Below are positions 1 to 64,000 of a stretch of DNA of 64,000 nucleotides, one piece after another (the stretch's first letter is position 1; each line of letters begins with the position of its first letter). Origin of the DNA: Ktedonobacteria bacterium brp13 (GTDB lineage Bacteria > Chloroflexota > Ktedonobacteria > Ktedonobacterales > Ktedonobacteraceae). The position numbers and the translations under genes were made by a program. The stretch spans positions 7,295,485-7,359,484 of the forward strand of contig AP024096.1 of assembly GCA_015099395.1 (NCBI GenBank). The letters run 5' to 3'. The notes beneath the pieces were generated by a model. The model saw nothing but the letters and a program-made list of their open reading frames with translations, was not told the DNA's origin and searched no databases.

Positions 1-2
1 AT

Positions 3-605
3 TGGCGTTCGAGCGCACACTTCAATAAATTGATGGTCAAAGAGTTTGATCTGGATCCGGCGGTCGATGTCTGGCTCTTCCTCGATCTGCATGAAGATGT
101 GCAGTCTGGTGAGGGCGTTCATTCGACTGAAGAGTATGGTGTGACGATCGCTGCTTCGATCGCTATTCATCTGTTGCAGCAGGGTCTTGCTGTTGGTCTG
201 GTTACGAATGGGGAGAAGCGTGAGTTGTTGAATCTGGATCGTGGTGATCGCCAGGTTGAGCGCGTGTTAGAGCTACTGGCGGTGGTGACAGCCGGACCCG
301 GTCCCGATTTAAAAGAGGCGTTGTCTATGGATGGTTTTCACTTTGGGCGTAATGCGGTCGCTATTGTGATCACACCATCGAACTCGCAAGATTGGCATGG
401 CAGTCTGCGTCACTTGCAAATGCGTGGCGTACAGGTTGCAGTTGTCGGCTTACACGCTGCCACCTTTAATGATCAACCCGCTGACGAAGATGCTCTGGCA
501 TTGTTAGAGGGTGCAGGTGTACCGATAATACGGGTAAATAAGGGCGATGCAATCGCTCAGGTGCTGGAAAGCGGGTCCGATGCGTATGCTGTAAAACGGA
601 GGTAA
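3..605 (+). CDS. DUF58 domain protein, C-terminal part (cut by window start)
   Basis: The frame is open from base 3 with no stop, so the gene begins before the window; the TTG/ATG near base 30 is internal. The first visible residues (WRSSA, then KLMVKEF) match the conserved DUF58 core, which resembles a von Willebrand A-type fold. The rest (DVWLFLDL, STEEYGVTIAASIA) is the usual continuation of that domain, ending about 200 residues later. DUF58 proteins commonly sit between a MoxR-type ATPase and a membrane transglutaminase; the next gene, 5 bases downstream, is exactly that transglutaminase. The molecular role of DUF58 is not settled; work on a cell-envelope or protein-complex assembly system is an inference from this context. 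Confidence 0.85.
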   Translation, partial: WRSSAHFNKLMVKEFDLDPAVDVWLFLDLHEDVQSGEGVHSTEEYGVTIAASIAIHLLQQGLAVGLVTNGEKRELLNLDRGDRQVERVLELLAVVTAGPGPDLKEALSMDGFHFGRNAVAIVITPSNSQDWHGSLRHLQMRGVQVAVVGLHAATFNDQPADEDALALLEGAGVPIIRVNKGDAIAQVLESGSDAYAVKRR

Positions 606-610
606 CCTCG

Positions 611-3094
611 ATGCGCGATGCGGCGGTCGATCGACTTGCTAAACTTATTGAAGATTCTGCTGTACGTAAAAAACGGCAGATAGAACGTCCTCCTGAATTG
701 GATGGGCCGCTAGGGCTTGCTGAAGGTTTTTTCTCGCTCTTTCTTTTGCTGCTGGTCGTGTGTTGTGCTATCTGGTCTATTCAAGCAGCCGCGTGGATTG
801 ATAATTTGCAAGTGTTGACGCTGGACACATTGATCGCTATCATTTTTGGAACCTGGTCTGTGAAGCAGCATCGTTTTGCCTCCCGCTGGGTGTACGGTAT
901 CGGTGCCGGGTTAGCGCTGCTGCTTGCTCTGTGGCAGACCATTGCTGCCTTTGATAATGACTCTATTAAAGCATTCATCGTCAGTATTCAGCAGTGGTTG
1001 CAGGTGACGTCTAGCGGAGGGCATAGCCAGGATGAGTCTCTGGTAATGCCATTTATTGTACTTGGTTGCCTTATGCTAGCATGTGTGAGTGCGATCGCTC
1101 TGTATCGCTGGCGTAAGCCCTGGTTGGTGATCCTTTTCAATATTCCTATTCTTCTATTTAACCTCAATTTTCTTACTGATACGTATATCTTCCTGCTTTT
1201 CCTCTTCCTTGCAGCAGGATTATTGCTGGTCCTACGTTTTAACCTGTTTGAGACGGTAATGCGTTGGGATCTGCTCAATCTACGCTATAGCGAGGAGTTG
1301 GGCTGGAGCGTTATGCAGACAGGCCTGGCTATTATTACTGCTATCTTGATCCTCTCCCTGATCTTACCTGGCAGCTATTTGAATCCGTCTCTGAGCAATC
1401 TCTGGTTGATGAAAGGGAGTCCACTGGCACTGGTTCAGTCGGCGTTAGGACGGGTGACGGGGGTGCAAGGGGCCACGACAGCAGCACCTAATCATGGCAA
1501 CTTTACTGATGCATGGTCTTTAGGAGGCAATCCAAATCTTACGCAAGATGTGGTCATGAAGGTACAGTATAGTGATCCTAATGATCCACAATATCTGGCT
1601 CTGGTCAACTATGATACCTATGATTATGGTTGGGCGATCGATTACGCGCCTGCTGATGAGAAGTATGCGATCAAGACGAATGAGGTGCTTACCCCTGAAG
1701 CACTGGCGACGCATACTGTGAAGCAGACTATCCAGGTTGTCTCATCCCCTCAGGAACAGCAACCCTATATAGTTGGAGCCTCACAGATTATCTCGCTCTC
1801 CCTTCCATCCTATATTGTGGAAGGGGCAGGTGGGAACGTTGCCTGGTTAGGTAACAATGTCAGCATGAATACCGGTCTGCACTATACTGTAACGTCGGCT
1901 GTTTCTTCGGCCGATGAGGATGAGTTACGTGAAATCCCTATGCCGGCCAATGCGCCCAGGCAACTTCCTGGCAATCATGGCCCAGAACAGGACACCCCTG
2001 TAGAATACTTTAGCCCATCGATTGTCACTGATTTTACCATGGTCTCACCAGCCTTGACACGTGATGGGCGTATCAAGGCACTGGCCGAGTCGATTGTAGC
2101 GCATGCCCATGCTCAGACCATGTACGATAAGACCATTGCACTGGAGACGTACCTGCGTACAAACTATAGCTATAGTACCGATATCCATCCTCAAGTAAGT
2201 ATGGATCCTATACTCTGGTTTCTGTTTGCGAATCCTGATAAGGACGGCTATTGTAACTATTTCTCGACGGCAATGACGTTGATGGCACGTTCACTCGGCA
2301 TTCCGGCTCGCGAAGTTGTTGGCTATACCAGTGGAACGCAAGAGAATAACGAATATGTGATTCGGGGGACCGACGCTCATAGCTGGACACAGATCTATTT
2401 TGCAGGTTATGGCTGGATTAACTTTGAGCCGTCTGCATCCTTTAAGACGTTTACTCGTCCGGTACTGCACCAGTTCTCTGCCAGTACGGTTACTTCAAAT
2501 GGGACCAGTGGTTTTACACCCCCCACAACTCAGGCGCAGAATGTACAGCACAAGCAAAACACTGGTGGCAATGGTAGCGGCTCTAATAGTGTAGCAGCGC
2601 GTATTCAGCAGCAGTTGGCGGTTGGGATAGATATTGTCTTATGGCTCTGTCTTTTTCTGTTTGTAGGCGGTGTACTCTTCTTCTATCTATGGTGGCGACG
2701 TCTCTTCCGGCACTATAGTCTGGCTGCTCAACTGTATGGGCGTATCTGCATGCTCGCTGAATGGGCTGGTCTGGAGCGCCAGATCTCACAAACGCCGTAC
2801 GAATATTTACACGAGGTCTCTTCTGCCGCACTTAGAGCGCCGGATGAAGTTGTCGCTCTGGAACGCCTGGGTCATATCTATGTACGTGAACGTTGGGCGG
2901 CTCCAGATAGTGAAGAGGCCCGATCACCTGGTGGCGAGAGTTCAACTTTACCAGGTGTCTGGCAACTCTTACGACCACGACTTTATCACTATGTTGCACA
3001 ACATCCATTTTTCTTATGGCATGCGACCTCTGTTGCTATGCATAACGTGCTGACCTTATTGCAACGCCTGCGATTTCACCGTAAGTTGCAGTAA
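611..3094 (+). CDS. TgpA-type membrane transglutaminase-like protein
   Basis: An 827-residue integral membrane protein. The first ~270 residues hold several hydrophobic segments (about 35-58, 70-82, 95-112, 145-165, 170-210, 235-260). A soluble domain follows with a papain-like transglutaminase core: Cys548 in GYCNYFSTAM, His590 in DAHSW, and an acidic residue in WINFEPS (Glu606, where many relatives have Asp). Another membrane segment lies near 660-690, followed by a cytoplasmic tail like the DUF4129 region of this family. It follows the DUF58 gene by 5 bases and is surely co-transcribed with it. Family members act outside the membrane on an unknown peptide or protein substrate. All three expected catalytic positions are filled, so it is probably active. 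Confidence 0.88.
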   Translation: MRDAAVDRLAKLIEDSAVRKKRQIERPPELDGPLGLAEGFFSLFLLLLVVCCAIWSIQAAAWIDNLQVLTLDTLIAIIFGTWSVKQHRFASRWVYGIGAGLALLLALWQTIAAFDNDSIKAFIVSIQQWLQVTSSGGHSQDESLVMPFIVLGCLMLACVSAIALYRWRKPWLVILFNIPILLFNLNFLTDTYIFLLFLFLAAGLLLVLRFNLFETVMRWDLLNLRYSEELGWSVMQTGLAIITAILILSLILPGSYLNPSLSNLWLMKGSPLALVQSALGRVTGVQGATTAAPNHGNFTDAWSLGGNPNLTQDVVMKVQYSDPNDPQYLALVNYDTYDYGWAIDYAPADEKYAIKTNEVLTPEALATHTVKQTIQVVSSPQEQQPYIVGASQIISLSLPSYIVEGAGGNVAWLGNNVSMNTGLHYTVTSAVSSADEDELREIPMPANAPRQLPGNHGPEQDTPVEYFSPSIVTDFTMVSPALTRDGRIKALAESIVAHAHAQTMYDKTIALETYLRTNYSYSTDIHPQVSMDPILWFLFANPDKDGYCNYFSTAMTLMARSLGIPAREVVGYTSGTQENNEYVIRGTDAHSWTQIYFAGYGWINFEPSASFKTFTRPVLHQFSASTVTSNGTSGFTPPTTQAQNVQHKQNTGGNGSGSNSVAARIQQQLAVGIDIVLWLCLFLFVGGVLFFYLWWRRLFRHYSLAAQLYGRICMLAEWAGLERQISQTPYEYLHEVSSAALRAPDEVVALERLGHIYVRERWAAPDSEEARSPGGESSTLPGVWQLLRPRLYHYVAQHPFFLWHATSVAMHNVLTLLQRLRFHRKLQ

Positions 3095-3142
3095 TGTACG
3101 AACCGCAGTTTTGCGGATGGAAATAATCAATTCACAGCAATG

Positions 3143-3187
3143 AACCCGCTGGAAGCCACGGTATTTCAATCCGTGGTAAAGCGGGTT
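3143..3187 (+). repeat. Left-end hairpin of the IS605-type element
   Basis: Outer arms AACCCGC (3143-3149) and GCGGGTT (3181-3187) enclose an inner perfect stem CCACGG (3156-3161) / CCGTGG (3171-3176). Subterminal imperfect hairpins of this kind are the ends recognised by TnpA in IS200/IS605 elements. Confidence 0.6.
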
Positions 3188-3238
3188 TGCATGGCTTTAG
3201 CCCTTGCAGCACCTTCAATATTCAACACTGTTCATTTT

Positions 3239-3267
3239 TTTACAATCCTGTGAATGTGTGATAGAAT
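3239..3267 (+). promoter_or_regulatory. tnpB promoter, probably giving a leaderless mRNA
   Basis: TTTACA (3239-3244), a 17-base spacer, then TGATAGAAT, which is an extended -10 with TAGAAT at 3262-3267. The expected transcription start falls at about 3274-3275, on the ATG chosen for tnpB, so the message would have essentially no leader. Confidence 0.5.
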
Positions 3268-3274
3268 ACAACGT

Positions 3275-4597
3275 ATGAAAACAGTGATATCTGCAAAGCT
3301 CAAACTGAATACGACTCCAGAGCAGTTTCATCAACTGCGTGCTACTCAATTGGCATATCGAGACGCTCTCAATTTTGTGAGTCACTATGCATTTGAACAT
3401 GATAAGATGAGCAATAAGGTTGCTTTGCAAGATGGAACCTATCATGATCTCCGCGCTCGTTTTCATCTGCCCTCTCAAATGGCTTGTAGCGTTCCCAGAC
3501 AAGTCGGCGCAACCTACAAGGGATTGTGGACAAAGGTCAAAAAGAATACAGCGGATCGCAAGGCAGGTCGTACGAAGAAGCGATACAAGGGACTTGATCA
3601 TGCTCCAAAGTATGTATCTCCTACCCTGACCTATCAATACCAGAAAGACTACAGTTTTAAGACTGACAATTATGTGAGTATTCTGAGTCTGGAAGGGCGT
3701 GTCATTGTTCCCTATACTGGATACAATCAACATGTTGCCTTGATCCAAAGGGGGGCTGAAATCGGTGCTGCCAAACTGTGGTACGACAAAGCCAAGAAAC
3801 AGTTCTATCTGCTGGTTTCTCTTGAGATTGAGATAGCGGACCCAACACCAGCAACCCATAGGGGTATTGTCGGTGTTGATGTGGGTGTTCGCTACCTGGC
3901 CGTAACCAGCACGACAAGGGGAGATCGCTCCTTTCATTCTGGCAAGAAGATAGTTCCCAAAGCCAATCATTATGCGAGACTGAGAAAGCGTCTGCAAAGA
4001 AAAGGCACTCGCTCTGCTACCCGCCGTCTGGTGGTGATTAGTGGACGAGAGAGACGGTTGAAAGCTGACGCAAATCATGTGGTCTCTAAGCGCATTGCCA
4101 CACGACACCCCAATAGTCTGATTGGATTGGAAAGTTTGACAGACATCAGAGATCGAACCAGGCGCAAGCATGGCAAACGTGCGAGCAAGAAGCAGAGGAA
4201 AGCCAATGCAGTCTACTCCAAATGGTCCTTTGCTGAGTTGCAAGGCATGATAGCATATAAGGCCCTGATGCAGAGTTCGATGGCAATCAAGGTCGATGCT
4301 AACTACACAAGCCAAGCGTGTCCGATGTGTGGACATACCTGCCCTGAGAATCGTCCTCAAAAAGGTCTGATGTTCATCTGTCAAAACTGCCATTATACGT
4401 TACACGCCGATCTTCTCGGTGCCAAGAATATCACGATGCGAACGTTGCTCGTTCGGCAAGACTGGACGAGTACGGGCATATTGTCAGAATGCCCTGATGT
4501 GTCAGACAAAGAAGCCAAAGCTGCACGCCTGCGAAGGTATGCAGAGTTGCGGTGGAGTCTAGACACAAGCCCCTCGGATTTATCCAGGGGTATTTGA
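3275..4597 (+). CDS. tnpB: TnpB, RNA-guided nuclease of IS605 family
   Basis: A 440-residue TnpB counted from ATG 3275 (MKTVISAKLKL); a further in-frame ATG at 3254 lies inside the promoter and is disfavoured. The RuvC-like triad is intact: Asp202 in GVDVG, Glu286 in GLESL, Asp379 in HADLLGAKN. A zinc ribbon lies between the last two, with CPMC (349/352) and CQNC (369/372). TnpB proteins are guided by an RNA (omegaRNA/reRNA) that overlaps the 3' end of the gene and runs past the element's right end, cutting DNA next to a short target motif. The final ~40 codons look like this overlap region, with odd composition and a hairpin. All nuclease residues are present, so activity is plausible. Confidence 0.9.
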   Translation: MKTVISAKLKLNTTPEQFHQLRATQLAYRDALNFVSHYAFEHDKMSNKVALQDGTYHDLRARFHLPSQMACSVPRQVGATYKGLWTKVKKNTADRKAGRTKKRYKGLDHAPKYVSPTLTYQYQKDYSFKTDNYVSILSLEGRVIVPYTGYNQHVALIQRGAEIGAAKLWYDKAKKQFYLLVSLEIEIADPTPATHRGIVGVDVGVRYLAVTSTTRGDRSFHSGKKIVPKANHYARLRKRLQRKGTRSATRRLVVISGRERRLKADANHVVSKRIATRHPNSLIGLESLTDIRDRTRRKHGKRASKKQRKANAVYSKWSFAELQGMIAYKALMQSSMAIKVDANYTSQACPMCGHTCPENRPQKGLMFICQNCHYTLHADLLGAKNITMRTLLVRQDWTSTGILSECPDVSDKEAKAARLRRYAELRWSLDTSPSDLSRGI

Positions 4598-4598
4598 C

Positions 4599-4627
4599 TT
4601 GACCAAACGCAACAGTTTGCGTACACT
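4599..4627 (+). promoter_or_regulatory. Promoter at the IS right edge, reading into the 4697 gene
   Basis: TTGACC (4599-4604), a 17-base spacer, TACACT (4622-4627). The -35 box begins two bases after the tnpB stop codon, at or next to the element's right end, so the insertion may have created or rearranged the promoter of the downstream gene. A small palindrome (acgcaa/ttgcgt) lies in the spacer. Confidence 0.5.
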
Positions 4628-4696
4628 ATAGATTGCGGCCTCCTGTCTTGCATGCTGTAGGCTGCAACCTATAGTTGTTGTTGGTAGGAGGAAACT

Positions 4697-5062
4697 ATGC
4701 CTGAGAATGAAATAGTAGCGTCTTCGGAGCACACACTGATTCCGATTAGCCCGGCGGAAAAATATGACCTTGTGATCCCTGGTGCACCACCGGTTAAACA
4801 TCAAACCTTAGATCTGGCACGCCATATTGCCGCTGACCCCGATGATAAGCGTTATGTTGTTGCAACATACACTGATACACGCCTGGGCCGCGGTATTGTA
4901 ACCTCGGTCTTTCCGCAGCAGAATGGGTATATGACACTTGTACGCTTGCCTGTCTGTGAGTTCAGTACTACTGACGAAGAGAAGGCTTTAAAGCGTCATC
5001 GAGATGTGATTGTAGCCATTCAACAAGGGAAGCTCAAGAAATATTTGCAAGAGAGCAAATAA
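4697..5062 (+). CDS. Unknown 121-residue soluble protein
   Basis: Starts at ATG 4697 behind a strong AGGAGG site. I do not recognise the family. The N-terminal third is proline-rich and probably flexible (to about residue 35). The middle contains a beta-rich stretch (RYVVATYTDTRLGRGIVTSVF, shown in parts: VVATYT, GIVTSVF, YMTLVRLPV). The C-terminus is a charged helix rich in lysine. No signal peptide or membrane segment is visible, so it is probably cytoplasmic. Codon use matches the neighbours and the RBS is strong, so I regard it as a real gene. It lies alone between the TnpB element and a separate promoter at 5099. Confidence 0.7.
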   Translation: MPENEIVASSEHTLIPISPAEKYDLVIPGAPPVKHQTLDLARHIAADPDDKRYVVATYTDTRLGRGIVTSVFPQQNGYMTLVRLPVCEFSTTDEEKALKRHRDVIVAIQQGKLKKYLQESK

Positions 5063-5098
5063 GCGCACGTGTTACTTGAAAAGACGTATGTTTACTTC

Positions 5099-5128
5099 TT
5101 GACAAATAGCGAGCTTATTCCGTATACT
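5099..5128 (+). promoter_or_regulatory. Strong sigma70-like promoter
   Basis: TTGACA (5099-5104), an 18-base spacer, TATACT (5123-5128). It is followed about 10 bases later by a perfect 9-bp palindrome (GGGGATTGC 5138-5146 / GCAATCCCC 5151-5159), which would form a hairpin at the very 5' end of the transcript or an operator just after the start site. Confidence 0.6.
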
Positions 5129-5246
5129 TAGCTTACTGGGGATTGCACATGCAATCCCCATAAGTTACCATCCCATCTTATATTACATTGATACATACTA
5201 CTGAATCAAGCGACACAGAGAAAACTTCAGGAAGGAGATGTTGAGC

Positions 5247-5486
5247 ATGTTACGTATCCATTGCACAATTCAGCATATACTTGCTGCTTATAAGCAGACA
5301 TATGCTGTCTTTTTTGGCTATGATCGTGTTCAGCATGGCAATCCTGGCGTCGTTTTTGCTGGCTTTGAGGGAGGCTCTTATGGCTTCTTTGGCCTGCGCG
5401 GTTGTTTCATGCACCGAAGCGATGCTACCAATGAAGGGATCCGTGTGCCCATCTTCCGAGGGAGTCCACCATGTGTGACTGTATAA
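5247..5486 (+). CDS. Candidate small protein, 79 residues
   Basis: ATG 5247 lies 9 bases after AGGAAGGAG (5229-5237), one of the better ribosome sites in the window, and the frame closes just before a terminator. The protein is rich in Gly, Phe and Tyr (for example GGSYGFFGLRG) with three cysteines, and I recognise no family. Against it: the frame contains a strong DNA palindrome (5271-5307), and an overlapping frame from TTG 5281 would encode a 65-residue protein with one clear membrane segment (SFLAMIVFSMAILASFLLAL) that is equally plausible. Both remain candidates; the transcription unit itself is better supported than either reading frame. Confidence 0.3.
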   Translation: MLRIHCTIQHILAAYKQTYAVFFGYDRVQHGNPGVVFAGFEGGSYGFFGLRGCFMHRSDATNEGIRVPIFRGSPPCVTV

Positions 5487-5504
5487 GAGCGAATGTAACC
5501 CCTC

Positions 5505-5549
5505 AACCGTGGGCACTGGAGAAATGAAGATCCAGTTCCACGGTTTTTT
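5505..5549 (+). terminator. Rho-independent terminator
   Basis: AACCGTGG (5505-5512) pairs with CCACGGTT (5538-5545) and ACTGGA (5515-5520) with TCCAGT (5531-5536), followed by a T run. Orientation fits the small transcript starting at about 5135. Confidence 0.75.
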
Positions 5550-5759
5550 ATTTCTCATTTTTTCTTCTGAATGCTCAAACATAGCATGAATAAAGTAGCT
5601 CAGGTAGAGTATCCACTTTAGAGCAGTAGCAGACGTAAAGAATGCGTAATAGGCACGCTGACGTGCAATTTGTCTCCAGGATAACGAATGTGCAGGCGTC
5701 ACTGGTATCTCTGGCATCTCTGGTATCCCTATGCCGTCTATAAAATGAATGGAGCAAAC

Positions 5760-6530
5760 ATGAAGATCATACGTCTACGTAATCTATCTGCATGTGCCCC
5801 TGATCTATGTGATGCAGAGGCGATTGCATCACTGATAGGTAAATGTGATGATGGTGTTTTACGTAACGAAGCAGATATACTTACTGACTGGCAACAACCC
5901 GGTTTTGTACTGGCGAATGATGCACGGATTATTACAACGCAGGATAGGCGGATCGTTGGCTATGTTGCTGTCTACCAGATAAGAGAACAGAGTAAGGCAC
6001 GCGAAGGATCAGATATCAACCTGTGTGCCTATCGGCGGACATCTGATTTTACCTTATGTTTTACGTTGTGTGTGGATCCGGATTATCGTGAGCGGGGTAT
6101 CGAGACGCTACTACTGCGTTTGATCGAGGCACGTGCGCGTCAGCTGTTAGCTGTTCATGTACAGGGTGCCAGGACAGTGTCACGGATCTGTATGAGTCGC
6201 CGCGATCAAGCGCTGCGCTCTTTGCTTGTGCAGGACGGCTACACGCCGGTCTGGTATTTCTGGCGTCTACGGATTTCTATGGATCAGGTTGTCGCTCGCT
6301 CAACACAAGCTGAGCAAGAGCAACCACTCTTTCTGGATGTTGCATTGCATATAGGGGATAGAGAGCCAAAATTCCCTTCTGGGCCTCGTGAAGGCGAAGG
6401 GACGCCGAATCTTATAGGATATACTGATATGTATGAGGTTCGCCATTATGATGTCTTTGAAAAAGTGTTAAGTGAGGGCCCTTGCCAGGAGGTAGACCAG
6501 TCACTGCCTCTCTATAGTGCTGTTCATTGA
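5760..6530 (+). CDS. GNAT-family N-acetyltransferase
   Basis: 256 residues from ATG 5760 (MKIIRLRNL), which has GGAG upstream; the longer reading from 5688 has a tryptophan-rich, non-conserved head. The acyl-CoA binding motif of GNAT enzymes is at CVDPDYRERGIETLLLRL (valine-rich strand, then R-x-x-G-x-x turn and helix). Before it is the typical strand pair (GYVAVYQI ... TLCFTLCV), and after it the second half of the fold (SLLVQDGYTPVWYFWRL). The last ~70 residues are an extra tail not typical of the fold. The substrate cannot be told from sequence. It is followed by a small membrane protein and an MFS exporter, though each has its own leader, so a shared role is only a guess. Confidence 0.75.
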   Translation: MKIIRLRNLSACAPDLCDAEAIASLIGKCDDGVLRNEADILTDWQQPGFVLANDARIITTQDRRIVGYVAVYQIREQSKAREGSDINLCAYRRTSDFTLCFTLCVDPDYRERGIETLLLRLIEARARQLLAVHVQGARTVSRICMSRRDQALRSLLVQDGYTPVWYFWRLRISMDQVVARSTQAEQEQPLFLDVALHIGDREPKFPSGPREGEGTPNLIGYTDMYEVRHYDVFEKVLSEGPCQEVDQSLPLYSAVH

Positions 6531-6721
6531 GAACCTGTTACCTTTTTTGCTGCTAAATAGTCCTAGTAGGGGAGGGGTTTGCTCTTTCGCACGCCCAGTC
6601 AGAGCATAGAGAGAGCTTACTCTCTCCGAGTAAGGTTGCTACTGTCGGTATGTAGGGAAAGGGCCTGCAGTCCGGTTGGAAAGACCTGCTTATCTTTGTC
6701 AGGAAGGAAGAGACTGAAAGT

Positions 6722-6907
6722 TTGATTGCTGCATTTGTATTCATAACATCAACTGCTCCGGACAATGGGGCAGTTGACAGTTTGCGGTTTGTTTTATCGC
6801 TGCTTTTAATTCTTGCCATTGTATTGATTCTACTTGGTGCGGCTATCGCTCTCTATACATTTTACTCATATATAAAGTTTAAAGCATCGAGAGCAGATAG
6901 AATATAA
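6722..6907 (+). CDS. Small membrane protein, 61 residues, TTG start
   Basis: Read from TTG 6722, with AGGAAGG at 6701-6707 (14 bases away, rather long). It has one strong membrane helix (about residues 24-48: VLSLLLILAIVLILLGAAIA), preceded by a short polar head and followed by a positively charged tail (KFKASRADR), giving an N-out, C-in arrangement. No family is recognised. It ends 25 bases before the MFS transporter start and is probably in the same transcript; an accessory role to that transporter is possible but unproven. Confidence 0.5.
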   Translation: MIAAFVFITSTAPDNGAVDSLRFVLSLLLILAIVLILLGAAIALYTFYSYIKFKASRADRI

Positions 6908-6932
6908 TCCCCGGAGAGTAGAGAGAAGATGA

Positions 6933-8222
6933 ATGAACCGTCGTCGTTCAGCTGTTCCCTTGCTTATAGGGACCTTTCTTCAACGCGCGAACTCAGGCGC
7001 AGTAACTATTGTGTTGGGCCTGTTACTTGCGCATACGGCAAAAACTGCCGGGCACACTGTGACCAGTGTGCAAGTAGGGCTGTTACCAATTGCATACTAT
7101 CTTGCGGAGTTGACCCTCTCTCCATTTCTCGGTGGTTTGAGCGATCGTTGGGGTCGTAAGAAATTTCTGGTAATTGGACCGCTCTTTGGCTGTATTCAGG
7201 CAAGCTTACTGCTTTTTACTCCGGATGTGAATCCGTTGACGTATATCCTTTGCATGCAGGTTATCGCTGGTTTTTCCAGTGCGATGTCTGTTCCTGCCGT
7301 GCTGGGATATCTGGCTGACTTTACGGTTTTGAAAGGGTCTCAACGTATTCGTTTGATGAGCCTGTATGAACTGGTGACCAGTGGTGGGTTGGGCGCTGGC
7401 ACTGTGCTGGGTGGTATCTTATGGGACCGTATGGGACACTGGTCCTTTGTCTTGATGGCAGTGATCTATCTTTCTGTCTCTGGTTGTATGGCACTGACCC
7501 CTATGGTACAGCAGCATGTGAGTCGAGAGAAGGTGCATCTGACGTTCCAGCGCTACTGGTCTATCATTCGTATGCCTCGTCTCTTTATTTTTATTCCAGC
7601 CTGGTTATGTATCAGTGCTCTGCTTGGTATCTGGCTAAGCTCTCAACTTACCTTTATCTTATCTAATTCTGTGCATGTGCCGCATCAGCTACTGATGGGG
7701 AGTATGAACGGTCCAAATGGTGGACGCAGGTTGAGTATAACGCTAGGGGGCGTGGTGCTCTTCTTTGGCCTCTGCCTGCTCTTCTGGGCCTTCTTCCTGC
7801 ATCGAGTTGTGCGTCTGCGCTTGATGGTGACATCGGTAATTGGTGTCTTGCTGACCTGTATTGCGCTCTGGGGCCTCAATCATCGTGGTTCGAATACGAC
7901 ATTACTATTGGCCTGGGTTCCCCTCTTATTGATAGGCATTTTTGCGGCTTCAAGCTTCGCGCCTGCCGCGCTGGCCTATCTTGCGGATATTTCGGAGGAT
8001 GCGGCACGAGATCGCGGTATGGTCATGGGACTTTACTCGATCTTCCTTGGCGTTGGACAGATAGTGGGGAACGGCCTGGCTGGTCTCTTTGCGCGTCGCT
8101 TTGGCTTTGACGGATTGATCTATCTGACGGTGCTGTTGGCTTGTGTCGCGCTTATCTCTTTAGTATGGCTTGTTATGCAGGATCGGAAGCTTGGTGGCAA
8201 GAGCAGGCTGGTAACGAGATAA
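6933..8222 (+). CDS. MFS transporter
   Basis: 429 residues with about 12 membrane helices. MFS motif A is clear in the loop between helices 2 and 3 (GGLSDRWGRKK). A long cytoplasmic loop around residues 185-200 (QQHVSREKVHL) separates the two six-helix halves, and a degenerate second motif follows in the C-terminal half (YLADISEDAARDRGMVMG). The general look is of a drug/metabolite exporter of the antiporter type, but the substrate cannot be named. ATG 6933 overlaps an out-of-frame ATG at 6929; the downstream frame is the one that gives a membrane protein. The 3' end of the gene is one arm of a long inverted repeat shared with smpB. Confidence 0.88.
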   Translation: MNRRRSAVPLLIGTFLQRANSGAVTIVLGLLLAHTAKTAGHTVTSVQVGLLPIAYYLAELTLSPFLGGLSDRWGRKKFLVIGPLFGCIQASLLLFTPDVNPLTYILCMQVIAGFSSAMSVPAVLGYLADFTVLKGSQRIRLMSLYELVTSGGLGAGTVLGGILWDRMGHWSFVLMAVIYLSVSGCMALTPMVQQHVSREKVHLTFQRYWSIIRMPRLFIFIPAWLCISALLGIWLSSQLTFILSNSVHVPHQLLMGSMNGPNGGRRLSITLGGVVLFFGLCLLFWAFFLHRVVRLRLMVTSVIGVLLTCIALWGLNHRGSNTTLLLAWVPLLLIGIFAASSFAPAALAYLADISEDAARDRGMVMGLYSIFLGVGQIVGNGLAGLFARRFGFDGLIYLTVLLACVALISLVWLVMQDRKLGGKSRLVTR

Positions 8223-8250
8223 TTCCTCTGTGTTTACCCGGCCTGCTCTT
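8199..8250. terminator. Inverted repeat between converging MFS and smpB genes
   Basis: A perfect 10-bp repeat, AAGAGCAGGC (8199-8208) and GCCTGCTCTT (8241-8250), extended inward by GGTAA/TTACC. One arm lies in the last MFS codons. It has no T run on either side, so a terminator role for the converging genes is likely but not certain. Confidence 0.45.
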
Positions 8251-8283
8251 ACAGTGATGTTGTCAGGTCTTCTGTCGCTGTCG

Positions 8284-8784
8284 CTATCCTCTGCGTACTA
8301 CGCGTTCGATATCACGCTGGACATCGCGTTTAGCGATAGCCTCACGCTTATCGTAGAGCTTTTTACCACGGCAGAGACCCAGTTCAACTTTGGCATGTCC
8401 ACCCTTGAGGTAGAGCTTGAGCGGAACGAGTGTCAGTCCCTTGGTCGCGATACGCGCCTCAAGTTGATTGATCTCGCGACGATGGAGCAGTAGCCGACGG
8501 TTGCGAATAGGATCGTGGTTATAGCGATTGCCGTGTTCATAGAGAGCAATATTGGCATTCTCTAACCAGATCTCTCCTTTGCGCGACATCGCGTAGGAGC
8601 CGCGCAACTGGACCTTCCCTTCGCGAATCGACTTGATCTCAGTCCCCATCAGTTCGATGCCTGCTTCAATTGTACGCTCTACTTCATAATCATGATAGGC
8701 CTGGCGATTCACCGTAATCACCTTGATCGGGACATGATTTGTCGGCGCTGTATTCTTTTGAGGTGTCGCAGTTTTCTTAGCCAA
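8284..8784 (-). CDS. smpB: SsrA-binding protein SmpB
   Basis: SmpB binds tmRNA and carries it to stalled ribosomes in trans-translation. The conserved core is unmistakable: a start of domain at VITVNRQAYHDYEV, the GIELMGTEIKSIREGKVQLRGSYA region, IALYEHGNRYNHDP, LLLHRREI, and the basic C-terminal tail (KKLYDKREAIAKRDVQRDIERV). I place the start at TTG 8784 (LAKKTATPQK) because AAAAGGAG lies 7 bases before it and the residues upstream are not conserved. This gives 166 residues, close to the family length of about 155-165. The tmRNA gene itself was not found in the window. Confidence 0.95.
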   Translation of the reverse strand: MAKKTATPQKNTAPTNHVPIKVITVNRQAYHDYEVERTIEAGIELMGTEIKSIREGKVQLRGSYAMSRKGEIWLENANIALYEHGNRYNHDPIRNRRLLLHRREINQLEARIATKGLTLVPLKLYLKGGHAKVELGLCRGKKLYDKREAIAKRDVQRDIERVVRRG

Positions 8785-9168
8785 TGTTGTACTCCTTTTC
8801 TCTCTTAAGGACGTCGATCTGCCAACCTGATACACTTTACGGCATATACAAATACTGTTCGGTTGGCAGGAACTCTGCATATGCAGGTTGTGTTTTTATC
8901 GTGTACTATTTTTATACGCCGTTGCAGAGGGTTGCGTGGTTATGTAGATATGCTGTGATAAACATCACTCGACAAAAAATGTGTTCCCATCATACAACAA
9001 ATGTCGTAGTGAGTCGAGCTTATAGTTTGTTGCCTCCTGCTCGATGGTTTTTAGCTTGACGTAGGAGCGTTACCCCACCGTGAGATTGCTGTCGTCATAG
9101 TTAAGGGCAGAGTCCAGGAAGGTCACGGGGACTGTCTCTTTTTATGCCTGATATGGAAAGGTTCTATT
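8785..9168. other. Divergent intergenic region smpB / MMPL gene
   Basis: Holds the leaders of smpB (minus) and the MMPL exporter (plus). I saw a CTCGAC/GTCGAG inverted pair around 8968-9018 but no convincing promoter pair or RNA gene. Confidence 0.5.
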
Positions 9169-11499
9169 ATGTTTTACCGCCTGGGTAAGCTGGCTACCCG
9201 TTATCGTTGGTGGATTATTGGTTTCTGGCTTTTGACTGCGGTGATTGCGTTACCCTTTGCTCCGCAGGCCAGTCAGGTGCTTAAGTCTGGTGGTTTTTCT
9301 AGTCCTGATTCTGAGTCGCAGCGCGCGATTGATGTGCTGACACAGAAGTTGCATCAGAGTCAGACGATTGTACAGATTATATTTACGAGTCAGCGCTATA
9401 GTGTCGATGATCCTCAGTTTATCGATCAGACCCAGCAGGCATTGAGGAATCTACGCAGCTGGGATCAAGTAACTTCTATGACGACATTTCTGGATAATCC
9501 ACGTCAGGTGTCGGAGGATCGGCACGCGGGATATGTGAATATTCAGTTGAAAGTTGATACTGATAACTCACCAAAGTTATTGCCTGAACTGAAGAGGCGT
9601 CTTCAACAGGTACCAGATCTGCAAAGTAGTGTCGGTGGGAGTCCGGTCTTCTATGAAGATATTCAGGTAGTGAGTGAGAACGACCTGCGTCGTGCAGAGT
9701 TATTGGCCTTCCCTTTTGCAATAATTGCATTGCTCCTTGTTTTCCGTTCGGTGATCGCGGCGATCCTACCCGCTCTGGTAGGTGGCTTCGCGGTGGTGAT
9801 CTCGCTGGCCCTGGTCTTCTGGTTGGGGCATTTTACCGACCTCTCGATCTTTGTATTGAATATTACGACCCTCTTTGGTCTGGGACTGGGTGTTGACTAT
9901 TCGCTTTTTATCGTAAGCCGCTTCAGAGAAGAACTGCGACGCGGACATACTGTAGAAGATGCGGTGGTGCTTGCACTTGAAACGGCTGGACGCGCGGTTG
10001 CTTTCTCTGGTCTGGCGGTCACCATTGGTCTCTTTGGCCTGACCTTCTTCCATATTAATATGCTCCACTCGGTTGGACTGGGTGGTATTATGGTGGTCTT
10101 GCTGGCGGTTGTTGCTGCCCTGACCCTGTTGCCGGCGATGCTGACCATATTAGGACTGCGTGTGAATGCTCTCCCTGTACGGGTTCCGCGTCTGCGTCGT
10201 GGCGTTGTGCCAGCGAATAATGATGTGACGCTGGCGGGCGAGATCGATGCGCAGCATGGCTATTGGTACCGCCTCTCGCAATTTGTCATGCGCTATCCGC
10301 TGCGTATCTTCTTTCCGGTTCTTCTCTTATTGATTGGCTTTGGTCTGCCCTTTTTAGGCGTGCGCTTCTCCGCACCGGATGCCTCGATCCTACCGGACTA
10401 TGTGCCGTCGCGTGCCGCCTATAATCTACTGGTGGCACGTTTTAACCAGCGTGAGACGACGCCTATTCTGATGGCCGTGCAGACAAAGGGCAATGTGCTG
10501 ACACCCGACAATATCAAAAATCTTTACTATTATGTACAGCGTATCGAGGCTGATCCCGCTGTTGAGCGTGTAGATAGTATTGTCAGCGCTGATCCTCGTT
10601 TTACGTTGGATCAGTATCAACTGCTCTATGCTCATCCTGACCTGATTGCTGATCCGTATGTTGGTACGTTGTTAAAGTCGACGGTTGCGGATAATACGAT
10701 GTTTGTACAGGTAATCAGCAAGTATGGGATGGTTGATCCACGCTCGCAGACGCTCGTGCAGACGATTCGCAATACTCAGCCAGGACATGGGATCACAGTA
10801 CTTGTGGATGGCGGAACGGCAGGCGATATTGATTACGTTAGCTCGCTGTATTCCGACTTTCCTATAGCTATTCTGGTCATCTCAATCACGACCTATATCG
10901 TATTGTTCTTCCTCTTCCGTTCGGTCCTGCTGCCTCTGAAGGCGATTATTATGAATACGCTCTCAATTCTGGCGAGCTATGGTGCATTGGTGCTCATCTT
11001 TCAGGATGGTTTTTTGCATCAGATCCTGGGCTTTACTCCGCTGGGTTTTGTCGAGGCCTCCAGTCCCATCTTGCTCTTCTGTGCCATCTTTGGCCTCTCG
11101 ATGGACTACGAAGTCTTTCTGCTTTCGCGTATTCAAGAGGCATACTGGCAGACAGGGGATAATAAGCAGGCTGTGGCCCTGGGTCTACAACGGAGTGGTG
11201 GTATTATCACCAGTGCGGCGGTGATCGTAATTGTGGTCAGTGCCTGTTTTGCGACGGCAGATATGATCCTGGTAAAAGCGCTCGGCCTGGGAATGTCACT
11301 GGCTGTCCTGATCGATGCGACGCTCGTACGTGGTTTGCTCGTCCCATCGACAATGCGCCTGCTTGGAAAATGGAACTGGTGGATGCCCTTTGCCGGAATG
11401 CAACGCCGTCCACCTGTGCTCTCTGAAGCTACAGGAGAGATATTGACGACAGGTACAGATACAAAAGCGGGTGATATTCACGTTGGAGGCAAGCGATGA
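9169..11499 (+). CDS. MMPL-family RND exporter
   Basis: 776 residues with the full duplicated RND/MMPL layout: one N-terminal helix (GFWLLTAVIALPFA), an extracytoplasmic loop, five or six helices (about 165-330, including FGLGLGVDYSLFIVSRFREE with the conserved Asp-Tyr pair), a cytoplasmic linker, then the repeat (helix at about 375-400, second loop, helices 560-745 with FGLSMDYEVFLLSRIQE). The two GxxxDY/SMDYE segments mark the proton-relay helices. MMPL proteins export lipids, siderophores or hydrophobic compounds. It overlaps the lipoprotein gene by 4 bases (ATGA), so the two are translationally coupled and probably work together at the envelope. Confidence 0.92.
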   Translation: MFYRLGKLATRYRWWIIGFWLLTAVIALPFAPQASQVLKSGGFSSPDSESQRAIDVLTQKLHQSQTIVQIIFTSQRYSVDDPQFIDQTQQALRNLRSWDQVTSMTTFLDNPRQVSEDRHAGYVNIQLKVDTDNSPKLLPELKRRLQQVPDLQSSVGGSPVFYEDIQVVSENDLRRAELLAFPFAIIALLLVFRSVIAAILPALVGGFAVVISLALVFWLGHFTDLSIFVLNITTLFGLGLGVDYSLFIVSRFREELRRGHTVEDAVVLALETAGRAVAFSGLAVTIGLFGLTFFHINMLHSVGLGGIMVVLLAVVAALTLLPAMLTILGLRVNALPVRVPRLRRGVVPANNDVTLAGEIDAQHGYWYRLSQFVMRYPLRIFFPVLLLLIGFGLPFLGVRFSAPDASILPDYVPSRAAYNLLVARFNQRETTPILMAVQTKGNVLTPDNIKNLYYYVQRIEADPAVERVDSIVSADPRFTLDQYQLLYAHPDLIADPYVGTLLKSTVADNTMFVQVISKYGMVDPRSQTLVQTIRNTQPGHGITVLVDGGTAGDIDYVSSLYSDFPIAILVISITTYIVLFFLFRSVLLPLKAIIMNTLSILASYGALVLIFQDGFLHQILGFTPLGFVEASSPILLFCAIFGLSMDYEVFLLSRIQEAYWQTGDNKQAVALGLQRSGGIITSAAVIVIVVSACFATADMILVKALGLGMSLAVLIDATLVRGLLVPSTMRLLGKWNWWMPFAGMQRRPPVLSEATGEILTTGTDTKAGDIHVGGKR

Positions 11500-12614
11500 G
11501 ATTTTATAAGACGCATAGATGTGCTGGTCTGTTGTTTGCTAGCTGTCTGTTGCTCTCGATGCTAGTGACATCCTGTGCTTTTCCAGGTCTGGCGACAACC
11601 TCTGCGCAGTTGCCAATAGTAAGTCAGCAGCCTGCACAGCATGCTTTGCCACCGATTCACTTTCCACAGGACGAAGGCGCACATAACGATCTGACCGAGT
11701 GGTGGTACTATACCGGTCATCTGGAGGCGAAAACACCAGACGGCAAGCAACATACATATGGCTTTGAACTGGTCGTCTTCCAGGCTATTCGTAGTGATTT
11801 ACCAGCCGTCTATCCAGCGCACTTCGCCATCACTGATATTACACGGAACACATTCCAGTATGATCAGCGTCGCATAACAAAGTTTTCTGGTCCACTGCCC
11901 AATGGTACCTCGACCAATGGCGTAGATGAGCAGGTCGGTAACTGGTCGATCCAGGGCTTGAATGGTCATGATCATCTCGTCGCAAGTATGAACAACTATG
12001 CGATCAATCTGCAACTGGACGGTCTGAAGCCAGCGACACTCCACAATGGGAATGGTCTGATCACCTATGGACTGGGCGGCTTCTCTTATTACTACTCGCG
12101 TACCCGTATGAGCGTGCAGGGAACGCTCATGGATCACAATCAGCCGCTACAAGTGACAGGCCAGGCCTGGATGGATCATCAGTGGGGCAACTTCTTAACG
12201 CTTGGTGGTGGTGGATGGGACTGGTACAGCATCCAGCTCAACAATAATACCGAAATGATGCTCTACTTTATCCGCGATGCCTCTGGTCATACGGTAACTA
12301 CGTATATCGGCCTGATCGACGCCCAGGGTCATGATACCGTAATCCCTGCGACGGCGTTGCACTCACGTGTATTGGGCTATTGGCGTAGTCCAACTACAGG
12401 CATCACCTATCCATCAGGATGGAATCTGGAGATCAACGATCCCCATCTGCACACGGCTTTAACTATCCAACCTGTCCGCAAAAATCAAGAGCTTGTCGTC
12501 ACAAATTCGACCGGCAATATCTACTGGGAAGGAGCAGTAAATATTCAAGGACAGAGCGATGGTGCGAGCGTGAGTGGACAGGGTTATGTGGAATTAACGG
12601 GTTATAGCAAGTAA
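11496..12614 (+). CDS. Lipocalin-like (CrtC/AttH-type) lipoprotein
   Basis: 372 residues. The N-terminus is a lipoprotein signal peptide: basic start (RFYKTHR), a hydrophobic core, and a lipobox ending LVTSC at Cys27. The mature part matches the AttH/CrtC lipocalin-like family: an N-terminal NDLTEWWYYTGHLE motif with the typical WWY, GFELVVFQA, HFAITD, and the second-barrel motif TGQAWMDHQWGNF followed by GWDWYSIQL. In carotenoid hydratases this fold binds a long hydrophobic molecule, but no carotenoid genes are nearby. Its start codon overlaps the stop of the MMPL exporter; an inferred role is handling the exporter's lipid-like substrate outside the membrane. Confidence 0.82.
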   Translation: MRFYKTHRCAGLLFASCLLLSMLVTSCAFPGLATTSAQLPIVSQQPAQHALPPIHFPQDEGAHNDLTEWWYYTGHLEAKTPDGKQHTYGFELVVFQAIRSDLPAVYPAHFAITDITRNTFQYDQRRITKFSGPLPNGTSTNGVDEQVGNWSIQGLNGHDHLVASMNNYAINLQLDGLKPATLHNGNGLITYGLGGFSYYYSRTRMSVQGTLMDHNQPLQVTGQAWMDHQWGNFLTLGGGGWDWYSIQLNNNTEMMLYFIRDASGHTVTTYIGLIDAQGHDTVIPATALHSRVLGYWRSPTTGITYPSGWNLEINDPHLHTALTIQPVRKNQELVVTNSTGNIYWEGAVNIQGQSDGASVSGQGYVELTGYSK

Positions 12615-12640
12615 TTATCGTTAATAATCAATATATATGG

Positions 12641-12671
12641 AAAGGAGAGCAGCAGTGTGCCGCTCTCCTTT
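12641..12671 (+). terminator. Terminator after the exporter/lipoprotein operon
   Basis: AAAGGAGAGC (12641-12650) and GCTCTCCTTT (12662-12671), a perfect 10-bp stem with an 11-base loop, 26 bases after the stop codon. Confidence 0.7.
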
Positions 12672-13201
12672 CTAGTATGCTAAAATCCGTTTTTTACATT
12701 GTACATTTTTTGTTTGAAACCTGTGAAATCATGTTCATCTTATAGTATACTACTACTACGTGCACGTGCCATCAGCTCATCGACCGAGGTTGAAGATGTA
12801 AATAATATTCAGCATAGTGGACTGGTAGATTAGCGTGCTTATTACCTGTGTATTCTGTTCATGAGATGAATAGAGGTAGCATTGCTACTAACAATGTTAG
12901 AAAATGCAATAGACACAATCTTTTTATGTAACAATGTAGGTAACAGGATGACACGAATGTGGTATACTTTGCGCGATGACAAACAAATAACTCGCATGTA
13001 TGTCTAGTATTGTGATAGAAATGTAAAAACATCTGTATGCTACATGTAATAATTTGCAAAGTCATTCGTCATATACCATAGAACAAATGCGATTACATAC
13101 GTTGTTGTAGGGAAGGAGGGAGAGGCCTTGAACAAGCAAAAGTGCCCTCCTGTTTGTAATGATAGCTATTACAGATATCATTAGAACCTGGGCATAGGGC
13201 A
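12672..13201. other. AT-rich leader region of the histidine kinase gene
   Basis: About 530 bases without a credible gene; the short ORFs lack RBS and sensible composition. Two inverted repeats lie close to the kinase start: AGGAGGG/CCCTCCT (13114-13151) and AATGATA/TATCATT (about 13157-13181). These may be regulatory or leader structures. No promoter pair stood out. Confidence 0.5.
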
Positions 13202-15826
13202 ATGGAAGCAAAAGTACATACCTCGGCACTTGAGGAATCAGCTATTATTGAGCGCGTTGCTCGTATTGTTTTTAGTGTGCGAGGAACAAAACCGGATTAT
13301 GCGCGTCTGGCTGGTGAATTAGAGCAGGCTGTCCCATTCGATGTCTTTGGTGTCGTGCTTTTGCGGCACGATCGTCAGGCTGCACGTGTCACTGTCTGTC
13401 AACGCGAAGAGGATGTGTGGATAGCTCGCCTTCACCAACGCCCGTTATCTGATTCAATGTTAGAGCATGTCTTACAGGAACCGGTATTACGCGTGCAGGA
13501 TTATCCGGAGGGACTCGATGGTTCACCCGCAGATAGCGGTGATGCCCTGAGCCCATATCACTATCTTCGCTCAACGTTGATTGCCCCACTGATAGTCGAG
13601 GATCGCGTCCTTGGTTCACTAGAGCTAGGGAGTACAGTTCTCGGTACCTATGCGGATCAGAACTTGCAGCGTCTCATGAACGCCTTTACTCGCGTGCTCG
13701 CAACAGCTATTGAGAGTGTGCAGTTGGGTGGGAACGCAGCGATCCAGGATCGTCAGCGCCAGGCTCTCAAAGACGTGACCTCAGCTCTTACTGCAAAGAA
13801 GGATCTCTCGACCGTTCTTGGGTATATCGTTTCTGGCGTCTCCAATGCTCTTAACGTCTCATCTTTTCTTTTCTTACGTGATCTCCATTCCAATCTGCTA
13901 CGCCTGGGAGCTTTCTCAGGTTTAGAGCAAGCATCACTTGAGCAACTCTTCCACCCTGGTACCCAGATCAGTGAGAAGAGTATTATATGGCAGACCTTGA
14001 AACGTCGCCAACCATTAGAATCTTCTGATCTCGAGAACGATGAGCGTTATGTCGAGCAGAGTGTCTTGACCACAAAGCTTGGTCTGCGTTCAATTTATTG
14101 CTACCCACTCATTGCTGATGCCTCTGTCTATGGAGGGTTGGTGCTTTGTTCAACCGAACTGGGCGGTTTTACCCCACTGAAAACAGATATTCTTACATTG
14201 TTTGCAAATCAGGCTACGGTCGCGATCCATAACGATATTTTGCTGGCATCGGCATACCAACGCAACCGTTTTCAACAGACAATTGCCCACCTTGAGCAGC
14301 GGCTAAGTCATGAAGAGCAGGAGCTTAGTGCTGAGCAAGAACGTGAGCAGTTGGAGCTTTTGCGTCAACTACGTAGTGATATGCAGCGTACGTTTGGTGT
14401 CAACTTCGGAAGCCTTCTCAACTATATTGGGAGCTCTCTGTCGACGTCGCAAGAACGTGATCCACAAGTGACGCCGGATATCTCGATGGCAAACCTGAAT
14501 GGCATCGTAGGCACCGATCAGTATGCGTTTCCCTGGTCGATGCCGGGTAGCGACCTCGATCAACAATTGCAGGTCACCTCCGCTGAAAACATGGTTCTGC
14601 TAGAGCATACAGCTGATTCGGCCCTTAGTAATGCCGCCATGCTAGGTGAGTTGAGTCGCCTGATCACACAACTCAAGCAATCTACTAACTGGGTAAAGGA
14701 TGCCTGGTTCGTTATAGATACAAATGGTGTGTGCCGATACATGAATCCGGCTGCTCAGAATTTGTGTAAGATCAATTTGGAAGCGATGACCTCATCCTAT
14801 AATAGTATGCTCTGGGGACTTACACTGGGCCAGGGGCTGGCTCTGCATATTGAAAATGTGTTTGCTCGTTTGTTGTCACGCATGCGCAACAGTGATGAGG
14901 TGAGTAGCTATCTCAGCGCTTTCATGCGCGAACGCGATTATGTGCATGAATTGCGTTGTGTATTGACCGAAGAGCTGCTAGATGCTCAGGCAACGGAGCA
15001 GGAGAACGCAACCGATCATTACTACAAACTGACCCGCTATCCACTCTATACGGAACAGGGTGGGCAACTGGAAGCTAATGCATTACAGATGCAAGATGTT
15101 ACCGAGCAGGTCCGTGATGAAAAGAACCGCTCGGCTCTCTTTTCATCTGTTTCACACGACCTACGAACGCCATTAACCACCATCAAAGCCGCAGTCACTG
15201 GCCTGCTCGAATTTGGTACTGTCCTGGACGAGCAGGATCGTCGTGAAGTACTCGAAGAGATCGATAGCGAAGCGGACCATCTTACGATACTGGTAAGCTC
15301 GTTGGTTGAGTTATCGCGTATCGAGGTTGGCGCGTTTGATCTCAAGAAAGAGTGGTGCGATGCAGTAGAGATCTTTTATGGCGTCCTACCAAAGGTACGG
15401 CGTGTGCTGGGGAATCGTACGTTGCGCACACAATTTCAGTCGCATATGTCATTGATCTATGCCGATCACACCTATCTGGGGAGTGTTCTCTTGAATCTCG
15501 TGGAGAACGCAGCACGGCATAGTCAGGATCACTCAGATATCCTTGTTGCAATCGACATCTTCAAAGAAGACAGTATCGAGAAATTGCACGTACAGGTGCA
15601 AGATCATGGGATAGGGATACCGGAAAACAAACGGGAGCAGGTGTTTACAGCTTTTCAGGCGCAAGAACAGGGCTACGGCAATGGGCTCGCGTTGGCTATC
15701 TGTAAGAGGATTGTGGAGGCGCACCAGGGTGCTATCTGGGTAGAAGGGACAGAGGGTGGAGGTTCATGTTTTGTCTTTACGCTGCCTGTTCATCCACACT
15801 CTACGAAGCATGCGATAGGGGCGTAA
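13202..15826 (+). CDS. GAF-GAF-PAS sensor histidine kinase (soluble)
   Basis: 874 residues with no membrane segment, so a cytoplasmic sensor. Two GAF-type domains are suggested at about 20-175 and 190-350 (LIAPLIVEDRVLGSLELG; YCYPLIADASVYGGLVLC), a coiled coil at about 355-400 (rich in Glu/Gln), a PAS-like segment at about 495-630 (WFVIDTNGVCRYMNPAA), then HisKA with the phospho-acceptor His652 in SVSHDLRTPLTTIKA. The ATPase has the N box (LLNLVENAARHS), G1 (DHGIGIPENK) and G2 (GNGLALAICKRIVEAHQG). The kinase core and C-terminus resemble KdpD. It lies 109 bases upstream of an OmpR-family regulator and is its natural partner. The ligand of the GAF domains is unknown. Confidence 0.9.
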   Translation: MEAKVHTSALEESAIIERVARIVFSVRGTKPDYARLAGELEQAVPFDVFGVVLLRHDRQAARVTVCQREEDVWIARLHQRPLSDSMLEHVLQEPVLRVQDYPEGLDGSPADSGDALSPYHYLRSTLIAPLIVEDRVLGSLELGSTVLGTYADQNLQRLMNAFTRVLATAIESVQLGGNAAIQDRQRQALKDVTSALTAKKDLSTVLGYIVSGVSNALNVSSFLFLRDLHSNLLRLGAFSGLEQASLEQLFHPGTQISEKSIIWQTLKRRQPLESSDLENDERYVEQSVLTTKLGLRSIYCYPLIADASVYGGLVLCSTELGGFTPLKTDILTLFANQATVAIHNDILLASAYQRNRFQQTIAHLEQRLSHEEQELSAEQEREQLELLRQLRSDMQRTFGVNFGSLLNYIGSSLSTSQERDPQVTPDISMANLNGIVGTDQYAFPWSMPGSDLDQQLQVTSAENMVLLEHTADSALSNAAMLGELSRLITQLKQSTNWVKDAWFVIDTNGVCRYMNPAAQNLCKINLEAMTSSYNSMLWGLTLGQGLALHIENVFARLLSRMRNSDEVSSYLSAFMRERDYVHELRCVLTEELLDAQATEQENATDHYYKLTRYPLYTEQGGQLEANALQMQDVTEQVRDEKNRSALFSSVSHDLRTPLTTIKAAVTGLLEFGTVLDEQDRREVLEEIDSEADHLTILVSSLVELSRIEVGAFDLKKEWCDAVEIFYGVLPKVRRVLGNRTLRTQFQSHMSLIYADHTYLGSVLLNLVENAARHSQDHSDILVAIDIFKEDSIEKLHVQVQDHGIGIPENKREQVFTAFQAQEQGYGNGLALAICKRIVEAHQGAIWVEGTEGGGSCFVFTLPVHPHSTKHAIGA

Positions 15827-15935
15827 TAGCCTGTCCATGCTGATAGCCAGGCAGGAAACAAAGAATGAGGGAGATTATGTGATGGGTAGAGGTCTTGTTA
15901 CGGCAGGTCCGTACACCTGCGGAGGAGGAACCGCT

Positions 15936-16658
15936 ATGCGAGTGAAGGGGAAACGTATTCTGGTTGTTGACGATGAGCCACCGATTCAACGTATTCTCAG
16001 AAGAAACCTGACCGTTGGAGGGTATGAGGTTCTAGTAGCGGAGAATGGTCGGCAAGCGGTCGAAATGGTCAGACTGCATCAACCAGATCTTATCTTACTC
16101 GATATCTGTCTGCCAGGCGGCATCGATGGTGTTGACGTCTGTGTGCAGGTGCGTCAATTTACACAGACACCTATTATTGTGCTCTCAGCAGTGATAGAAG
16201 AGAAGCAAAAGATCAAAGCGCTGGACCTGGGTGCTGATGATTATCTGACCAAGCCATTTAGCAATGATGAGTTACAGGCGCGTGTGCGTGCCTGTTTGCG
16301 TCGTGCGAGCAACAAAGAGTCGAGCAACGAAAACGAACCAGAGGTCCTATCCAGCGAAGATGGATACCTGCATATGGACGTTGTGCGCCGTCAGGTGCGA
16401 GCAGGGTCCAGCGAAGTGCGTCTGACGCCGACCGAATTTGAGCTTCTGCGCCAGTTGATGCTTTATGCGGGAAAGGTTATGACGCACCGCTCACTATTAC
16501 GAGCTGTCTGGGGACCGGAATACGGAGAGGAAGCTGACTACCTACGTGTCTATGTACGGCAGTTGCGTCTAAAAGTAGAAGAAGAGCCCTCGCATCCTAA
16601 ATACATCATTACCGAACCAGGTATTGGGTATGTTTTCCGCTCGCAGGGAGATCTCTAA
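15936..16658 (+). CDS. OmpR/KdpE-type response regulator
   Basis: 240 residues from ATG 15936, placed by the strong GGAGGAGG upstream; the longer frame from 15837 is not conserved-looking. The receiver has the acidic pair in VVDDEPPI, phospho-acceptor Asp56 in LLDICLPGG, and Lys in YLTKPF. The C-terminal winged helix is of the OmpR type (VRLTPTEFELLRQL ... YLRVYVRQLRLKVE ... ITEPGIGYVF), most like KdpE. It is the cognate regulator of the upstream kinase by position. No kdpFABC genes are present, so potassium control is not implied. Confidence 0.92.
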   Translation: MRVKGKRILVVDDEPPIQRILRRNLTVGGYEVLVAENGRQAVEMVRLHQPDLILLDICLPGGIDGVDVCVQVRQFTQTPIIVLSAVIEEKQKIKALDLGADDYLTKPFSNDELQARVRACLRRASNKESSNENEPEVLSSEDGYLHMDVVRRQVRAGSSEVRLTPTEFELLRQLMLYAGKVMTHRSLLRAVWGPEYGEEADYLRVYVRQLRLKVEEEPSHPKYIITEPGIGYVFRSQGDL

Positions 16659-16766
16659 AATCCTTAATACAATTTTAATGCCTACCCGTGTTATTTTTAT
16701 TACAGCCTAACCAATTTCGGCGTAGACTACTCTTGTAGAGGGGTTGTCTGGTTCTTCTGAGTAGCA

Positions 16767-16797
16767 GGAAACAATTGACTATCACAAAATTGTTTCC
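16767..16797. repeat. Perfect inverted repeat
   Basis: GGAAACAATT (16767-16776) and AATTGTTTCC (16788-16797) with an 11-base loop, 108 bases after the response regulator stop. It has no T run, so it could be an operator or a weak terminator. Confidence 0.5.
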
Positions 16798-17035
16798 ATC
16801 GCCGAATGAAGAAAGGCGGGAAAACCGGAACTGTCCTGTACATATGCCGCCAGAGTGCGTGCTATATCATTGTGTGTCTGTCCAATTAGATGTATTATGG
16901 TAGAGTAGTAGTACAATGCCTGACCACTGGTGGTGAGTGGGAAAGCAACCCATTCATCGACAATGAGTAGATGGAAGCTGACACTATAGGCATACAAAGC
17001 GTGATATGCATAAGAAAAAGACGTGGGAGGGAAGT

Positions 17036-17212
17036 ATGGAGGAGAGAAAAGAAAAGCGGTATGTGTTTGGGGACGTACTGAAGCTCATGAAAAAAATAGC
17101 ATCCACGATGTATACTAATAGAATTCCTTGTATCATGGATGACTGGGTACCTGATGATGCGCTCTCTGTTGTATTGATACGTTGCGCGGACTGCCCCTGT
17201 TCTATGATATAA
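17036..17212 (+). CDS. Candidate 58-residue protein
   Basis: ATG 17036 follows GGGAGGGAAGT, a good ribosome site. The product is basic at the N-terminus (EERKEKR), helical, and ends with a cysteine-bearing tail (RCADCPCSMI) that could bind metal. No family is recognised. There is nothing else to support it, and the region also holds regulatory palindromes, so treat it as tentative. Confidence 0.3.
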   Translation: MEERKEKRYVFGDVLKLMKKIASTMYTNRIPCIMDDWVPDDALSVVLIRCADCPCSMI

Positions 17213-17316
17213 GCGTATAATGCAGACCGCAACGCTCCTGGAGTTACGACATCCAATCGCTTGCCTCCAGGGTAGGAAGACTTGCAAGCTAGTCTGGTAA
17301 AGGAAATAGAAGAGTA

Positions 17317-18714
17317 ATGGAGCAGCAAGACCGCATCATGGATGGAGATCTACAGACATTGGGTCTCCAATCCATTTTAAAAATGCTCGCCTTGAGTGAA
17401 AAGACCGGGAAACTCTATGTGACTTCGGGGCCAGAGACCCTCTCGATCAGTCTCCGCAAAGGGCAGATTGTGGGGCTTCACGAAGATGGTGTGCCGCAGC
17501 CTGACATGCTCGGGATGCTCTGTCTTCTTAATAAACTGGATCCGCCGCGAGCTCAATATATACGAGAACTTTCCCGTGGTGATATGCACCTCTCTCTCGC
17601 TCTCCTTGTAGAGCGTGGATGGATGGCAGCGACAGAGATGCAGCGCCGTCTGGAGTTTCTGGTTACCCAATCGATCAGTCATGCCCTACGTTGGGTCAAT
17701 GGACGTTTTGCCTTTCACCGCCAGGTGATCTCTATGGAGAGCAAGATGCATCCATTAGATGTCGACTCTGTCTTGTTAGAGGCATTGCGGCAGGCCGATG
17801 AATGGGAAGAGGTGATGAGTGAAGGGGTAACCAATCTCACCCTGACTACCGTCGCCCGTTGGCTGCCGGAGGTGAAAGATGTGCGTGGTATCGGCCTCAA
17901 TCAAGAGGGCATCGACGTACTCTGCCTGGCGAATGGAGAGCTCACGGTGCAGGCAGTCGCACTTGCATTAATGTTGCCTGAGGCGCGTGTCGCCCGTTTA
18001 ATGTCGCGCCTGCTTGAACTCAATCTCATAGAAGTCGTAGACACCGCCCTGGAGACCGAATTGCAGGGTGACCTTTCCAATATCATCATCAAGTGCCAGT
18101 ATCTGCTAGCGCAACAGCGCCAGTCGTCAAGTCCAGAGCAACATCTCTTAGGACTGGTTACCACCTTATCTGAATGCATTAACGGATTATTAGCACATCA
18201 TGGCTCATATGCCCGCAATCTGCGTGGGCGTGGCAATATACCACAGATAGAGATCGCTCGTTACCTGGAGCGTCGATTCGCTCCACAGGTACAAGCATTG
18301 TCCCAGCAACAATTTCCTATTTTGGAGACCGCCACATTTCAATATGGTCGACTAGATTGTAATGATATCTTGCACCTGAACAAAGTCGTCAAAGGTGAGC
18401 AGTTGGAAGAGTTCTACTGGGAAGCTGTACAGGGTCTGGTTGCATTTTTACGTATGGTCTTTACAGAGCTTTTGCGTGACGAAGTGGGCAACTCGCATAC
18501 AGGGCGTCAATTAATGGTCGCCTGGCGCATCTTTCTTTCTGAGATTGACCACGAGATGCAGCAGTATCAGATTTATCGTGCGCATCGTAACGCGCAGATG
18601 CATCGTGGTCGAGATAACGGATCATCATTAGGTGTTGTGCAGAATTGGCCACAGCAGCCCAACGAGAACAACGGAGATTTTTGGTCGCCTGAGACGCGAA
18701 GGAGGACAATCTAG
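17317..18714 (+). CDS. DUF4388 (PATAN-type) protein heading the taxis operon
   Basis: 465 residues. The first ~110 residues are a DUF4388/PATAN domain: DGDLQTLGLQSILKMLALSEKTGKLYV, then a short strand pair (SISLRKGQIVGLHEDG) and a helical continuation including a sentence-like repeat of the domain near 85-135 (LVERGWMAATEMQRRLEFLV, WVNGRFAF). The remaining ~300 residues are helical and without a motif I know. In cyanobacterial pix/pil operons the first gene (PixG/PilG, PatA-like) carries this domain fused to a receiver; here the receiver is a separate gene starting 3 bases after the stop. Probably a regulator or adaptor acting with the receivers downstream. Confidence 0.8.
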   Translation: MEQQDRIMDGDLQTLGLQSILKMLALSEKTGKLYVTSGPETLSISLRKGQIVGLHEDGVPQPDMLGMLCLLNKLDPPRAQYIRELSRGDMHLSLALLVERGWMAATEMQRRLEFLVTQSISHALRWVNGRFAFHRQVISMESKMHPLDVDSVLLEALRQADEWEEVMSEGVTNLTLTTVARWLPEVKDVRGIGLNQEGIDVLCLANGELTVQAVALALMLPEARVARLMSRLLELNLIEVVDTALETELQGDLSNIIIKCQYLLAQQRQSSSPEQHLLGLVTTLSECINGLLAHHGSYARNLRGRGNIPQIEIARYLERRFAPQVQALSQQQFPILETATFQYGRLDCNDILHLNKVVKGEQLEEFYWEAVQGLVAFLRMVFTELLRDEVGNSHTGRQLMVAWRIFLSEIDHEMQQYQIYRAHRNAQMHRGRDNGSSLGVVQNWPQQPNENNGDFWSPETRRRTI

Positions 18715-18716
18715 AG

Positions 18717-19151
18717 ATGGCTACAGAACCAACAGTACTGGTAGTAGACGATAGTCCTACGGTACGAAAAATCGTACAAATGACACTGCAACGCGAACAT
18801 ATTAAAGTGATTACTGTTGGCGATGGGCTGAGTGCGCTGACATCAGTAGCCGACGAAATGCCCGCTCTTATTTTATTAGATATACAATTGCCGAGGATGG
18901 ATGGGTACCAAATTTGCCAGATAATACGCAAACACTTGCAGTTTCGACAAATACCCATTATTATGCTGAGTGGGAAGGATGGCTTGTTTGACAAGATGCG
19001 AGGTCGCCTGGCGGGCTCAACTGAGTATCTGACCAAACCATTTGATTCCGCAGAATTAGTACAAACGGTGAAAAAGCACCTTGCAAATTGGCAAGAACGT
19101 GCCCCCTCTCAACAAGAAGGTGCGCGCCCTCGCTTACGCTATCGCGGCTAG
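18717..19151 (+). CDS. CheY-like receiver protein
   Basis: 144 residues, a stand-alone receiver: acidic pair in VVDDSPTVRK, phospho-acceptor Asp55 in LLDIQLPRMDG, Ser/Thr in MLSGKDG, and Lys in YLTKPFD. The last ~20 residues are a charged extension (QQEGARPRLRYRG). It starts 3 bases after the DUF4388 gene. By operon order it corresponds to the receiver half of PixG/PatA. It is presumably phosphorylated by the CheA-type kinase encoded last in this operon. Confidence 0.92.
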   Translation: MATEPTVLVVDDSPTVRKIVQMTLQREHIKVITVGDGLSALTSVADEMPALILLDIQLPRMDGYQICQIIRKHLQFRQIPIIMLSGKDGLFDKMRGRLAGSTEYLTKPFDSAELVQTVKKHLANWQERAPSQQEGARPRLRYRG

Positions 19152-19264
19152 TCTCCAAAGACGAATGTGCCATGCTCATCATCTATAACGGGGGCATACA
19201 ATAGCCGGATGCGTAGCCAGGACTTCCCAGTTCCGGTATGGCTTGATAGGAAAGGTTAAAGTGG

Positions 19265-19630
19265 ATGCCTGGTCAGAAAATACTTGTTGTGGATGATAGC
19301 TGGACTGAGCTAACCATGATCGTCACTCCCTTGCGCAATAGCGGTTTTGAAGTAGTGACAGCTGTCGATGGTGATGAAGCTGTAGAGAAGGTATTCAAAG
19401 AACGTCCACAGTGCATTGTCTTAGATGTTGTCTTACCGAAACAAAATGGTTTTCAGGTATGCCGAAAGCTAAAAAGCTCAGAAGTGAGTCGACATATTCC
19501 AATCATTTTGTTGACGAGCAAAAGTACCCCGTTGGACAAAGCGTGGGGTATGCGGCAAGGGGCTGACGCATATATAACGAAACCTTTTAATGGGGATGAA
19601 TTAGTGTCCAGTGTACGAAGCCTTATTTAA
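19265..19630 (+). CDS. CheY-like receiver protein (PixH/PilH position)
   Basis: 121 residues, just the receiver fold: VVDDSWTELTM, phospho-acceptor Asp54 in VLDVVLPKQNG, LLTSKST, and YITKPFN. RBS AGGAAAGG precedes ATG 19265. The gap of 113 bases from the previous gene is longer than elsewhere in the operon but shows no terminator. It fits the second CheY (PilH/PixH) of type IV pilus taxis systems. Confidence 0.92.
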   Translation: MPGQKILVVDDSWTELTMIVTPLRNSGFEVVTAVDGDEAVEKVFKERPQCIVLDVVLPKQNGFQVCRKLKSSEVSRHIPIILLTSKSTPLDKAWGMRQGADAYITKPFNGDELVSSVRSLI

Positions 19631-19732
19631 GGCTTCGTCATAGGAACAGAGTGGTGGAATGGATCTCCCTGCTCTCTGGTGTTGGTTGCATAGGATGCCT
19701 CTTGCTTCTTGTGCCTAAATGGAGTAAATCTT

Positions 19733-20335
19733 GTGTCCAGTGAAGATCAGAAAAAACGTGAAGCTTTTGCTGCTATTCAGCAATTAATGTCTCAGTCGCC
19801 TTCAATGGCGGCTTTGCAGATGCAGCTTGCCCAGGGGCAATTCGGTGTAAATGGCACCAACACTGGAGATGTTCCCCCTGCGGCTATTGGCGAACAGTAT
19901 CTGGTATTCACCCTGGCTGATCGCGAACTTGCTGTGAAGGCTGAATTAGTGCAAGGAGTCGAGCGGCTCGCAGAATTGACGCCGGTTCCTAATGTTGTTC
20001 CCTGGGTCAAAGGTGTGATTAACCAGCGTGGTTCGATTGTCTCCGTGGTAGATTTGCGGACGTTTTTAGAGCTAGAACAGGTCCCCTATACTTCTCGTAC
20101 ACGTCTTCTTGCATTACAATGTAATGAGATGGTGATCTGTCTGGTGGTGGATGGGGTTAGCGAGATGTTACCTATTCCTGCTACAGCCATTAATGGAAAC
20201 GTGCGTCAGACTACTATTCCACCATGGGCTGCACCCTATGCAACTGGTAGCGCGCTACTAACAAGTCGTGTAATGGTCATTTTAGACGTAGCGCGTCTAC
20301 TCTTTTCTGAAAAAATGCAGCGCTATAAAGCTTAA
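19733..20335 (+). CDS. CheW-like adaptor protein (GTG start)
   Basis: About 200 residues. I start it at GTG 19733 (VSSEDQKKRE) because TGGAG lies 8-9 bases upstream; a TTG/ATG-like start at 19709 is out of register with any ribosome site. The CheW domain covers residues ~55-195: YLVFTLADRELAVKAELVQGVE, TPVPNVVPWVKGVINQRGSIVSVVDLRTFL, and VVDGVSEMLPIP. CheW couples the chemoreceptor to the CheA kinase. Its place between the receivers and the MCP is that of PixI/PilI. Confidence 0.88.
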   Translation: MSSEDQKKREAFAAIQQLMSQSPSMAALQMQLAQGQFGVNGTNTGDVPPAAIGEQYLVFTLADRELAVKAELVQGVERLAELTPVPNVVPWVKGVINQRGSIVSVVDLRTFLELEQVPYTSRTRLLALQCNEMVICLVVDGVSEMLPIPATAINGNVRQTTIPPWAAPYATGSALLTSRVMVILDVARLLFSEKMQRYKA

Positions 20336-20411
20336 TAAAAAAATGTAGTGCAGCAGTTGTGGTGGTCTCTGTATAGATGGAGATATATATTTATCAATGG
20401 AGGTCTGGCGG

Positions 20412-22460
<2,049 letters not shown>

Positions 22461-22564
22461 TTGTTCATCCAGGCAGACCTGTACTCTTCGTACCTCCCTC
22501 GCTTGATACAAGCCTGGCAAAGTGGTCTGTTTGAGAGAAGTGAGGTGTCACGGCATCACGTGTT

Positions 22565-22607
22565 ACCAGGAACGCAGAGGGGCGATATGCCCTTCTGTGA
22601 CCCTGGT
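22565..22607 (+). repeat. Long hairpin between the chemoreceptor and CheA genes
   Basis: ACCAGG (22565-22570) pairs with CCTGGT (22602-22607), enclosing a near-perfect stem CAGAGGGGC/GCCCTTCTG. There is no T run, so this is more likely an mRNA processing or stability element, or an attenuator, within the 213-base gap inside the operon. Confidence 0.5.
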
Positions 22608-22673
22608 TCTCGCGCGAAGGAGCTTGGAGAAGCAGAGCGCGCCATCGATGAACGTGACACCCAGAATAGTTAA

Positions 22674-25600
22674 GTGAGTACGCGCAACATGTCGAACACA
22701 TTTGATAAACTATCCGTCCTCGACTCGTTTATCGAAGAGGTGAATAGCTATTTGCCAGAAATCGAGACGAATCTCGAGCGACTGGCTCAGTCACCTGGCG
22801 ACATGGATGCCCTCGAAGAAACTTACCGCCGCACTCACACCATTGGCGGTTCCGCTTCCATGATGGACTTTCCTGGCCTGGCTCATGTAGCTCATGGCAT
22901 GGAAGACATCCTGGGTGATGCTAGAGACAGTCTGATATCGCTTAATGAGCCCTGTCTGGGTCTCTTACGACGATCATTAGGCCGTTTGCATCAGCTCCTG
23001 GAGGGTATCCGCACAGGTATTGACGAAGAGGCTGTGATTGCGGAGGATGATGCCGATTACGCTCGCTATCGCGCTCAAATTGAGTCGCCTGCACCTGCAT
23101 CTTCCGGAGTTGCTGATACTCCTATGGAGAGTAACGGTTTCAGCATGCCAGCGTCGCCTGCTTCTTTCTCTTCACCGCCAGCATCGTCAGTACCAACTAT
23201 GCCATCGCTGTCGCCCATACCGCCCGTCCCTTCGTCGATCCCATCTTTTGACGAAGTTCTGGCTTCTTTTCGCACACAGTCGTCCTCGCCAGGTGAGGAT
23301 ATTGGTTGGCCTGAGGAGCCTGAACTGGTAACGCGCTTCGATACGACGACTTCGATGTCGCAGATTCCCCCGACTCCTCCAATTCAGTCCACACCGGCTC
23401 AGATAGCTTCTGTACAGCCATCACAGCCGTTGGAGTCTGGTCCGGCCTCTGTATCACTACCGCAGATCTCTCCAAGTGCACTGGATGCGTTGGTGGCTTC
23501 AACACGCCACTCGGCTGCATCTTTAAATCGCGATGGGTCTGTAACACAGGATCCGGAGGGGCAAAGCCAGTCAGGGCGTCAATCATTTATGCCGATGCAA
23601 CAAGAGGGACTGGATGCGACTGAAAAGTCAGGGCAGCCAGTTTCCAGGGGAATTGAAGCTGCTTTACCACCTATTTTGCCATCAGCTCAGCAACCACTAC
23701 ATACACCATCGGTCTTTACATCCCCCTCTTCATCGTATGAGGAGGCTTCTAACAATGAATTTATGCGACCCGGACCGATGTTTGGATCAGTAGAGTTACC
23801 CGATGCTGGTTTCTTGTCATCTGAGCCAGCTGTGGTTCCCTCTGCTGCTCTTGTTCCGGCTGAGGCTCGCCAGGAGCGTGGCGTTGATCAGGGTGAGACC
23901 ACGCAAGAAGTTGTGCTACCAGCAGCCTATGAAGATATGCAGCGTGAGACAGGCAATCTAGAGACGCAAGCTGCTACCTTGAAGACGGTTGTCTCGCAAT
24001 TGCGCGATGCGATGGTGGTCATTGAGGGTCAGCGCAGTGAGTTTAAAGGCTTTTTAAACGGCTCGAAAGATGCACTAGATCGTATGGAGGTCTGGGCCGG
24101 TAAGGCCATGGGCTTGAATCTACGTAATAGTCCTGAACAGGTGCGGCGCTACCTTCCGTTATCGGTTATGTGGGTCTCTAACACCAAGTTGAAGAAGGTG
24201 TTGGACCTCCTGCACAAGATTACTGGAGGCGTTGAGCTGACCGATGAGCAATTTAACGAATCCCTGCGGCAACTTCATGCATCCATTCAATCTTGCGGTG
24301 AGGCCTTTGAGCAGTTGTCTGCTGAACATTCACCACAGTTTGATACAAAGGACGGTTGGAGTCCCTGGCAGGCCAATGTTAACCATGACGCGGATCACTT
24401 TAGCGAGCGTGTGACATTCGAGCGCCAGGGAGATCCTACTGCACTGCGTAGGGAGATTGAGTCTCAGGTACGTGAAGAGTTACGTCAGGAGTACGAGACG
24501 CAACGCACGGTAGAGCCGGTAAATCTTGAAGCGGAGACGCTCAAGTCTATCGAGGATCGTTTGCGTAGCGAGATCGAGATTAAGGTCCGCCAGGAGTTCT
24601 TAAACCAGATCATGAGCGCTGGAGATGATGCGTCGTCTCTTGCCAATCGTCTGGCACCGGATAGTAGAGCTACTGAAAAAGGTAATGGCAGTCAGCCCGC
24701 GATAGATAATGTAGTGACGAACGTCATGCATCCACCTACCGGGTTCTTGCCTGTCAGCTCGCCTGGACCTACCTCGTCGGTTTTTTCTCCCGCTACCGGT
24801 ACAACTCAGCAAATGAACGATATCAACGAAGAGGCTGCTGAGATCTTCCGTCTGGAAGCTGAGGAGCATCTTCAGACGATCAGTATGCATGTAGCAGCTC
24901 TGGAGAAAGATCCGACTAATCGTGACCTGATCCAGGGTGTGCGTCGTGCAACTCATACGCTTAAGGGTGCTGCTGGTATGATGGGATTCTCAGCGATTGC
25001 TGATCTCTGTCACGTATCAGAAGACCTGCTCGATCTGGTGATGGAAGGGACGATGGCGATCTCATCCTTTGCTGTCAGTCTCATTCTGGATACTGCAGAG
25101 GCATTAGAGTCGTTGATCGTTGGCAATGTCACACCTGAAGTTGATATGAAGGTGCGAGCTGTCCACAAGCGCTATGCTGAGTTATTGGGCGAACGTAGCC
25201 CTGTAGCGCAGTTGATGGAACACGTCGATGAGGATCTGGATGAGATAGACCATCTGGTGCAGCCTGCTAATCAAATGGCAGACAATCAGTCCGGTGATGC
25301 CAGTATTCGAGCTGCTCGTAACGATCTAAGCGTTCGTGTTCGTTTGCAAAAGATGGACGAGCTGGTTAACCTCTTTGGTGAAATGTTGGTGAACCGCTCA
25401 GTTCTGGAAGAACGCCTCTCACGCCTGACCCGACTTGTCTCGGACGTTGTAGTGAGTAGTAACCGCCTGGGTGACGTTGGCCAGAAACTAGAGAGCCGCT
25501 TCGAAGCTGCAACGTTGCCCAGTGGTCGTTCAGTTCAGACCATGCCTGGTGAAGGCGATCATAGTCTGGTGGTACGTGGGAATGCTTTCCCCCCACTGTC

Positions 25601-27389
25601 GGGTGTTTCGGGTGTTTCGGGTACTCAGCATGCTTCTAATCCATTACTTCAGAGCGGTCAGGGCGGCACGAACCCGGTACCTGCTCACCTCTCTGAATTT
25701 GATGAACTGGAGTTGGACCGTTATACCGAGTTCCATCAGTTGGCACGTGGTCTGAGTGAAGGCATCTCGGACATGGCGACGCTAAGTACTGAGATGGATA
25801 CAATCATTCGTGAGTGTGAAGGCGTCTTCTCACGTGAGAATCGCTTGAACACAACCTTCCAGGATCGGCTGATGAAGGTGCGTCTGGTGCCGCTATCTAC
25901 AATGGTCCCCCGCCTCTATCGTGCAGCTCGTGCCGTTGCATTGAAGCAGGGTAAAGACGTCGAGTTCGTGATGGAAGGTGAAACTACCGAGGTTGATCGT
26001 ACCGTCTATGAAGAGATCGCAGGACCATTGCTGCACCTGGTGCGCAATGCAGTGAACCATGCGACTGAAACGCCAGCTGTACGTGTGAGCCGTGGTAAGA
26101 CACCGACTGGGCAGATTAAGCTATCGGCGGCGTACGAAGGTAATCAGATTATGATTACCGTGCGTGACGATGGTAACGGTATTGACCGTGAGCGTGTCCG
26201 GCAGACGGCCATTATGCGAGGCTTAATCCGTGCTGACCAGCATCTCAGCGAAGATGAGGTGGTGTCATTGATCTTCCGTCCTGGCTTCTCTACTGCTGGC
26301 GTCGTTAGTGAAGAGAGTGGTCGTGGCGTTGGACTGGACGTTGTTCGTGATAGTGTCTCACGTCTGCGTGGTACGCTCGTTGTGGAGTCCGCTCCTGGCC
26401 TGGGTACTGCCTTTACAATGACGTTCCCGACGAGTCTGGCGATTCAAAGTACGATGATGGTGAAAGTAGCGGGTCAACAATTTGCCTTGCCGACTGTCTA
26501 TGTTGAATCGATCGGGCGTCTGGACGGCTTTAAGCGTGCGAACTCGGGTGGACAGCCAGCCGTATTAGTACGTAACGATCTCTACCCATTGCAGATGCTC
26601 TCACAATATCTCGCGTTGCCGATGCCTGCGGCGGTTGAAGAGAAAGCGCAGTTGTTGCTGGTTAATGCTGGTGGACATCGCGTTGCTCTGGTTGTTGATG
26701 AGATCAACGGGAAATCCGATATCGTGATGAAGAGTCTGGGACCACACTTGCGTGAGGTACATGGTATCGCTGGTGGCACTGTCCTTGGTAATGGTCGTGT
26801 CGTGCTAGTGCTAGATCTCAACTCACTGCTCGCTTCTAACTCAATGGTGAGTAACGCACTCTTTGGACGTCGTGATGTTGTTCCGGCGTCACCTCCGGCC
26901 TTCCAGGGTACTGCTGGACCGGTGAAGCCGCAGCGAGTTGATGTATCGGCACCGAGCAACCGGAGCTTACCACAGCAGCCGAAAACCAGTACAGGTGTCG
27001 GTGGTGAGCGTGGAAAGCATATCCTGGTTGTTGATGACAGTCCGAGTGTACGTCGCGTCGTCAGCACTATGCTGAAGCAGAATGGTTGGGCTGTTCAAAT
27101 GGCTCGCGATGGTGTTGAAGCGTTGGAGATGATCTCCAATGAGACTCCGGCAGCAGTGCTACTGGATGTTGAGATGCCACGCATGGATGGTTACGAGTTA
27201 ATTTCGACTGTACGTGCGCAGGAACAGTATCGTACCTTGCCTTTGATTGTCTTGACTTCTCGTGCGGCTTCCAAGCATCAGCAGCGTGCTATGTCGCTGG
27301 GTGCTAGCTCGTATGTTGTTAAGCCATATCAAGATGAGGAGTTGCTCAACACCATCAACTCGTTGGTGTATGGAGCCGCTACTCGCTAG
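22674..27389 (+). CDS. Giant CheA-type hybrid kinase with two Hpt domains and a receiver
   Basis: 1571 residues from GTG 22674 (ATG 22689 is an alternative; neither has a strong RBS). Order: Hpt 1 (~10-130, His55 in RRTHTIGGS); a long Pro/Ser/Gln linker (~140-400); a helical region with coiled coil (~410-660); Hpt 2 (~715-840, His761 in RATHTLKGAAGMMGF); the CheA dimer domain (~890-1060, with QKMDELVNLFGEMLVNRSVLEER and FQDRLMKVRLVPLSTMVPRL); the ATPase (N box LLHLVRNAVNHA, G1 VRDDGNGIDR, G2 GRGVGLDVV); a CheW-like domain (~1260-1390); and a receiver at ~1440-1565 with Asp1498 in LLDVEMPRMDG. This matches PixL/PilL-type kinases. It presumably phosphorylates its own receiver and the two CheY proteins upstream. 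Confidence 0.93.
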   Translation: MSTRNMSNTFDKLSVLDSFIEEVNSYLPEIETNLERLAQSPGDMDALEETYRRTHTIGGSASMMDFPGLAHVAHGMEDILGDARDSLISLNEPCLGLLRRSLGRLHQLLEGIRTGIDEEAVIAEDDADYARYRAQIESPAPASSGVADTPMESNGFSMPASPASFSSPPASSVPTMPSLSPIPPVPSSIPSFDEVLASFRTQSSSPGEDIGWPEEPELVTRFDTTTSMSQIPPTPPIQSTPAQIASVQPSQPLESGPASVSLPQISPSALDALVASTRHSAASLNRDGSVTQDPEGQSQSGRQSFMPMQQEGLDATEKSGQPVSRGIEAALPPILPSAQQPLHTPSVFTSPSSSYEEASNNEFMRPGPMFGSVELPDAGFLSSEPAVVPSAALVPAEARQERGVDQGETTQEVVLPAAYEDMQRETGNLETQAATLKTVVSQLRDAMVVIEGQRSEFKGFLNGSKDALDRMEVWAGKAMGLNLRNSPEQVRRYLPLSVMWVSNTKLKKVLDLLHKITGGVELTDEQFNESLRQLHASIQSCGEAFEQLSAEHSPQFDTKDGWSPWQANVNHDADHFSERVTFERQGDPTALRREIESQVREELRQEYETQRTVEPVNLEAETLKSIEDRLRSEIEIKVRQEFLNQIMSAGDDASSLANRLAPDSRATEKGNGSQPAIDNVVTNVMHPPTGFLPVSSPGPTSSVFSPATGTTQQMNDINEEAAEIFRLEAEEHLQTISMHVAALEKDPTNRDLIQGVRRATHTLKGAAGMMGFSAIADLCHVSEDLLDLVMEGTMAISSFAVSLILDTAEALESLIVGNVTPEVDMKVRAVHKRYAELLGERSPVAQLMEHVDEDLDEIDHLVQPANQMADNQSGDASIRAARNDLSVRVRLQKMDELVNLFGEMLVNRSVLEERLSRLTRLVSDVVVSSNRLGDVGQKLESRFEAATLPSGRSVQTMPGEGDHSLVVRGNAFPPLSGVSGVSGTQHASNPLLQSGQGGTNPVPAHLSEFDELELDRYTEFHQLARGLSEGISDMATLSTEMDTIIRECEGVFSRENRLNTTFQDRLMKVRLVPLSTMVPRLYRAARAVALKQGKDVEFVMEGETTEVDRTVYEEIAGPLLHLVRNAVNHATETPAVRVSRGKTPTGQIKLSAAYEGNQIMITVRDDGNGIDRERVRQTAIMRGLIRADQHLSEDEVVSLIFRPGFSTAGVVSEESGRGVGLDVVRDSVSRLRGTLVVESAPGLGTAFTMTFPTSLAIQSTMMVKVAGQQFALPTVYVESIGRLDGFKRANSGGQPAVLVRNDLYPLQMLSQYLALPMPAAVEEKAQLLLVNAGGHRVALVVDEINGKSDIVMKSLGPHLREVHGIAGGTVLGNGRVVLVLDLNSLLASNSMVSNALFGRRDVVPASPPAFQGTAGPVKPQRVDVSAPSNRSLPQQPKTSTGVGGERGKHILVVDDSPSVRRVVSTMLKQNGWAVQMARDGVEALEMISNETPAAVLLDVEMPRMDGYELISTVRAQEQYRTLPLIVLTSRAASKHQQRAMSLGASSYVVKPYQDEELLNTINSLVYGAATR

Positions 27390-27426
27390 CATTAAACAGG
27401 AATACCGGGAGTGAATGCTCCTGATA

Positions 27427-27470
27427 GGGGGTAAGATTCGAGAGTTGAACTCTCCATCTTACCCCCTTGT
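27427..27470 (+). terminator. Strong terminator-like hairpin after the CheA gene
   Basis: GGGGGTAAGAT (27427-27437) pairs with ATCTTACCCCC (27456-27466), with an inner AGAGT/ACTCT stem, followed by TTGTTGT. It ends most of the taxis operon message. Confidence 0.75.
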
Positions 27471-27532
27471 TGTCATTGATGCGTATTACAAATGTGATTG
27501 TTACTGGATCTAAAGTGTGAGGTAGGTTTTGT

Positions 27533-27952
27533 ATGGGTGTTGAACGCGCAGTAACACGCTGGTATCTTCAGCGTCAGACCATCCTCAATGAGATTGCACA
27601 ATTAGAACAGCGGATAGCTGAAATTCAACGTGTGAATATGCTGGCGATAGAGGTTACATCTGAGAAGGCACAGGTAATCGTCGCTACTACGTCTATCGAC
27701 ACTACTGCTGAGAGTGTTGAGAGCGCTAAGAGCACCGAGAATACTGATATTGTTGAAAGAGTCGAGCAATCGGCGGCGGAATCAGTAAGTTTAAGTATGT
27801 CGGTACTGCGGGTCTCTCTCTCTATCAAGCGCATTATTGCCTCTTCTGATCAGACACTGACCCCAGAGGTTGCAGAATTGGTCCGCCAGTTGCAGCAGGT
27901 TCATGCCAGGCTAGTGCTGCTTGGTCCCTGCCCGCGACCAATGATGGGATAG
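27533..27952 (+). CDS. Unknown coiled-coil protein, 139 residues
   Basis: ATG 27533 behind GAGGTAGG. No family is recognised. The N-terminal 35 residues form a likely amphipathic coiled coil (RQTILNEIAQLEQRIAEIQ). Residues 45-90 are Ser/Thr/Glu-rich and probably disordered. The C-terminal part is again helical with heptad spacing (VAELVRQLQQVHARLVLLG) and ends in CPRP. It lies 66 bases after the terminator of the taxis operon and ends at a bidirectional terminator shared with leuB. Read-through from the taxis operon is possible, so a link to that system is a guess. Confidence 0.65.
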   Translation: MGVERAVTRWYLQRQTILNEIAQLEQRIAEIQRVNMLAIEVTSEKAQVIVATTSIDTTAESVESAKSTENTDIVERVEQSAAESVSLSMSVLRVSLSIKRIIASSDQTLTPEVAELVRQLQQVHARLVLLGPCPRPMMG

Positions 27953-27990
27953 TGTTGCTGTCTCAGCATGCATTGCAAGAGAAGATAGCA

Positions 27991-28034
27991 AGAGACCTAT
28001 CCGCACGTTCTGGTTATGCGGATAGGTCTCTTTA
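27991..28034. terminator. Bidirectional terminator
   Basis: AGAGACCTATCCGCA (27991-28005) and TGCGGATAGGTCTCT (28017-28031), a perfect 15-bp stem with an 11-base loop, T-rich after it on the plus strand. It separates the 27533 gene and leuB, which converge. Confidence 0.85.
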
Positions 28035-28062
28035 TTGTGTATCCTTGTCAGGACTGATCGTG

Positions 28063-29190
28063 CTATGCGCGGACCTGTGTGAGGGTGTCCACAATATACC
28101 GACCCATCTCCTGTGTATTGACGATCTGAGCGCCCTCTTCACGCAGATCTTCTGTGCGATAGCCTGCCTCAATAACCTGCTCGACTGCGGACTCGATCGC
28201 CGCAGCCTCATCTTTCAGCCCCAATGAGTAGCGCAGAAGTAGCGCGGCAGACAGGATACTGGCGATAGGATTAGCCTTCCCCTGACCAGCGATATCTGGA
28301 GCAGAGCCATGAATGGGCTCGTAGAGACCAAAGCGTCCATATGCGGTCTCGCGTGTGCCCAGGCTTGCTGAAGGGAGCATACCCATAGAGCCAGCCAGCA
28401 CTGAGGCCTCATCGGTCAAGATATCGCCAAAGAGGTTTTCTGTAACAATGACATCAAAGCTAGTTGGCTTACGGATCAAGTGCATCGCGCAGGCATCGAC
28501 TAGCAGATGTTCAAAGGTTACATCGGGATATTCTTGCGCAACCCTGTTAGCCACTTTGCGCCAGAGCACTGAAGAGCTCAGCACATTGGCCTTATCGACC
28601 GAGGTCACCTTCTTTTTGCGATCGCGGGCTGCCTCAAAAGCGACGCGCAAGATGCGTTCAATCTCATTTTCCGTGTACAAAAGAGTATCGATCGCCTCAA
28701 TCCCGTGCTCTGTCTCACGAATCTCGCTAGGCTTACCCGGTACCGGTGGTTCCAGGTGTCCATAATAGAGACCAGCAGTCAATTCACGGACAACCAGCAT
28801 ATCTGTACCCTGTACGATCTCAGCCTTAATCGGAGAAGCACCCAGCAGTGCCTCGAAGGCTTTGACCGGGCGTAGGTTCGCAAAGAGTTGTAGCCCTTTG
28901 CGTAGTTTAAAGAGTGCCTGTTCCGGTTTTACCTTAAACGAGCCATCATACCGGGGGAGGCCGCCGACTGCGCCAAAAAGGATCGCATCACTTTGTTGAC
29001 AGAGCGCCAGCGTCTCGGCTGAAATAGCCTCACCTTCGGCTTCAATTGCGGCGACGCCAACGAGTCGCTGATGAAAAGTGAAAGAGTGGCCGAAGCGAGA
29101 TCCGACGGCATTTAAGACCTGGAGCGCCTGCTCCGTGACCTCTGGTCCAATGCCATCGCCTGCTAGAACGGTAATCGTATATGTTCCCAT
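28063..29190 (-). CDS. leuB: 3-isopropylmalate dehydrogenase
   Basis: 375 residues. It converts 3-isopropylmalate to 2-oxoisocaproate precursor with NAD+ in leucine synthesis. Signature features: ITVLAGDGIGPEVTEQAL at the start, FGAVGGLPRYD, the substrate Arg region (LRKGLQLFANLRPVKAF), VVRELTAGLYYG, the catalytic Lys in TSVDKANVL, the metal-binding DIVTENLFGDILTDEASVL region (read as VIVTENLFGDILTDE), and GLYEPIHGSAPDIAGQGKANP. The last motif and the lack of isocitrate-type substrate residues identify it as IPMDH. It stands alone here; leuA, leuC and leuD are not in the window. Confidence 0.95.
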   Translation of the reverse strand: MGTYTITVLAGDGIGPEVTEQALQVLNAVGSRFGHSFTFHQRLVGVAAIEAEGEAISAETLALCQQSDAILFGAVGGLPRYDGSFKVKPEQALFKLRKGLQLFANLRPVKAFEALLGASPIKAEIVQGTDMLVVRELTAGLYYGHLEPPVPGKPSEIRETEHGIEAIDTLLYTENEIERILRVAFEAARDRKKKVTSVDKANVLSSSVLWRKVANRVAQEYPDVTFEHLLVDACAMHLIRKPTSFDVIVTENLFGDILTDEASVLAGSMGMLPSASLGTRETAYGRFGLYEPIHGSAPDIAGQGKANPIASILSAALLLRYSLGLKDEAAAIESAVEQVIEAGYRTEDLREEGAQIVNTQEMGRYIVDTLTQVRA

Positions 29191-29532
29191 GTGTTATGGC
29201 CTTTCTAACGAGCATAGCCTGCATGTATAGATGTAGTATCAAGGCTGAGAGCTCGCAACCCAACTGTCCTGCGTAGGGATCAATATGTACCAGTTTATCA
29301 GAGCTTGAAACCGTCTGGCAAGGGGAGGCGTAGAGAGAAACAAGGCAGGTAAAAAGGTGCGTAGGGTGGCTTGCTTACTAGGGTGTTTATAGCATGGCCC
29401 AACGAAACGTGCTATAATAGTGCGCAGATGGAGTGTAGATAACACAGCCCCCGTCTTCTGTAAGCACCCTACAAATAACTACCCTAACCAAGCATCGGTG
29501 CTGCTGAACCTTTGCCTAGGAGTGAAATTTAT
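29191..29532. other. Divergent promoter region leuB / redox cluster
   Basis: 342 bases holding the leaders of leuB (minus) and the NuoB-like gene (plus). An extended -10 at 29410-29418 points toward the redox cluster. No attenuator or T-box features were recognised in front of leuB. Confidence 0.5.
29410..29418 (+). promoter_or_regulatory. Extended -10 promoter element of the redox cluster
   Basis: TGCTATAAT (29410-29418), a full TGn-TATAAT, with only a weak -35 17 bases upstream. The message would have a leader of about 107 bases before ATG 29533. Confidence 0.55.
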
Positions 29533-30126
29533 ATGAGCAGCGAAATGAATGATAATGGGAAACTGGCTGGGCATCGCAAGGCGATACCTATCGCAATGGC
29601 GTCCGGACCACATGAGTATATCCCAGGAGATCAGGAGCTTCCAGTTCAGCTCACCAGCATAGCAGACATGTTGCAATGGGCACAGAACTGGGCGCGATCT
29701 AAGTCTGTGTGGCCTTTTAGCTATGGACTGGCGTGTTGCGCGATTGAGATGATGGCATCGGCACAAGCGCATTATGATCTGTCACGTTTCGGTTCAGAGG
29801 TGTTCCGCTCAAGCCCTCGTCAGTCGGACTTGATGATTGTTGCCGGGACGGTTTCGGTAAAGATGGCGCCTCGCTTGCGTCTTCTATGGGAGCAGATGCC
29901 TGACCCCAAATGGGTCATCAGTATGGGCCAGTGTGCCAACTCCGGTGGTGAGTTTTATGATAGCTATTACACCATTCAAGGTGTCGATACTATTGTGCCG
30001 GTCGATGTGTATGTCCCTGGCTGCCCACCGCGCCCTGAGGCGTTGATTGAAGGAATTCTAAAGTTGCGTGAGAAGATCGCAAAGCAGGGTCTGAAAGTAC
30101 GCGGCGAAACGGAAATCGAGGTATAG
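29533..30126 (+). CDS. NuoB-like [4Fe-4S] protein (complex I 20-kDa subunit family)
   Basis: 197 residues from ATG 29533, with AGGAG at 29517-29521; the in-frame TTG 29512 overlaps that site. All four N2-cluster cysteines are present: the tandem pair in GLACCAIEM, one in MGQCANSGG, and one in VPGCPPRPE. The surrounding motifs are fully NuoB-like, including [16 protein letters not shown] and [13 protein letters not shown]. In complex I this subunit passes electrons to quinone together with NuoD. Here no NuoC, NuoD or membrane subunit lies beside it; instead it is followed 3 bases later by NuoI/NuoE-, NuoF- and NuoG-like genes. It may serve a main complex I encoded elsewhere, or a separate soluble complex. 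Confidence 0.9.
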
Positions 30127-30129
30127 CGT

Positions 30130-30870
30130 ATGCGTGGTATTCTGGAAGGTATGGGTTTAACCTTTAGCCACCTCTTTCGGCCAAAGGTGACCCGTTTCTA
30201 TCCATACGAGAAACCCAAACTGCCACCGCGCAGCCGTGGTCTAATCCAACTGATTGCGCAGGATGGTCTGGGTACCGAGTTTAATCTGAAGTGTGAAGCA
30301 TGCCTTCTCTGTGAAAAAGCATGTCCTCCTCGTGCGATCACGATTGAGTATGAACCCTTGCACCAGTGGAAGAATCGTCCCTGGTTCAAATCCTACATTC
30401 GTGAGGGTGCTGAGAAGTTTACACCTCGTAAACTGTCGCCTGCAACTGGCACTTCGCGTGCTGGCTTTTACCAGACGCGCATCTCTGAATACGCAGTTGA
30501 GTACTTCAACAAGCCAGTAACGCCCTGTGTGGCGATGCCGGTGAAAGACGAGCTAGAACCCGCGATTGATCTGAGCAAGGTCGATGTCTTGCTGGATACA
30601 TGGTCCCAGGAAGCCGGTGCATTACCGGATCTACTGGATGCCGTGATGGATCTCTACGGTTTCTTGCCTTTGCAAGCAGCCAAGCGTATTGTGCAGGCCC
30701 GCGGTGTGGACCTGAGCGATCTCTTTGGTATCGCGACAATGAGTCCGAAGTTCAAACCCGCTCCGGCTGTCAAGGGGATCACGCGTAACGATCAACCGGT
30801 ACGTGGACTTGCCCCGGATACGCGCGGTGTGTGGGGAAATATTAATCACGTGAGACAGCCAGATGCCTAA
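30130..30870 (+). CDS. NuoI/NuoE hybrid iron-sulfur protein
   Basis: 246 residues. Residues 1-75 match NuoI (LFRPKVTRFYPYEKPKLPPRSRG), but only one ferredoxin motif is present, Cys55/58/61/65 in CEACLLCEKACPP; the second NuoI motif is missing. Residues ~155-220 match the helical N-terminal half of NuoE (LPDLLDAVMDLYGFLPLQAAKRI, LSDLFGIATMSPKF), but the [2Fe-2S] thioredoxin-like half of NuoE is absent and no suitable cysteines follow. The protein thus looks like a linker subunit made of two half-subunits carrying one [4Fe-4S] cluster. It overlaps the NuoF-like gene by 8 bases, which implies coupled translation. A frameshift is unlikely because the frame is clean and the joint carries its own conserved-looking segment. 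Confidence 0.75.
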   Translation: MRGILEGMGLTFSHLFRPKVTRFYPYEKPKLPPRSRGLIQLIAQDGLGTEFNLKCEACLLCEKACPPRAITIEYEPLHQWKNRPWFKSYIREGAEKFTPRKLSPATGTSRAGFYQTRISEYAVEYFNKPVTPCVAMPVKDELEPAIDLSKVDVLLDTWSQEAGALPDLLDAVMDLYGFLPLQAAKRIVQARGVDLSDLFGIATMSPKFKPAPAVKGITRNDQPVRGLAPDTRGVWGNINHVRQPDA

Positions 30871-32191
30871 GTTTGAACAATCTTATCGCGTTTTGCGGCA
30901 AAATACAGATGCGGACGCACGTACATTGAGTGCGTATCGCAGTGCGGGCGGTTATGCCGCGCTTGAAAAAGCTATTCGTGAACTGACCCCTGAGCTGGTG
31001 AACCAGCAAGTGATTGATGCGAAATTGCGCGGTCGAGGCGGCGCTGGCCGTCTGACTGGCGAGAAGTGGCGCATCGTACGGGAGTTAGATGACGAGCAAA
31101 AATATGTTATTTGTAATGCGTATGATGCCGATAGTCGCTCGTTAGCAGCGGCTTCTCTGCTGGAACGCAATCCTCACCAGGTTATCGAAGGTATTGTTCT
31201 TGCTGCCTACGCCGTTGGAGCATCCGAGGCCTATCTTTTCACGCGCAGCACATTCCAGGCTGGAACGGCTGCCTTGCAACAGGCGTTGCAAGAGGCCCTT
31301 GAAGCCAATCTTGTTGGGCGTGATATCCTTGGCACTGATTTTAGTTGTACTATTACTGTGCTCGGCGCGAATATGGGCTTTATGGGTGGTGAAGAGACGG
31401 TGCAGATGGCACTGATCAAGGGCCGCCGTGGTATGCCTGAGCAACGCCCTCCGTTCCCTGCTCGCTATGGCTTGTGGGATAAACCGACAGCAATTAACTC
31501 TATCGAGACGCTGGTCAATGTACCTGTGATCGTGCGCGATGGTGCTGCGGCTTTTGCGAGCGTCGGTTCGGAGATGAGTGGTGGAACAAAGATTCTGACC
31601 GTTTATGCATCGCCTGAGAGCGAGCCTCGTGTTGTCGAGGTTCCCTTTGGTACAACCTTGCGGGATATCCTCGTGCATGCGGGTGTTACACCCACTGAGC
31701 AAGAGCATCGCGCGGTGGTCGTTGGTGGTGCAGAGGGCGGTGCTCTCCCTATCTCTCTGCTCGATACTCCGTTTGATTTCGATCCACTCGAAAAGGCCGG
31801 AGCAATCGTCGGTTCTGGTATTCTAGAGCTACTGCCTGTCGAGACATGTATGGTTTCCTGGTCGATGGAGCGTAGCCGTTTCTTAAGCAAGGAATCGTGT
31901 GGCAAATGCGTCCCCTGCCGCATCGGGGTAAAACGTATCACTGGTATCCTTGAAGGGATTGCCAGCGACCTGGGTGTTAGTGGAGACCTGGATGTGCTGG
32001 ACGAATTTGCTGAATATGTGCCTGATGGTTCGCTCTGTGGTTTTGGTGTACAAGCCACCAATCCGCTAAAAACTGCAAAGCGCTACTGGCCAGAGCATTT
32101 TTCGTCGCATATTCAGGAGCAGACGTGTCCGACCGGGACGTGTGTGCCTTTGCGCTCACATCGTTTTGTGACGAAACATGTCTTGCCGTAG
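30863..32191 (+). CDS. NuoF-like flavoprotein with altered nucleotide-site motif
   Basis: 442 residues. The NuoF fold is clear: FMN-loop GRGGAG near residue 58, GEETVQMALIKGRRGMP, KPTAINSIETLVNVP, an SLBB region (YASPESEPRVVEVPFG), and N3-cluster cysteines in SCGKCVPCRIG plus SLCGFG. The C-terminus has CPTGTC, as in soluble hydrogenase- and formate-dehydrogenase-type NuoF proteins. The usual NuoF motif CNADExEPGTFKDR reads CNAYDADSRSLAAAS here, losing acidic and basic residues that line the FMN/NADH pocket, and the usual YICGEE is FMGGEE. Either it binds a nucleotide differently or this branch works without NADH. It is 101 bases ahead of the flavoprotein fusion gene. Confidence 0.85.
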   Translation: MPKFEQSYRVLRQNTDADARTLSAYRSAGGYAALEKAIRELTPELVNQQVIDAKLRGRGGAGRLTGEKWRIVRELDDEQKYVICNAYDADSRSLAAASLLERNPHQVIEGIVLAAYAVGASEAYLFTRSTFQAGTAALQQALQEALEANLVGRDILGTDFSCTITVLGANMGFMGGEETVQMALIKGRRGMPEQRPPFPARYGLWDKPTAINSIETLVNVPVIVRDGAAAFASVGSEMSGGTKILTVYASPESEPRVVEVPFGTTLRDILVHAGVTPTEQEHRAVVVGGAEGGALPISLLDTPFDFDPLEKAGAIVGSGILELLPVETCMVSWSMERSRFLSKESCGKCVPCRIGVKRITGILEGIASDLGVSGDLDVLDEFAEYVPDGSLCGFGVQATNPLKTAKRYWPEHFSSHIQEQTCPTGTCVPLRSHRFVTKHVLP

Positions 32192-32291
32192 TAAAATTAC
32201 CGCTCTCTTGATTTTACTCTGCCCCTGTAGAGAGAATGAGACGAGAGAAGGTTAATTGATTTAGCACTAGAAACTTCGGAAGAGAAAGTAC

Positions 32292-34700
32292 ATGGCTATA
32301 TCGATTCGCGATAATTTCTCACCCGCAACTCAGACTGCCCAGTTGCCCATGGTCCGTAACGATGTAGGTCACCCCAGTTTTACGGTGACTATCGATGGCA
32401 AGACCATGCAGGCATACCAGGGAGAGACGATCCTGAGTGTGGCTATCGACAATGGGATTCATGATATCCCGAACCTTTGTAATGACGAGAAGCTGGAGCC
32501 GACCTCTGCCTGCCGCATGTGTCTGGTTCATGTAGAGGGTGTTGATCGACCTCTGCCTTCCTGTAATACACCTGCTGAGCCTGGCATGGTTATTTTAACC
32601 AATTCTGATGAGCTGTTCCATCTGCGTCGTACCAACCTGGAATTGATGCTCTCAGATCACAATGCCTACTGTCAGCCGCCCTGTCAGGTTGATTGCCCGA
32701 CCCATATCGATATTCCTGGGTATCTTGAGTTGATCGCTCAGGGCTCGATGAAAGAGGCGGCTCGCCTGGTTAAAGAGGTTTTGCCGTTCCCATTCGTGCT
32801 GGGCCTGACCTGTCCTGCCCCCTGTCAGAAGGCGTGCCGCCGCGCGCTGGTTGACGAGGAGATTGCTATCTGTCGTATGCATGGTTACGCGGCAGAAACC
32901 TGTCTGTTAGACGCACCCCTGCCTTATTTGCAGGACCCCCCGACTGGTAAGCGGATCGCGGTCGTCGGTGCCGGTCCTTCAGGTATGACTTGTGCGTACT
33001 ATCTGTCACTGCGCGGACACGAGGTCAAGGTTCTTGACATGCAGCCGCAGCCGGGTGGTATGTTGCGCTATGGTATCCCTGAGTATCGTTTGCCGAAAGA
33101 TATGATGGATCGTGAGTTCCAGCAGTTGGTCGATATGGGCGTCGATTTTCAGTTTAATGTGAAACTGGGTCGCGACTTTGAGATCGATGATCTGTTCGCC
33201 CAGAATTATGACGCTGTCTATCTGGCGATCGGTTGTTGGACCAGTAATGATCTGCGTGTTCCTGGTGAGGATGCAGAGGGTGTTGTGAACGCGATCCGCT
33301 ACCTTGGTGACAAGGTTGAGGGTCGTCCAGTACCGGTCAAAGAGGGTGATGAGGTCATCGTTATCGGTGGTGGTTTTACCGCATTTGACTGTACTCGTAC
33401 CTCGCTGCGCCTGGGCGCAAAAGTGCATACGATGTATCGCCGTGGTCGTACCGAGATGGGTGCGACAACCGAAGAGGTTGAAGACGGTGAGGCTGAGGGC
33501 ACACATTTGCAGCTGATGGTCAGTCAGACCAAAGTTATCACTGATAACGGTCGTGTGACCGGCGTTGAGTTCCAGCGTAACAAACTGGGCGAGCCTGACG
33601 CCAGCGGTCGCCGTCGTCCTGTGCCGATTGAGGGTTCCGAGTTCGTGGTAAACTGCGATACGGTTATTCCTGCTATCGGTCAGGCAGTTGATACCAAAGT
33701 GCTGAATGAGAAATCCGGTATCAAGTGGACCAAGTGGAAAACTATCCAGACCAATCCGCACAATTTCATGACAGATCGCAAAGGCGTGTTTGCCGGTGGT
33801 GACTGTCAGATGGGTGCTCAGACCATCATCGAAGGTGTGGCTCAGGGTAAGCTGAACGCTCGCTCGATCCATAGTTACCTGATGGGTGAGGATATGAACG
33901 AGGTTGCGCGCCGTCTGGAGCTCGAAGAGCGCCGCCCGGATCTCTTTGATATTGTGCCATACAAACCCGTTGAGCCAAAGGTAAAGATGCCGATGCTGCC
34001 TTACGAGAAGCGCGATCGCAGCTTTAACCTGATTGAGATGGGTTACTTGCAAGAGCAGGCAGAGCGCGAGGCATCTCGTTGTCTACAATGTGCCTGTCCT
34101 GCTGCCGGTCAGTGTGATCTGCAAAAGTACAGTATCGAGCATGGTCTGGCTGATAACCGTTTCCATGACGGTGAACCCAGTGATTATCATGATTATGAGA
34201 CGGATCTGTCGCATAGCTTTATTCTGCGCGATCCTAACAAATGTATCAACTGTACGCAGTGCGTTCGCGTCTGTCATGATGTGATCGGACCTGACTGCTA
34301 TGGTATGTTTGGTAAGGGCTTTGACACCATTGTCTCGACGCCATTCAACGTCAGCTTGCACGATACAGACTGTGTCTCGTGTGGTGCCTGTGTTCAGGTC
34401 TGCCCGACCGGTTCACTGATGATGGCTGAGCGCTACCTCAAACGCTACTCTTTCGCGGTTGATCGTTGTATCTTCTGCGGCGACTGTGTTGAGGTTTGCC
34501 CTCACGGTGCTCTGGGTGAGACACCGAATTTCGAGCTCTCGTTCTTCAACCGCCTGGGTGATGATATTACTCTGGAAAAGAACGATCTGGCGAATGCACC
34601 AAACTATCTGGTACGCCAGCGCCTGCCACGTGGCAAGAAAGACCTGCCAGTGATGAGTCCATTGGTACGTCCTCTGCCTGCTCGCGGTATCCGCGAATAA
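32292..34700 (+). CDS. NuoG-type ferredoxin / GltD-type oxidoreductase / polyferredoxin fusion
   Basis: 802 residues. In order: a [2Fe-2S] domain (~28-105; Cys63, 74, 77, 91) as in NuoG; a GltD-type N-terminal iron-sulfur region (~120-205; Cys127, 131, 135, then 174, 178, 182); an FAD site (VVGAGPSG 224-231, then GGMLRYGIPEYRLP); an NAD(P) site (VIVIGGGFTAFD ... VHTMYRR, the RR pair favouring NADPH as in GltD); a second FAD motif (GVFAGGDC); and a C-terminal polyferredoxin (~595-760) with CINCTQCVRVCH, CVSCGACVQVCP and CIFCGDCVEVCP. Such fusions pass electrons between NAD(P)H and ferredoxin. Last gene of the cluster. Together with the NuoF-like protein it would give two nucleotide sites and a chain of clusters, the usual make-up of electron-confurcating or bifurcating enzymes. 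Confidence 0.85.
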   Translation: MAISIRDNFSPATQTAQLPMVRNDVGHPSFTVTIDGKTMQAYQGETILSVAIDNGIHDIPNLCNDEKLEPTSACRMCLVHVEGVDRPLPSCNTPAEPGMVILTNSDELFHLRRTNLELMLSDHNAYCQPPCQVDCPTHIDIPGYLELIAQGSMKEAARLVKEVLPFPFVLGLTCPAPCQKACRRALVDEEIAICRMHGYAAETCLLDAPLPYLQDPPTGKRIAVVGAGPSGMTCAYYLSLRGHEVKVLDMQPQPGGMLRYGIPEYRLPKDMMDREFQQLVDMGVDFQFNVKLGRDFEIDDLFAQNYDAVYLAIGCWTSNDLRVPGEDAEGVVNAIRYLGDKVEGRPVPVKEGDEVIVIGGGFTAFDCTRTSLRLGAKVHTMYRRGRTEMGATTEEVEDGEAEGTHLQLMVSQTKVITDNGRVTGVEFQRNKLGEPDASGRRRPVPIEGSEFVVNCDTVIPAIGQAVDTKVLNEKSGIKWTKWKTIQTNPHNFMTDRKGVFAGGDCQMGAQTIIEGVAQGKLNARSIHSYLMGEDMNEVARRLELEERRPDLFDIVPYKPVEPKVKMPMLPYEKRDRSFNLIEMGYLQEQAEREASRCLQCACPAAGQCDLQKYSIEHGLADNRFHDGEPSDYHDYETDLSHSFILRDPNKCINCTQCVRVCHDVIGPDCYGMFGKGFDTIVSTPFNVSLHDTDCVSCGACVQVCPTGSLMMAERYLKRYSFAVDRCIFCGDCVEVCPHGALGETPNFELSFFNRLGDDITLEKNDLANAPNYLVRQRLPRGKKDLPVMSPLVRPLPARGIRE

Positions 34701-34722
34701 CCTGTTCGTACGCATTGCATAG

Positions 34723-34765
34723 CCGGGAAGGATAGAGACACACATCTCTGTCTTTCCCGGTTTTT
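34723..34765 (+). terminator. Terminator of the redox cluster
   Basis: CCGGGAA (34723-34729) pairs with TTCCCGG (34754-34760), with an inner AGAGA/TCTCT stem and a five-T run (34761-34765). Confidence 0.8.
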
Positions 34766-34864
34766 GTGCATAGAGGGTCATCTGGAGCATAGAGTTTTTA
34801 TTTGAGATGCACGTGTGAGATGTTCTCTTTTCATAGTGGTGCTTTATACTGCGTTTTGCTTGCG

Positions 34865-34873
34865 TGGTAAAAT
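34865..34873 (+). promoter_or_regulatory. Extended -10 element before the GH1 gene
   Basis: TGGTAAAAT (34865-34873), TGn-TAAAAT with no convincing -35. It lies about 42 bases before the start codon. Confidence 0.4.
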
Positions 34874-34914
34874 AGCGGATATCACAAAAGTGACACTGTA
34901 GAAGAGAAAGCGGG

Positions 34915-36309
34915 ATGCTTATGGGATATTCAGAACAGCGTCGTCTTTCCTTCCCGAAAGACTTCCTCTGGGGGACTGCATCGTCATCTTACCAGTGCGA
35001 GGGTGGGAATATGCAGAATCAGTGGTATCGCTGGGAGCAACAGGGGCATATTCTGAGCGGTGAGCACTGTGGACGGGCTGCTAACTGGTGGTACGCTGCA
35101 GAAGACGATTTTGCTTTCGCTGAACAGATGGAGAATAACGCACTCCGTTTAAGCCTGGAATGGAGCCGTATTGAGCCGCAAGAGGGTGTGTGGGATAGCG
35201 CGGCGCTTGAACGCTACCGAGAAATGTTGTTGGATCTGCACCGCCGTCATATGGTGCCGATTGTGACGCTCCACCATTTTACAGATCCGCTCTGGTTTGT
35301 TGAGCGAGGGGCTTTTACTCTACAGGAGAACGTGTCGTATTTTGTGCGCTATGTGGAGCATGTTGTTGCGGCGCTGGGAGATTTATGTACGTTCTGGGTA
35401 ACGCTCAATGAGCCGAATAACTATGCGTTTCAAGGTTATCTCTTCGGGACTTTCCCGCCTGGTGAGCAGGATCTGGGGCGTGCTTTTATGGTCCTACGCA
35501 ATCTTTTACAAGCGCATGTGGCGGCGTTTTATCTGCTGCGTGAGCGCTCACCACAGGCTAAAATTGGCTATTGCCTGCGGTATCACCTGCGTGAGCCGAT
35601 TCATCCTCATTCTATGCTCAATGTAAGTGTCGCGCGTATCCAGGAGCAACTCTTCAACTGGTCGATCTTACGCGCTGGTGAGAGTGGGCGTTTCTCGTTT
35701 CCTATTGGTTCGCTACTGGCAGAGATACCAGGCGCAGTGGGTGCACGCGATTATCATGGCGTGAACTACTATACGCGAGATAGAGCGCGTTTTGATCCAC
35801 GCCGCCCAACGGCAGCCGTTGGGCGGCGTTTTATGCGTGCAAGCATGCCACGTACTGATCCGGGACTGGATGAGGACATTGGTGAAATCTATCCCTATGG
35901 GCTGTATCGTGTCCTCTCGTCTGTGTATCAGCGCACCAGGGGCAATAAGCCGATCTACATTACTGAGAATGGCTTTAGTGATCGTACTGATCGTACTGAT
36001 GATCATCGTCCGGCTGCTATTCTCGCGCACCTTGCGATGGTCCACAAAGCTATCCGTGAGGGGATACCGGTCTGTGGCTATCTCCACTGGTCGCTGACGG
36101 ATAATTTTGCATGGAATAATGGCTGGTCTATTCGTTTTGGTCTGATCGAATTAGACCCGGTAACACAGATACGTGTCCCACGCCGGAGTGCCAGTATGTA
36201 TGGTGAGATCTGCCGCGCGAATGCAATTACAGAGGAGATAGTCTATCGTTACGCTCCTGAAATAGTTGATACCATCTTTGGCCAGATCGACCAGAGCCTG
36301 TTAGTGTAG
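34915..36309 (+). CDS. GH1 family glycosidase (beta-glucosidase type)
   Basis: 464 residues, the normal GH1 length. N-terminal signature FPKDFLWGTASSSYQCEG (usual ...YQxEG). Acid/base Glu166 in TLNEPN and nucleophile Glu351 in ITENGF are present, with HHFTDPLWF, NYYTRD and HWSLTDNFAWNNGW completing the active site. GH1 enzymes cleave terminal beta-glucosidic or related bonds by the retaining mechanism; the aglycone preference cannot be told. No signal peptide, so it is cytoplasmic and would act on imported or internal glycosides. ATG 34915 and ATG 34921 are both possible starts. A short internal repeat (SDRTDRTDD) follows the nucleophile loop. Confidence 0.93.
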   Translation: MLMGYSEQRRLSFPKDFLWGTASSSYQCEGGNMQNQWYRWEQQGHILSGEHCGRAANWWYAAEDDFAFAEQMENNALRLSLEWSRIEPQEGVWDSAALERYREMLLDLHRRHMVPIVTLHHFTDPLWFVERGAFTLQENVSYFVRYVEHVVAALGDLCTFWVTLNEPNNYAFQGYLFGTFPPGEQDLGRAFMVLRNLLQAHVAAFYLLRERSPQAKIGYCLRYHLREPIHPHSMLNVSVARIQEQLFNWSILRAGESGRFSFPIGSLLAEIPGAVGARDYHGVNYYTRDRARFDPRRPTAAVGRRFMRASMPRTDPGLDEDIGEIYPYGLYRVLSSVYQRTRGNKPIYITENGFSDRTDRTDDHRPAAILAHLAMVHKAIREGIPVCGYLHWSLTDNFAWNNGWSIRFGLIELDPVTQIRVPRRSASMYGEICRANAITEEIVYRYAPEIVDTIFGQIDQSLLV

Positions 36310-36561
36310 CTCTATGCTTGTGGCCTACTTCTGGTCCACTCTGTGTGTGTTCATGGCCAGTGCCATGGCTTGTCATGCACAACTATAAAGTGCTACACTC
36401 TCTCTAGTATAACGTAGTATCCTACTATTACTTGAGCAGTCAGTGCCGCTACTTGTGCCAAATTCTTCATCCTGCCTGCTTCTTTGGCACGTAGTTTTCT
36501 GATTGCATTTAGCGCAATATTATCAGATTATTTGGATTGATCAGTTAAACGAGGTTGATAG

Positions 36562-37563
36562 ATGGAAGACAAAATGACACCCGTATCTGAGATGGAGCAA
36601 TTCCATTTTGGAGGTAAAGTATTCTGCTCCGATGGCGAAGAGGGAGTTCTGCTGCACCTGAGCATTGATCCCAACACGCATCATATTGTCGCACTTGGTG
36701 TTCGCCTGGGCCGTTTTTTTGGCCGTACAATCACTGTTCCTTTTTCGGCTGTAACTGATGCCGGTGTGGATGGCGTTGTGCTGAGCATTACCCGCGAAGA
36801 GGCTGCCGCTGATCGAGAGCCGATCTCTGGTGTCCAGATCGATGGACGTACTACTGTGCAAGAGACCAACTCAGGGTCTCATGGTACTGTCTCGCTGGTT
36901 GCAGTCCATCCCCAAAGCGGCCTGCTGGCATACGTTGTAGCGCGTCATCTGCGCAACAACCAGGATGCACTCGTGCTTGAGCAATACATCGTAAAAATCG
37001 AAGCTGGTTCCATTGTGATAACTGTACCTGAAGCGACCTTTCAGACGCTGCCTACTTACCGGTCTGATGAGGAGCTGCAGAGCGATGTCGAGTCGGTCGT
37101 AATGGATATTCTGCCGTTGCATGTTGACTTTCCTGCGATGTCGATTCGTGTGTTAGATAGCGTGCTCTATCTGAATGGCAATATCTCAAGCTCGTTGCGT
37201 GGTGATATGGTTGAAGATCAGGCTGCTGGGGTACAGGGTCTGTTGGAGATCAAAAACTGGCTGATTGGCGACGACCAGTTAGCAGCTGACCTTGCGCTGG
37301 CCCTGGGTCGTGATGCTCGCACGCGTGATCTACCGATTGGCGTCTATCCGCGCCTGGGCGTCGTCCTGCTGAGCGGATCAGTGCGCACGAAGCAGCAGCG
37401 TGAAGCGGCTGAGAAGATTGCTCGTTCGTTTGCTGGCGTCCGTAGCGTTGAGAACAATCTTACCGTCGATCCAAAGGCTGACCTGTTAAATGTACTCTCC
37501 TTTGCAGGTCGTGCGGAGACTGAGGACCTGATCCCAGGGAAGATGGTCCGTCATACCAAGTAA
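36562..37563 (+). CDS. PRC-barrel-like and BON domain protein
   Basis: 333 residues without signal peptide or membrane segment. The first ~160 residues look like two PRC-barrel-type repeats (GGKVFCSDGEEGVLLHLSID ... and SLVAVHPQSGLLAYVVARHL, given in parts), which in other proteins anchor or sense surfaces. Residues ~185-320 hold two BON-type domains (VVMDILPLHVDFPAMSIRVLDSVLYLNGNI in parts; VGVYPRLGVVLLSGSV-like segment, KIARSFAGVRSVENNLTV). BON domains often bind phospholipid or membranes. This gene stands alone with its own terminator. The function is unknown; stress or membrane maintenance is only a guess from BON proteins in general. Confidence 0.7.
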   Translation: MEDKMTPVSEMEQFHFGGKVFCSDGEEGVLLHLSIDPNTHHIVALGVRLGRFFGRTITVPFSAVTDAGVDGVVLSITREEAAADREPISGVQIDGRTTVQETNSGSHGTVSLVAVHPQSGLLAYVVARHLRNNQDALVLEQYIVKIEAGSIVITVPEATFQTLPTYRSDEELQSDVESVVMDILPLHVDFPAMSIRVLDSVLYLNGNISSSLRGDMVEDQAAGVQGLLEIKNWLIGDDQLAADLALALGRDARTRDLPIGVYPRLGVVLLSGSVRTKQQREAAEKIARSFAGVRSVENNLTVDPKADLLNVLSFAGRAETEDLIPGKMVRHTK

Positions 37564-37576
37564 GCATATATAATTG

Positions 37577-37619
37577 AGAGGACGTGCCTCCGCTAGCAAG
37601 TGAGTAGGGCAGGTCCTCT
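37577..37619. terminator. Terminator between converging genes
   Basis: GAGGAC (37578-37583) pairs with GTCCTC (37613-37618), and TGCC with GGCA inside, followed by TTCTTT on the plus strand. It serves the BON gene and, from the other side, the PLP enzyme gene. Confidence 0.65.
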
Positions 37620-37659
37620 TCTTTGCGTGTATTTCCATCTTGGGAGATGCTTGCTTCTA

Positions 37660-38898
37660 TTACTCAGCTAAGGCCTGTGCTAGATCGCGGATAATATCGT
37701 CGCACTGTTCAATACCAACTGAAACTCTGATGCAGCCGGGGTTGATGCCCATGTCTTTCAACTCAACTGCGTTCTGGTTGCGATGCGATGCAATGGGTGG
37801 ATAGCTGACCAGCGTAAAGACATCCCCTAACGATGTTGCAGAGATGCAGAGTTTCAGGCGATTCATAAAGCGGAAGACGGCCTCTCGTGACTGCTCTTTG
37901 AGATCGAACGCGAGCAGACCTCCGTAGAGCTTATGGCTCGATTGTTGCTCTATGAGCTCGTGCTGAGGATGGTCTACGAGACCAGGATAGTAGACGCGCT
38001 CAACGGCCGGATGGCTTTGCAGGAACAGTGCGACCTGTAATGCGTTCTGGCATTGTCTCTCGATACGCAATGGCAGGGTGCGCAGGCCACGTTGAAGCAG
38101 GTGTGCCTCAAAGGGACTGAGCATGGCACCAGTGAGGGACTGATAGGCTCGTAACTGATCGAGCAGGACATTTGTGGCACTGATGACGATGCCACCGGTA
38201 CTATCGCCATGCCCTCCTATGTACTTGGTGGCGCTATGTACAACCAGATCGCAGCCGTGTTCGATGGGACGTAGTAAATAAGGGGTGCTGAAGGTGCTGT
38301 CGACGATGGTAATGGCGTCTATCTCATGTGCGACTGCACTGATGGCGTCCAGATTCACGACCTTGACAAGTGGATTCGAGACGGTCTCTACATAAACAAT
38401 ATCGGGTTCTTCATCTCGAATTACGTCGACCGCTGTGGGCGCACTGAGGTCGGTAAGTATCAGTTGTGCACCGATAGTGGTGAAAAGCTTGCGGATCAAT
38501 GTGATCGTCTGCCCATAGAGGTCCTGTGACGCGACAATCTTTGCTCCGGTGGTCAACCCGGCAGCCAGCAGCGCGATATGAATAGCGGCCATCCCAGAGC
38601 CACAGGCGACAGCTCCTACGCCTTTCTCTACCCGCGCCATCGACTCCTCAAAGCCAGTTGCATTAGGGTTGCCCTGCCTGGCGTAGACAAAGGCTGGTTC
38701 TCCGTCTACGGTTGTCCCGTTAAATGCTTGATCGAGATCCTCGATACTTTCATGAAGGTATGTAGTACTGGCATGGATAGGTTGAATGTTAGGGATACCA
38801 CCACTCTTATTAGCAGAGCGTTTGCTCCGTCCGCTATGGACAAGCATGGTTTCGATATCCCATTGTGGCTGATCCTGGGATGCATCATGCTGTGACAT
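37660..38898 (-). CDS. Cys/Met metabolism PLP enzyme (cystathionine gamma-synthase/lyase family)
   Basis: 412 residues of the trans-sulfuration family. PLP-binding Lys225 lies in HSATKYIGGHGDSTGG. Other family marks: YARQGNPNATGFEESMARVE, ACGSGMAAI, SQDLYGQT, VETVSNPLVKV, and the substrate-binding region SLGDVFTLVSYPP. The family covers cystathionine gamma-synthase, cystathionine gamma-lyase, O-acetylhomoserine sulfhydrylase and methionine gamma-lyase, which cannot be told apart safely by eye; the 412-residue length and lack of the long sulfhydrylase insertions favour the CGS/CGL group. The N-terminal ~15 residues are a polar extension. It lies 58 bases from the redoxin-like gene on the same strand, probably in one transcript. 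Confidence 0.88.
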   Translation of the reverse strand: MSQHDASQDQPQWDIETMLVHSGRSKRSANKSGGIPNIQPIHASTTYLHESIEDLDQAFNGTTVDGEPAFVYARQGNPNATGFEESMARVEKGVGAVACGSGMAAIHIALLAAGLTTGAKIVASQDLYGQTITLIRKLFTTIGAQLILTDLSAPTAVDVIRDEEPDIVYVETVSNPLVKVVNLDAISAVAHEIDAITIVDSTFSTPYLLRPIEHGCDLVVHSATKYIGGHGDSTGGIVISATNVLLDQLRAYQSLTGAMLSPFEAHLLQRGLRTLPLRIERQCQNALQVALFLQSHPAVERVYYPGLVDHPQHELIEQQSSHKLYGGLLAFDLKEQSREAVFRFMNRLKLCISATSLGDVFTLVSYPPIASHRNQNAVELKDMGINPGCIRVSVGIEQCDDIIRDLAQALAE

Positions 38899-38956
38899 GG
38901 TTTTCCTTTCATTACCGCTAAGATCGTAGCCTGTTAGCTCCGCTAGCTTTGAGCTA

Positions 38957-39457
38957 TTATGGTGTACAGATGCTATTAAGATAGCGTAACGACACTAACA
39001 GTTCTGTGATTGGCGGTAGTTGGGCTTCACTCTCTTTGATCCAGTACTCATAGATAGCGCCATAGCGATCTGCCAGCATAAGCGCAGGAGCGAGAGTATG
39101 CTGCACGCTATTCCAACCAGTGTAGCGCTGAATGACGTTTCCGGAAGCATCAGCAGTGAGTGGGAATGGGAGCGAAAGCTCTTCTTGTGCTTGCAGATTA
39201 GCGATAACAGGATCGGCGGTAACCGCCAGAATGGCACACTGCTCCTCACGAAGTTCTTTATAAGCACGAGCAAACTCGCGTAGCAGTCCGCGACTCTCAG
39301 TCTGTAATGCGCTCTGTGTAAACAATAGGATGAGATGCTCACGCTGCTTGTAGTTCCATGGGCTGTGCGGCATACTGTCAGCGCCGGGTAACGTAAAAGG
39401 AGGAAGCATCTGTCCTTGTTCAAGTACTGGATACTGCATCTGATTATTGGTGGTCAT
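38957..39457 (-). CDS. Peroxiredoxin-like protein lacking the catalytic cysteine
   Basis: 166 residues with the thioredoxin-fold layout of AhpC/Bcp peroxiredoxins: LEQGQMLPPFTLPGAD at the start, a strand (HLILLFTQSA), the helix after it (RGLLREFARAYKELREE), then CAILAVTADP, and FPLTADASGNVIQRYTG, a typical Prx segment. Where peroxiredoxins have Thr-x-x-Cys at the start of the first helix, the sequence is SALQTESRG with no cysteine; the only nearby Cys is at ~74, in the next strand, outside the active site. So it is unlikely to be a peroxidase. It may be a structural, sensory or binding derivative. It sits upstream of the PLP sulfur enzyme gene. Confidence 0.75.
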   Translation of the reverse strand: MTTNNQMQYPVLEQGQMLPPFTLPGADSMPHSPWNYKQREHLILLFTQSALQTESRGLLREFARAYKELREEQCAILAVTADPVIANLQAQEELSLPFPLTADASGNVIQRYTGWNSVQHTLAPALMLADRYGAIYEYWIKESEAQLPPITELLVSLRYLNSICTP

Positions 39458-39750
39458 TGTCGTTCTCTTCCACTGTTCTGAATAAAAATTGATCAGATCT
39501 GTACCTGTCTGTGCGGATATGACGATTATATAGTATTTTATTCGTGCCGTGAATAGCTATTCGGACTACATTTCCAGTGGATTTCCAGCTTGTTGTTGTT
39601 AAAATCTGCCATGAGCGCAGGTAGCAAAAGGAATTATGTGCCATTGATCTGCCAGGAACCCTTGGAGACTATCCCTAAGTGCTTGCCAAATACACGAATT
39701 ATTTTTATACTAACGTTATACCTGAAAATAAAGAGGAGAGAGAATCTTAG

Positions 39751-40215
39751 ATGCGAGAAAAGCTAAAAGGATTGCTAGCAGGTATTATCTTTCGTGTAAT
39801 TGCGCTGTTGACGTTGGGAAATATCTCACCAGTATTGAGTGCCTGTGTCATTATTGAGCGCGATGGGCAACTTCTATTTATCGATCGTAGTGATGGCTTG
39901 GGGTATACCATTCCGGGTGGTATTGTGCGCTACAAAGAGACAGTTGAACAATGTGTCCTGCGTGAAGCTCAAGAAGAGACTGGCTACGAAGTTGCGATTA
40001 CCGGCCTGGTCGGTGTCTATTCGGCGCTAGAGCGAGACCCACGTTTCCGTGCTGCCTCGATCGCCTACCGGGGACATATCGTCGGAGGTACTGAACATGC
40101 GTCTGGTGAGGGAACACCCTGCTGGCGTTCACCAGAGAGCGTTTTAGGGCATATGGCCTTTGACTGCGAACAGATGCTCAAAGATTATCTTAGCGAGCAT
40201 CAGTGTCTCTCCTAG
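39751..40215 (+). CDS. Nudix hydrolase
   Basis: 154 residues. The Nudix box is complete: G in GGIVRYKE, then the REAQEETGY core, which matches G-x5-E-x7-R-E-U-x-E-E-x-G-U. The N-terminal ~30 residues are hydrophobic (GLLAGIIFRVIALLTLG) and may be a membrane anchor or simply a buried helix; the usual fold begins at ACVIIERDGQLLF. Nudix enzymes hydrolyse nucleoside diphosphate-linked compounds; the exact substrate is unknown. It has an RBS (AGAGGAGAG) and ends near a palindrome shared with menG. Confidence 0.88.
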   Translation: MREKLKGLLAGIIFRVIALLTLGNISPVLSACVIIERDGQLLFIDRSDGLGYTIPGGIVRYKETVEQCVLREAQEETGYEVAITGLVGVYSALERDPRFRAASIAYRGHIVGGTEHASGEGTPCWRSPESVLGHMAFDCEQMLKDYLSEHQCLS

Positions 40216-40275
40216 TGACGTTGAGGGTGAAAAGACTGGTGGTAAAAGTGTAGGGAGAGATTGAAGCAAATTGAA

Positions 40276-40306
40276 GAACGTCATCAGCATAGTGCCAATG
40301 ACGTTC
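40276..40306. terminator. Palindrome between converging Nudix and menG genes
   Basis: GAACGTCAT (40276-40284) and ATGACGTTC (40298-40306), a perfect 9-bp stem. No clear T run; likely a shared terminator. Confidence 0.5.
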
Positions 40307-40322
40307 ATGCTTGCCTGACCGT

Positions 40323-41066
40323 TTATGCTTTCGTGCCAACATGGATGGCAACGATGCCACCATTGAGATAATAGTAGTGTACATTGCTCAGGCCAGCCTC
40401 TTCCATAATGGTTTTCAGCTCTGGTGCTTTTGGAAAAGTTGTTAACGAGTTTGGAAGATAATTATATTCTTCAAACGCTTTTCCAATAATAGTGCCAAAG
40501 AGGGGAGCCAATTTATAAAAGTAGAGATAAAATAAACCACCAAAGATCTTACCGGGGGGGTGGCTGATCTCCAGGCAGAGGACGCGGCTACCCGGACGTA
40601 CTACTCGCAGCATCTCACTGAATCCCTGGTGGAGGTTGGTCAGGTTGCGGACTGTGAAGGCGGAGCAGCAGCCATCGACGCTGTTATCAGGTAGATCGAT
40701 ATGCTCAGCATCACCTACGCGCAGATCGATGCGGTCTTCCAAGCCCATCCTTTTGAGCTTTTTACGGCCCACTGCCAGCATCTCAGGCGTAATATCCATG
40801 CCGATCATTTTCGTACCTGGACCAGAATTGTGGATGACTGAAATTGAGAGGTCAGCAGTTCCGGCACCCAGATCCAGGCCGGTCTCGCCAGTTGCCAGAG
40901 CAAGATAGCGTGCGGCGCGCTTGCGCCAGTAGATATCGAGTCCGAGGCTCATCAGGCGGTTCATAAGGTCGTAGACGCCAGCAATCCTGCCGAAGAGACC
41001 TTTTACATAGGTACGTTTACCGCCAACGGCACGGAACTTTTCCTCAAGAGCAAAGTTAGTTTTCAT
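40323..41066 (-). CDS. menG: Demethylmenaquinone methyltransferase (UbiE/MenG)
   Basis: 247 residues. It methylates demethylmenaquinone with S-adenosylmethionine in the last step of menaquinone synthesis. UbiE hallmarks: IAGVYDLMNRLMSLGLDIYWRK (in parts: GVYDLMN, DIYWRK), SAM-binding LDLGAGTADLS, MDITPEMLAVGRKK, FTVRNLTN, and the C-terminal YNYLPNSLTTFP, which is the Y-L-P-x-S motif of this family. It lies 16 bases downstream of a polyprenyl diphosphate synthase gene on the same strand. The pairing of menG with a long-chain prenyl synthase is the same as in Gram-positive menaquinone operons, so the side-chain synthase and the last-step enzyme are co-expressed. Confidence 0.93.
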   Translation of the reverse strand: MKTNFALEEKFRAVGGKRTYVKGLFGRIAGVYDLMNRLMSLGLDIYWRKRAARYLALATGETGLDLGAGTADLSISVIHNSGPGTKMIGMDITPEMLAVGRKKLKRMGLEDRIDLRVGDAEHIDLPDNSVDGCCSAFTVRNLTNLHQGFSEMLRVVRPGSRVLCLEISHPPGKIFGGLFYLYFYKLAPLFGTIIGKAFEEYNYLPNSLTTFPKAPELKTIMEEAGLSNVHYYYLNGGIVAIHVGTKA

Positions 41067-41081
41067 AGAGAGTACATTCCA

Positions 41082-42071
41082 TTAACGTTTTCGTTGTACA
41101 ACAAAGTCAATAAGTTCGTCTAAGATATCGCGATTGGGTGAAGCCGGGAAATGATAGAGATCCAGGCGAGCCTTATCAGCGTATGCATAGGCAGTCGCAA
41201 AAGAGTGCTCAATATTATTGCCATTATTTACCCAATGAACGATAGAGAGAATATCTTTTTCACTATGGTCAGCGCCATTGAGGATAGCCTGGACTTGCTG
41301 CTGATGCCCATTCATCGATGGTTTCTGTAATGCATAGATCAGAGGGAGCGTTACCATGCCCTGACGCAGATCATTGCCAGCGGGTTTGCCGATTGTCGAC
41401 TGATCCTCTGTATAATCGAGAATATCATCGATAATTTGGAATGCGATACCCAGGTTAATGCCGTAGCTATACATCCACTCAATCTCTTCATCGGATGCAT
41501 TGCTCAGGATAGCGCCACCTTTAGAGCATGCGGCGATCAAGCAGGCTGTTTTACGTTGGGTTTTTTCGAAGTAGGTCTCTTCACTGAGATCTGCCCGACC
41601 TGCGGTCATAAGTTCAAGGATCGTGCCTTCACAAACCGTCGCGACCGTATCGGAGAAGAGATGATCAACACGAAAATCTTCAACGTCTGCGATCAATCCG
41701 GCGGTCTTCGCCAGGTAATAGTCACCGAGTAGAATACCGATCTTATCACCCCACAGTGCATTGACAGTCGCGTTACCCCGGCGTGTTTTGGCCTCATCAA
41801 TAATATCATCGTGAATGAGTGTTGCCAGATGCACCATCTCAAATGCCACACTCAAGAGCAACAGCTTCTCAAAGCGGTACGTATTCAGCTTGCCTGACAG
41901 GAGTGTGAGTGCTGTCCGCAAGCGTTTGCCAGGTGATGCAAGGGCATGCATTGAAGCTGTATTGAGGATAGTCAGTCCCGAGGTTGCTCGTTCCTGGAAG
42001 AGAGCATCTACTTGATCGAGATCAGACTGAATGCCTGCGAATAATCGGCTCAACGTGGCCGTCGTGTTCAT
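41082..42071 (-). CDS. Polyprenyl diphosphate synthase (heptaprenyl type, catalytic subunit)
   Basis: 329 residues of the trans-prenyltransferase family. First Asp-rich motif HDDIIDEAKTRRG and second Asp-rich motif DDILDYTE are present, with GKRLRTALTLLSG, GNATVNALWGDK and the lysine loop TIGKPAGNDLRQG. Small residues ahead of the first motif (about two turns before, at LATLIHDDIID) fit a long-chain product (C30-C50). It makes the isoprenoid tail for menaquinone, as its neighbour menG suggests. HepT-like enzymes sometimes need a small partner (HepS), which is not seen in the window. Confidence 0.9.
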   Translation of the reverse strand: MNTTATLSRLFAGIQSDLDQVDALFQERATSGLTILNTASMHALASPGKRLRTALTLLSGKLNTYRFEKLLLLSVAFEMVHLATLIHDDIIDEAKTRRGNATVNALWGDKIGILLGDYYLAKTAGLIADVEDFRVDHLFSDTVATVCEGTILELMTAGRADLSEETYFEKTQRKTACLIAACSKGGAILSNASDEEIEWMYSYGINLGIAFQIIDDILDYTEDQSTIGKPAGNDLRQGMVTLPLIYALQKPSMNGHQQQVQAILNGADHSEKDILSIVHWVNNGNNIEHSFATAYAYADKARLDLYHFPASPNRDILDELIDFVVQRKR

Positions 42072-42324
42072 ATGGATTCTCCATTTGCAATTTGCATATC
42101 TTCTGGCACGTACCCAGATATCTCAGTACCTACAGGGCAGAGTACAGGAGATTTGGAAACCTCACTACTCTTTACAGCTCACTGTTTTGCACCATCTTTT
42201 GATAAGATGACGAAGTGTTAACGAATTGTAGTATCTTCCTTACTGATTATAACGTGCCTGGTCTATTAATGTGACAGAGCGCCAGGAATTACTCTTTGCG
42301 ATTGCCTGGCGCATTGTTGATAGG

Positions 42325-43269
42325 TTATGAGTCAGATGTTACATCTACCTCTACTAAATCTTCCTGTACATATCCAGCTGTAAAATCGAACTCATCGAGA
42401 ACATTCAGGGCTGATCTGTATTCAGTCCAGCTTAAACGTCGATTGAGAACGGGATCGTTTACCGCTTTCCATGCCGGGAAATATTGATCCATCAAGCTTA
42501 TAGGTGTATCGGGTCCTAGCTCTTCAGCGATCCAACGCAGAACCTCGCGTGTCCCGGAGACATCTTCTGGCATGACAAGGTGGCGGATTAAGAGACCCCG
42601 TCTGGCAATGCCATCGTCATCCAGTTGGAGTGGTCCTACCTGGCGATACATCTCTCGTAGCGCTGCCTGATTATAGTCAACATAGTGAGGCATCTTTGAG
42701 GTTCGTAGTGCGTTTTTGTTATCTGAATATTTAGCATCGGGCAGATAAATATCTACCACACCATCCAGAAGCTGTAACGTTTCCATGTTCTCATAACCAG
42801 CACAATTGTAGACCAGAGGCAGGCGCAGTCCTTTATCGCAAGCGATCACCAACGCAGCCAGGATCTGGGGCACAAAGTGTGTTGGTGTCACTAGATCCAG
42901 GTTATGACAGTTTTTCTTTTGCAAGTAGAGCATCATATTCGCGAGTCGTTCCGGCTGCACTCTATGTCCCAGGCCACCCTGGCTCAGTGAAAAGTTCTGA
43001 CAATATGTACAACGAGCCTGGCAGTAGCCAAAGAAAATCGTGCCAGCTCCGCGTGTGCCGCTGATCGGTGGTTCTTCTTTGCGGTGAACATTCCAGGAAG
43101 CGACAATCGCCTCTGTGCCGGAGTGGCATACGCCAGTTTTGCCAGCGATACGATCACACCGACAATTTTGTGGGCAGATAGTACAACTCCGCAAGGTCTC
43201 CCATGCGGCAGCGGCTCGCTCCGCGAGTTCGCCCGTTTCATACAGATTTAGATAGCTGGGATAAGACAT
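42325..43269 (-). CDS. PflA-like radical SAM protein
   Basis: 314 residues from ATG 43269, chosen because GGAG lies about 8 bases before it; the longer frame has no RBS. The radical SAM cluster motif is CQARCTYC (Cys-x3-Cys-x2-Cys). Before it are more cysteines in CTICPQNCRCDR and GVCHSGTEA, a pattern found in the PflA-related group often annotated as pyruvate-formate-lyase activating enzyme (COG1313 type). Later motifs (LVYNCAGYENMETL, DIYLPDAKYSDN, RGLLIRHLVMPED) also match that group. These proteins are not proven glycyl-radical activators, and no glycyl-radical enzyme is nearby. The function remains open. Confidence 0.82.
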   Translation of the reverse strand: MSYPSYLNLYETGELAERAAAAWETLRSCTICPQNCRCDRIAGKTGVCHSGTEAIVASWNVHRKEEPPISGTRGAGTIFFGYCQARCTYCQNFSLSQGGLGHRVQPERLANMMLYLQKKNCHNLDLVTPTHFVPQILAALVIACDKGLRLPLVYNCAGYENMETLQLLDGVVDIYLPDAKYSDNKNALRTSKMPHYVDYNQAALREMYRQVGPLQLDDDGIARRGLLIRHLVMPEDVSGTREVLRWIAEELGPDTPISLMDQYFPAWKAVNDPVLNRRLSWTEYRSALNVLDEFDFTAGYVQEDLVEVDVTSDS

Positions 43270-43327
43270 ACTAGCTACTCCGGTATCCTCTAGATATATA
43301 AGGCTGGCCTTTTTTTGTTTCACAAAA

Positions 43328-43352
43328 TGTGTCCAGCCTGAGACTGGACACA
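43328..43352 (-). terminator. Terminator after the RG-rich gene
   Basis: TGTGTCCAG (43328-43336) and CTGGACACA (43344-43352), a perfect 9-bp stem with a 7-base loop, followed on the minus strand by TTTTGTG. Confidence 0.65.
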
Positions 43353-43459
43353 GATGCTCATTTCTGATTCTTACCTACATAGAAGAGCGCGTGACCATAA
43401 CCAGTATACCGCAAAAAGTGACCTCAACAGTAGCAGTTATGTCACACGTTCCTATTTTG

Positions 43460-45010
43460 CTATTGTGTGGGCCACTTGAATCCGCGTTGTGACGGTCGTG
43501 GGCCCCCGGTTGAGCGAGGCTTTTTGATTTTTGCTCTGCGCTCTTCCGATGCTGAAGACTGGCGGCGGCGCGTTCTTCCCGCTGCTGAGCTCGGTCGGTT
43601 GGTTGGACGGAAAGGTGCTGTCTGTACGCTCTCTTCGTGCGTGACTGTTGGCGGAGGAACAATCTCTTTGGGCTTATCTTCGCGTTGTACCAGTTGATTG
43701 GTCTCGCTATTGACATCAGTCCAGAAACGAGCCTGTTTGCGCTGTTCAGGTCGTGAGCCTTTGATTACACGTCCATCGGGCAATGGTGTGACGTGGCGAT
43801 CATTCTGTTCCTGATATTCACGTGGTTTTCCATGTACGCGCTCGCCGTACTGCTGTGCGCTCTCACCATTTGCGCGTGGATGGAAGCGGTCGTTGCGCTC
43901 ATCACGATCGTTGCGACCCCCGAAGCGACTTCCACCACGTTCAGGACGACCCCCGAAGCGATTGCCACCACGTTCAGGACGACCTTCGAAGCGATTGCCA
44001 CCACGTTCAGGACGACCCCCGAAGCGATTGCCACCACGTTCAGGACGACCTTCGAAGCGATTGCCACCACGTTCAGGACGACCCTCGAAGCGATTGCCAC
44101 TGCGTTCAGGACGCCCCCCCTCCGGTGTGAACTGCTCATAATCGCCCTTGCGTTCAGGACGCCCCCCCTCCGGTGTGAACTGCTCATAATCGCCCTCGAA
44201 GCGTTGTGTCGGTCGAGGATTCGGTCGCGCATGTCGGTCGCTGTCAGGACGATAGGAAGGAGAGTACGGGCGACGATCTCCCTGCTGTGGTCGTGTATCC
44301 CGATTGTGAGGGCCATCGTTTGGGCGACGAGAATCGTTGTCACGTCTTTCAAAGCGTCCACCGCGCTGACCCTGATAGCCACCTTCACGACGATCATTGG
44401 TATCGGAGCGTCCGTAAGGCGAATAGGAAGGGCGCTCGTTGCGCTCACCGGCAGGGCGGGGGCGCTCATTACGGTCACCCGGGCGAGATGCACCATAGCC
44501 GCCACGTTGGTAGCCACCACTCTGGGGACCACGGCTATATGGGCGAGAAGGCTGCTCGTCTGTATTACGTGCTCCATACGGACGGTTATTTGGACGACCA
44601 CCATTAGCGGGGCGATCGTCACGTTGCTGCGCGCCAAAGTGTGAACGTGGTTGACGATCGTCCTGGTTCTGGCCGTAGCGCTGGAATGAGTTGCGACCAT
44701 GGATGGATGGTGGTCCCTGACGCTGTGAATTGTGCGAATCACGAGGTTGTGCGCCCTCTGATGTCTGATATGAATTTGGTTTGTTGCGCCAGTTATTACG
44801 AGGAGGCTGCCCTGACTGTCCGGTTGAACGAGGGTGATAGTCCGCGTGGGTGCGGTTGGCTCCATTTTCCCAAGCGCGATCTACAGTTTCTCGGTTGAGG
44901 CGAGGCCGAGCTGGGTGCGTCGATCGCTGTTCATCGAAGCGTCTGGTGGATGGGCTGCGGAACGATGAATGGTCGTCATTCCGTCTTTGATTATTGAATT
45001 GTCTGGTCAT
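43460..45010 (-). CDS. RG-rich disordered repeat protein
   Basis: 516 residues from ATG 45010 (MTRQFNNQRR), which follows GAAAGGAAAC. Almost the whole protein is predicted to be disordered: very high Arg, Gly, Asn, Asp, Pro, Gln, few hydrophobic residues. It carries many RGG/RPERGG-type elements, including six copies of an 11-residue unit (RPERGGNRFEG) and two of a 16-residue unit (DYEQFTPEGGRPER plus flank). The last ~60 residues (TRRRQSS ... KKPRSTGGPRPSQRGFKW) are strongly basic. RG-rich disordered proteins generally bind RNA and can phase-separate. No folded domain is recognised. It is a clear real gene: long, with consistent frame through the repeats and its own terminator. Confidence 0.75.
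   Translation of the reverse strand: MTRQFNNQRRNDDHSSFRSPSTRRFDEQRSTHPARPRLNRETVDRAWENGANRTHADYHPRSTGQSGQPPRNNWRNKPNSYQTSEGAQPRDSHNSQRQGPPSIHGRNSFQRYGQNQDDRQPRSHFGAQQRDDRPANGGRPNNRPYGARNTDEQPSRPYSRGPQSGGYQRGGYGASRPGDRNERPRPAGERNERPSYSPYGRSDTNDRREGGYQGQRGGRFERRDNDSRRPNDGPHNRDTRPQQGDRRPYSPSYRPDSDRHARPNPRPTQRFEGDYEQFTPEGGRPERKGDYEQFTPEGGRPERSGNRFEGRPERGGNRFEGRPERGGNRFGGRPERGGNRFEGRPERGGNRFGGRPERGGSRFGGRNDRDERNDRFHPRANGESAQQYGERVHGKPREYQEQNDRHVTPLPDGRVIKGSRPEQRKQARFWTDVNSETNQLVQREDKPKEIVPPPTVTHEESVQTAPFRPTNRPSSAAGRTRRRQSSASEERRAKIKKPRSTGGPRPSQRGFKWPTQ
43921..44118 (-). repeat. Six 33-bp tandem repeats in the RG-rich gene
   Basis: Units starting with CGAAGCGA at 43921, 43954, 43987, 44020, 44053 and 44086, each 33 bases (11 codons), nearly identical at the DNA level. 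Copy number could vary in frame. Confidence 0.9.
44103..44198 (-). repeat. Two 48-bp tandem repeats in the RG-rich gene
   Basis: CGTTCAGGACG units starting at 44103 and 44151, 48 bases (16 codons) apart and nearly identical. Confidence 0.85.
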
Positions 45011-45467
45011 GTTTCCTTTCACAGTTAAACCATATGGGGATGTAGTACTAGTAGTGGTCAGATCGGTAAGATCTTCCTTGATTTCCTCCCATCGGTCAAT
45101 CCGCACCTACTTAGTTGGTTTGTGTACTCGTTGTCAAACCATGGGGCAACTCGTAGGAGTTGCGACGATAACAGGTATTGTAACGGTATCGAAGATGCCT
45201 CTTCCTGTTCTTATTCGTCATCAGTGATAAGCGTGTGTTGTTGCGCGCAATACAACAGCACGTCTTTCCCGCAGCGCTGCATTGATCTGCATTAGCAAGC
45301 TTAACGCATTTGGTTTTGTTGATTTGTAAGGGGGCGCGTCCCTGATAGTATACCACAAGTTAAGTTACAGGGGCCACTTTATGCACTCCTGACTCATGTG
45401 TATGATGCGCTTGTGTGCCAGGATGCTCGACGATTCTCGCTCTATGTAGATTGCGCTTATTCTCTTA
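45011..45467. other. Leader region of the RG-rich gene up to the IS edge
   Basis: About 457 bases with no credible gene. It holds the minus-strand leader of the RG-rich gene, with a small perfect hairpin CAACTC/GAGTTG (45147-45162). Beyond about 45350 the sequence runs to the ISAzo13-like element and may be the original flank of speB. Confidence 0.5.
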
Positions 45468-45554
45468 GGGAAGCAAAAGAATTAAATCCTCCCAGATACC
45501 CCCTTGATTAGGAATGATAAACTAAAAAGTGAAAAAGGTTTGGGAGGATGGAAG

Positions 45555-46067
45555 ATGGAGTTAACGGAAGAAGTGAAAGAGTTGCTGATCAAGACCGCAA
45601 AAGAGCTCAAAGGGAGTGCATGTCGTCTTTTTATGGCACGGACGGTACGAGCATTGGGAAAAGGAGGGCAACGGCGGGCGGAAGAGGAGTTGGGTTGGAA
45701 TCGTGGACGCATCAGAAAAGGCGAGCATGAACTCAAAAGCGGGATGGTGTGTGTGGATGCGTTCAATCAACGGGGGAGAAAACGCAGCGAAGAGCATCTG
45801 CCGAATTTGCTGAAGGACATTACAGCCATCGTGGATGGGCAAAGCCAAGCTGATCCGCAGTTTCGCAGTGCTCGGCTGTATACCCGTCTGACCGCAGCAG
45901 AAGTCCGTCGCCAGTTGATCACGACCTACCACTACACGGATGCGGAATTACCAACGACAGCCACCATCACGACCAAGCTCAACGAACAGGGCTACACGCT
46001 CAAAAAGGTGGCGAAGACGCAACCCCAAAAAAACTCCCGGAAACCGATGCCATCTTCGATCACCTAA
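45555..46067 (+). CDS. ISAzo13-like transposase, upstream frame
   Basis: 170 residues from ATG 45555 with GGGAGG 7 bases upstream. It holds the N-terminal helical/DNA-binding part of the transposase (ELTEEVKELLIKTAKELKG; GWNRGRIRKGEHEL; SARLYTRLTAAEVRRQL), up to KKVAKTQPQK. After that the frame runs off into a non-conserved tail and stops at 46067. The continuation of the protein is in the -1 frame. A slip at 46028-46034 would give a 456-residue transposase. If the shift is not used, this short product alone would probably act as an inhibitor or be inert. Confidence 0.85.
   Translation: MELTEEVKELLIKTAKELKGSACRLFMARTVRALGKGGQRRAEEELGWNRGRIRKGEHELKSGMVCVDAFNQRGRKRSEEHLPNLLKDITAIVDGQSQADPQFRSARLYTRLTAAEVRRQLITTYHYTDAELPTTATITTKLNEQGYTLKKVAKTQPQKNSRKPMPSSIT
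46028..46034 (+). promoter_or_regulatory. Probable -1 programmed frameshift site
   Basis: The zero frame reads CAA AAA AAC, so bases 46028-46034 are A AAA AAC, the X-XXY-YYZ slippery heptamer used by many IS elements and viruses. A -1 slip here leads directly into the downstream transposase frame (next codons CTC CCG GAA). The seven-A run would also be a hot spot for a plain indel, so decay is the alternative. Confidence 0.6.
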
Positions 46068-46924
46068 AAGAGGTCAATGCGCAGGCCGATGCAGAAGCTT
46101 CAACTTTACGCATCTCGATGGATGCCAAGGCGGTGGTCAAAGTCGGTCCCTTCGCACGCGGAGGAAAAAACCGGGTCCTGGCCAAAGCGGCTGATCATGA
46201 TTTTGAGGCACAAGCCACCGTCACGCCAGTGGGCATTTTCCTTCCCGCTTTGGATGAGCTTTTTCTGTACGGCGTCACGTCCAAGGTCACCAGCGACTGC
46301 CTCGTTGATCGGCTGCTTCAGTGGTGGGAAAGCGTGAAAGAGCGTTTTGGTCAGATCAAGCTGCTCGTCATCAATTTGGATAATGGACCAGAGAATCACA
46401 GTCATCGTACTCAGTTTATGCAGCGTTTGCTCGAATTTACACAAACATATCAGATCACCGTCCGTTTGGCGTATTATCCGCCCTACCATAGTAAATACAA
46501 TGCGGTTGAACGCTGTTGGGGCATTTTGGAGCACCACTGGAATGGAGCCTTGCTCGACTCAGTGGATGCCATCATCCACTTTGCGCAAACGATGACCTGG
46601 AAAGGGAAGCATCCGGTTGTTGAATTGGTCACGAACGCCTATCAGACTGGGGTAAAGCTGACCAAAGAAGCCATGCAGGTGGTGGAAACCCACCTCCAGC
46701 GATGGCCTTCCTTAGAAAAATGGTGCGTCGATATTCCCTCTTCTCTACCAATAGCGCCGCAATCTCATCCGTTCGTGCAAGAGAAGTCAACGTCTCAGAA
46801 GCGGCAAAGAGGACGTCCTCGCACAAGGCCGCTTCCTGATCCAACTCAGCCAAAACGGCCACGAGGTCGTCCTCGTAAGCCTGTTCTGGCTGAGAGTGTC
46901 ACACCACTATCGACCCCGAGTTAG
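46034..46924 (+). CDS. ISAzo13-like transposase, downstream frame (DDE catalytic part)
   Basis: Reading from the frameshift point, 296 codons follow: LPETDAIFDHLKEVNAQADAE, then the catalytic domain (parts). All three DDE residues are present: Asp in RISMDAKAVVKVG, Asp in VINLDNGPEN, and Glu in NAVERCWGILEHHWNG. ATG 46118 would be an internal start giving 268 residues. The C-terminus has two AT-hook-like motifs (RGRPRTR, RGRPRKP) followed by a Pro-rich tail. Catalytic residues and both element ends look intact, so the element may be active if the frameshift is functional. Confidence 0.85.
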   Translation, partial: LPETDAIFDHLKEVNAQADAEASTLRISMDAKAVVKVGPFARGGKNRVLAKAADHDFEAQATVTPVGIFLPALDELFLYGVTSKVTSDCLVDRLLQWWESVKERFGQIKLLVINLDNGPENHSHRTQFMQRLLEFTQTYQITVRLAYYPPYHSKYNAVERCWGILEHHWNGALLDSVDAIIHFAQTMTWKGKHPVVELVTNAYQTGVKLTKEAMQVVETHLQRWPSLEKWCVDIPSSLPIAPQSHPFVQEKSTSQKRQRGRPRTRPLPDPTQPKRPRGRPRKPVLAESVTPLSTPS

Positions 46925-46971
46925 TGGGAGCTACCCTTGTTTGCCAGGATGATTTATTTTTTGAGAGTCCC

Positions 46972-47856
46972 TTACTGCTTTGTGCACAGGCGGTAACCAA
47001 TCATTTTGTAGACTAACTTTGCAGCCAGGAAGTCGGCCCTCGTCTGGCCTGGCATTGGACAGAGTTCAACGACATCCATACCGACGATGGTCGTTCGGCG
47101 ATTGATCTCACGTAAGATATCTAATACCTGATACCAGTGGAGTCCTCCTGGTTCCGGTGTCCCTACTGCAGGCATCTCGCCAGGATCGAATGCATCAAGA
47201 TCGACGGTGACATAGGTATGAGCACCAAGACGTTCCCATGGGATTTTGGCCGTTCCGCGTGCCATCTCATAGGCCCAGACGATAGCGACATCAGGTTTGG
47301 TACGTAGAAAAGCGGCTTCTTCTGGACTGAAGCTGCGGATACCGATCTCTAGCAGTGGGATATGCATATCAACGACTCTGCGCTCGATAGAGGCGTGTGA
47401 GAGTGGCGTTCCCTCATATTCATCACGCAGGTCACCGTGAGCATCAATATGGATCACTGTCACGTCTGGATAGTGCTCGTGTACCGCTGCGATGACCGGA
47501 GCGGATAGCGAATGCTCACCGCCCAATGTGAGAGGTAACTGACCCTGTTGCAATGCATGTCGGATAGCGTCGCCTGTGACCCGGAGTGCTGCTGCATGGT
47601 CCAGACCTTCATAATCGAGTAGCGGATACGTATAGACGCCCATTTCGATGGGACAGCAATCCAACTCCTCATCGTAGAGCTCCATCTGACTGGAGGCGTC
47701 AAGGATTGCCTGCGGACCATAATGGGTCCCCTTCATATAGCAGACACTGTATTCCAGGGGAGCAGGAATGATAGCTATCTTTGCTGTGGTGGGATCACAA
47801 TAGGGAGCGTCAGGAGCGCCAAATTGAGTGATAGCCTTCTGTTCCTCATCTTGCAT
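46972..47856 (-). CDS. speB: Agmatinase / ureohydrolase
   Basis: 294 residues of the ureohydrolase (arginase/agmatinase) family. The two-manganese site is complete: GGEHS, DAHGDLRDEY (usual DAHxDxxD), and DLDAFDP. SpeB splits agmatine into putrescine and urea. The fit to agmatinase over arginase rests on context (speD and DHS-like genes follow) and on the length. The stop codon TAA (46972-46974, complement of TTA) is also the target duplication of the IS element, so the protein is intact but its original downstream sequence is now 1.5 kb away. It lies upstream of nothing else on this strand and downstream of speD. Confidence 0.88.
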   Translation of the reverse strand: MQDEEQKAITQFGAPDAPYCDPTTAKIAIIPAPLEYSVCYMKGTHYGPQAILDASSQMELYDEELDCCPIEMGVYTYPLLDYEGLDHAAALRVTGDAIRHALQQGQLPLTLGGEHSLSAPVIAAVHEHYPDVTVIHIDAHGDLRDEYEGTPLSHASIERRVVDMHIPLLEIGIRSFSPEEAAFLRTKPDVAIVWAYEMARGTAKIPWERLGAHTYVTVDLDAFDPGEMPAVGTPEPGGLHWYQVLDILREINRRTTIVGMDVVELCPMPGQTRADFLAAKLVYKMIGYRLCTKQ

Positions 47857-48011
47857 GACGTGTGTTCCTCTTTATATATGATATATGTAATGATGTTGTG
47901 TACCTGTACAGCCATAACAGTGCGGAGAGCCTGTTTTTGCTGGAGAGCGGAGGCTCTGTTGAAACGAGAAGCCTTCTATAGAAAGTATACCGTATAATTT
48001 TCCACTTAACA

Positions 48012-48060
48012 AGAAGAGAGTGGGTGCTGAGCCAATCTGGTAAGCACCATACTCTCTTCT
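48012..48060. terminator. Terminator-like hairpin between speD and speB
   Basis: AGAAGAGAGT (48012-48021) pairs with ACTCTCTTCT (48051-48060), with GGTGCT (48023-48028) pairing AGCACC (48043-48048) inside. On the minus strand it follows the speD stop by 88 bases and is followed by TTGTT. So speB probably has its own promoter or partial read-through. Confidence 0.6.
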
Positions 48061-48147
48061 CAGGTTTGTTCGCTAGTGGGCGCTGCGAATGTACAGGGGA
48101 GACCGAGGTTACAAGGTAGTGTACATTTCGCTTTTCTCTTATTGCCC

Positions 48148-48582
48148 TTAGCGCACCCCCAGTTTCGCTAGACGGCGAGCTTCCATTGCCTGCTCCAGCA
48201 GGACTGGATCTGGCTCTTCTGGGCGCAGCGAGCGGGTAGCACGAACGACAAAATGGGCTTCAACGTCATCTGTATTGAACGTTTCTTTACAGAACGCGAT
48301 AGCATCTTCCTGGCTGAACTCTTTGCACGAGCAGATATCGATGTCAACTTCTCCGTATTCAGGCCAGGCATGTAAACTGACATGACTCTGAGCAATAACT
48401 ACAAAACCTGACATACCAGCGTCGAGTGGATTAGATGTTTCAATGTCGTATAGATGGATGGGGCTGACCTTCTCCATTGCGACACGCTCAGGCAACTCGC
48501 TCAATGTGCGGCGCAAAAGAGCCTCATTTGCCAGGGTCGTCCGATCGATATTGTAGAGTTCTAGCATCAGATGAACCAGCAT
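48148..48582 (-). CDS. speD: SpeD homologue (AdoMet decarboxylase family), altered processing site
   Basis: 144 residues, close to class 1b bacterial SpeD. These enzymes are made as proenzymes that cut themselves between Glu and Ser to create a pyruvoyl cofactor. Here the site reads VVIAQSHVSLHAWPEYG: Ser66 is kept but Gln65 replaces the usual Glu (ESH). The processing His (His71 in LHAWPE) and the active-site Cys (Cys86 in ICSCKEF, usual FTCG) are kept, while GYAAID is GEVDID. SpeD normally makes the aminopropyl donor for spermidine synthase, which is not seen here. Some SpeD relatives, including from Chloroflexota, have become pyruvoyl arginine or ornithine decarboxylases; agmatinase next door makes arginine decarboxylase attractive. 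The symbol refers to family only. Confidence 0.8.
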   Translation of the reverse strand: MLVHLMLELYNIDRTTLANEALLRRTLSELPERVAMEKVSPIHLYDIETSNPLDAGMSGFVVIAQSHVSLHAWPEYGEVDIDICSCKEFSQEDAIAFCKETFNTDDVEAHFVVRATRSLRPEEPDPVLLEQAMEARRLAKLGVR

Positions 48583-48912
48583 CGCAAATCCTCCTAATAT
48601 GTTCTCTTTGTGCAGGTTTTAGCGCTTATGAAAAGGGCGCATCCTGCAATTTCATGGTGCGCTAAACAACATGCACACTGGTTGTAATTATACATTAGGT
48701 TGTCAAGCTAATGCCCATAAGCGTATGTTATTTTAACCTAATGACTAGTCTCATTCCACCTAATAGCAACCAGACGCTCCATCTAAATGGCATTTTGTTG
48801 TCTACCTAATGGCTAGGTCGAGCTCTATCTAATTGGGAATAGTGCTGCGCATTAGGTAGAACACTAGCCCTACTCCTGAGCAGGAGCAGGGCCGAGTATT
48901 GGACTATAGGCG
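48583..48912. other. Intergenic region between DHS-like and speD genes with repeated ACCTAATG motifs
   Basis: 330 bases upstream of speD and downstream of the DHS-like gene. It carries several copies of a short motif (next entry). No terminator of the DHS-like gene or conventional promoter was recognised with confidence. Confidence 0.5.
48693..48857. repeat. Cluster of ACCTAATG-type repeats
   Basis: ACCTAATG or close variants at 48736-48743, 48758-48765 (ACCTAATA), 48804-48811, with ATCTAAAT at 48781 and ATCTAATT at 48827-48834; the reverse form CATTAGGT at 48693-48700 and 48850-48857. Two copies continue as GACTAG or GGCTAG. Seven related sites in 165 bases look like a binding array for a regulator of speD, but they could be remnant repeats. 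Confidence 0.5.
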
Positions 48913-50052
48913 CTATGGACGGGCTTGCTTGCCCGTTTCATATGCCTCTTTGAGCTCTTTGAGCATGCTTTCACGTTTACTGAATAGTTCGCGGCGTGGT
49001 CTTGGCTGAGCCTTACTGACGGCGTACGCAGTAATGAGAGGTAAAGCTATAGTAGAATCTCCATATACTACGACGGCGTCGCGTAGCTGATCTGGTTTGA
49101 TCTTGCCCCATGAAACGGCTTCAGAGGGCGTTGCACCTGAGAGACCGCCCCAATGGGGTGCATCAGTAGTAATCTGAAGAAAGTAGTCGTGTCCTCCTTT
49201 TTGAATACCGAGTACTTCCCATAATTGTGGTTGCGTCTGTAGATAGAAGTTTTTAGGACTGCCACCGCCCAGGATAATGACGCCGTTGCGTGTCGCGTGA
49301 TGGACGATCGCCGTGGTCTCATTGACATCTGCCAGTGGATCGAGTGTCAATTGATTGCCATCGAGAGCATGACGTGCGACGTTCATACCGATGGAGGAGT
49401 CGCCTGGAGACGATGTATAGATCGGTACATTCCACGCAGCGGCTTGTGCCAGTACCGAGTACTCTGGCTTGACACCGGCTTTGAGCAACTGGGTCCCCAG
49501 ATGATGGTGAAGCTCAGAAGTGGCAATAGGACGGTTTGGCAGCGTCTTCAAGCATTCACGCACGAAGGCATCGGTATCTAATAGGACTTTATCGTCGAAG
49601 AGGATGTCATAAATGCGAATGACACCTTCTTCTTGTAGTTGAATATCATCTAGACGGAAGTCGCCACGATGCAATGTCATCGCTAACGCATGATGCATAT
49701 CGTGATAAAGGTTTGCACCAGTGCTGATGATGAAATCGACAAAGCCATATTCCATAAGTGTCAGTATACAGCCACCTAATCCGGCTGGTGTTAGTGCGCC
49801 AGCCATTGTCAGGCCAACGGTCACATCCTGTTCCGGATCCAGCATACGCTCTGTGTAGAGGCGTGCAGCCTCACTCATGCGGGCTGCGTTATACGCCTGG
49901 AACTGCTGATCGATGAGCTCTGTAACGGTCATATTTGGCGTGACCCGGGTCGGCAGGATCTTCGGCCCGCTTAAGAGTGTGTCATGCACTGACTGCTGCT
50001 CTTCATGGTGGTCGTTGTGATGTCCATTGGGATGATCATGATGCTGTGTCAA
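48913..50052 (-). CDS. Deoxyhypusine-synthase-like protein
   Basis: 379 residues. The DHS family transfers the butylamine part of spermidine, via an enzyme-lysine imine; the catalytic lysine motif is intact in SGATPSEAVSWGKIKPD. Other family motifs: TMAGALTPAGLGG, FIISTGANLYHD, NVPIYTSSPGDSSIG, VIILGGGSPKNF. The start is TTG 50052 with GAGAGGA upstream. The first ~25 residues are His-rich (HHDHPNGHHNDHHEE), an unusual possible metal-binding tail. Bacteria lack eIF5A, so bacterial DHS homologues are thought to make homospermidine or related polyamines instead. Its place by speD and speB supports a polyamine role. Confidence 0.85.
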   Translation of the reverse strand: MTQHHDHPNGHHNDHHEEQQSVHDTLLSGPKILPTRVTPNMTVTELIDQQFQAYNAARMSEAARLYTERMLDPEQDVTVGLTMAGALTPAGLGGCILTLMEYGFVDFIISTGANLYHDMHHALAMTLHRGDFRLDDIQLQEEGVIRIYDILFDDKVLLDTDAFVRECLKTLPNRPIATSELHHHLGTQLLKAGVKPEYSVLAQAAAWNVPIYTSSPGDSSIGMNVARHALDGNQLTLDPLADVNETTAIVHHATRNGVIILGGGSPKNFYLQTQPQLWEVLGIQKGGHDYFLQITTDAPHWGGLSGATPSEAVSWGKIKPDQLRDAVVVYGDSTIALPLITAYAVSKAQPRPRRELFSKRESMLKELKEAYETGKQARP

Positions 50053-50533
50053 TTCGCTATCCTCTCTTGTTAAACCGTTGATAATCGGGAAAGTTCACTC
50101 TATTAGAGAGCTTACATGGTTCGCTTTGTTTCTTCCTTGCCCTCTTTCTCTTATACTATCCAATTTTCTGCGTATGAACGCAAGCATTTAGCAATCAAGA
50201 GGATGGATGTGCTAGTAATTAGGTGTTATGTGATTGCTGCTGAATATATATATAATGTAACTCTATTCTTACTCATTATTTATACTTTTAATAATAAAAT
50301 AGTTCGGCTTTTTGCGGACTTAATTTTATCTAAATATAAGCTGTTGATCTAATGTAGAATATATCACGCTCACTTTTTCGCATAGTCTAAAAATGACGAT
50401 AAGGAATAGAGAAAGAAATAGAGAAAAGGAGTAGAAAAAAGGGATGTAGCGTAAGAGCAAAGGGATGCCGTAGGGGACGATGCGCGCATGGAGGGAGGGC
50501 ACATAATGATGGGTACCCTCCGGTCGTATCGAT
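50053..50533. other. AT-rich intergenic region uvrB / DHS-like
   Basis: 481 bases; 50200-50350 is extremely AT-rich and probably part of the promoter region of the DHS-like gene (minus). A GGAGGG/CCCTCC hairpin at about 50493-50521 lies just after uvrB. The 78-residue ORF here has no RBS and is not believed. Confidence 0.5.
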
Positions 50534-52525
50534 TTACTCAACCATTGCGCGTCGTAGTTCGATGATCTGGTCGCGAATTTGAGCGGCCTTCTCGTATTCA
50601 AGCTGCTTAGCGGCTGTTCGCATCTGTGACTCAAGATCACGGATCAGACGAAGCGCTTCTTCTTTCGGTATGCCTGTAAGGATAGTAGCAGCCGTCATTT
50701 CAGCTTTATCGTTAGAGGTACCACTCATTGCTTTAATGCGATCAGAGAGCGTCTTGATCTCTTTTTTAATGCCACGTGGAGTAATATTGTGTTCTTCGTT
50801 GTATGCCACCTGTAGTTTGCGGCGACGGTTGGTCTCATCGATTGCGCGCTGCATTGAACGGGTAATGCGGTCTGCGTACATGATGACACTGCCCTCGACG
50901 TGGCGTGCGGCACGACCGATCATCTGGATCAGCGAACCCTCGGAGCGCAAGAAGCCTTCTTTATCGGCGTCCAGGATTGCGACGAGCGAAACCTCTGGCA
51001 AGTCCAATCCTTCACGTAACAGGTTAATGCCAACGACAACGTCATAGACTCCCAGTCGTAGATCGCGTAGTATTTCAACACGCTCGATGGTATCGATCTC
51101 CGAGTGTAGGTAATGGACCTTGATATTGAGCTCTTGCATATAGTCAGCAAGATCTTCAGCCATCTTCTTGGTGAGAGTTGTCACCAGGACACGCTGCCCT
51201 TTTTCGACGCGTTGACGAATCTCACTCAGGAGGTCGTCGATCTGCCCTTGCGTCTGGCGTACGCTGATCTCTGGATCAATCAGGCCGGTTGGGCGGATAA
51301 GTTGTTCGACGATAGACTGACTATGTTCATATTCAAAGGGGCCTGGTGTCGCTGATACGAAAAGCGCCTGATGTATTTCTTTCTCGAATTCTGGAAAGGT
51401 CAGTGGGCGGTTATCTAACGCTGAAGGGAGGCGGAAGCCGTAATCGACGAGGACCTGTTTGCGCGAGCGATCACCTGCGAACATGCCGCGTACCTGTGGG
51501 AGCGCTACGTGACACTCGTCGACCACCAACAGGAAATCTTCTGGCAGGTAATCGAGCAGCGTCCAGGGCTGCTCGCCGGGACCACGTCCCGCTAGATGGC
51601 GAGAGTAGTTTTCAACGCCTGAGCAGAAGCCAGTTTCGCGTAACATCTCAATATCAAAGTTGGTACGCTGTTTCAGGCGTGCCGCCTCTAATAATTTGCC
51701 TTCTGTCTCTAACTCGTCCAGGCGTTCTTCGAGCTCTGCCTCGATCAATCTGATCGACTCATTGAGGCGTTCTTTTGTGGTAACCCAGTGTTTAGCTGGA
51801 TAGATATCCAGGCGCGTGCGTCTGCCGAGAATCTCGCCGGTAAGTGGATCGATCTCTGTCATACGCTCGATCTCATCGCCGAAGAACTCGATGCGTACCG
51901 CTACATCTTCATAGGCCGGAAAGATCTCCAACACATCTCCGCGCACACGGAAACGACCACGGATAAAGTTAGCGTCGTTGCGTTCATATTGAATCTCGGT
52001 CAGGTGGCGCAGGATCTTATCGCGCCGGCGCTCCTCGCCAATCTTCAAGGTTAGTACCACATCGCCATACTCTTCCGGGCTACCCAGACCATAGATACAG
52101 GAGACCGAAGCCACGATCAGCACATCCTTGCGTTCGAATAGACTACGGGTCGCTGAAAGGCGTAATTTTTCAATCTCTTCATTGAGCATGCTCTCTTTTT
52201 CGACATAGGTATCAGTACGTGCTATATATGCCTCTGGCTGATAGTAATCGTAGTAAGAGACGAAGTATTCGACCGCGTTATTGGGGAAGAACTCTTTATA
52301 TTCGCTATACAACTGGGCTGCAAGGGTCTTATTTGGGGCCAGGACAAGTGTTGGTCGCTGTATCTGCTCGACAATTTTCGCTACACTGTATGTTTTACCA
52401 CTACCAGTGACACCCAGAAGCGTCTGATAACGATAGCCTTGCTCTATCCCATCTACTAATTGTGCGATCGCTGTTGGTTGATCGCCTGTCGGCTCAAAAG
52501 GAGCTTCAACCTTAAATGCTGGCAT
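50534..52525 (-). CDS. uvrB: UvrABC excinuclease subunit B
   Basis: 663 residues, the normal UvrB length. UvrB loads with UvrA at DNA damage, opens the strands and recruits UvrC. Visible features: N-terminal [17 protein letters not shown], Walker A GVTGSGKT, the beta-hairpin region with [10 protein letters not shown], Walker B VVDECH, helicase motifs ([46 protein letters not shown] in parts; QMIGRAARH), and the C-terminal UVR domain ([20 protein letters not shown]) that binds UvrC. ATG 52525 has AGGGAAG upstream. It is a stand-alone gene here; uvrA and uvrC are not in the window. Confidence 0.97.
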
Positions 52526-52574
52526 GCTCTGCTTCCCTATATCCTCTGTTTACTATAGAATATTTTTTCCAATC

Positions 52575-52811
52575 CTACTCATAGTATATCATTTTAGCTT
52601 CACCAGGGCGGTGAATGAGGCTCTTATAAGCATCTTGCCGGATAGCAGTTTTATGTAGTGTCTCGTGGAAGATACCGTTACTGTAGATATGCAAGGGCTT
52701 GATCCTGCTGTCTATAATCGTAGTAACCTTGCCTCCGGCCTCACGAATAAGGAGTTTTCCTGTTCGTACAAGCTCTATACAATAGCCGAAGAGAAATAGT
52801 AAAGCTGGCAG
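52575..52811 (-). pseudogene. Remnant of an inositol-monophosphatase-family gene
   Basis: In the supposedly empty gap between uvrB and the next gene, the minus strand has an open stretch of 79 codons without a proper start. It contains LLIREAGGKVTTIIDSR followed by PLHIYSNGIFHETL, a clear match to the C-terminal EAGG(K/R)VTD and (A)SNG-x-HE-x-L region of inositol monophosphatase/histidinol-phosphatase proteins. The N-terminal 180-200 residues with the metal site are gone. So this is the 3' end of a deleted or decayed gene. The frame has stayed open to its TAG stop, which suggests recent loss. Confidence 0.65.
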
Positions 52812-52840
52812 CTAAGCGATCATGATATCGACGCTGCCAG
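52805..52840 (-). terminator. Terminator of the 52846-53562 gene
   Basis: CTGGCAGC (52805-52812) and GCTGCCAG (52833-52840), a perfect 8-bp stem with an inner CGAT/ATCG pairing, just after the stop of the minus-strand gene. TTTTG also follows on the plus strand. Confidence 0.6.
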
Positions 52841-52845
52841 TTTTG

Positions 52846-53562
52846 TTATTCGAGGATATAGCTGTTAACAAGTTGGCGTCGCAATTCAGCCTTCTGCTCT
52901 TCCTCTGATTGCTCTTTTGGCTTGTTCTCTGCTTGCTTGTTCTCTGCCGATTTTTGCTGCTGAATCGGTCGGAGCGGTGATGTTAGCGCTGATGAGAACT
53001 CATCGAGCATGATCTCTTCCAGGAATGAGGGTTGCCCCTGCTTCAGTGGCTGTAGTGATTGATTCTGTCCGGCTGCTTGTGCTGATTGCTGCATTGTTTG
53101 TTGCGCAACGACTTCAGGTTCCGCTACTACCTCGCTTGCGCGTTCTGATTGTTCTACCACAGATGCTGTCTCACCTGGCTGTACTGGCTGATCTATAACT
53201 GGTACTGCCTGAGGCGCTGGCTGTGAGGGTGGCGCAGCTACGATAGCTTGCTGCTCCAGTTCAGTAGAAGCCAGTGGCTCTAGTGGTCGCAATGTTGTCT
53301 GCGCTGGCGTTGAGTTCTGCTCAGACGGGACCACAAGTTGAGGATCTATCTGTTGTGTGAATGTCAAGGATGGAGAGGAATCGTATTGTTGTATCGTTAC
53401 AGGAACGCGCATGCCCTGAATCTCCAGAAATATCTCATTCCCTGCTCGCAGCTTTGCCAATTGTTGGTGTAGCTGCTGATTCTCGGTGAGCATCTCGTTC
53501 ATGCGTTGTTGTTGTTTTGAAAGTTCTTGTACTATCTGGTCGAAGCTATCATTGCCGCCCAT
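52846..53562 (-). CDS. Unknown Gln-rich protein with N-terminal coiled coil
   Basis: 238 residues from ATG 53562, with GAGGAG about 9 bases upstream; the longer frame to 53676 has a hydrophobic head without RBS. Residues 3-40 form a coiled coil (FDQIVQELSKQQQRMNEML, NQQLHQQLAKLRAG), then a short strand segment (EIFLEIQGMRVPVTIQQY), then ~120 residues of Pro/Gln/Ala/Ser/Val-rich linker, and a helical, charged C-terminus (PSFLEEIMLDEFSSAL; EEEQKAELRRQLVNSYILE). No family is recognised. It has the look of a scaffold or adaptor with two short binding ends. Confidence 0.65.
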   Translation of the reverse strand: MGGNDSFDQIVQELSKQQQRMNEMLTENQQLHQQLAKLRAGNEIFLEIQGMRVPVTIQQYDSSPSLTFTQQIDPQLVVPSEQNSTPAQTTLRPLEPLASTELEQQAIVAAPPSQPAPQAVPVIDQPVQPGETASVVEQSERASEVVAEPEVVAQQTMQQSAQAAGQNQSLQPLKQGQPSFLEEIMLDEFSSALTSPLRPIQQQKSAENKQAENKPKEQSEEEQKAELRRQLVNSYILE

Positions 53563-54075
53563 ATTATATATCTCCTCTTCTCTGTATAATGGACTCAAAA
53601 TGATGAATTGTATTGAGAATATATAATTCACTCCCATCTGGATATTGAAACGTACCAAAGCAAGATGTGGTAACAATGGTAGTGGTTAGGGCCAGGAAAA
53701 ATACCATGTACTATGAACCAGACGGCAAGGCGTATTAACGTGTTGTCAGCCTTATAAATGCGTATCGAGCCTTCTTCGAGTTGTTGGAGTCAATAGGTAA
53801 CAATGGTTGAGCTGTATGATCATTATGTACCCCACTCCATCTTGTTATCAGGTAAAACTTCTATTCTGAGTTGTGAGGAGCACGAAAAGGTGTAGCGTGT
53901 GTATCTATGTGGTATTTCATGTATCCACAGGCAAGGATTTTTGCGTGATACTAAGAGGTGGGTGCCATCGCAAAGCTATTCACCTTGTGGTGCTTGCGTG
54001 ATACAATAAGGGTGAGCACAACCACTATGCCAGTGGTGTGAAAATTCGAGGGAAAGTCATAAGGGAAAAAGAGAT
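53563..54075. other. Intergenic region before the aldolase gene
   Basis: About 510 bases between divergent genes. It contains a direct repeat: TTGCGTGATACTAAGAGGTG at 53941 and TTGCGTGATACAATAAGGGTG at about 53994. The second copy includes TGATACAAT (53999-54007), an extended -10 that probably starts the aldolase message; the first may be a duplicated promoter. Confidence 0.5.
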
Positions 54076-54999
54076 ATGAATGACCGTATTAGAGAGATTT
54101 TAAGCTGGTATTCTAGCGAGAATCCTGGTGTGCGGACAAACCTTGCCCGTATGCTCAATCATGGGCGTCTAGGTGGCACTGGCAAGATGGTAATTTTGCC
54201 TGTTGACCAGGGTTTTGAACATGGACCTGCGCGTAGTTTCGCTCCCAATCCTGCTGGTTATGATCCTCGTTATCATTTCCAATTGGCGATTGATGCGGGA
54301 TGTAACGCCTATGCCGCTCCTTTGGGCTTCTTAGAAGCTGGAGTTTCTGATTTCGCTGGCGAGATACCGCTGATTTTGAAATGTAACAACCACGATATCT
54401 TGAATGATGAGCGAGATCCAATCTCTGCTGTCACTGCAGGCGTTGATGATGCTCTGCGTCTGGGTTGTTCAGCCGTTGGTTTCACTATTTATCCCGGATC
54501 ATCCGAGCGCAATCAGATGTATGAGCAGTTGCGTACGCTGGCTTTCGATGCAAAATCGGCTGGTCTGGCAGTTGTTGTCTGGTCATACCCACGTGGCAGC
54601 TCGATCAGTAAAGATGGTGAAACTTCAATCGATGTTGTGACCTATGCTGCACAGATTGCTGCCCAGTTGGGTGCTGACATCATTAAAGTAAAGTTACCAA
54701 GTGCTAAAGTTGAACTTGCTGAAGCACAGAAGGTTTACCAGAAGTATGAGATTCCCACCTCTACGCTGGCTGACCGCGTGCGTCACGTTGTCCAGAGCTC
54801 CTTCGATGGCCGCCGTATTGTCATCTTCTCCGGTGGCGCAACTGCTGCAGACGATCAGGTCTTCGCTGAGGCACGTGCCATTCGCGATGGTGGCGGTTTC
54901 GGTTCCATTATTGGTCGTAACTCGTTCCAGCGCAATAAAGAAGATGCCGTCAAATTCTTAAACACGATCATGGATATCTATGGTGGTTCTGTAAAGTAG
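54076..54999 (+). CDS. fbaB: Class I fructose-bisphosphate aldolase (FbaB/DhnA type)
   Basis: 307 residues of the archaeal/bacterial class I aldolase family (DhnA-like TIM barrel). It splits fructose 1,6-bisphosphate into triose phosphates through a Schiff base. The lysine lies in ADIIKVKLPS. Phosphate-binding and family motifs are VILPVDQGFEHGP at the start, GCSAVGFTIYPGSS, VWSYPRGSS, and IVIFSGGATA followed by GSIIGRNSFQR near the end. The last segments form the phosphate site of the barrel. It stands alone behind its own promoter and ends at a strong terminator. Confidence 0.92.
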   Translation: MNDRIREILSWYSSENPGVRTNLARMLNHGRLGGTGKMVILPVDQGFEHGPARSFAPNPAGYDPRYHFQLAIDAGCNAYAAPLGFLEAGVSDFAGEIPLILKCNNHDILNDERDPISAVTAGVDDALRLGCSAVGFTIYPGSSERNQMYEQLRTLAFDAKSAGLAVVVWSYPRGSSISKDGETSIDVVTYAAQIAAQLGADIIKVKLPSAKVELAEAQKVYQKYEIPTSTLADRVRHVVQSSFDGRRIVIFSGGATAADDQVFAEARAIRDGGGFGSIIGRNSFQRNKEDAVKFLNTIMDIYGGSVK

Positions 55000-55036
55000 T
55001 CATTCATTGTGAATACCACGCAGAAAATTGTGTTTA

Positions 55037-55072
55037 GGCATCTCCCACAGTTGGGAGATGCCTTTTCTTTTT
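55037..55072 (+). terminator. Strong terminator of the aldolase gene
   Basis: GGCATCTCCCA (55037-55047) and TGGGAGATGCC (55052-55062), a perfect 11-bp stem with a 4-base loop and a long T run. Confidence 0.9.
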
Positions 55073-55103
55073 TTATTGCTGAAGTAATAGGAAGGGCTGT
55101 GTG

Positions 55104-56345
55104 ATGGTTGCATTGAAGCTATCGGTCCGTGATGATTTCTGGCGTTCGTACACTCCTGCGACGCTAGCTCTCTCTCCTGATGGACATTATCTGGCTTTTA
55201 TTGTGCGCTCGCGTGCGTCTGAGTCGGTTTCCGAGCAGCCAGGATTGTCAGTGCAACGTGCAGGATCCAGAGAGAGGGGGCGCCTCTACTTGCTGGCGTT
55301 GGGTGCACGTGATGTCGTCTCAGCTATGGGCACGTTCGAGCCACAGTTGCTCACTGAAGATGTTCACGTGGGGAGCGTCTTAGCCTGGCATCCTGATAGC
55401 CGTCATCTTTTGTTTGCGCACGCTATAGATGGTATGGATGCTGCGGGTAATGAGGCTAGCAAACAATCTGTGCTCAGCTCAATCTCTCTCGAAGATAAGC
55501 ATATACAGCACTTGCTTGCTGCTGAGTATGTTGTCCATGAGGCGGCATGGTCGCCAGATGGGATGCGGATCGCTTTGCTTGGCACTCATACTTCTCATAC
55601 ATCCTCTTCAGCGACAGACACTCTTCAGTCTTCTGTGGATCAACTTTATCTGCTCTCGCTCTCCTCTCAATCCACCGTTGATGATATGGTTGTCTCGAGC
55701 CCTCACTGTTTGACGCATAGTAGTAGTGCTTATCGGCAACTCTCCTGGACACCGGATGGGTATGAGGTTGCTGTGTTGGGCCACGCTGAGCAGTCGAGAA
55801 GTGGGGAACCTGTCCCGGCTGAGGTAATGGATCTGTTGATGTTTCATGCGGAGACGGGCATAGAACGTTGTCTGACCGAGCATGATCTGGACATTGCTAC
55901 CTATGCCTGGGCTCCCGATAGCCAGTCCGCGGTGGTAGTCGGTATGCGTCAGCACGTGCAGGACCAACAGGGTCAGCAATCGCGTCAACTTTTTCTTGTG
56001 ACTCGCTATGGCAATGTTGGGGATCATACGCTGGCTATCAGTCCCTCTCTTGAGGGAGAGGTGTTTGCCGTATCGCAAGCTGACGAGAAAACAGCGGTGT
56101 TACCCGGTCCCTATCGTCCTCAATGGGATGAGACCGGGCAAAGGCTCTACTTCCTGGTTTCTGAGTATGAGGGTCACAATGCACTGCATTGCCTGGAGAT
56201 TGTCTGGCGTTCACAAACGCGCCTCACTGAGCCTACTGCCCTGCTCACTTTTATTGCGCTCATCCCAGGACAGGCACAGCTCCTCTTGACCGAGGTCTCT
56301 TCCGCTGGCGATGTTGGACTTTATCATGTCCCTCTGGCCGAGTAG
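55104..56345 (+). CDS. Beta-propeller protein of the TolB/S9-N-terminal type
   Basis: 413 residues from ATG 55104 (GTG 55101 is in frame; GGAAGGG precedes). Several blades with the typical TolB/DPP-like sentence are visible: LALSPDGHYLAFIVR, LAWHPDSRHLLFAHA, AAWSPDGMRIALLG, LSWTPDGYEVAVLG, YAWAPDSQSAVVVG, and PQWDETGQRLYFLV. No alpha/beta-hydrolase domain follows, so it is a propeller alone and not a peptidase. No signal peptide or membrane segment. The propeller probably binds another protein; the partner is unknown. Confidence 0.8.
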   Translation: MVALKLSVRDDFWRSYTPATLALSPDGHYLAFIVRSRASESVSEQPGLSVQRAGSRERGRLYLLALGARDVVSAMGTFEPQLLTEDVHVGSVLAWHPDSRHLLFAHAIDGMDAAGNEASKQSVLSSISLEDKHIQHLLAAEYVVHEAAWSPDGMRIALLGTHTSHTSSSATDTLQSSVDQLYLLSLSSQSTVDDMVVSSPHCLTHSSSAYRQLSWTPDGYEVAVLGHAEQSRSGEPVPAEVMDLLMFHAETGIERCLTEHDLDIATYAWAPDSQSAVVVGMRQHVQDQQGQQSRQLFLVTRYGNVGDHTLAISPSLEGEVFAVSQADEKTAVLPGPYRPQWDETGQRLYFLVSEYEGHNALHCLEIVWRSQTRLTEPTALLTFIALIPGQAQLLLTEVSSAGDVGLYHVPLAE

Positions 56346-56375
56346 TCCCTGTTGTACGTCGAGCTAGAAACGACA

Positions 56376-56413
56376 AGAGGAGAGTCCCAGCGCATTGTTT
56401 GGGACTCTCCTCT
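56376..56413. terminator. Bidirectional terminator
   Basis: AGAGGAGAGTCCCA (56376-56389) and TGGGACTCTCCTCT (56400-56413), a perfect 14-bp stem between the converging propeller and trxB genes. Confidence 0.85.
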
Positions 56414-56453
56414 AAAGATCGTATTCGTGTATGTTGTGTACAGGTGCTGGCAG

Positions 56454-57404
56454 CTAATCCCAGTTTTCGATGCCAACTTCGTCGCCCTGTTCCTCTAACC
56501 AGCGCTCCAGGTCGATAGCCGCACGACACCCCTCGCCAGCGGCCGTGACGGCCTGACGATAACGGTGATCTGAGACGTCGCCTGCTACAAAGATACCAGG
56601 AATGTTGGTCATGGTGTACTCGGTCGGTATGATATAGCCAGTCTCATCCATCTCGATGATGCCTTTGAAGAGGCTCGTATTTGGCTGGTGGCCAATTGCC
56701 AGGAAGAGTCCATCCATAGCCAGTTTCTCTTCTGCACCAGTTTTCGTGTTGCGAACCTGGAGTCCGTTCATGGAGTCGTTACCCAGAACCTCGGTGACTT
56801 CGTGATTCATCAAGAAGCTGATTTTTGGATTAGCTTCAGCGCGATTCTGCATAATCTTACTGGCACGGAAGCTATCACGGCGATGGATCAGTGTGACGTG
56901 GTCGGCATAGCGGGTCAGAAAGATAGCTTCTTCCATTGCTGTATCACCACCACCAATAACCGCAACGTTCTTGCCTTTGAAAAAGAAGCCGTCACAGGTC
57001 GCACAGGCAGTGACACCGCGACCGCGTAACTGCTGCTCACTGGGTAGTCCCAACCATTTGGCACTGGCACCGGTGGCAATAATTACCGCGCGGGAGCGGT
57101 ACTCAGTTGTGTCGGTTTTTACTGTGAATGGACGTTTGCTAAAATCGACCTCAATTGCATCCTCGGGGATCAGTTCGGCCCCGAAGCGGCGTGCCTGGGC
57201 TTCAAACTTCTCCATCATATCAGGGCCCAGGATACCGGTCTCAAAACCAGGATAATTCTCTACATCGCTGGTCTGCATCAATTGACCACCAACTTCGTAG
57301 CCCTGCAATACCAGTACAGATAGATTCGAGCGTGCTGCATAGATGGCCGCCGTATATCCAGCAGGGCCGGAGCCAATTATGATCACACCATAGTTCTTTG
57401 TCAT
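56454..57404 (-). CDS. trxB: Thioredoxin reductase
   Basis: 316 residues from ATG 57404 (MTKNYGVIIIG), with GAGGA upstream; an in-frame GTG at 57419 precedes it but lies on that ribosome site. FAD motif IIIGSGPAGYTAAIYAAR, redox-active CATC in GVTACATCDGFFF, NADPH site AVIGGGDTAMEEA with HRR (TLIHRRDSFRAS), and C-terminal FVAGDVSD-x-x-YRQAVTAAGEGC, as in all low-molecular-weight TrxB. It reduces thioredoxin with NADPH. It stands alone; no thioredoxin gene is in the window. Confidence 0.95.
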   Translation of the reverse strand: MTKNYGVIIIGSGPAGYTAAIYAARSNLSVLVLQGYEVGGQLMQTSDVENYPGFETGILGPDMMEKFEAQARRFGAELIPEDAIEVDFSKRPFTVKTDTTEYRSRAVIIATGASAKWLGLPSEQQLRGRGVTACATCDGFFFKGKNVAVIGGGDTAMEEAIFLTRYADHVTLIHRRDSFRASKIMQNRAEANPKISFLMNHEVTEVLGNDSMNGLQVRNTKTGAEEKLAMDGLFLAIGHQPNTSLFKGIIEMDETGYIIPTEYTMTNIPGIFVAGDVSDHRYRQAVTAAGEGCRAAIDLERWLEEQGDEVGIENWD

Positions 57405-57676
57405 ATATATGTTCCTCACTTAATAGTAAAATAATCACGTCTGTCATCGCTAACACATGGGAGGGCTGTTTTATGCCATCTCCGCATACCTTCATGTAGA
57501 GAGTTCTATCTTGTAATACGCGATTACTACTATGGAAAGTTAGCATTGATAGATATTCCATATATGATAACACAGGTCTATTCCCGTTACTTACCGTAGA
57601 GGTGCTCTGTTTCTCGTGATAGTGTTGCGCAATGAGCTATGGAACACTATCGTTGTGTTGTGTGTAGATGAGATGT

Positions 57677-58798
57677 TTAGTGGTCGCGCGTTGTCTGTAT
57701 GCGCCATTGGTGCAGTACGTGCAGCGTATCGATGACCAGTTGCTCTAAAGGTGCTAGCGCGACATGTTCTCTTACTGTATGCTCGTCGACGACGCCTGTA
57801 GAGACCATTAGAGCATGAATAGTGGGGAGCAGGCCGGTCGTGTCGCTACCGATATAGGTTGGTTGCATCTGAAGGGTTGCTCCTCGCTGTGAGAGGACAG
57901 ATTGATAGACGGCCAGTAGTGGCTCATCCAGTTGGGTGACATAGCTGTCGCTGGATATATTGAACGATACTTCGGCGCGACCGCCTGACTTCCTGGCAGC
58001 CTCTTCAAAACCTTGCTGAATGGCTACTCTGTAACGTTGGCGGTCTTGCGACGACTCGTAACTACGGATCTCCCCTTCGACGATGACATGTTCGGGGATT
58101 GCGTTACGGGCCTCTCCCCCACGTACGCGACCGATATTGATGCGCGTCTGGTCGTTTGCCAGGATGCCGATTGGAATCTCTGCTTTACGAAAGATCTCAA
58201 TTGCGCTGGCGGTCCCGGTGAGATCTTTGCCTGGATGACCGCTCTTGCCTGTAATTGTAACGTCAAAGGACTCGTAGCTGGCACCTTTAGAAATGACTAC
58301 TCCGGCTTCAAAGGCGTTATCAAAGACAAAGCCACTCTTGACCTGCCATTTTTCACCGTCAAAGCCATTGGCACCACAGCGCCCACTTTCCTCCTGTACG
58401 GTAAAGAGGATCACGAGTGGCGGATGGGGAAGTTGCTGCTCGATGATACGGCGCAGTACCTCAAGAATAATAGTGATCCCCGCAGCGTCGTCTGCTCCGA
58501 GGTTGGTATTGCCATCACTATAGAGTACCCCATCGGTCAGGACTGGTTCATGACCGAGACCGGGCGCGACCCTATCCATGTGTGCGCAGAGCAGCAAGGG
58601 TTCTCCCTTATTCCCCTCATCTCCCTGACCCTCCATGGTCGCTATAAGATTGCCCTGCCCGTCTACCTGCATGGGTAAGCCAAGGGCCGTAAGTTGTTTT
58701 TCGAGATACGCACGTACGTATTCCTCATGTCCCGAAGTACTGGGGATGCGTACGATGTCGATGAGTGTCTGAGCGAGACGGTCAGCATAAACGAACAT
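57677..58798 (-). CDS. M20-family metallopeptidase (tripeptidase/PepT-like)
   Basis: 373 residues. The dinuclear zinc site is complete in the usual order: His in CAHMDRV, bridging Asp in LGADDAAGI, Glu pair in VQEESGRCGA, Asp in VFDNAFEAG, and a final His in VDEHTVREH. The dimerisation/lid domain sits in the middle (ITGKSGHPGKDLTGTASAIEI, in parts, to EIRSYESSQ). The layout and the GxDxxG-type ending are like peptidase T and the related M20 tripeptidases rather than acetylornithine deacetylase. It would trim small peptides in the cytoplasm. No signal peptide. Exact substrate unknown. Confidence 0.85.
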   Translation of the reverse strand: MFVYADRLAQTLIDIVRIPSTSGHEEYVRAYLEKQLTALGLPMQVDGQGNLIATMEGQGDEGNKGEPLLLCAHMDRVAPGLGHEPVLTDGVLYSDGNTNLGADDAAGITIILEVLRRIIEQQLPHPPLVILFTVQEESGRCGANGFDGEKWQVKSGFVFDNAFEAGVVISKGASYESFDVTITGKSGHPGKDLTGTASAIEIFRKAEIPIGILANDQTRINIGRVRGGEARNAIPEHVIVEGEIRSYESSQDRQRYRVAIQQGFEEAARKSGGRAEVSFNISSDSYVTQLDEPLLAVYQSVLSQRGATLQMQPTYIGSDTTGLLPTIHALMVSTGVVDEHTVREHVALAPLEQLVIDTLHVLHQWRIQTTRDH

Positions 58799-59173
58799 AT
58801 CTTTTCCTCTCCTCTCTTCTAATGAATAGGTAGTGCCAGATATACATATTATACGAGAGGAGACCGGCCCAGCGTAGTGGTACCCAGGTGAAAGGACGTT
58901 GTAGCCAGGACTTTTATAAAAATGTTTCCAAAAAGTCCTATGTGAATTCTATTCAGAACAAGATAATGAGCGCTATAATGAATTACATCTGATCATAATG
59001 GAGCAAGAAGAGATGCGATGAGGGTAAGAACGCCCTTGCCAGCTTAAACGACAGCTGAGGCTGGTAGTGCTATAATGTCACGAGAATATAGCTAATAGCA
59101 TATTCTCAGCACATAGCCTGTAACGTGGCGTGCACACTTTGAGATTACAGTGTGTAGAGAGGGATTTTGGTGC
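58799..59173. other. Divergent region with two TATAAT boxes
   Basis: About 375 bases between the M20 peptidase (minus) and the subtilase (plus). Two plus-strand TATAAT boxes were seen, at 58974-58979 and at 59071-59076 (the latter extended). No other features. Confidence 0.5.
59068..59076 (+). promoter_or_regulatory. Extended -10 promoter of the subtilase gene
   Basis: TGCTATAAT (59068-59076), the same extended -10 as at 29410, with a weak ACGACA -35 17 bases upstream. Confidence 0.5.
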
Positions 59174-60844
59174 ATGTCTCTAAGCTCAACGGAAGTCATG
59201 GGAACACCTACTGAGGTGTTTCATTGGATGCCAGGGGAGATGGTTGTAGTAATTCGTCTGGCGCGCATTCCCGCTGATGATGCTCTGGATATTCTGGTTG
59301 AGCAAGTGCGCGTGCAGCTCAACACCTTTCTGGCGCATTATGCATTTTCCCTCGATTTGTATGGGAGTGGCGGACGTTGGCTTGAAAATGTGGGCATGCC
59401 GCCGATCCGTAGGCGCGCCTTTATCTTTGGTTTGCGGCGTAAGCAACCACTGGCTGTGCTCTTCTTTCATGTGCGCCGTCTTGAGGAGCAGAGTCGTACA
59501 CAAAAAGGACAAGGGCGACAAGCTACGCAAGATGATCCTCTTCCCATTGCTCTATCCTATATTCATGGTCATCTCGAATATTTTGCCCAGCATGGTTTAC
59601 ATATCGTTTCAGCAATGCCTAATTGGCTGGTGACTGCTGCCCCCTTATTCTATGCACAGGGCGGCGCTGTCATTCCGCCGGTACCGGCACCTTCACTGGA
59701 TGCTGTGGTTCCATCTGATAGACTCTCTGGCTGGCATCTTTATTTCCCTTCCCCTGGCTTCTCATTAAAAGAGAGTACCATTGCAGGTGTGCAGGTAGTG
59801 GTGCTGGATACTGCGCATCATCCTGATCGCATTCTGAGTGCTGTCACACGACCAGAGCTACGCCGTAACTGGTTATTGCGTCGGCTGGCTGATGATCTGC
59901 GTCAGGAAGATGGAGCGTTCACTATCGAATACGATCGTTATCCTCCTGCTAACGATGTCTGTACTGGTCGGGATAGTCGTTATGTGCCACGCTACTATCT
60001 CATGCCTGATCATGGGCTCTCGGTAGTGGGTATCATACGCAATCTTGCGCCGGGTGCACGGATACGTCTGGTTCGTGTGCTGAATGACTACGGCGGTGGT
60101 GATCTCTATGGACTGTATGCGGCTCTTACCGATCTTGAGCATGAGCTACACACAGGAGCATTACGGAGCGTCATTATTAACTTGAGCCTGACTATCATGC
60201 CTGATATTCAGCGCCTACCTTATATCTGGTTTACCGATCGACAATGGCCTAATTCGCGTCTGATGGGAGCCGTACGGGTCTTGCGCCATATTGAAGAGGG
60301 TCTTCGACAACTCTTTGAGTGCCTATCTGAGCAGGGCGCACTGATTGTCGCTGCTGCTGGGAACGACTCCCTATTCGCGCACCAGCATAGCGCAGCACCA
60401 CGTCCACCGCGCGCTCCGGCTCGCTATAGCTCAACTATCAGCGTAACATCGATAAACAGTAATTTTGCGCCGGCTGCCTATGCTAACGCTGCGAATATGG
60501 GCTCTCAGCGGAGTGGGATCGCCACGTTTGGTGGCGACGAGCCACGTGCTATCGACCATAACGGACTGCCAGATGCTGTACGTGGCATCTATATCGCACC
60601 GACCTTCCCTGCAGGTGAAGCCAATAATTCAGGTTGGGCTGATTGGCGGGGTACCTCTTTTGCGACTCCAATGATCAGTGCGCTCGGGGCTCACTTAATG
60701 GCACAGGGTCTTCCCGCTGCGGCTATCATGGCTCGGCTCGCAGACGGAAGTGATACGCGGAGTGAGGCTACGTATGGGACTCCGCCAGAAGTACCACAGC
60801 TCCTGGCGAACAGTATTCATGTGCAACAGCGCTTTGGTGTCTAA
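59174..60844 (+). CDS. Cytoplasmic subtilisin-like (S8) serine peptidase with unknown N-terminal domain
   Basis: 556 residues from ATG 59174 (GAGAGGG upstream). The catalytic triad is complete, counted from this start: Asp212 in VVVLDTAHH, His280 in PDHGLSVVGII, Ser495 in GTSFATPMISALGAHL, with oxyanion Asn397 in AAAGND. There is no signal peptide, propeptide cleavage site or membrane segment, so it should act inside the cell. Residues 1-~205 form an alpha/beta-looking region that I do not recognise (VFHWMPGEMVVVIRLARI, VLFFHVRRLEEQ). Such intracellular subtilases with unknown domains occur in regulated systems, but nothing in the neighbourhood tells the substrate. Confidence 0.8.
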   Translation: MSLSSTEVMGTPTEVFHWMPGEMVVVIRLARIPADDALDILVEQVRVQLNTFLAHYAFSLDLYGSGGRWLENVGMPPIRRRAFIFGLRRKQPLAVLFFHVRRLEEQSRTQKGQGRQATQDDPLPIALSYIHGHLEYFAQHGLHIVSAMPNWLVTAAPLFYAQGGAVIPPVPAPSLDAVVPSDRLSGWHLYFPSPGFSLKESTIAGVQVVVLDTAHHPDRILSAVTRPELRRNWLLRRLADDLRQEDGAFTIEYDRYPPANDVCTGRDSRYVPRYYLMPDHGLSVVGIIRNLAPGARIRLVRVLNDYGGGDLYGLYAALTDLEHELHTGALRSVIINLSLTIMPDIQRLPYIWFTDRQWPNSRLMGAVRVLRHIEEGLRQLFECLSEQGALIVAAAGNDSLFAHQHSAAPRPPRAPARYSSTISVTSINSNFAPAAYANAANMGSQRSGIATFGGDEPRAIDHNGLPDAVRGIYIAPTFPAGEANNSGWADWRGTSFATPMISALGAHLMAQGLPAAAIMARLADGSDTRSEATYGTPPEVPQLLANSIHVQQRFGV

Positions 60845-60852
60845 GATCTTAT

Positions 60853-60906
60853 TCCGAAAACCAACGCGACTGGCGTCGCTAGTGCCCGCACACGCAAGTT
60901 TTCGGA
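60853..60906 (+). terminator. Inverted repeat after the subtilase gene
   Basis: TCCGAAAAC (60853-60861) and GTTTTCGGA (60898-60906), a perfect 9-bp stem with an inner GCGAC/GTCGC, 8 bases after the stop. No T run. Confidence 0.5.
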
Positions 60907-61030
60907 TACGTAGTAAATTGGTGTCCAGGAGCGCATCGGCGTGCAGATCAGTAGCGCTCACTATGCTGATATGAATGGGAATAAAGTGCGCTGGCTGCAG
61001 TGTTCTAATAGAATGATGAAACGTGCTTCA

Positions 61031-61059
61031 TTGACGCTTCATTGTCTGTCGTTTATAAT
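61031..61059 (+). promoter_or_regulatory. Sigma70-like promoter of the ErpA gene
   Basis: TTGACG (61031-61036), a 17-base spacer, TATAAT (61054-61059). The leader would be about 70 bases. Confidence 0.75.
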
Positions 61060-61137
61060 ACAACTAAATGTAGTCATTTTTATCTGATATGTGGGGTAGC
61101 ATCAGCTTTCCCCCCTTTTCGGAGAGGTAAACGTAAT

Positions 61138-61542
61138 ATGATAGAGCAGAACCAGCAGACGGTGACAGAGATTAGCTCGATTACCATGACCCCCGCTGCA
61201 GCAGTAAAAGTACGTGAGTTACTCGCGCAGGAAAACGATGCAAGCCTGGGCTTGCGTGTGTTTGTCGCCGGTGGTGGTTGCTCCGGTCTCCAGTATGGTA
61301 TGACTCTGGACGAAGAGCAAGAGGGTGATACCACTGTAACCGTCGGCGATTTCAAAATCTTCATTGACGACATGAGCCTGGGTTATGTCTCAGGTAGCGA
61401 AGTCGATTATGTAGATAGCCTGATGGGCGCTGGCTTTACCGTGAACAACCCTAACGCTGTTTCGAGCTGTGGTTGTGGTCACTCCTTCCGCACCGCTGAT
61501 GGTGGCGCAGGCGAGTCTCGCAGTTGTGGTTGTGGTCACTAA
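61138..61542 (+). CDS. Iron-sulfur cluster insertion protein, ErpA/IscA family
   Basis: 134 residues from ATG 61138, with GGAGAGG upstream; upstream in-frame residues overlap the promoter. A-type carriers hand [2Fe-2S] or [4Fe-4S] clusters to target proteins. The three ligand cysteines are in GGCSGLQYGM and the SSCGCGHSF ending. The protein does not stop there: after about 14 Gly/Ala/Ser-rich residues it repeats CGCGH at the C-terminus, so it has five to six cysteines in two near-identical pentapeptide tails. The repeat is visible also in DNA (GTGGTTGTGGTCAC twice). With many iron-sulfur proteins in the redox cluster, a supply role is plausible. Confidence 0.88.
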   Translation: MIEQNQQTVTEISSITMTPAAAVKVRELLAQENDASLGLRVFVAGGGCSGLQYGMTLDEEQEGDTTVTVGDFKIFIDDMSLGYVSGSEVDYVDSLMGAGFTVNNPNAVSSCGCGHSFRTADGGAGESRSCGCGH

Positions 61543-61622
61543 TCTTAAGCACACAATTGCCAGATACACATTGCTTGCTGTATGTTATCTTGTTTGAGGT
61601 AGCATAACTGGCAGGCGAGAGG

Positions 61623-61663
61623 GGGTCCTTCGCAACAAGATTCTTGAGCACGAAGGGCCCTTT
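61623..61663 (+). terminator. Terminator after the ErpA gene
   Basis: GGGTCCTTCG (61623-61632) pairs with CGAAGGGCCC (61651-61660) with one G-U pair, then TTT. Confidence 0.6.
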
Positions 61664-61738
61664 GTTATGCTCTTATGCTAGCGAGCTTCTTTCTACTATC
61701 TTCCCTCGCTACCTTTTCTTCCCTTTTTCTATCTGTCT

Positions 61739-62155
61739 TCATTCGTCATCGTGCATATCTTCATCTTCATCGCTGATAGGTTGCGTCTGAACTGGCGTTT
61801 GCAGTGTTCGTTGAACGAGACCGGGCATATCTTTGACAAATTTTGAGTTGGCAACGACACGTCGTGCTCCTGCCTGGCGTGCACGCTGTTGTGCCTCTAT
61901 ATCGATATGCGAGCCGAAAGCCAGAACCGGAACATTATGCGCATTGGCGGAACGGATTGCAGCCTCCCAGTCGATACCTGGTGTTGAGATATTGACAATG
62001 GCGAGGATTGGCCGATCTTGCTCACTCGCAAAGGACTGTTCAAAGGTCGCCAGATTGCGCACTGTCGTGACCGCGATATCATGATGACGTAAGGTATCGC
62101 GCATCTTCACGGCAAAAAAAAGATCTTTCTCTAAGGCGATAATGACCTCTGTCAT
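61739..62155 (-). CDS. Receiver-like protein lacking the phospho-acceptor aspartate
   Basis: 138 residues with the layout of a response-regulator receiver: a hydrophobic first strand (EVIIALEKDLFF), helix, and a third strand ILAIVNIS where the phospho-acceptor Asp should be; the residue is Asn. The switch positions later (VLAFGSH, with Ser in FGS; Lys in ANSKF) are partly kept. The last ~20 residues are strongly acidic (DEDEDMHDDE). So it is a pseudo-receiver: probably not phosphorylated, likely a protein-interaction module. It is 57 bases from the unknown 62213 gene on the same strand and probably shares its transcript. Confidence 0.75.
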   Translation of the reverse strand: MTEVIIALEKDLFFAVKMRDTLRHHDIAVTTVRNLATFEQSFASEQDRPILAIVNISTPGIDWEAAIRSANAHNVPVLAFGSHIDIEAQQRARQAGARRVVANSKFVKDMPGLVQRTLQTPVQTQPISDEDEDMHDDE

Positions 62156-62212
62156 AACGTTATTGTTATCCTATTTTCTACCCTGGATAAGAGCGTCAAA
62201 TTGACAATAAGA

Positions 62213-62719
62213 TTAATCCTCTGGGCTCTCATAGACAGGACGACGGAAGAGGTCGCCTAACTCCTGATTGATCAGGTTGGCATCGGTGTATAGATCGGGC
62301 GTTAGAACATGGTGTGTTCCATTGCAATAAGGCTTATCGCACTTTTTTTCGTGGCTCGTCTCGAAAATCAAGTTTCCATCTTCAACAGAGGTCCAGATAT
62401 GACGACGCGAGTAGCCATCGCCCCACTTAAAGATCAAGCCATCTTTATATTCATCAAAGCGACCTTGTCCGTAGAGAAAATCGCGGTTGAACATATTCAG
62501 AATTGGTCGTATGCGACTGGCATTGATAACCTGTGCTGCTGGGGGTGACATTGTAGTGGTAGCTTCTGCGGCTAGATCTTGCTGGGGGATGAAGAGCTCT
62601 CTGGAGGAATGCTGTTCCTCCCGAATCATCTCTTGAATCATCTTCCCTTCTGCATCGGACAGGCCATGACCCTGGCCCAGAATTGACGGTTTTCTATTGG
62701 GATTGTTCTGCTCTGGCAC
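62213..62719 (-). CDS. Unknown 168-residue protein with a CDGSH-like cysteine motif
   Basis: Read from GTG 62719 (VPEQNNPNRK) because AAGGAG lies 7 bases upstream; the frame to 62806 has no RBS. The N-terminal third is polar and possibly disordered. The C-terminal half has a conserved-looking core (FLYGQGRFDEYKDGLIFKWG, ended by RRHIWTSVEDGNLIFETSHE) followed by CDKPYCNGTHH. The P-x-C-(D/N)-G-T-H part looks like the CDGSH iron-sulfur motif, but the spacing of the first cysteines is wrong for a standard CDGSH domain. I do not recognise the family. It lies directly upstream of the pseudo-receiver gene. Confidence 0.55.
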   Translation of the reverse strand: MPEQNNPNRKPSILGQGHGLSDAEGKMIQEMIREEQHSSRELFIPQQDLAAEATTTMSPPAAQVINASRIRPILNMFNRDFLYGQGRFDEYKDGLIFKWGDGYSRRHIWTSVEDGNLIFETSHEKKCDKPYCNGTHHVLTPDLYTDANLINQELGDLFRRPVYESPED

Positions 62720-62911
62720 TATAAACTCCTTGCTAGCTCTTGTCGTTGAGGAGCATTTTTCAAAGGGACTTTTCATAGCGTACAACACAGAGCAAGATCT
62801 GTACAAGTTTTCTTGTGGCTATTGAACTTGTATAGAATGATGCTTTATTAAGTACCAGGAATGGAGCCAGCATAGTTCTTGGATATTGTCTCGTTCAAGG
62901 CTGGACAGCGC

Positions 62912-62917
62912 TATAAT
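62912..62917 (+). promoter_or_regulatory. -10 box of the LuxR-type regulator gene
   Basis: TATAAT at 62912-62917, 26 bases before ATG 62938, so the leader would be only about 14 bases. No clear -35. Confidence 0.45.
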
Positions 62918-62937
62918 CTGCCCTTTATACTTAGTGT

Positions 62938-63714
62938 ATGATATATGAACAGATTCCTACTATTGTGATCGATGATACTCCTGTAAAACGGCGGGGGATA
63001 TGTGAGTTTGTGGAGGAGACACCTCTCCTGAAACTTGCTGCACAGGCGGGCGATACGAATAGTGCGCTCGCTCTGGTTGATGGGCTTGTACAGGAGCAAA
63101 CGCAGAATACACCACTCGCAAACTGGCTGGTGCTCTCTGACCTGCGTCTGGGGACAGGCAATGGTGTCGAGTTGGGAAGAGCGTTATTAGAGATAGCACC
63201 GGAACTCCGTGTTGTTATCTATACGCAAGATCCAAGCTGGACGTTGGCTGCCGAGGTTTTCCGTCATGAATATACCCGGCGCGGTACGCCCCGTACAGCT
63301 ACTCGTCGTGCAGGAAAAGCGGCTGGGCTGCACGGTTACGCCCTCTTCAATAATATGGATCCTGATTATCTGGATCACATTGCCGCAACGGTGGTTGTGC
63401 GTAACGAGACCTTTATCGACTCTGAGGTGCTGAATTATCTGTTGAAGCGTCTACGGGGTCAACGTCTGACTCCGCGCCAGGAGGAATGCGCGGTCTGGAT
63501 CGCAAAGGGTTTGAGCAATGACGATATTGCGTTGCATATGGGATTTCTGAATACTAAAGGAGGACCGAATATCGGGCCGGTAGAGAACCTGGTGAGCGAA
63601 CTGTATACGTTTTTCTCGATCGATGGTGCGCCCAGTGATCCTGGTCGCCGTGTTCTGCTAGCACATGCCTATGAAGCCTATGCTGGTCTGCGTCAAGATC
63701 CACCATCACTATAG
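62938..63714 (+). CDS. NarL/LuxR-type response regulator (divergent)
   Basis: 258 residues. N-terminal receiver: acidic pair in IVIDDTPVK, phospho-acceptor Asp in LVLSDLRLGTGNG, Thr in VVIYTQD; the usual Lys near the end of the receiver is not obvious (GYALFNNMD). A helix-turn-helix of the LuxR type follows (~175-230: LTPRQEECAVWIAKGLSNDDIALHM), though the recognition part (GGPNIGPVENLVSELY) is unlike the standard K-T-V-x-x-H sequence. It converges with a histidine-kinase gene at the right edge, 15 bases away, which may be its partner. Confidence 0.75.
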   Translation: MIYEQIPTIVIDDTPVKRRGICEFVEETPLLKLAAQAGDTNSALALVDGLVQEQTQNTPLANWLVLSDLRLGTGNGVELGRALLEIAPELRVVIYTQDPSWTLAAEVFRHEYTRRGTPRTATRRAGKAAGLHGYALFNNMDPDYLDHIAATVVVRNETFIDSEVLNYLLKRLRGQRLTPRQEECAVWIAKGLSNDDIALHMGFLNTKGGPNIGPVENLVSELYTFFSIDGAPSDPGRRVLLAHAYEAYAGLRQDPPSL

Positions 63715-63729
63715 TTATAGTTGTTGCTC

Positions 63730-64000
63730 TTATTTTGGTTGTTCACTAGTGCGCTGTTCATGCTGTGTGGAGGCTGCTATTGCTGGATGTGGTGTCGTAT
63801 TTGGCAGATCGGTTTGTTGCGTAGATAAAGGGATCTGGAGTGTGATAGTGGTGCCATGTTGATGATAGAGCGTATTTGGATTATTCTGGCCTTCTATTCC
63901 ATCGCTGGCTTTCCTGTATGGTGTTGAGACGATATCGAGCCGTCCACGTGCTGCTTGAACTTTGAGGCGAGCTTTAAACAGGCTGATCTTCTCTGGCTCA
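63730..64000 (-). CDS. Sensor histidine kinase, C-terminal end (cut by window end)
   Basis: Minus-strand frame open from the window edge to a TAA at 63730-63732, about 90 codons, too short at its end to be a full ORF. The visible part (KISLFKARLKVQAARGRLDIVSTP ... HGTTITLQIPL, in parts) is the last strand pair of an HPK_7/NarX-type ATPase domain, where GRLDI, GTTI and LQIPL are typical. A ~30-residue Thr/Pro/Gln-rich tail follows. It converges with the LuxR-type regulator gene. Only the end is visible, so the sensor region is unknown. Confidence 0.65.
   Translation of the reverse strand, partial: EPEKISLFKARLKVQAARGRLDIVSTPYRKASDGIEGQNNPNTLYHQHGTTITLQIPLSTQQTDLPNTTPHPAIAASTQHEQRTSEQPK

What the first reader, a model, noticed from the sequence alone, without database searches (positions are those of the whole stretch)
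46972..50052. Possible arginine-to-polyamine module: SpeD homologue with altered cleavage site, agmatinase and a DHS-like enzyme
Seen: the SpeD homologue has Gln65-Ser66 instead of Glu-Ser and lost GYAA after the active-site region; speB and a deoxyhypusine-synthase-like gene flank it; no spermidine synthase is seen in the window. Known: some SpeD homologues have become pyruvoyl arginine or ornithine decarboxylases in several phyla, including Chloroflexota; bacterial DHS homologues can make homospermidine-type polyamines. Inference: arginine to agmatine (SpeD-like), to putrescine (SpeB), to a longer polyamine (DHS-like).
Basis: partly seen in the sequence, partly recalled or inferred. Interest (0 to 1): 0.65.

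Follow-up and report, generated by a model that had tools for sequence, protein, structure and literature searches.

The report
Arginine-to-homospermidine gene trio in Ktedonobacteria
Three neighbouring genes of a soil bacterium most likely turn arginine into the polyamine homospermidine, using a SpeD enzyme that has switched from S-adenosylmethionine to arginine; this trio is already known from other phyla, but here its decarboxylase gene has a private repeat-array control region, and in sister families the same kind of enzyme is fused to a catalytically dead deoxyhypusine-synthase domain.

Summary
On the minus strand lie speY (48913-50052), a SpeD homologue (48148-48582) and speB (46972-47856), in a Dictyobacter-like Ktedonobacterales genome of 8.88 Mb. 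That genome has one SpeD, no orthodox spermidine synthase, no classical or archaeal arginine decarboxylase, no AAT-fold decarboxylase and no agmatine deiminase. The best reading is SpeDA (arginine to agmatine), SpeB (to putrescine), SpeY (to homospermidine). Li et al. 2023 (PMC10407285) assayed SpeDA proteins from the same speDA-speB-speY clusters in other phyla, so this is a new member of a known kind. I found no paper naming it in Ktedonobacteria. Better clues are loss of the AdoMetDC Phe and Pro before GVSG, CSCK instead of FTCG, and genome context. Thermogemmatispora makes the same point: it lost speY and gained a second speD plus speE, yet keeps this SpeD and a SpeB. Two by-products look new. 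First, a roughly 23-bp-phased repeat array upstream of speD: in all 17 family genomes with exact hits, every hit lies in this gap. Second, sister families carry SpeD fused to a deoxyhypusine-synthase domain lacking its catalytic motif. No activity was tested.

The parts
48913..50052 (-). speY: deoxyhypusine-synthase-like homospermidine synthase, 379 aa, TTG start; catalytic Lys317 in SWGK kept, GGGSPKN in place of the DHS GGGxxKHH
   Evidence: (NF001980 518 bits, cut-off 450; NF002699 caldomycin-synthase model 178 bits, cut-off 500)
48733..48832 (-). array of five TTAGRTNGA-type repeats (one mismatch allowed) spaced 22-23 bp in the speY-speD gap; probable operator array
   Evidence: chain of 5; 300 shuffles give at most 1; phased pair pattern only here in 8.88 Mb, reversed-pattern control 0; 17 of 29 family genomes, all hits in the speY-speD gap
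48687..48713 (-). 21-bp palindrome CATTAGCTTGACAACCTAATG (48693-48713) abutting a TATAAT hexamer (48687-48692), conserved in relatives: probable promoter/operator of speD
48148..48582 (-). speD homologue, candidate pyruvoyl L-arginine decarboxylase (SpeDA), 144 aa
48385..48390 (-). predicted self-cleavage site Gln65-Ser66 (Ser66 becomes the pyruvoyl group)
46972..47856 (-). speB: agmatinase, 294 aa, with the metal-ligand motifs GGEHS, DAHGD and DLDAFDP

Best explanation
The three genes encode a complete AdoMet-free route from arginine to homospermidine. The SpeD homologue is a SpeDA: it cuts itself at Gln65-Ser66, turns Ser66 into a pyruvoyl group and uses it to decarboxylate L-arginine to agmatine. 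SpeB removes urea from agmatine to give putrescine. SpeY, an NAD-dependent deoxyhypusine-synthase relative with the catalytic lysine kept, transfers an aminobutyl group from one putrescine to another to give sym-homospermidine. speD has its own promoter behind a phased repeat array that probably binds a dedicated regulator. Shown here: genes, motifs, synteny, selection, genome-wide absences, array. Inferred: every catalytic activity, the product and the regulator.
For: Gene identities. Ser/His/Cys kept, while the Phe and Pro of canonical FxPxGVSG are replaced by Pro52 and Asp54, which the E-S-type candidate SpeDA proteins of other Chloroflexota share, and FTCG becomes CSCK. The protein falls outside the clade of canonical SpeD (100% support) and below the TIGR03330 cut-off (63.7 against 75.65). 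The genome has no other SpeD and no SpeA/SpeC/PvlArgDC/AguA/orthodox SpeE. Order speY-speD-speB is conserved in Dictyobacter, Tengunoibacter, Ktedonobacter, Ktedonospora, Ktedonosporobacter and MAGs. Thermogemmatispora lacks any DHS homologue but has a second SpeD (over TIGR03330) beside an aminopropyltransferase over its curated cut-off, and still keeps this SpeD and a SpeB ortholog, so this SpeD is not its AdoMet decarboxylase. speD-speY-speB also cluster in other Chloroflexota. In PMC10407285 the assayed anomalous SpeDs associated with SpeB or AguAB routes in their Table 2 were arginine decarboxylases.
Against: No activity, cleavage or polyamine was measured. Genome completeness is estimated at 92%, so a missing gene cannot be fully excluded. 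A fused MFS/SpdSyn protein of unknown activity exists, and an arginase could feed an ornithine route. The proline distinguishing SpeDA in PMC10407285 could not be located exactly from its text. No sequence of an assayed bacterial SpeDA could be fetched for direct comparison. The AlphaFold model was too poor to examine the pocket (mean pLDDT 50).
Confidence: 0.83

Rival explanations
1. The SpeD homologue is an L-ornithine decarboxylase (SpeDC): arginase makes ornithine, SpeDC makes putrescine directly, SpeY makes homospermidine, and SpeB does something else or salvages agmatine.
For: An arginase over its curated cut-off is in the genome. The only Chloroflexota SpeD homologue assayed so far, from Anaerolinea thermophila, was an ornithine decarboxylase (PMC10407285). 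The SpeDC marker residues include a Gln whose exact place is not given in the text.
Against: SpeB sits in the same conserved cluster, and in PMC10407285 the presence of an agmatine-to-putrescine route was the working rule for arginine decarboxylases, while SpeDC genes mostly came from genomes without such a cluster. Between residues 50 and 97 the window protein has no Thr, one of the four SpeDC markers.
Confidence: 0.09
2. It is a divergent but genuine AdoMet decarboxylase that supplies an unrecognised aminopropyltransferase such as the fused MFS/SpdSyn protein.
For: Family membership in AdoMet_dc and TIGR03330 similarity (63.7 bits); Spermine_synth-domain proteins exist in the genome.
Against: It would leave the genome without any enzyme to make agmatine or putrescine although agmatinase is next door. 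Thermogemmatispora keeps it beside a separate AdoMetDC-type SpeD with SpeE. Canonical Phe and Pro before GVSG are lost, and the two SpdSyn-domain proteins score far below SpeE cut-offs.
Confidence: 0.05
3. SpeY couples two agmatines to caldomycin (bis-guanidino-azanonane) and SpeB then removes both guanidino groups, so the route runs agmatine, caldomycin, homospermidine without free putrescine, as in Thermus.
For: CdmS of T. thermophilus is a DHS homologue working with a ureohydrolase (PMC10981699). The same three gene families would suffice.
Against: SpeY scores 518 bits for the homospermidine-biosynthesis model and 178 for the caldomycin-synthase model (cut-off 500). SpeB is over the agmatinase cut-off.
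Confidence: 0.12

Closest known systems
speDA-speB-speY homospermidine clusters (Ca. Marinimicrobia, Solirubrobacter sp., Capsulimonas corticalis, Ca. Poseidonales, Ca. Woesearchaeota; Li et al. 2023, PMC10407285)
   Same: Same three gene families in one cluster, same absence of spermidine synthase and classical ADC/ODC, same inferred pathway; SpeDA activity on arginine was measured there.
   Different: Ktedonobacteria are not named there; Gln-Ser instead of Glu-Ser; SpeY is of the NF001980 type whereas the Chloroflexota E-S-type clusters sampled here (L070, L073) use NF002006-like DHS homologues; separate speD promoter with a phased repeat array; intergenic gaps of about 290-330 bp.
SpeY of Anabaena (DHS-like homospermidine synthase; Burnat et al. 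2018, known here only as cited in PMC10407285)
   Same: NF001980/PRK00770 family hit over the curated cut-off and catalytic Lys kept. That the Anabaena protein belongs to this model family is from memory.
   Different: Putrescine is supplied by a SpeD-derived decarboxylase here.
Caldomycin synthase CdmS plus TtSpeBap of Thermus thermophilus (PMC10981699)
   Same: A DHS homologue and a ureohydrolase together give homospermidine.
   Different: The window SpeY fails the caldomycin-synthase model; the decarboxylase is SpeD-derived.
SpeDC pyruvoyl ornithine decarboxylases (Anaerolinea thermophila, phages; PMC10407285, PMC9992855)
   Same: Neofunctionalised SpeD with a pyruvoyl group; a pelagiphage relative (HTVC103P) shares the SCK motif.
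   Different: SpeB is clustered here; the SpeDC Thr marker appears absent.
Trypanosomatid DHS with a catalytically dead paralogue, and AdoMetDC with its dead prozyme (PMC3663545, PMC5201418)
   Same: A dead DHS-like domain tied to polyamine synthesis, as in the SpeD-DHS fusions of sister Ktedonobacterales families.
   Different: In Ktedonobacterales the dead DHS domain is fused to a SpeD homologue in one chain; the window genome itself has no such fusion.

Membership tests
SpeDA (AdoMetDC-derived arginine decarboxylase) | Class 1b SpeD homologue with Ser, His and Cys of self-processing and catalysis | tested here: met
   S66, H71, C86 align with T. maritima S63, H68, C83; invariant in 20 relatives
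SpeDA (AdoMetDC-derived arginine decarboxylase) | SpeD homologue without an orthodox SpeE, SpeA or SpeC in the genome, with SpeB or AguAB present | tested here: met
   caveats: 92% estimated completeness, one MFS/SpdSyn protein and one LysA-like decarboxylase below cut-offs
SpeDA (AdoMetDC-derived arginine decarboxylase) | Loss of the Pro that is fully conserved in bona fide AdoMetDC | tested here: inconclusive
   Pro of FxPxGVSG is replaced by Asp54, but the paper marks its Pro only in a figure; the other Pro (WPE) is kept
SpeDA (AdoMetDC-derived arginine decarboxylase) | Decarboxylates arginine and not AdoMet, ornithine or lysine | not testable with these tools
   needs purified protein
SpeDC (AdoMetDC-derived ornithine decarboxylase) | Four diagnostic residues Gln, Thr, Phe, Tyr in the central region | tested here: inconclusive
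   positions not given in the text; no Thr between residues 50 and 97 of the window protein
Bona fide AdoMet decarboxylase | TIGR03330 curated cut-off and FxPxGVSG...ESH...FTCG signature | tested here: not met
   63.7 bits against 75.65; Q-S, Pro52/Asp54, CSCK. The cut-off alone does not discriminate: L070, an E-S-type candidate SpeDA, scores 77.1
SpeY (DHS-like homospermidine synthase) | NF001980 curated cut-off; catalytic Lys in SWGK | tested here: met
   518 bits, cut-off 450; Lys317
SpeY (DHS-like homospermidine synthase) | Makes homospermidine from putrescine | not testable with these tools
   needs assay
Caldomycin synthase CdmS | NF002699 curated cut-off | tested here: not met
   178 bits, cut-off 500
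Agmatinase SpeB | TIGR01230 curated cut-off and arginase-family metal-ligand motifs | tested here: met
   218 bits, cut-off 174; GGEHS, DAHGD, DLDAFDP

The most novel reading that the evidence does not exclude
In Ktedonobacterales the SpeD-derived decarboxylase is controlled by a deoxyhypusine-synthase-derived partner: in sister families a catalytically dead DHS domain is fused to it and acts as an allosteric or scaffolding unit (a bacterial counterpart of the trypanosome prozyme system), and in the window's family the standalone enzyme is instead controlled through a dedicated, polyamine-responsive array of phased operators found nowhere else in the genome.
Probability: 0.15. Interest if true: 0.65.

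Novelty: new member of a known kind. Interest (0 to 1): 0.42.

Why it matters
It extends the speDA-speB-speY route to Ktedonobacteria, in cultured genera (Dictyobacter, Ktedonobacter, Tengunoibacter) where it can be tested directly, and it predicts homospermidine as their main triamine. Public annotation would call the gene AdoMet decarboxylase, which is probably wrong. The lineage also offers a natural experiment: Thermogemmatispora swapped SpeY for a SpeD/SpeE pair yet kept the candidate arginine decarboxylase. The private phased repeat array and the fusions to a dead DHS domain are concrete openings on how bacteria control polyamine synthesis.

Tried and rejected
AlphaFold of the SpeD from 20 close relatives gave mean pLDDT 49.7, so no pocket comparison or fold search was made. 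Rfam on the locus gave only a spurious RNase P fragment, so no known riboswitch; the speD leader was read but not tested for covariation. The consensus promoter scan found no more than shuffles; the promoter claim rests on cross-genus conservation only. The Gln-Ser dipeptide as a marker of changed substrate was rejected after finding E-S, T-S and D-S in related homologues. The AR-fold decarboxylase hit (L004) was considered as a classical ADC and rejected: best model is lysA at 117 bits (cut-off 298), speA 38 (cut-off 624), next to a cysteine-synthase-like gene. A search for papers on Ktedonobacter with homospermidine found none; a wider polyamine search was uninformative.
Full report
What is there. 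Three ORFs lie head to tail on the minus strand: speY 48913-50052 (379 aa, TTG start), the SpeD homologue 48148-48582 (144 aa) and speB 46972-47856 (294 aa), with gaps of 330 and 291 bp. Curated models give agmatinase (218 bits, cut-off 174), homospermidine biosynthesis protein NF001980 (518 bits, cut-off 450) and, for SpeD, AdoMet_dc in Pfam but only 63.7 bits against the 75.65 cut-off of the AdoMet decarboxylase equivalog. The window lies in an 8.88-Mb single-contig genome. Its nearest named relatives at the speD locus are Dictyobacter species (93% identity).

Motifs. Aligned to T. maritima AdoMetDC, the self-processing Ser, His and Cys are kept (Ser66, His71, Cys86), and the residue before Ser is Gln65. 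The stretch FxPxGVSG of canonical SpeD reads NPLDAGMSG here, so the Phe and Pro become Pro52 and Asp54. The E-S-type candidate SpeDA proteins of other Chloroflexota have the same Pro and Asp at these places, and an insertion just before them. FTCG becomes CSCK; those proteins have FSCK. Gln65 itself is a weak clue: a homologue 69% identical on a viral contig (L169) has Glu-Ser, and pelagiphage HTVC103P and rhizobiophage phiN3 have Thr-Ser and Asp-Ser. 'Loss of GYAA' is a substitution (GEVD), not a deletion.

Only one SpeD is present. The Spermine_synth family finds two membrane proteins, one of them a fused MFS/SpdSyn; both score far below the speE models. The AR-fold decarboxylase family finds one protein that is LysA-like and far from SpeA. 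There is no AAT-fold decarboxylase, no archaeal pyruvoyl ADC and no agmatine deiminase. There are two arginase-family proteins: the agmatinase of the window and an arginase. There is one DHS homologue, the window SpeY. An AdoMet decarboxylase without an orthodox spermidine synthase, next to an agmatinase without any agmatine source, makes no metabolic sense; an arginine decarboxylase does.

Conservation. The order speY-speD-speB is kept in Dictyobacter, Tengunoibacter, Ktedonospora, Ktedonosporobacter, Ktedonobacter and several MAGs, and Q65 is invariant in the 20 aligned Ktedonobacteria. Synonymous sites are saturated while dN is 0.06-0.18 between the window and Dictyobacter or Tengunoibacter. 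Other Chloroflexota families have speD-speY-speB or speD-speB clusters with E-S-type SpeD (L070, L073, L113, L118, L071, L075), sometimes beside a canonical speD. In a tree the canonical SpeDs form one clade (100%), and the Q-S group (99%) and the E-S SpeDA-like proteins fall outside it. The tree is short of columns, and some long branches meet.

A natural control. Thermogemmatispora and Thermosporothrix genomes have no DHS homologue. Complete Thermogemmatispora G068 keeps the Q-S SpeD at the same place beside uvrB (identified from its sequence) and a SpeB ortholog (67% identity) elsewhere. It also has a second SpeD over the AdoMetDC cut-off next to an aminopropyltransferase over its cut-off. 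The Q-S SpeD is therefore kept in the presence of an AdoMetDC-type SpeD, as expected of an arginine decarboxylase.

Prior knowledge. Li et al. 2023 (PMC10407285) found SpeD homologues in genomes without SpeE, in clusters with speB and speY, and measured arginine decarboxylase activity for proteins from Marinimicrobia, Solirubrobacter, Capsulimonas and others. They named them SpeDA and noted that most sit with speY for homospermidine. The Chloroflexota protein they assayed was an ornithine decarboxylase from Anaerolinea. The window trio is therefore a new member of their kind, in a class not named in that paper. The Thermus caldomycin route (PMC10981699) uses a DHS homologue on agmatine; the window SpeY scores 178 bits on that model (cut-off 500), so it is a rival, not the first choice.

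Beyond the finding: a private control region. Upstream of speD, on the coding strand, five TTAGRTNGA-type repeats lie at -250, -227, -204, -181 and -159 from the start codon. They are followed by the 21-bp palindrome CATTAGCTTGACAACCTAATG abutting TATAAT. Dinucleotide shuffles of the region give chains of at most 1, against 5 observed. The exact phased-pair pattern occurs in the 8.88-Mb genome only here, with 0 hits for the reversed pattern. In 17 of 29 family genomes it has exact hits, and by coordinates every hit lies in the gap upstream of speD (one search compared). It is absent upstream of speD in Thermogemmatispora, which lost speY. The repeats are alike but the DNA between them is not, which suits an array of protein-binding sites better than a minisatellite. 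The regulator is unknown.

Beyond the finding: SpeD-DHS fusions. In the three other Ktedonobacterales families sampled, the only SpeD matches listed are single ORFs of 470-619 aa with an E-S-type SpeD domain and a DHS-like domain, including a complete genome (G092, L058). The DHS half lacks the SGATPSEAVSWGK stretch with the catalytic lysine, and the GGG-PKN motif. It evolves faster than the SpeD half but still under constraint: dN/dS about 0.17-0.35 against 0.03-0.11, with some dS values near saturation. Most of these genomes also carry an intact standalone SpeY. A dead DHS-like domain tied to a polyamine decarboxylase recalls the trypanosomatid dead paralogues (PMC3663545, PMC5201418; titles and abstracts only). 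I found no description of such a fusion in the papers searched.

Verdict. Observation confirmed; interpretation supported at gene and genome level; activities inferred. New member of a known kind, with two side observations that deserve experiments.

Noticed in passing
window 48687-48832 (-) and the speY-speD gaps of L007-L021: About 23-bp-phased TTAGRTNGA repeat array plus a 21-bp palindrome abutting TATAAT upstream of speD; exact hits only in this gap in 17 of 29 family genomes.
   Followed up: yes
L057-L061, L120-L126 (sister Ktedonobacterales families): SpeD homologue fused to a DHS-like domain that has lost the catalytic-lysine motif, in genomes that mostly also carry an intact standalone SpeY.
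   Followed up: partly
L169:4001-4399 (IMGVR_UViG_3300036818_000127, 109 kb viral contig): Phage-borne SpeD 69% identical to the window protein, with Glu-Ser instead of Gln-Ser at the cleavage site; neither speY nor speB in the 8.4 kb held.
   Followed up: partly
L130 (Microcystis phage MaAM05, MW495066.1): Phage gene row: canonical speD, SpeDA-like speD, speE, speB, a possible phage-encoded arginine-to-spermidine route.
   Followed up: no
L062:2876-4399 (Chloroflexota family f69): Branched-chain polyamine synthase (BpsA_C) domain fused to an AdoMet_dc domain in one ORF.
   Followed up: no
L063:2830-4360 (Thermogemmatispora): A divergent AdoMetDC-type SpeD next to an aminopropyltransferase over its curated cut-off, in a genome that lost speY but keeps the Q-S SpeD.
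   Followed up: yes
L007 about 9430, L009 about 10787, L016 about 9630: speB is broken by a frame change at three different places in Dictyobacter kobayashii, D. vulcani and Ktedonosporobacter rubrisoli; sequencing error or real decay was not resolved.
   Followed up: partly
window 45504-46924 (+): An ISAZ013-type transposase split over two ORFs lies immediately downstream of speB.
   Followed up: no
window 43460-45106 (-): 548-aa Arg/Gly/Asn-rich repetitive ORF (RPERGGNRFEG repeats) without any Pfam match.
   Followed up: no
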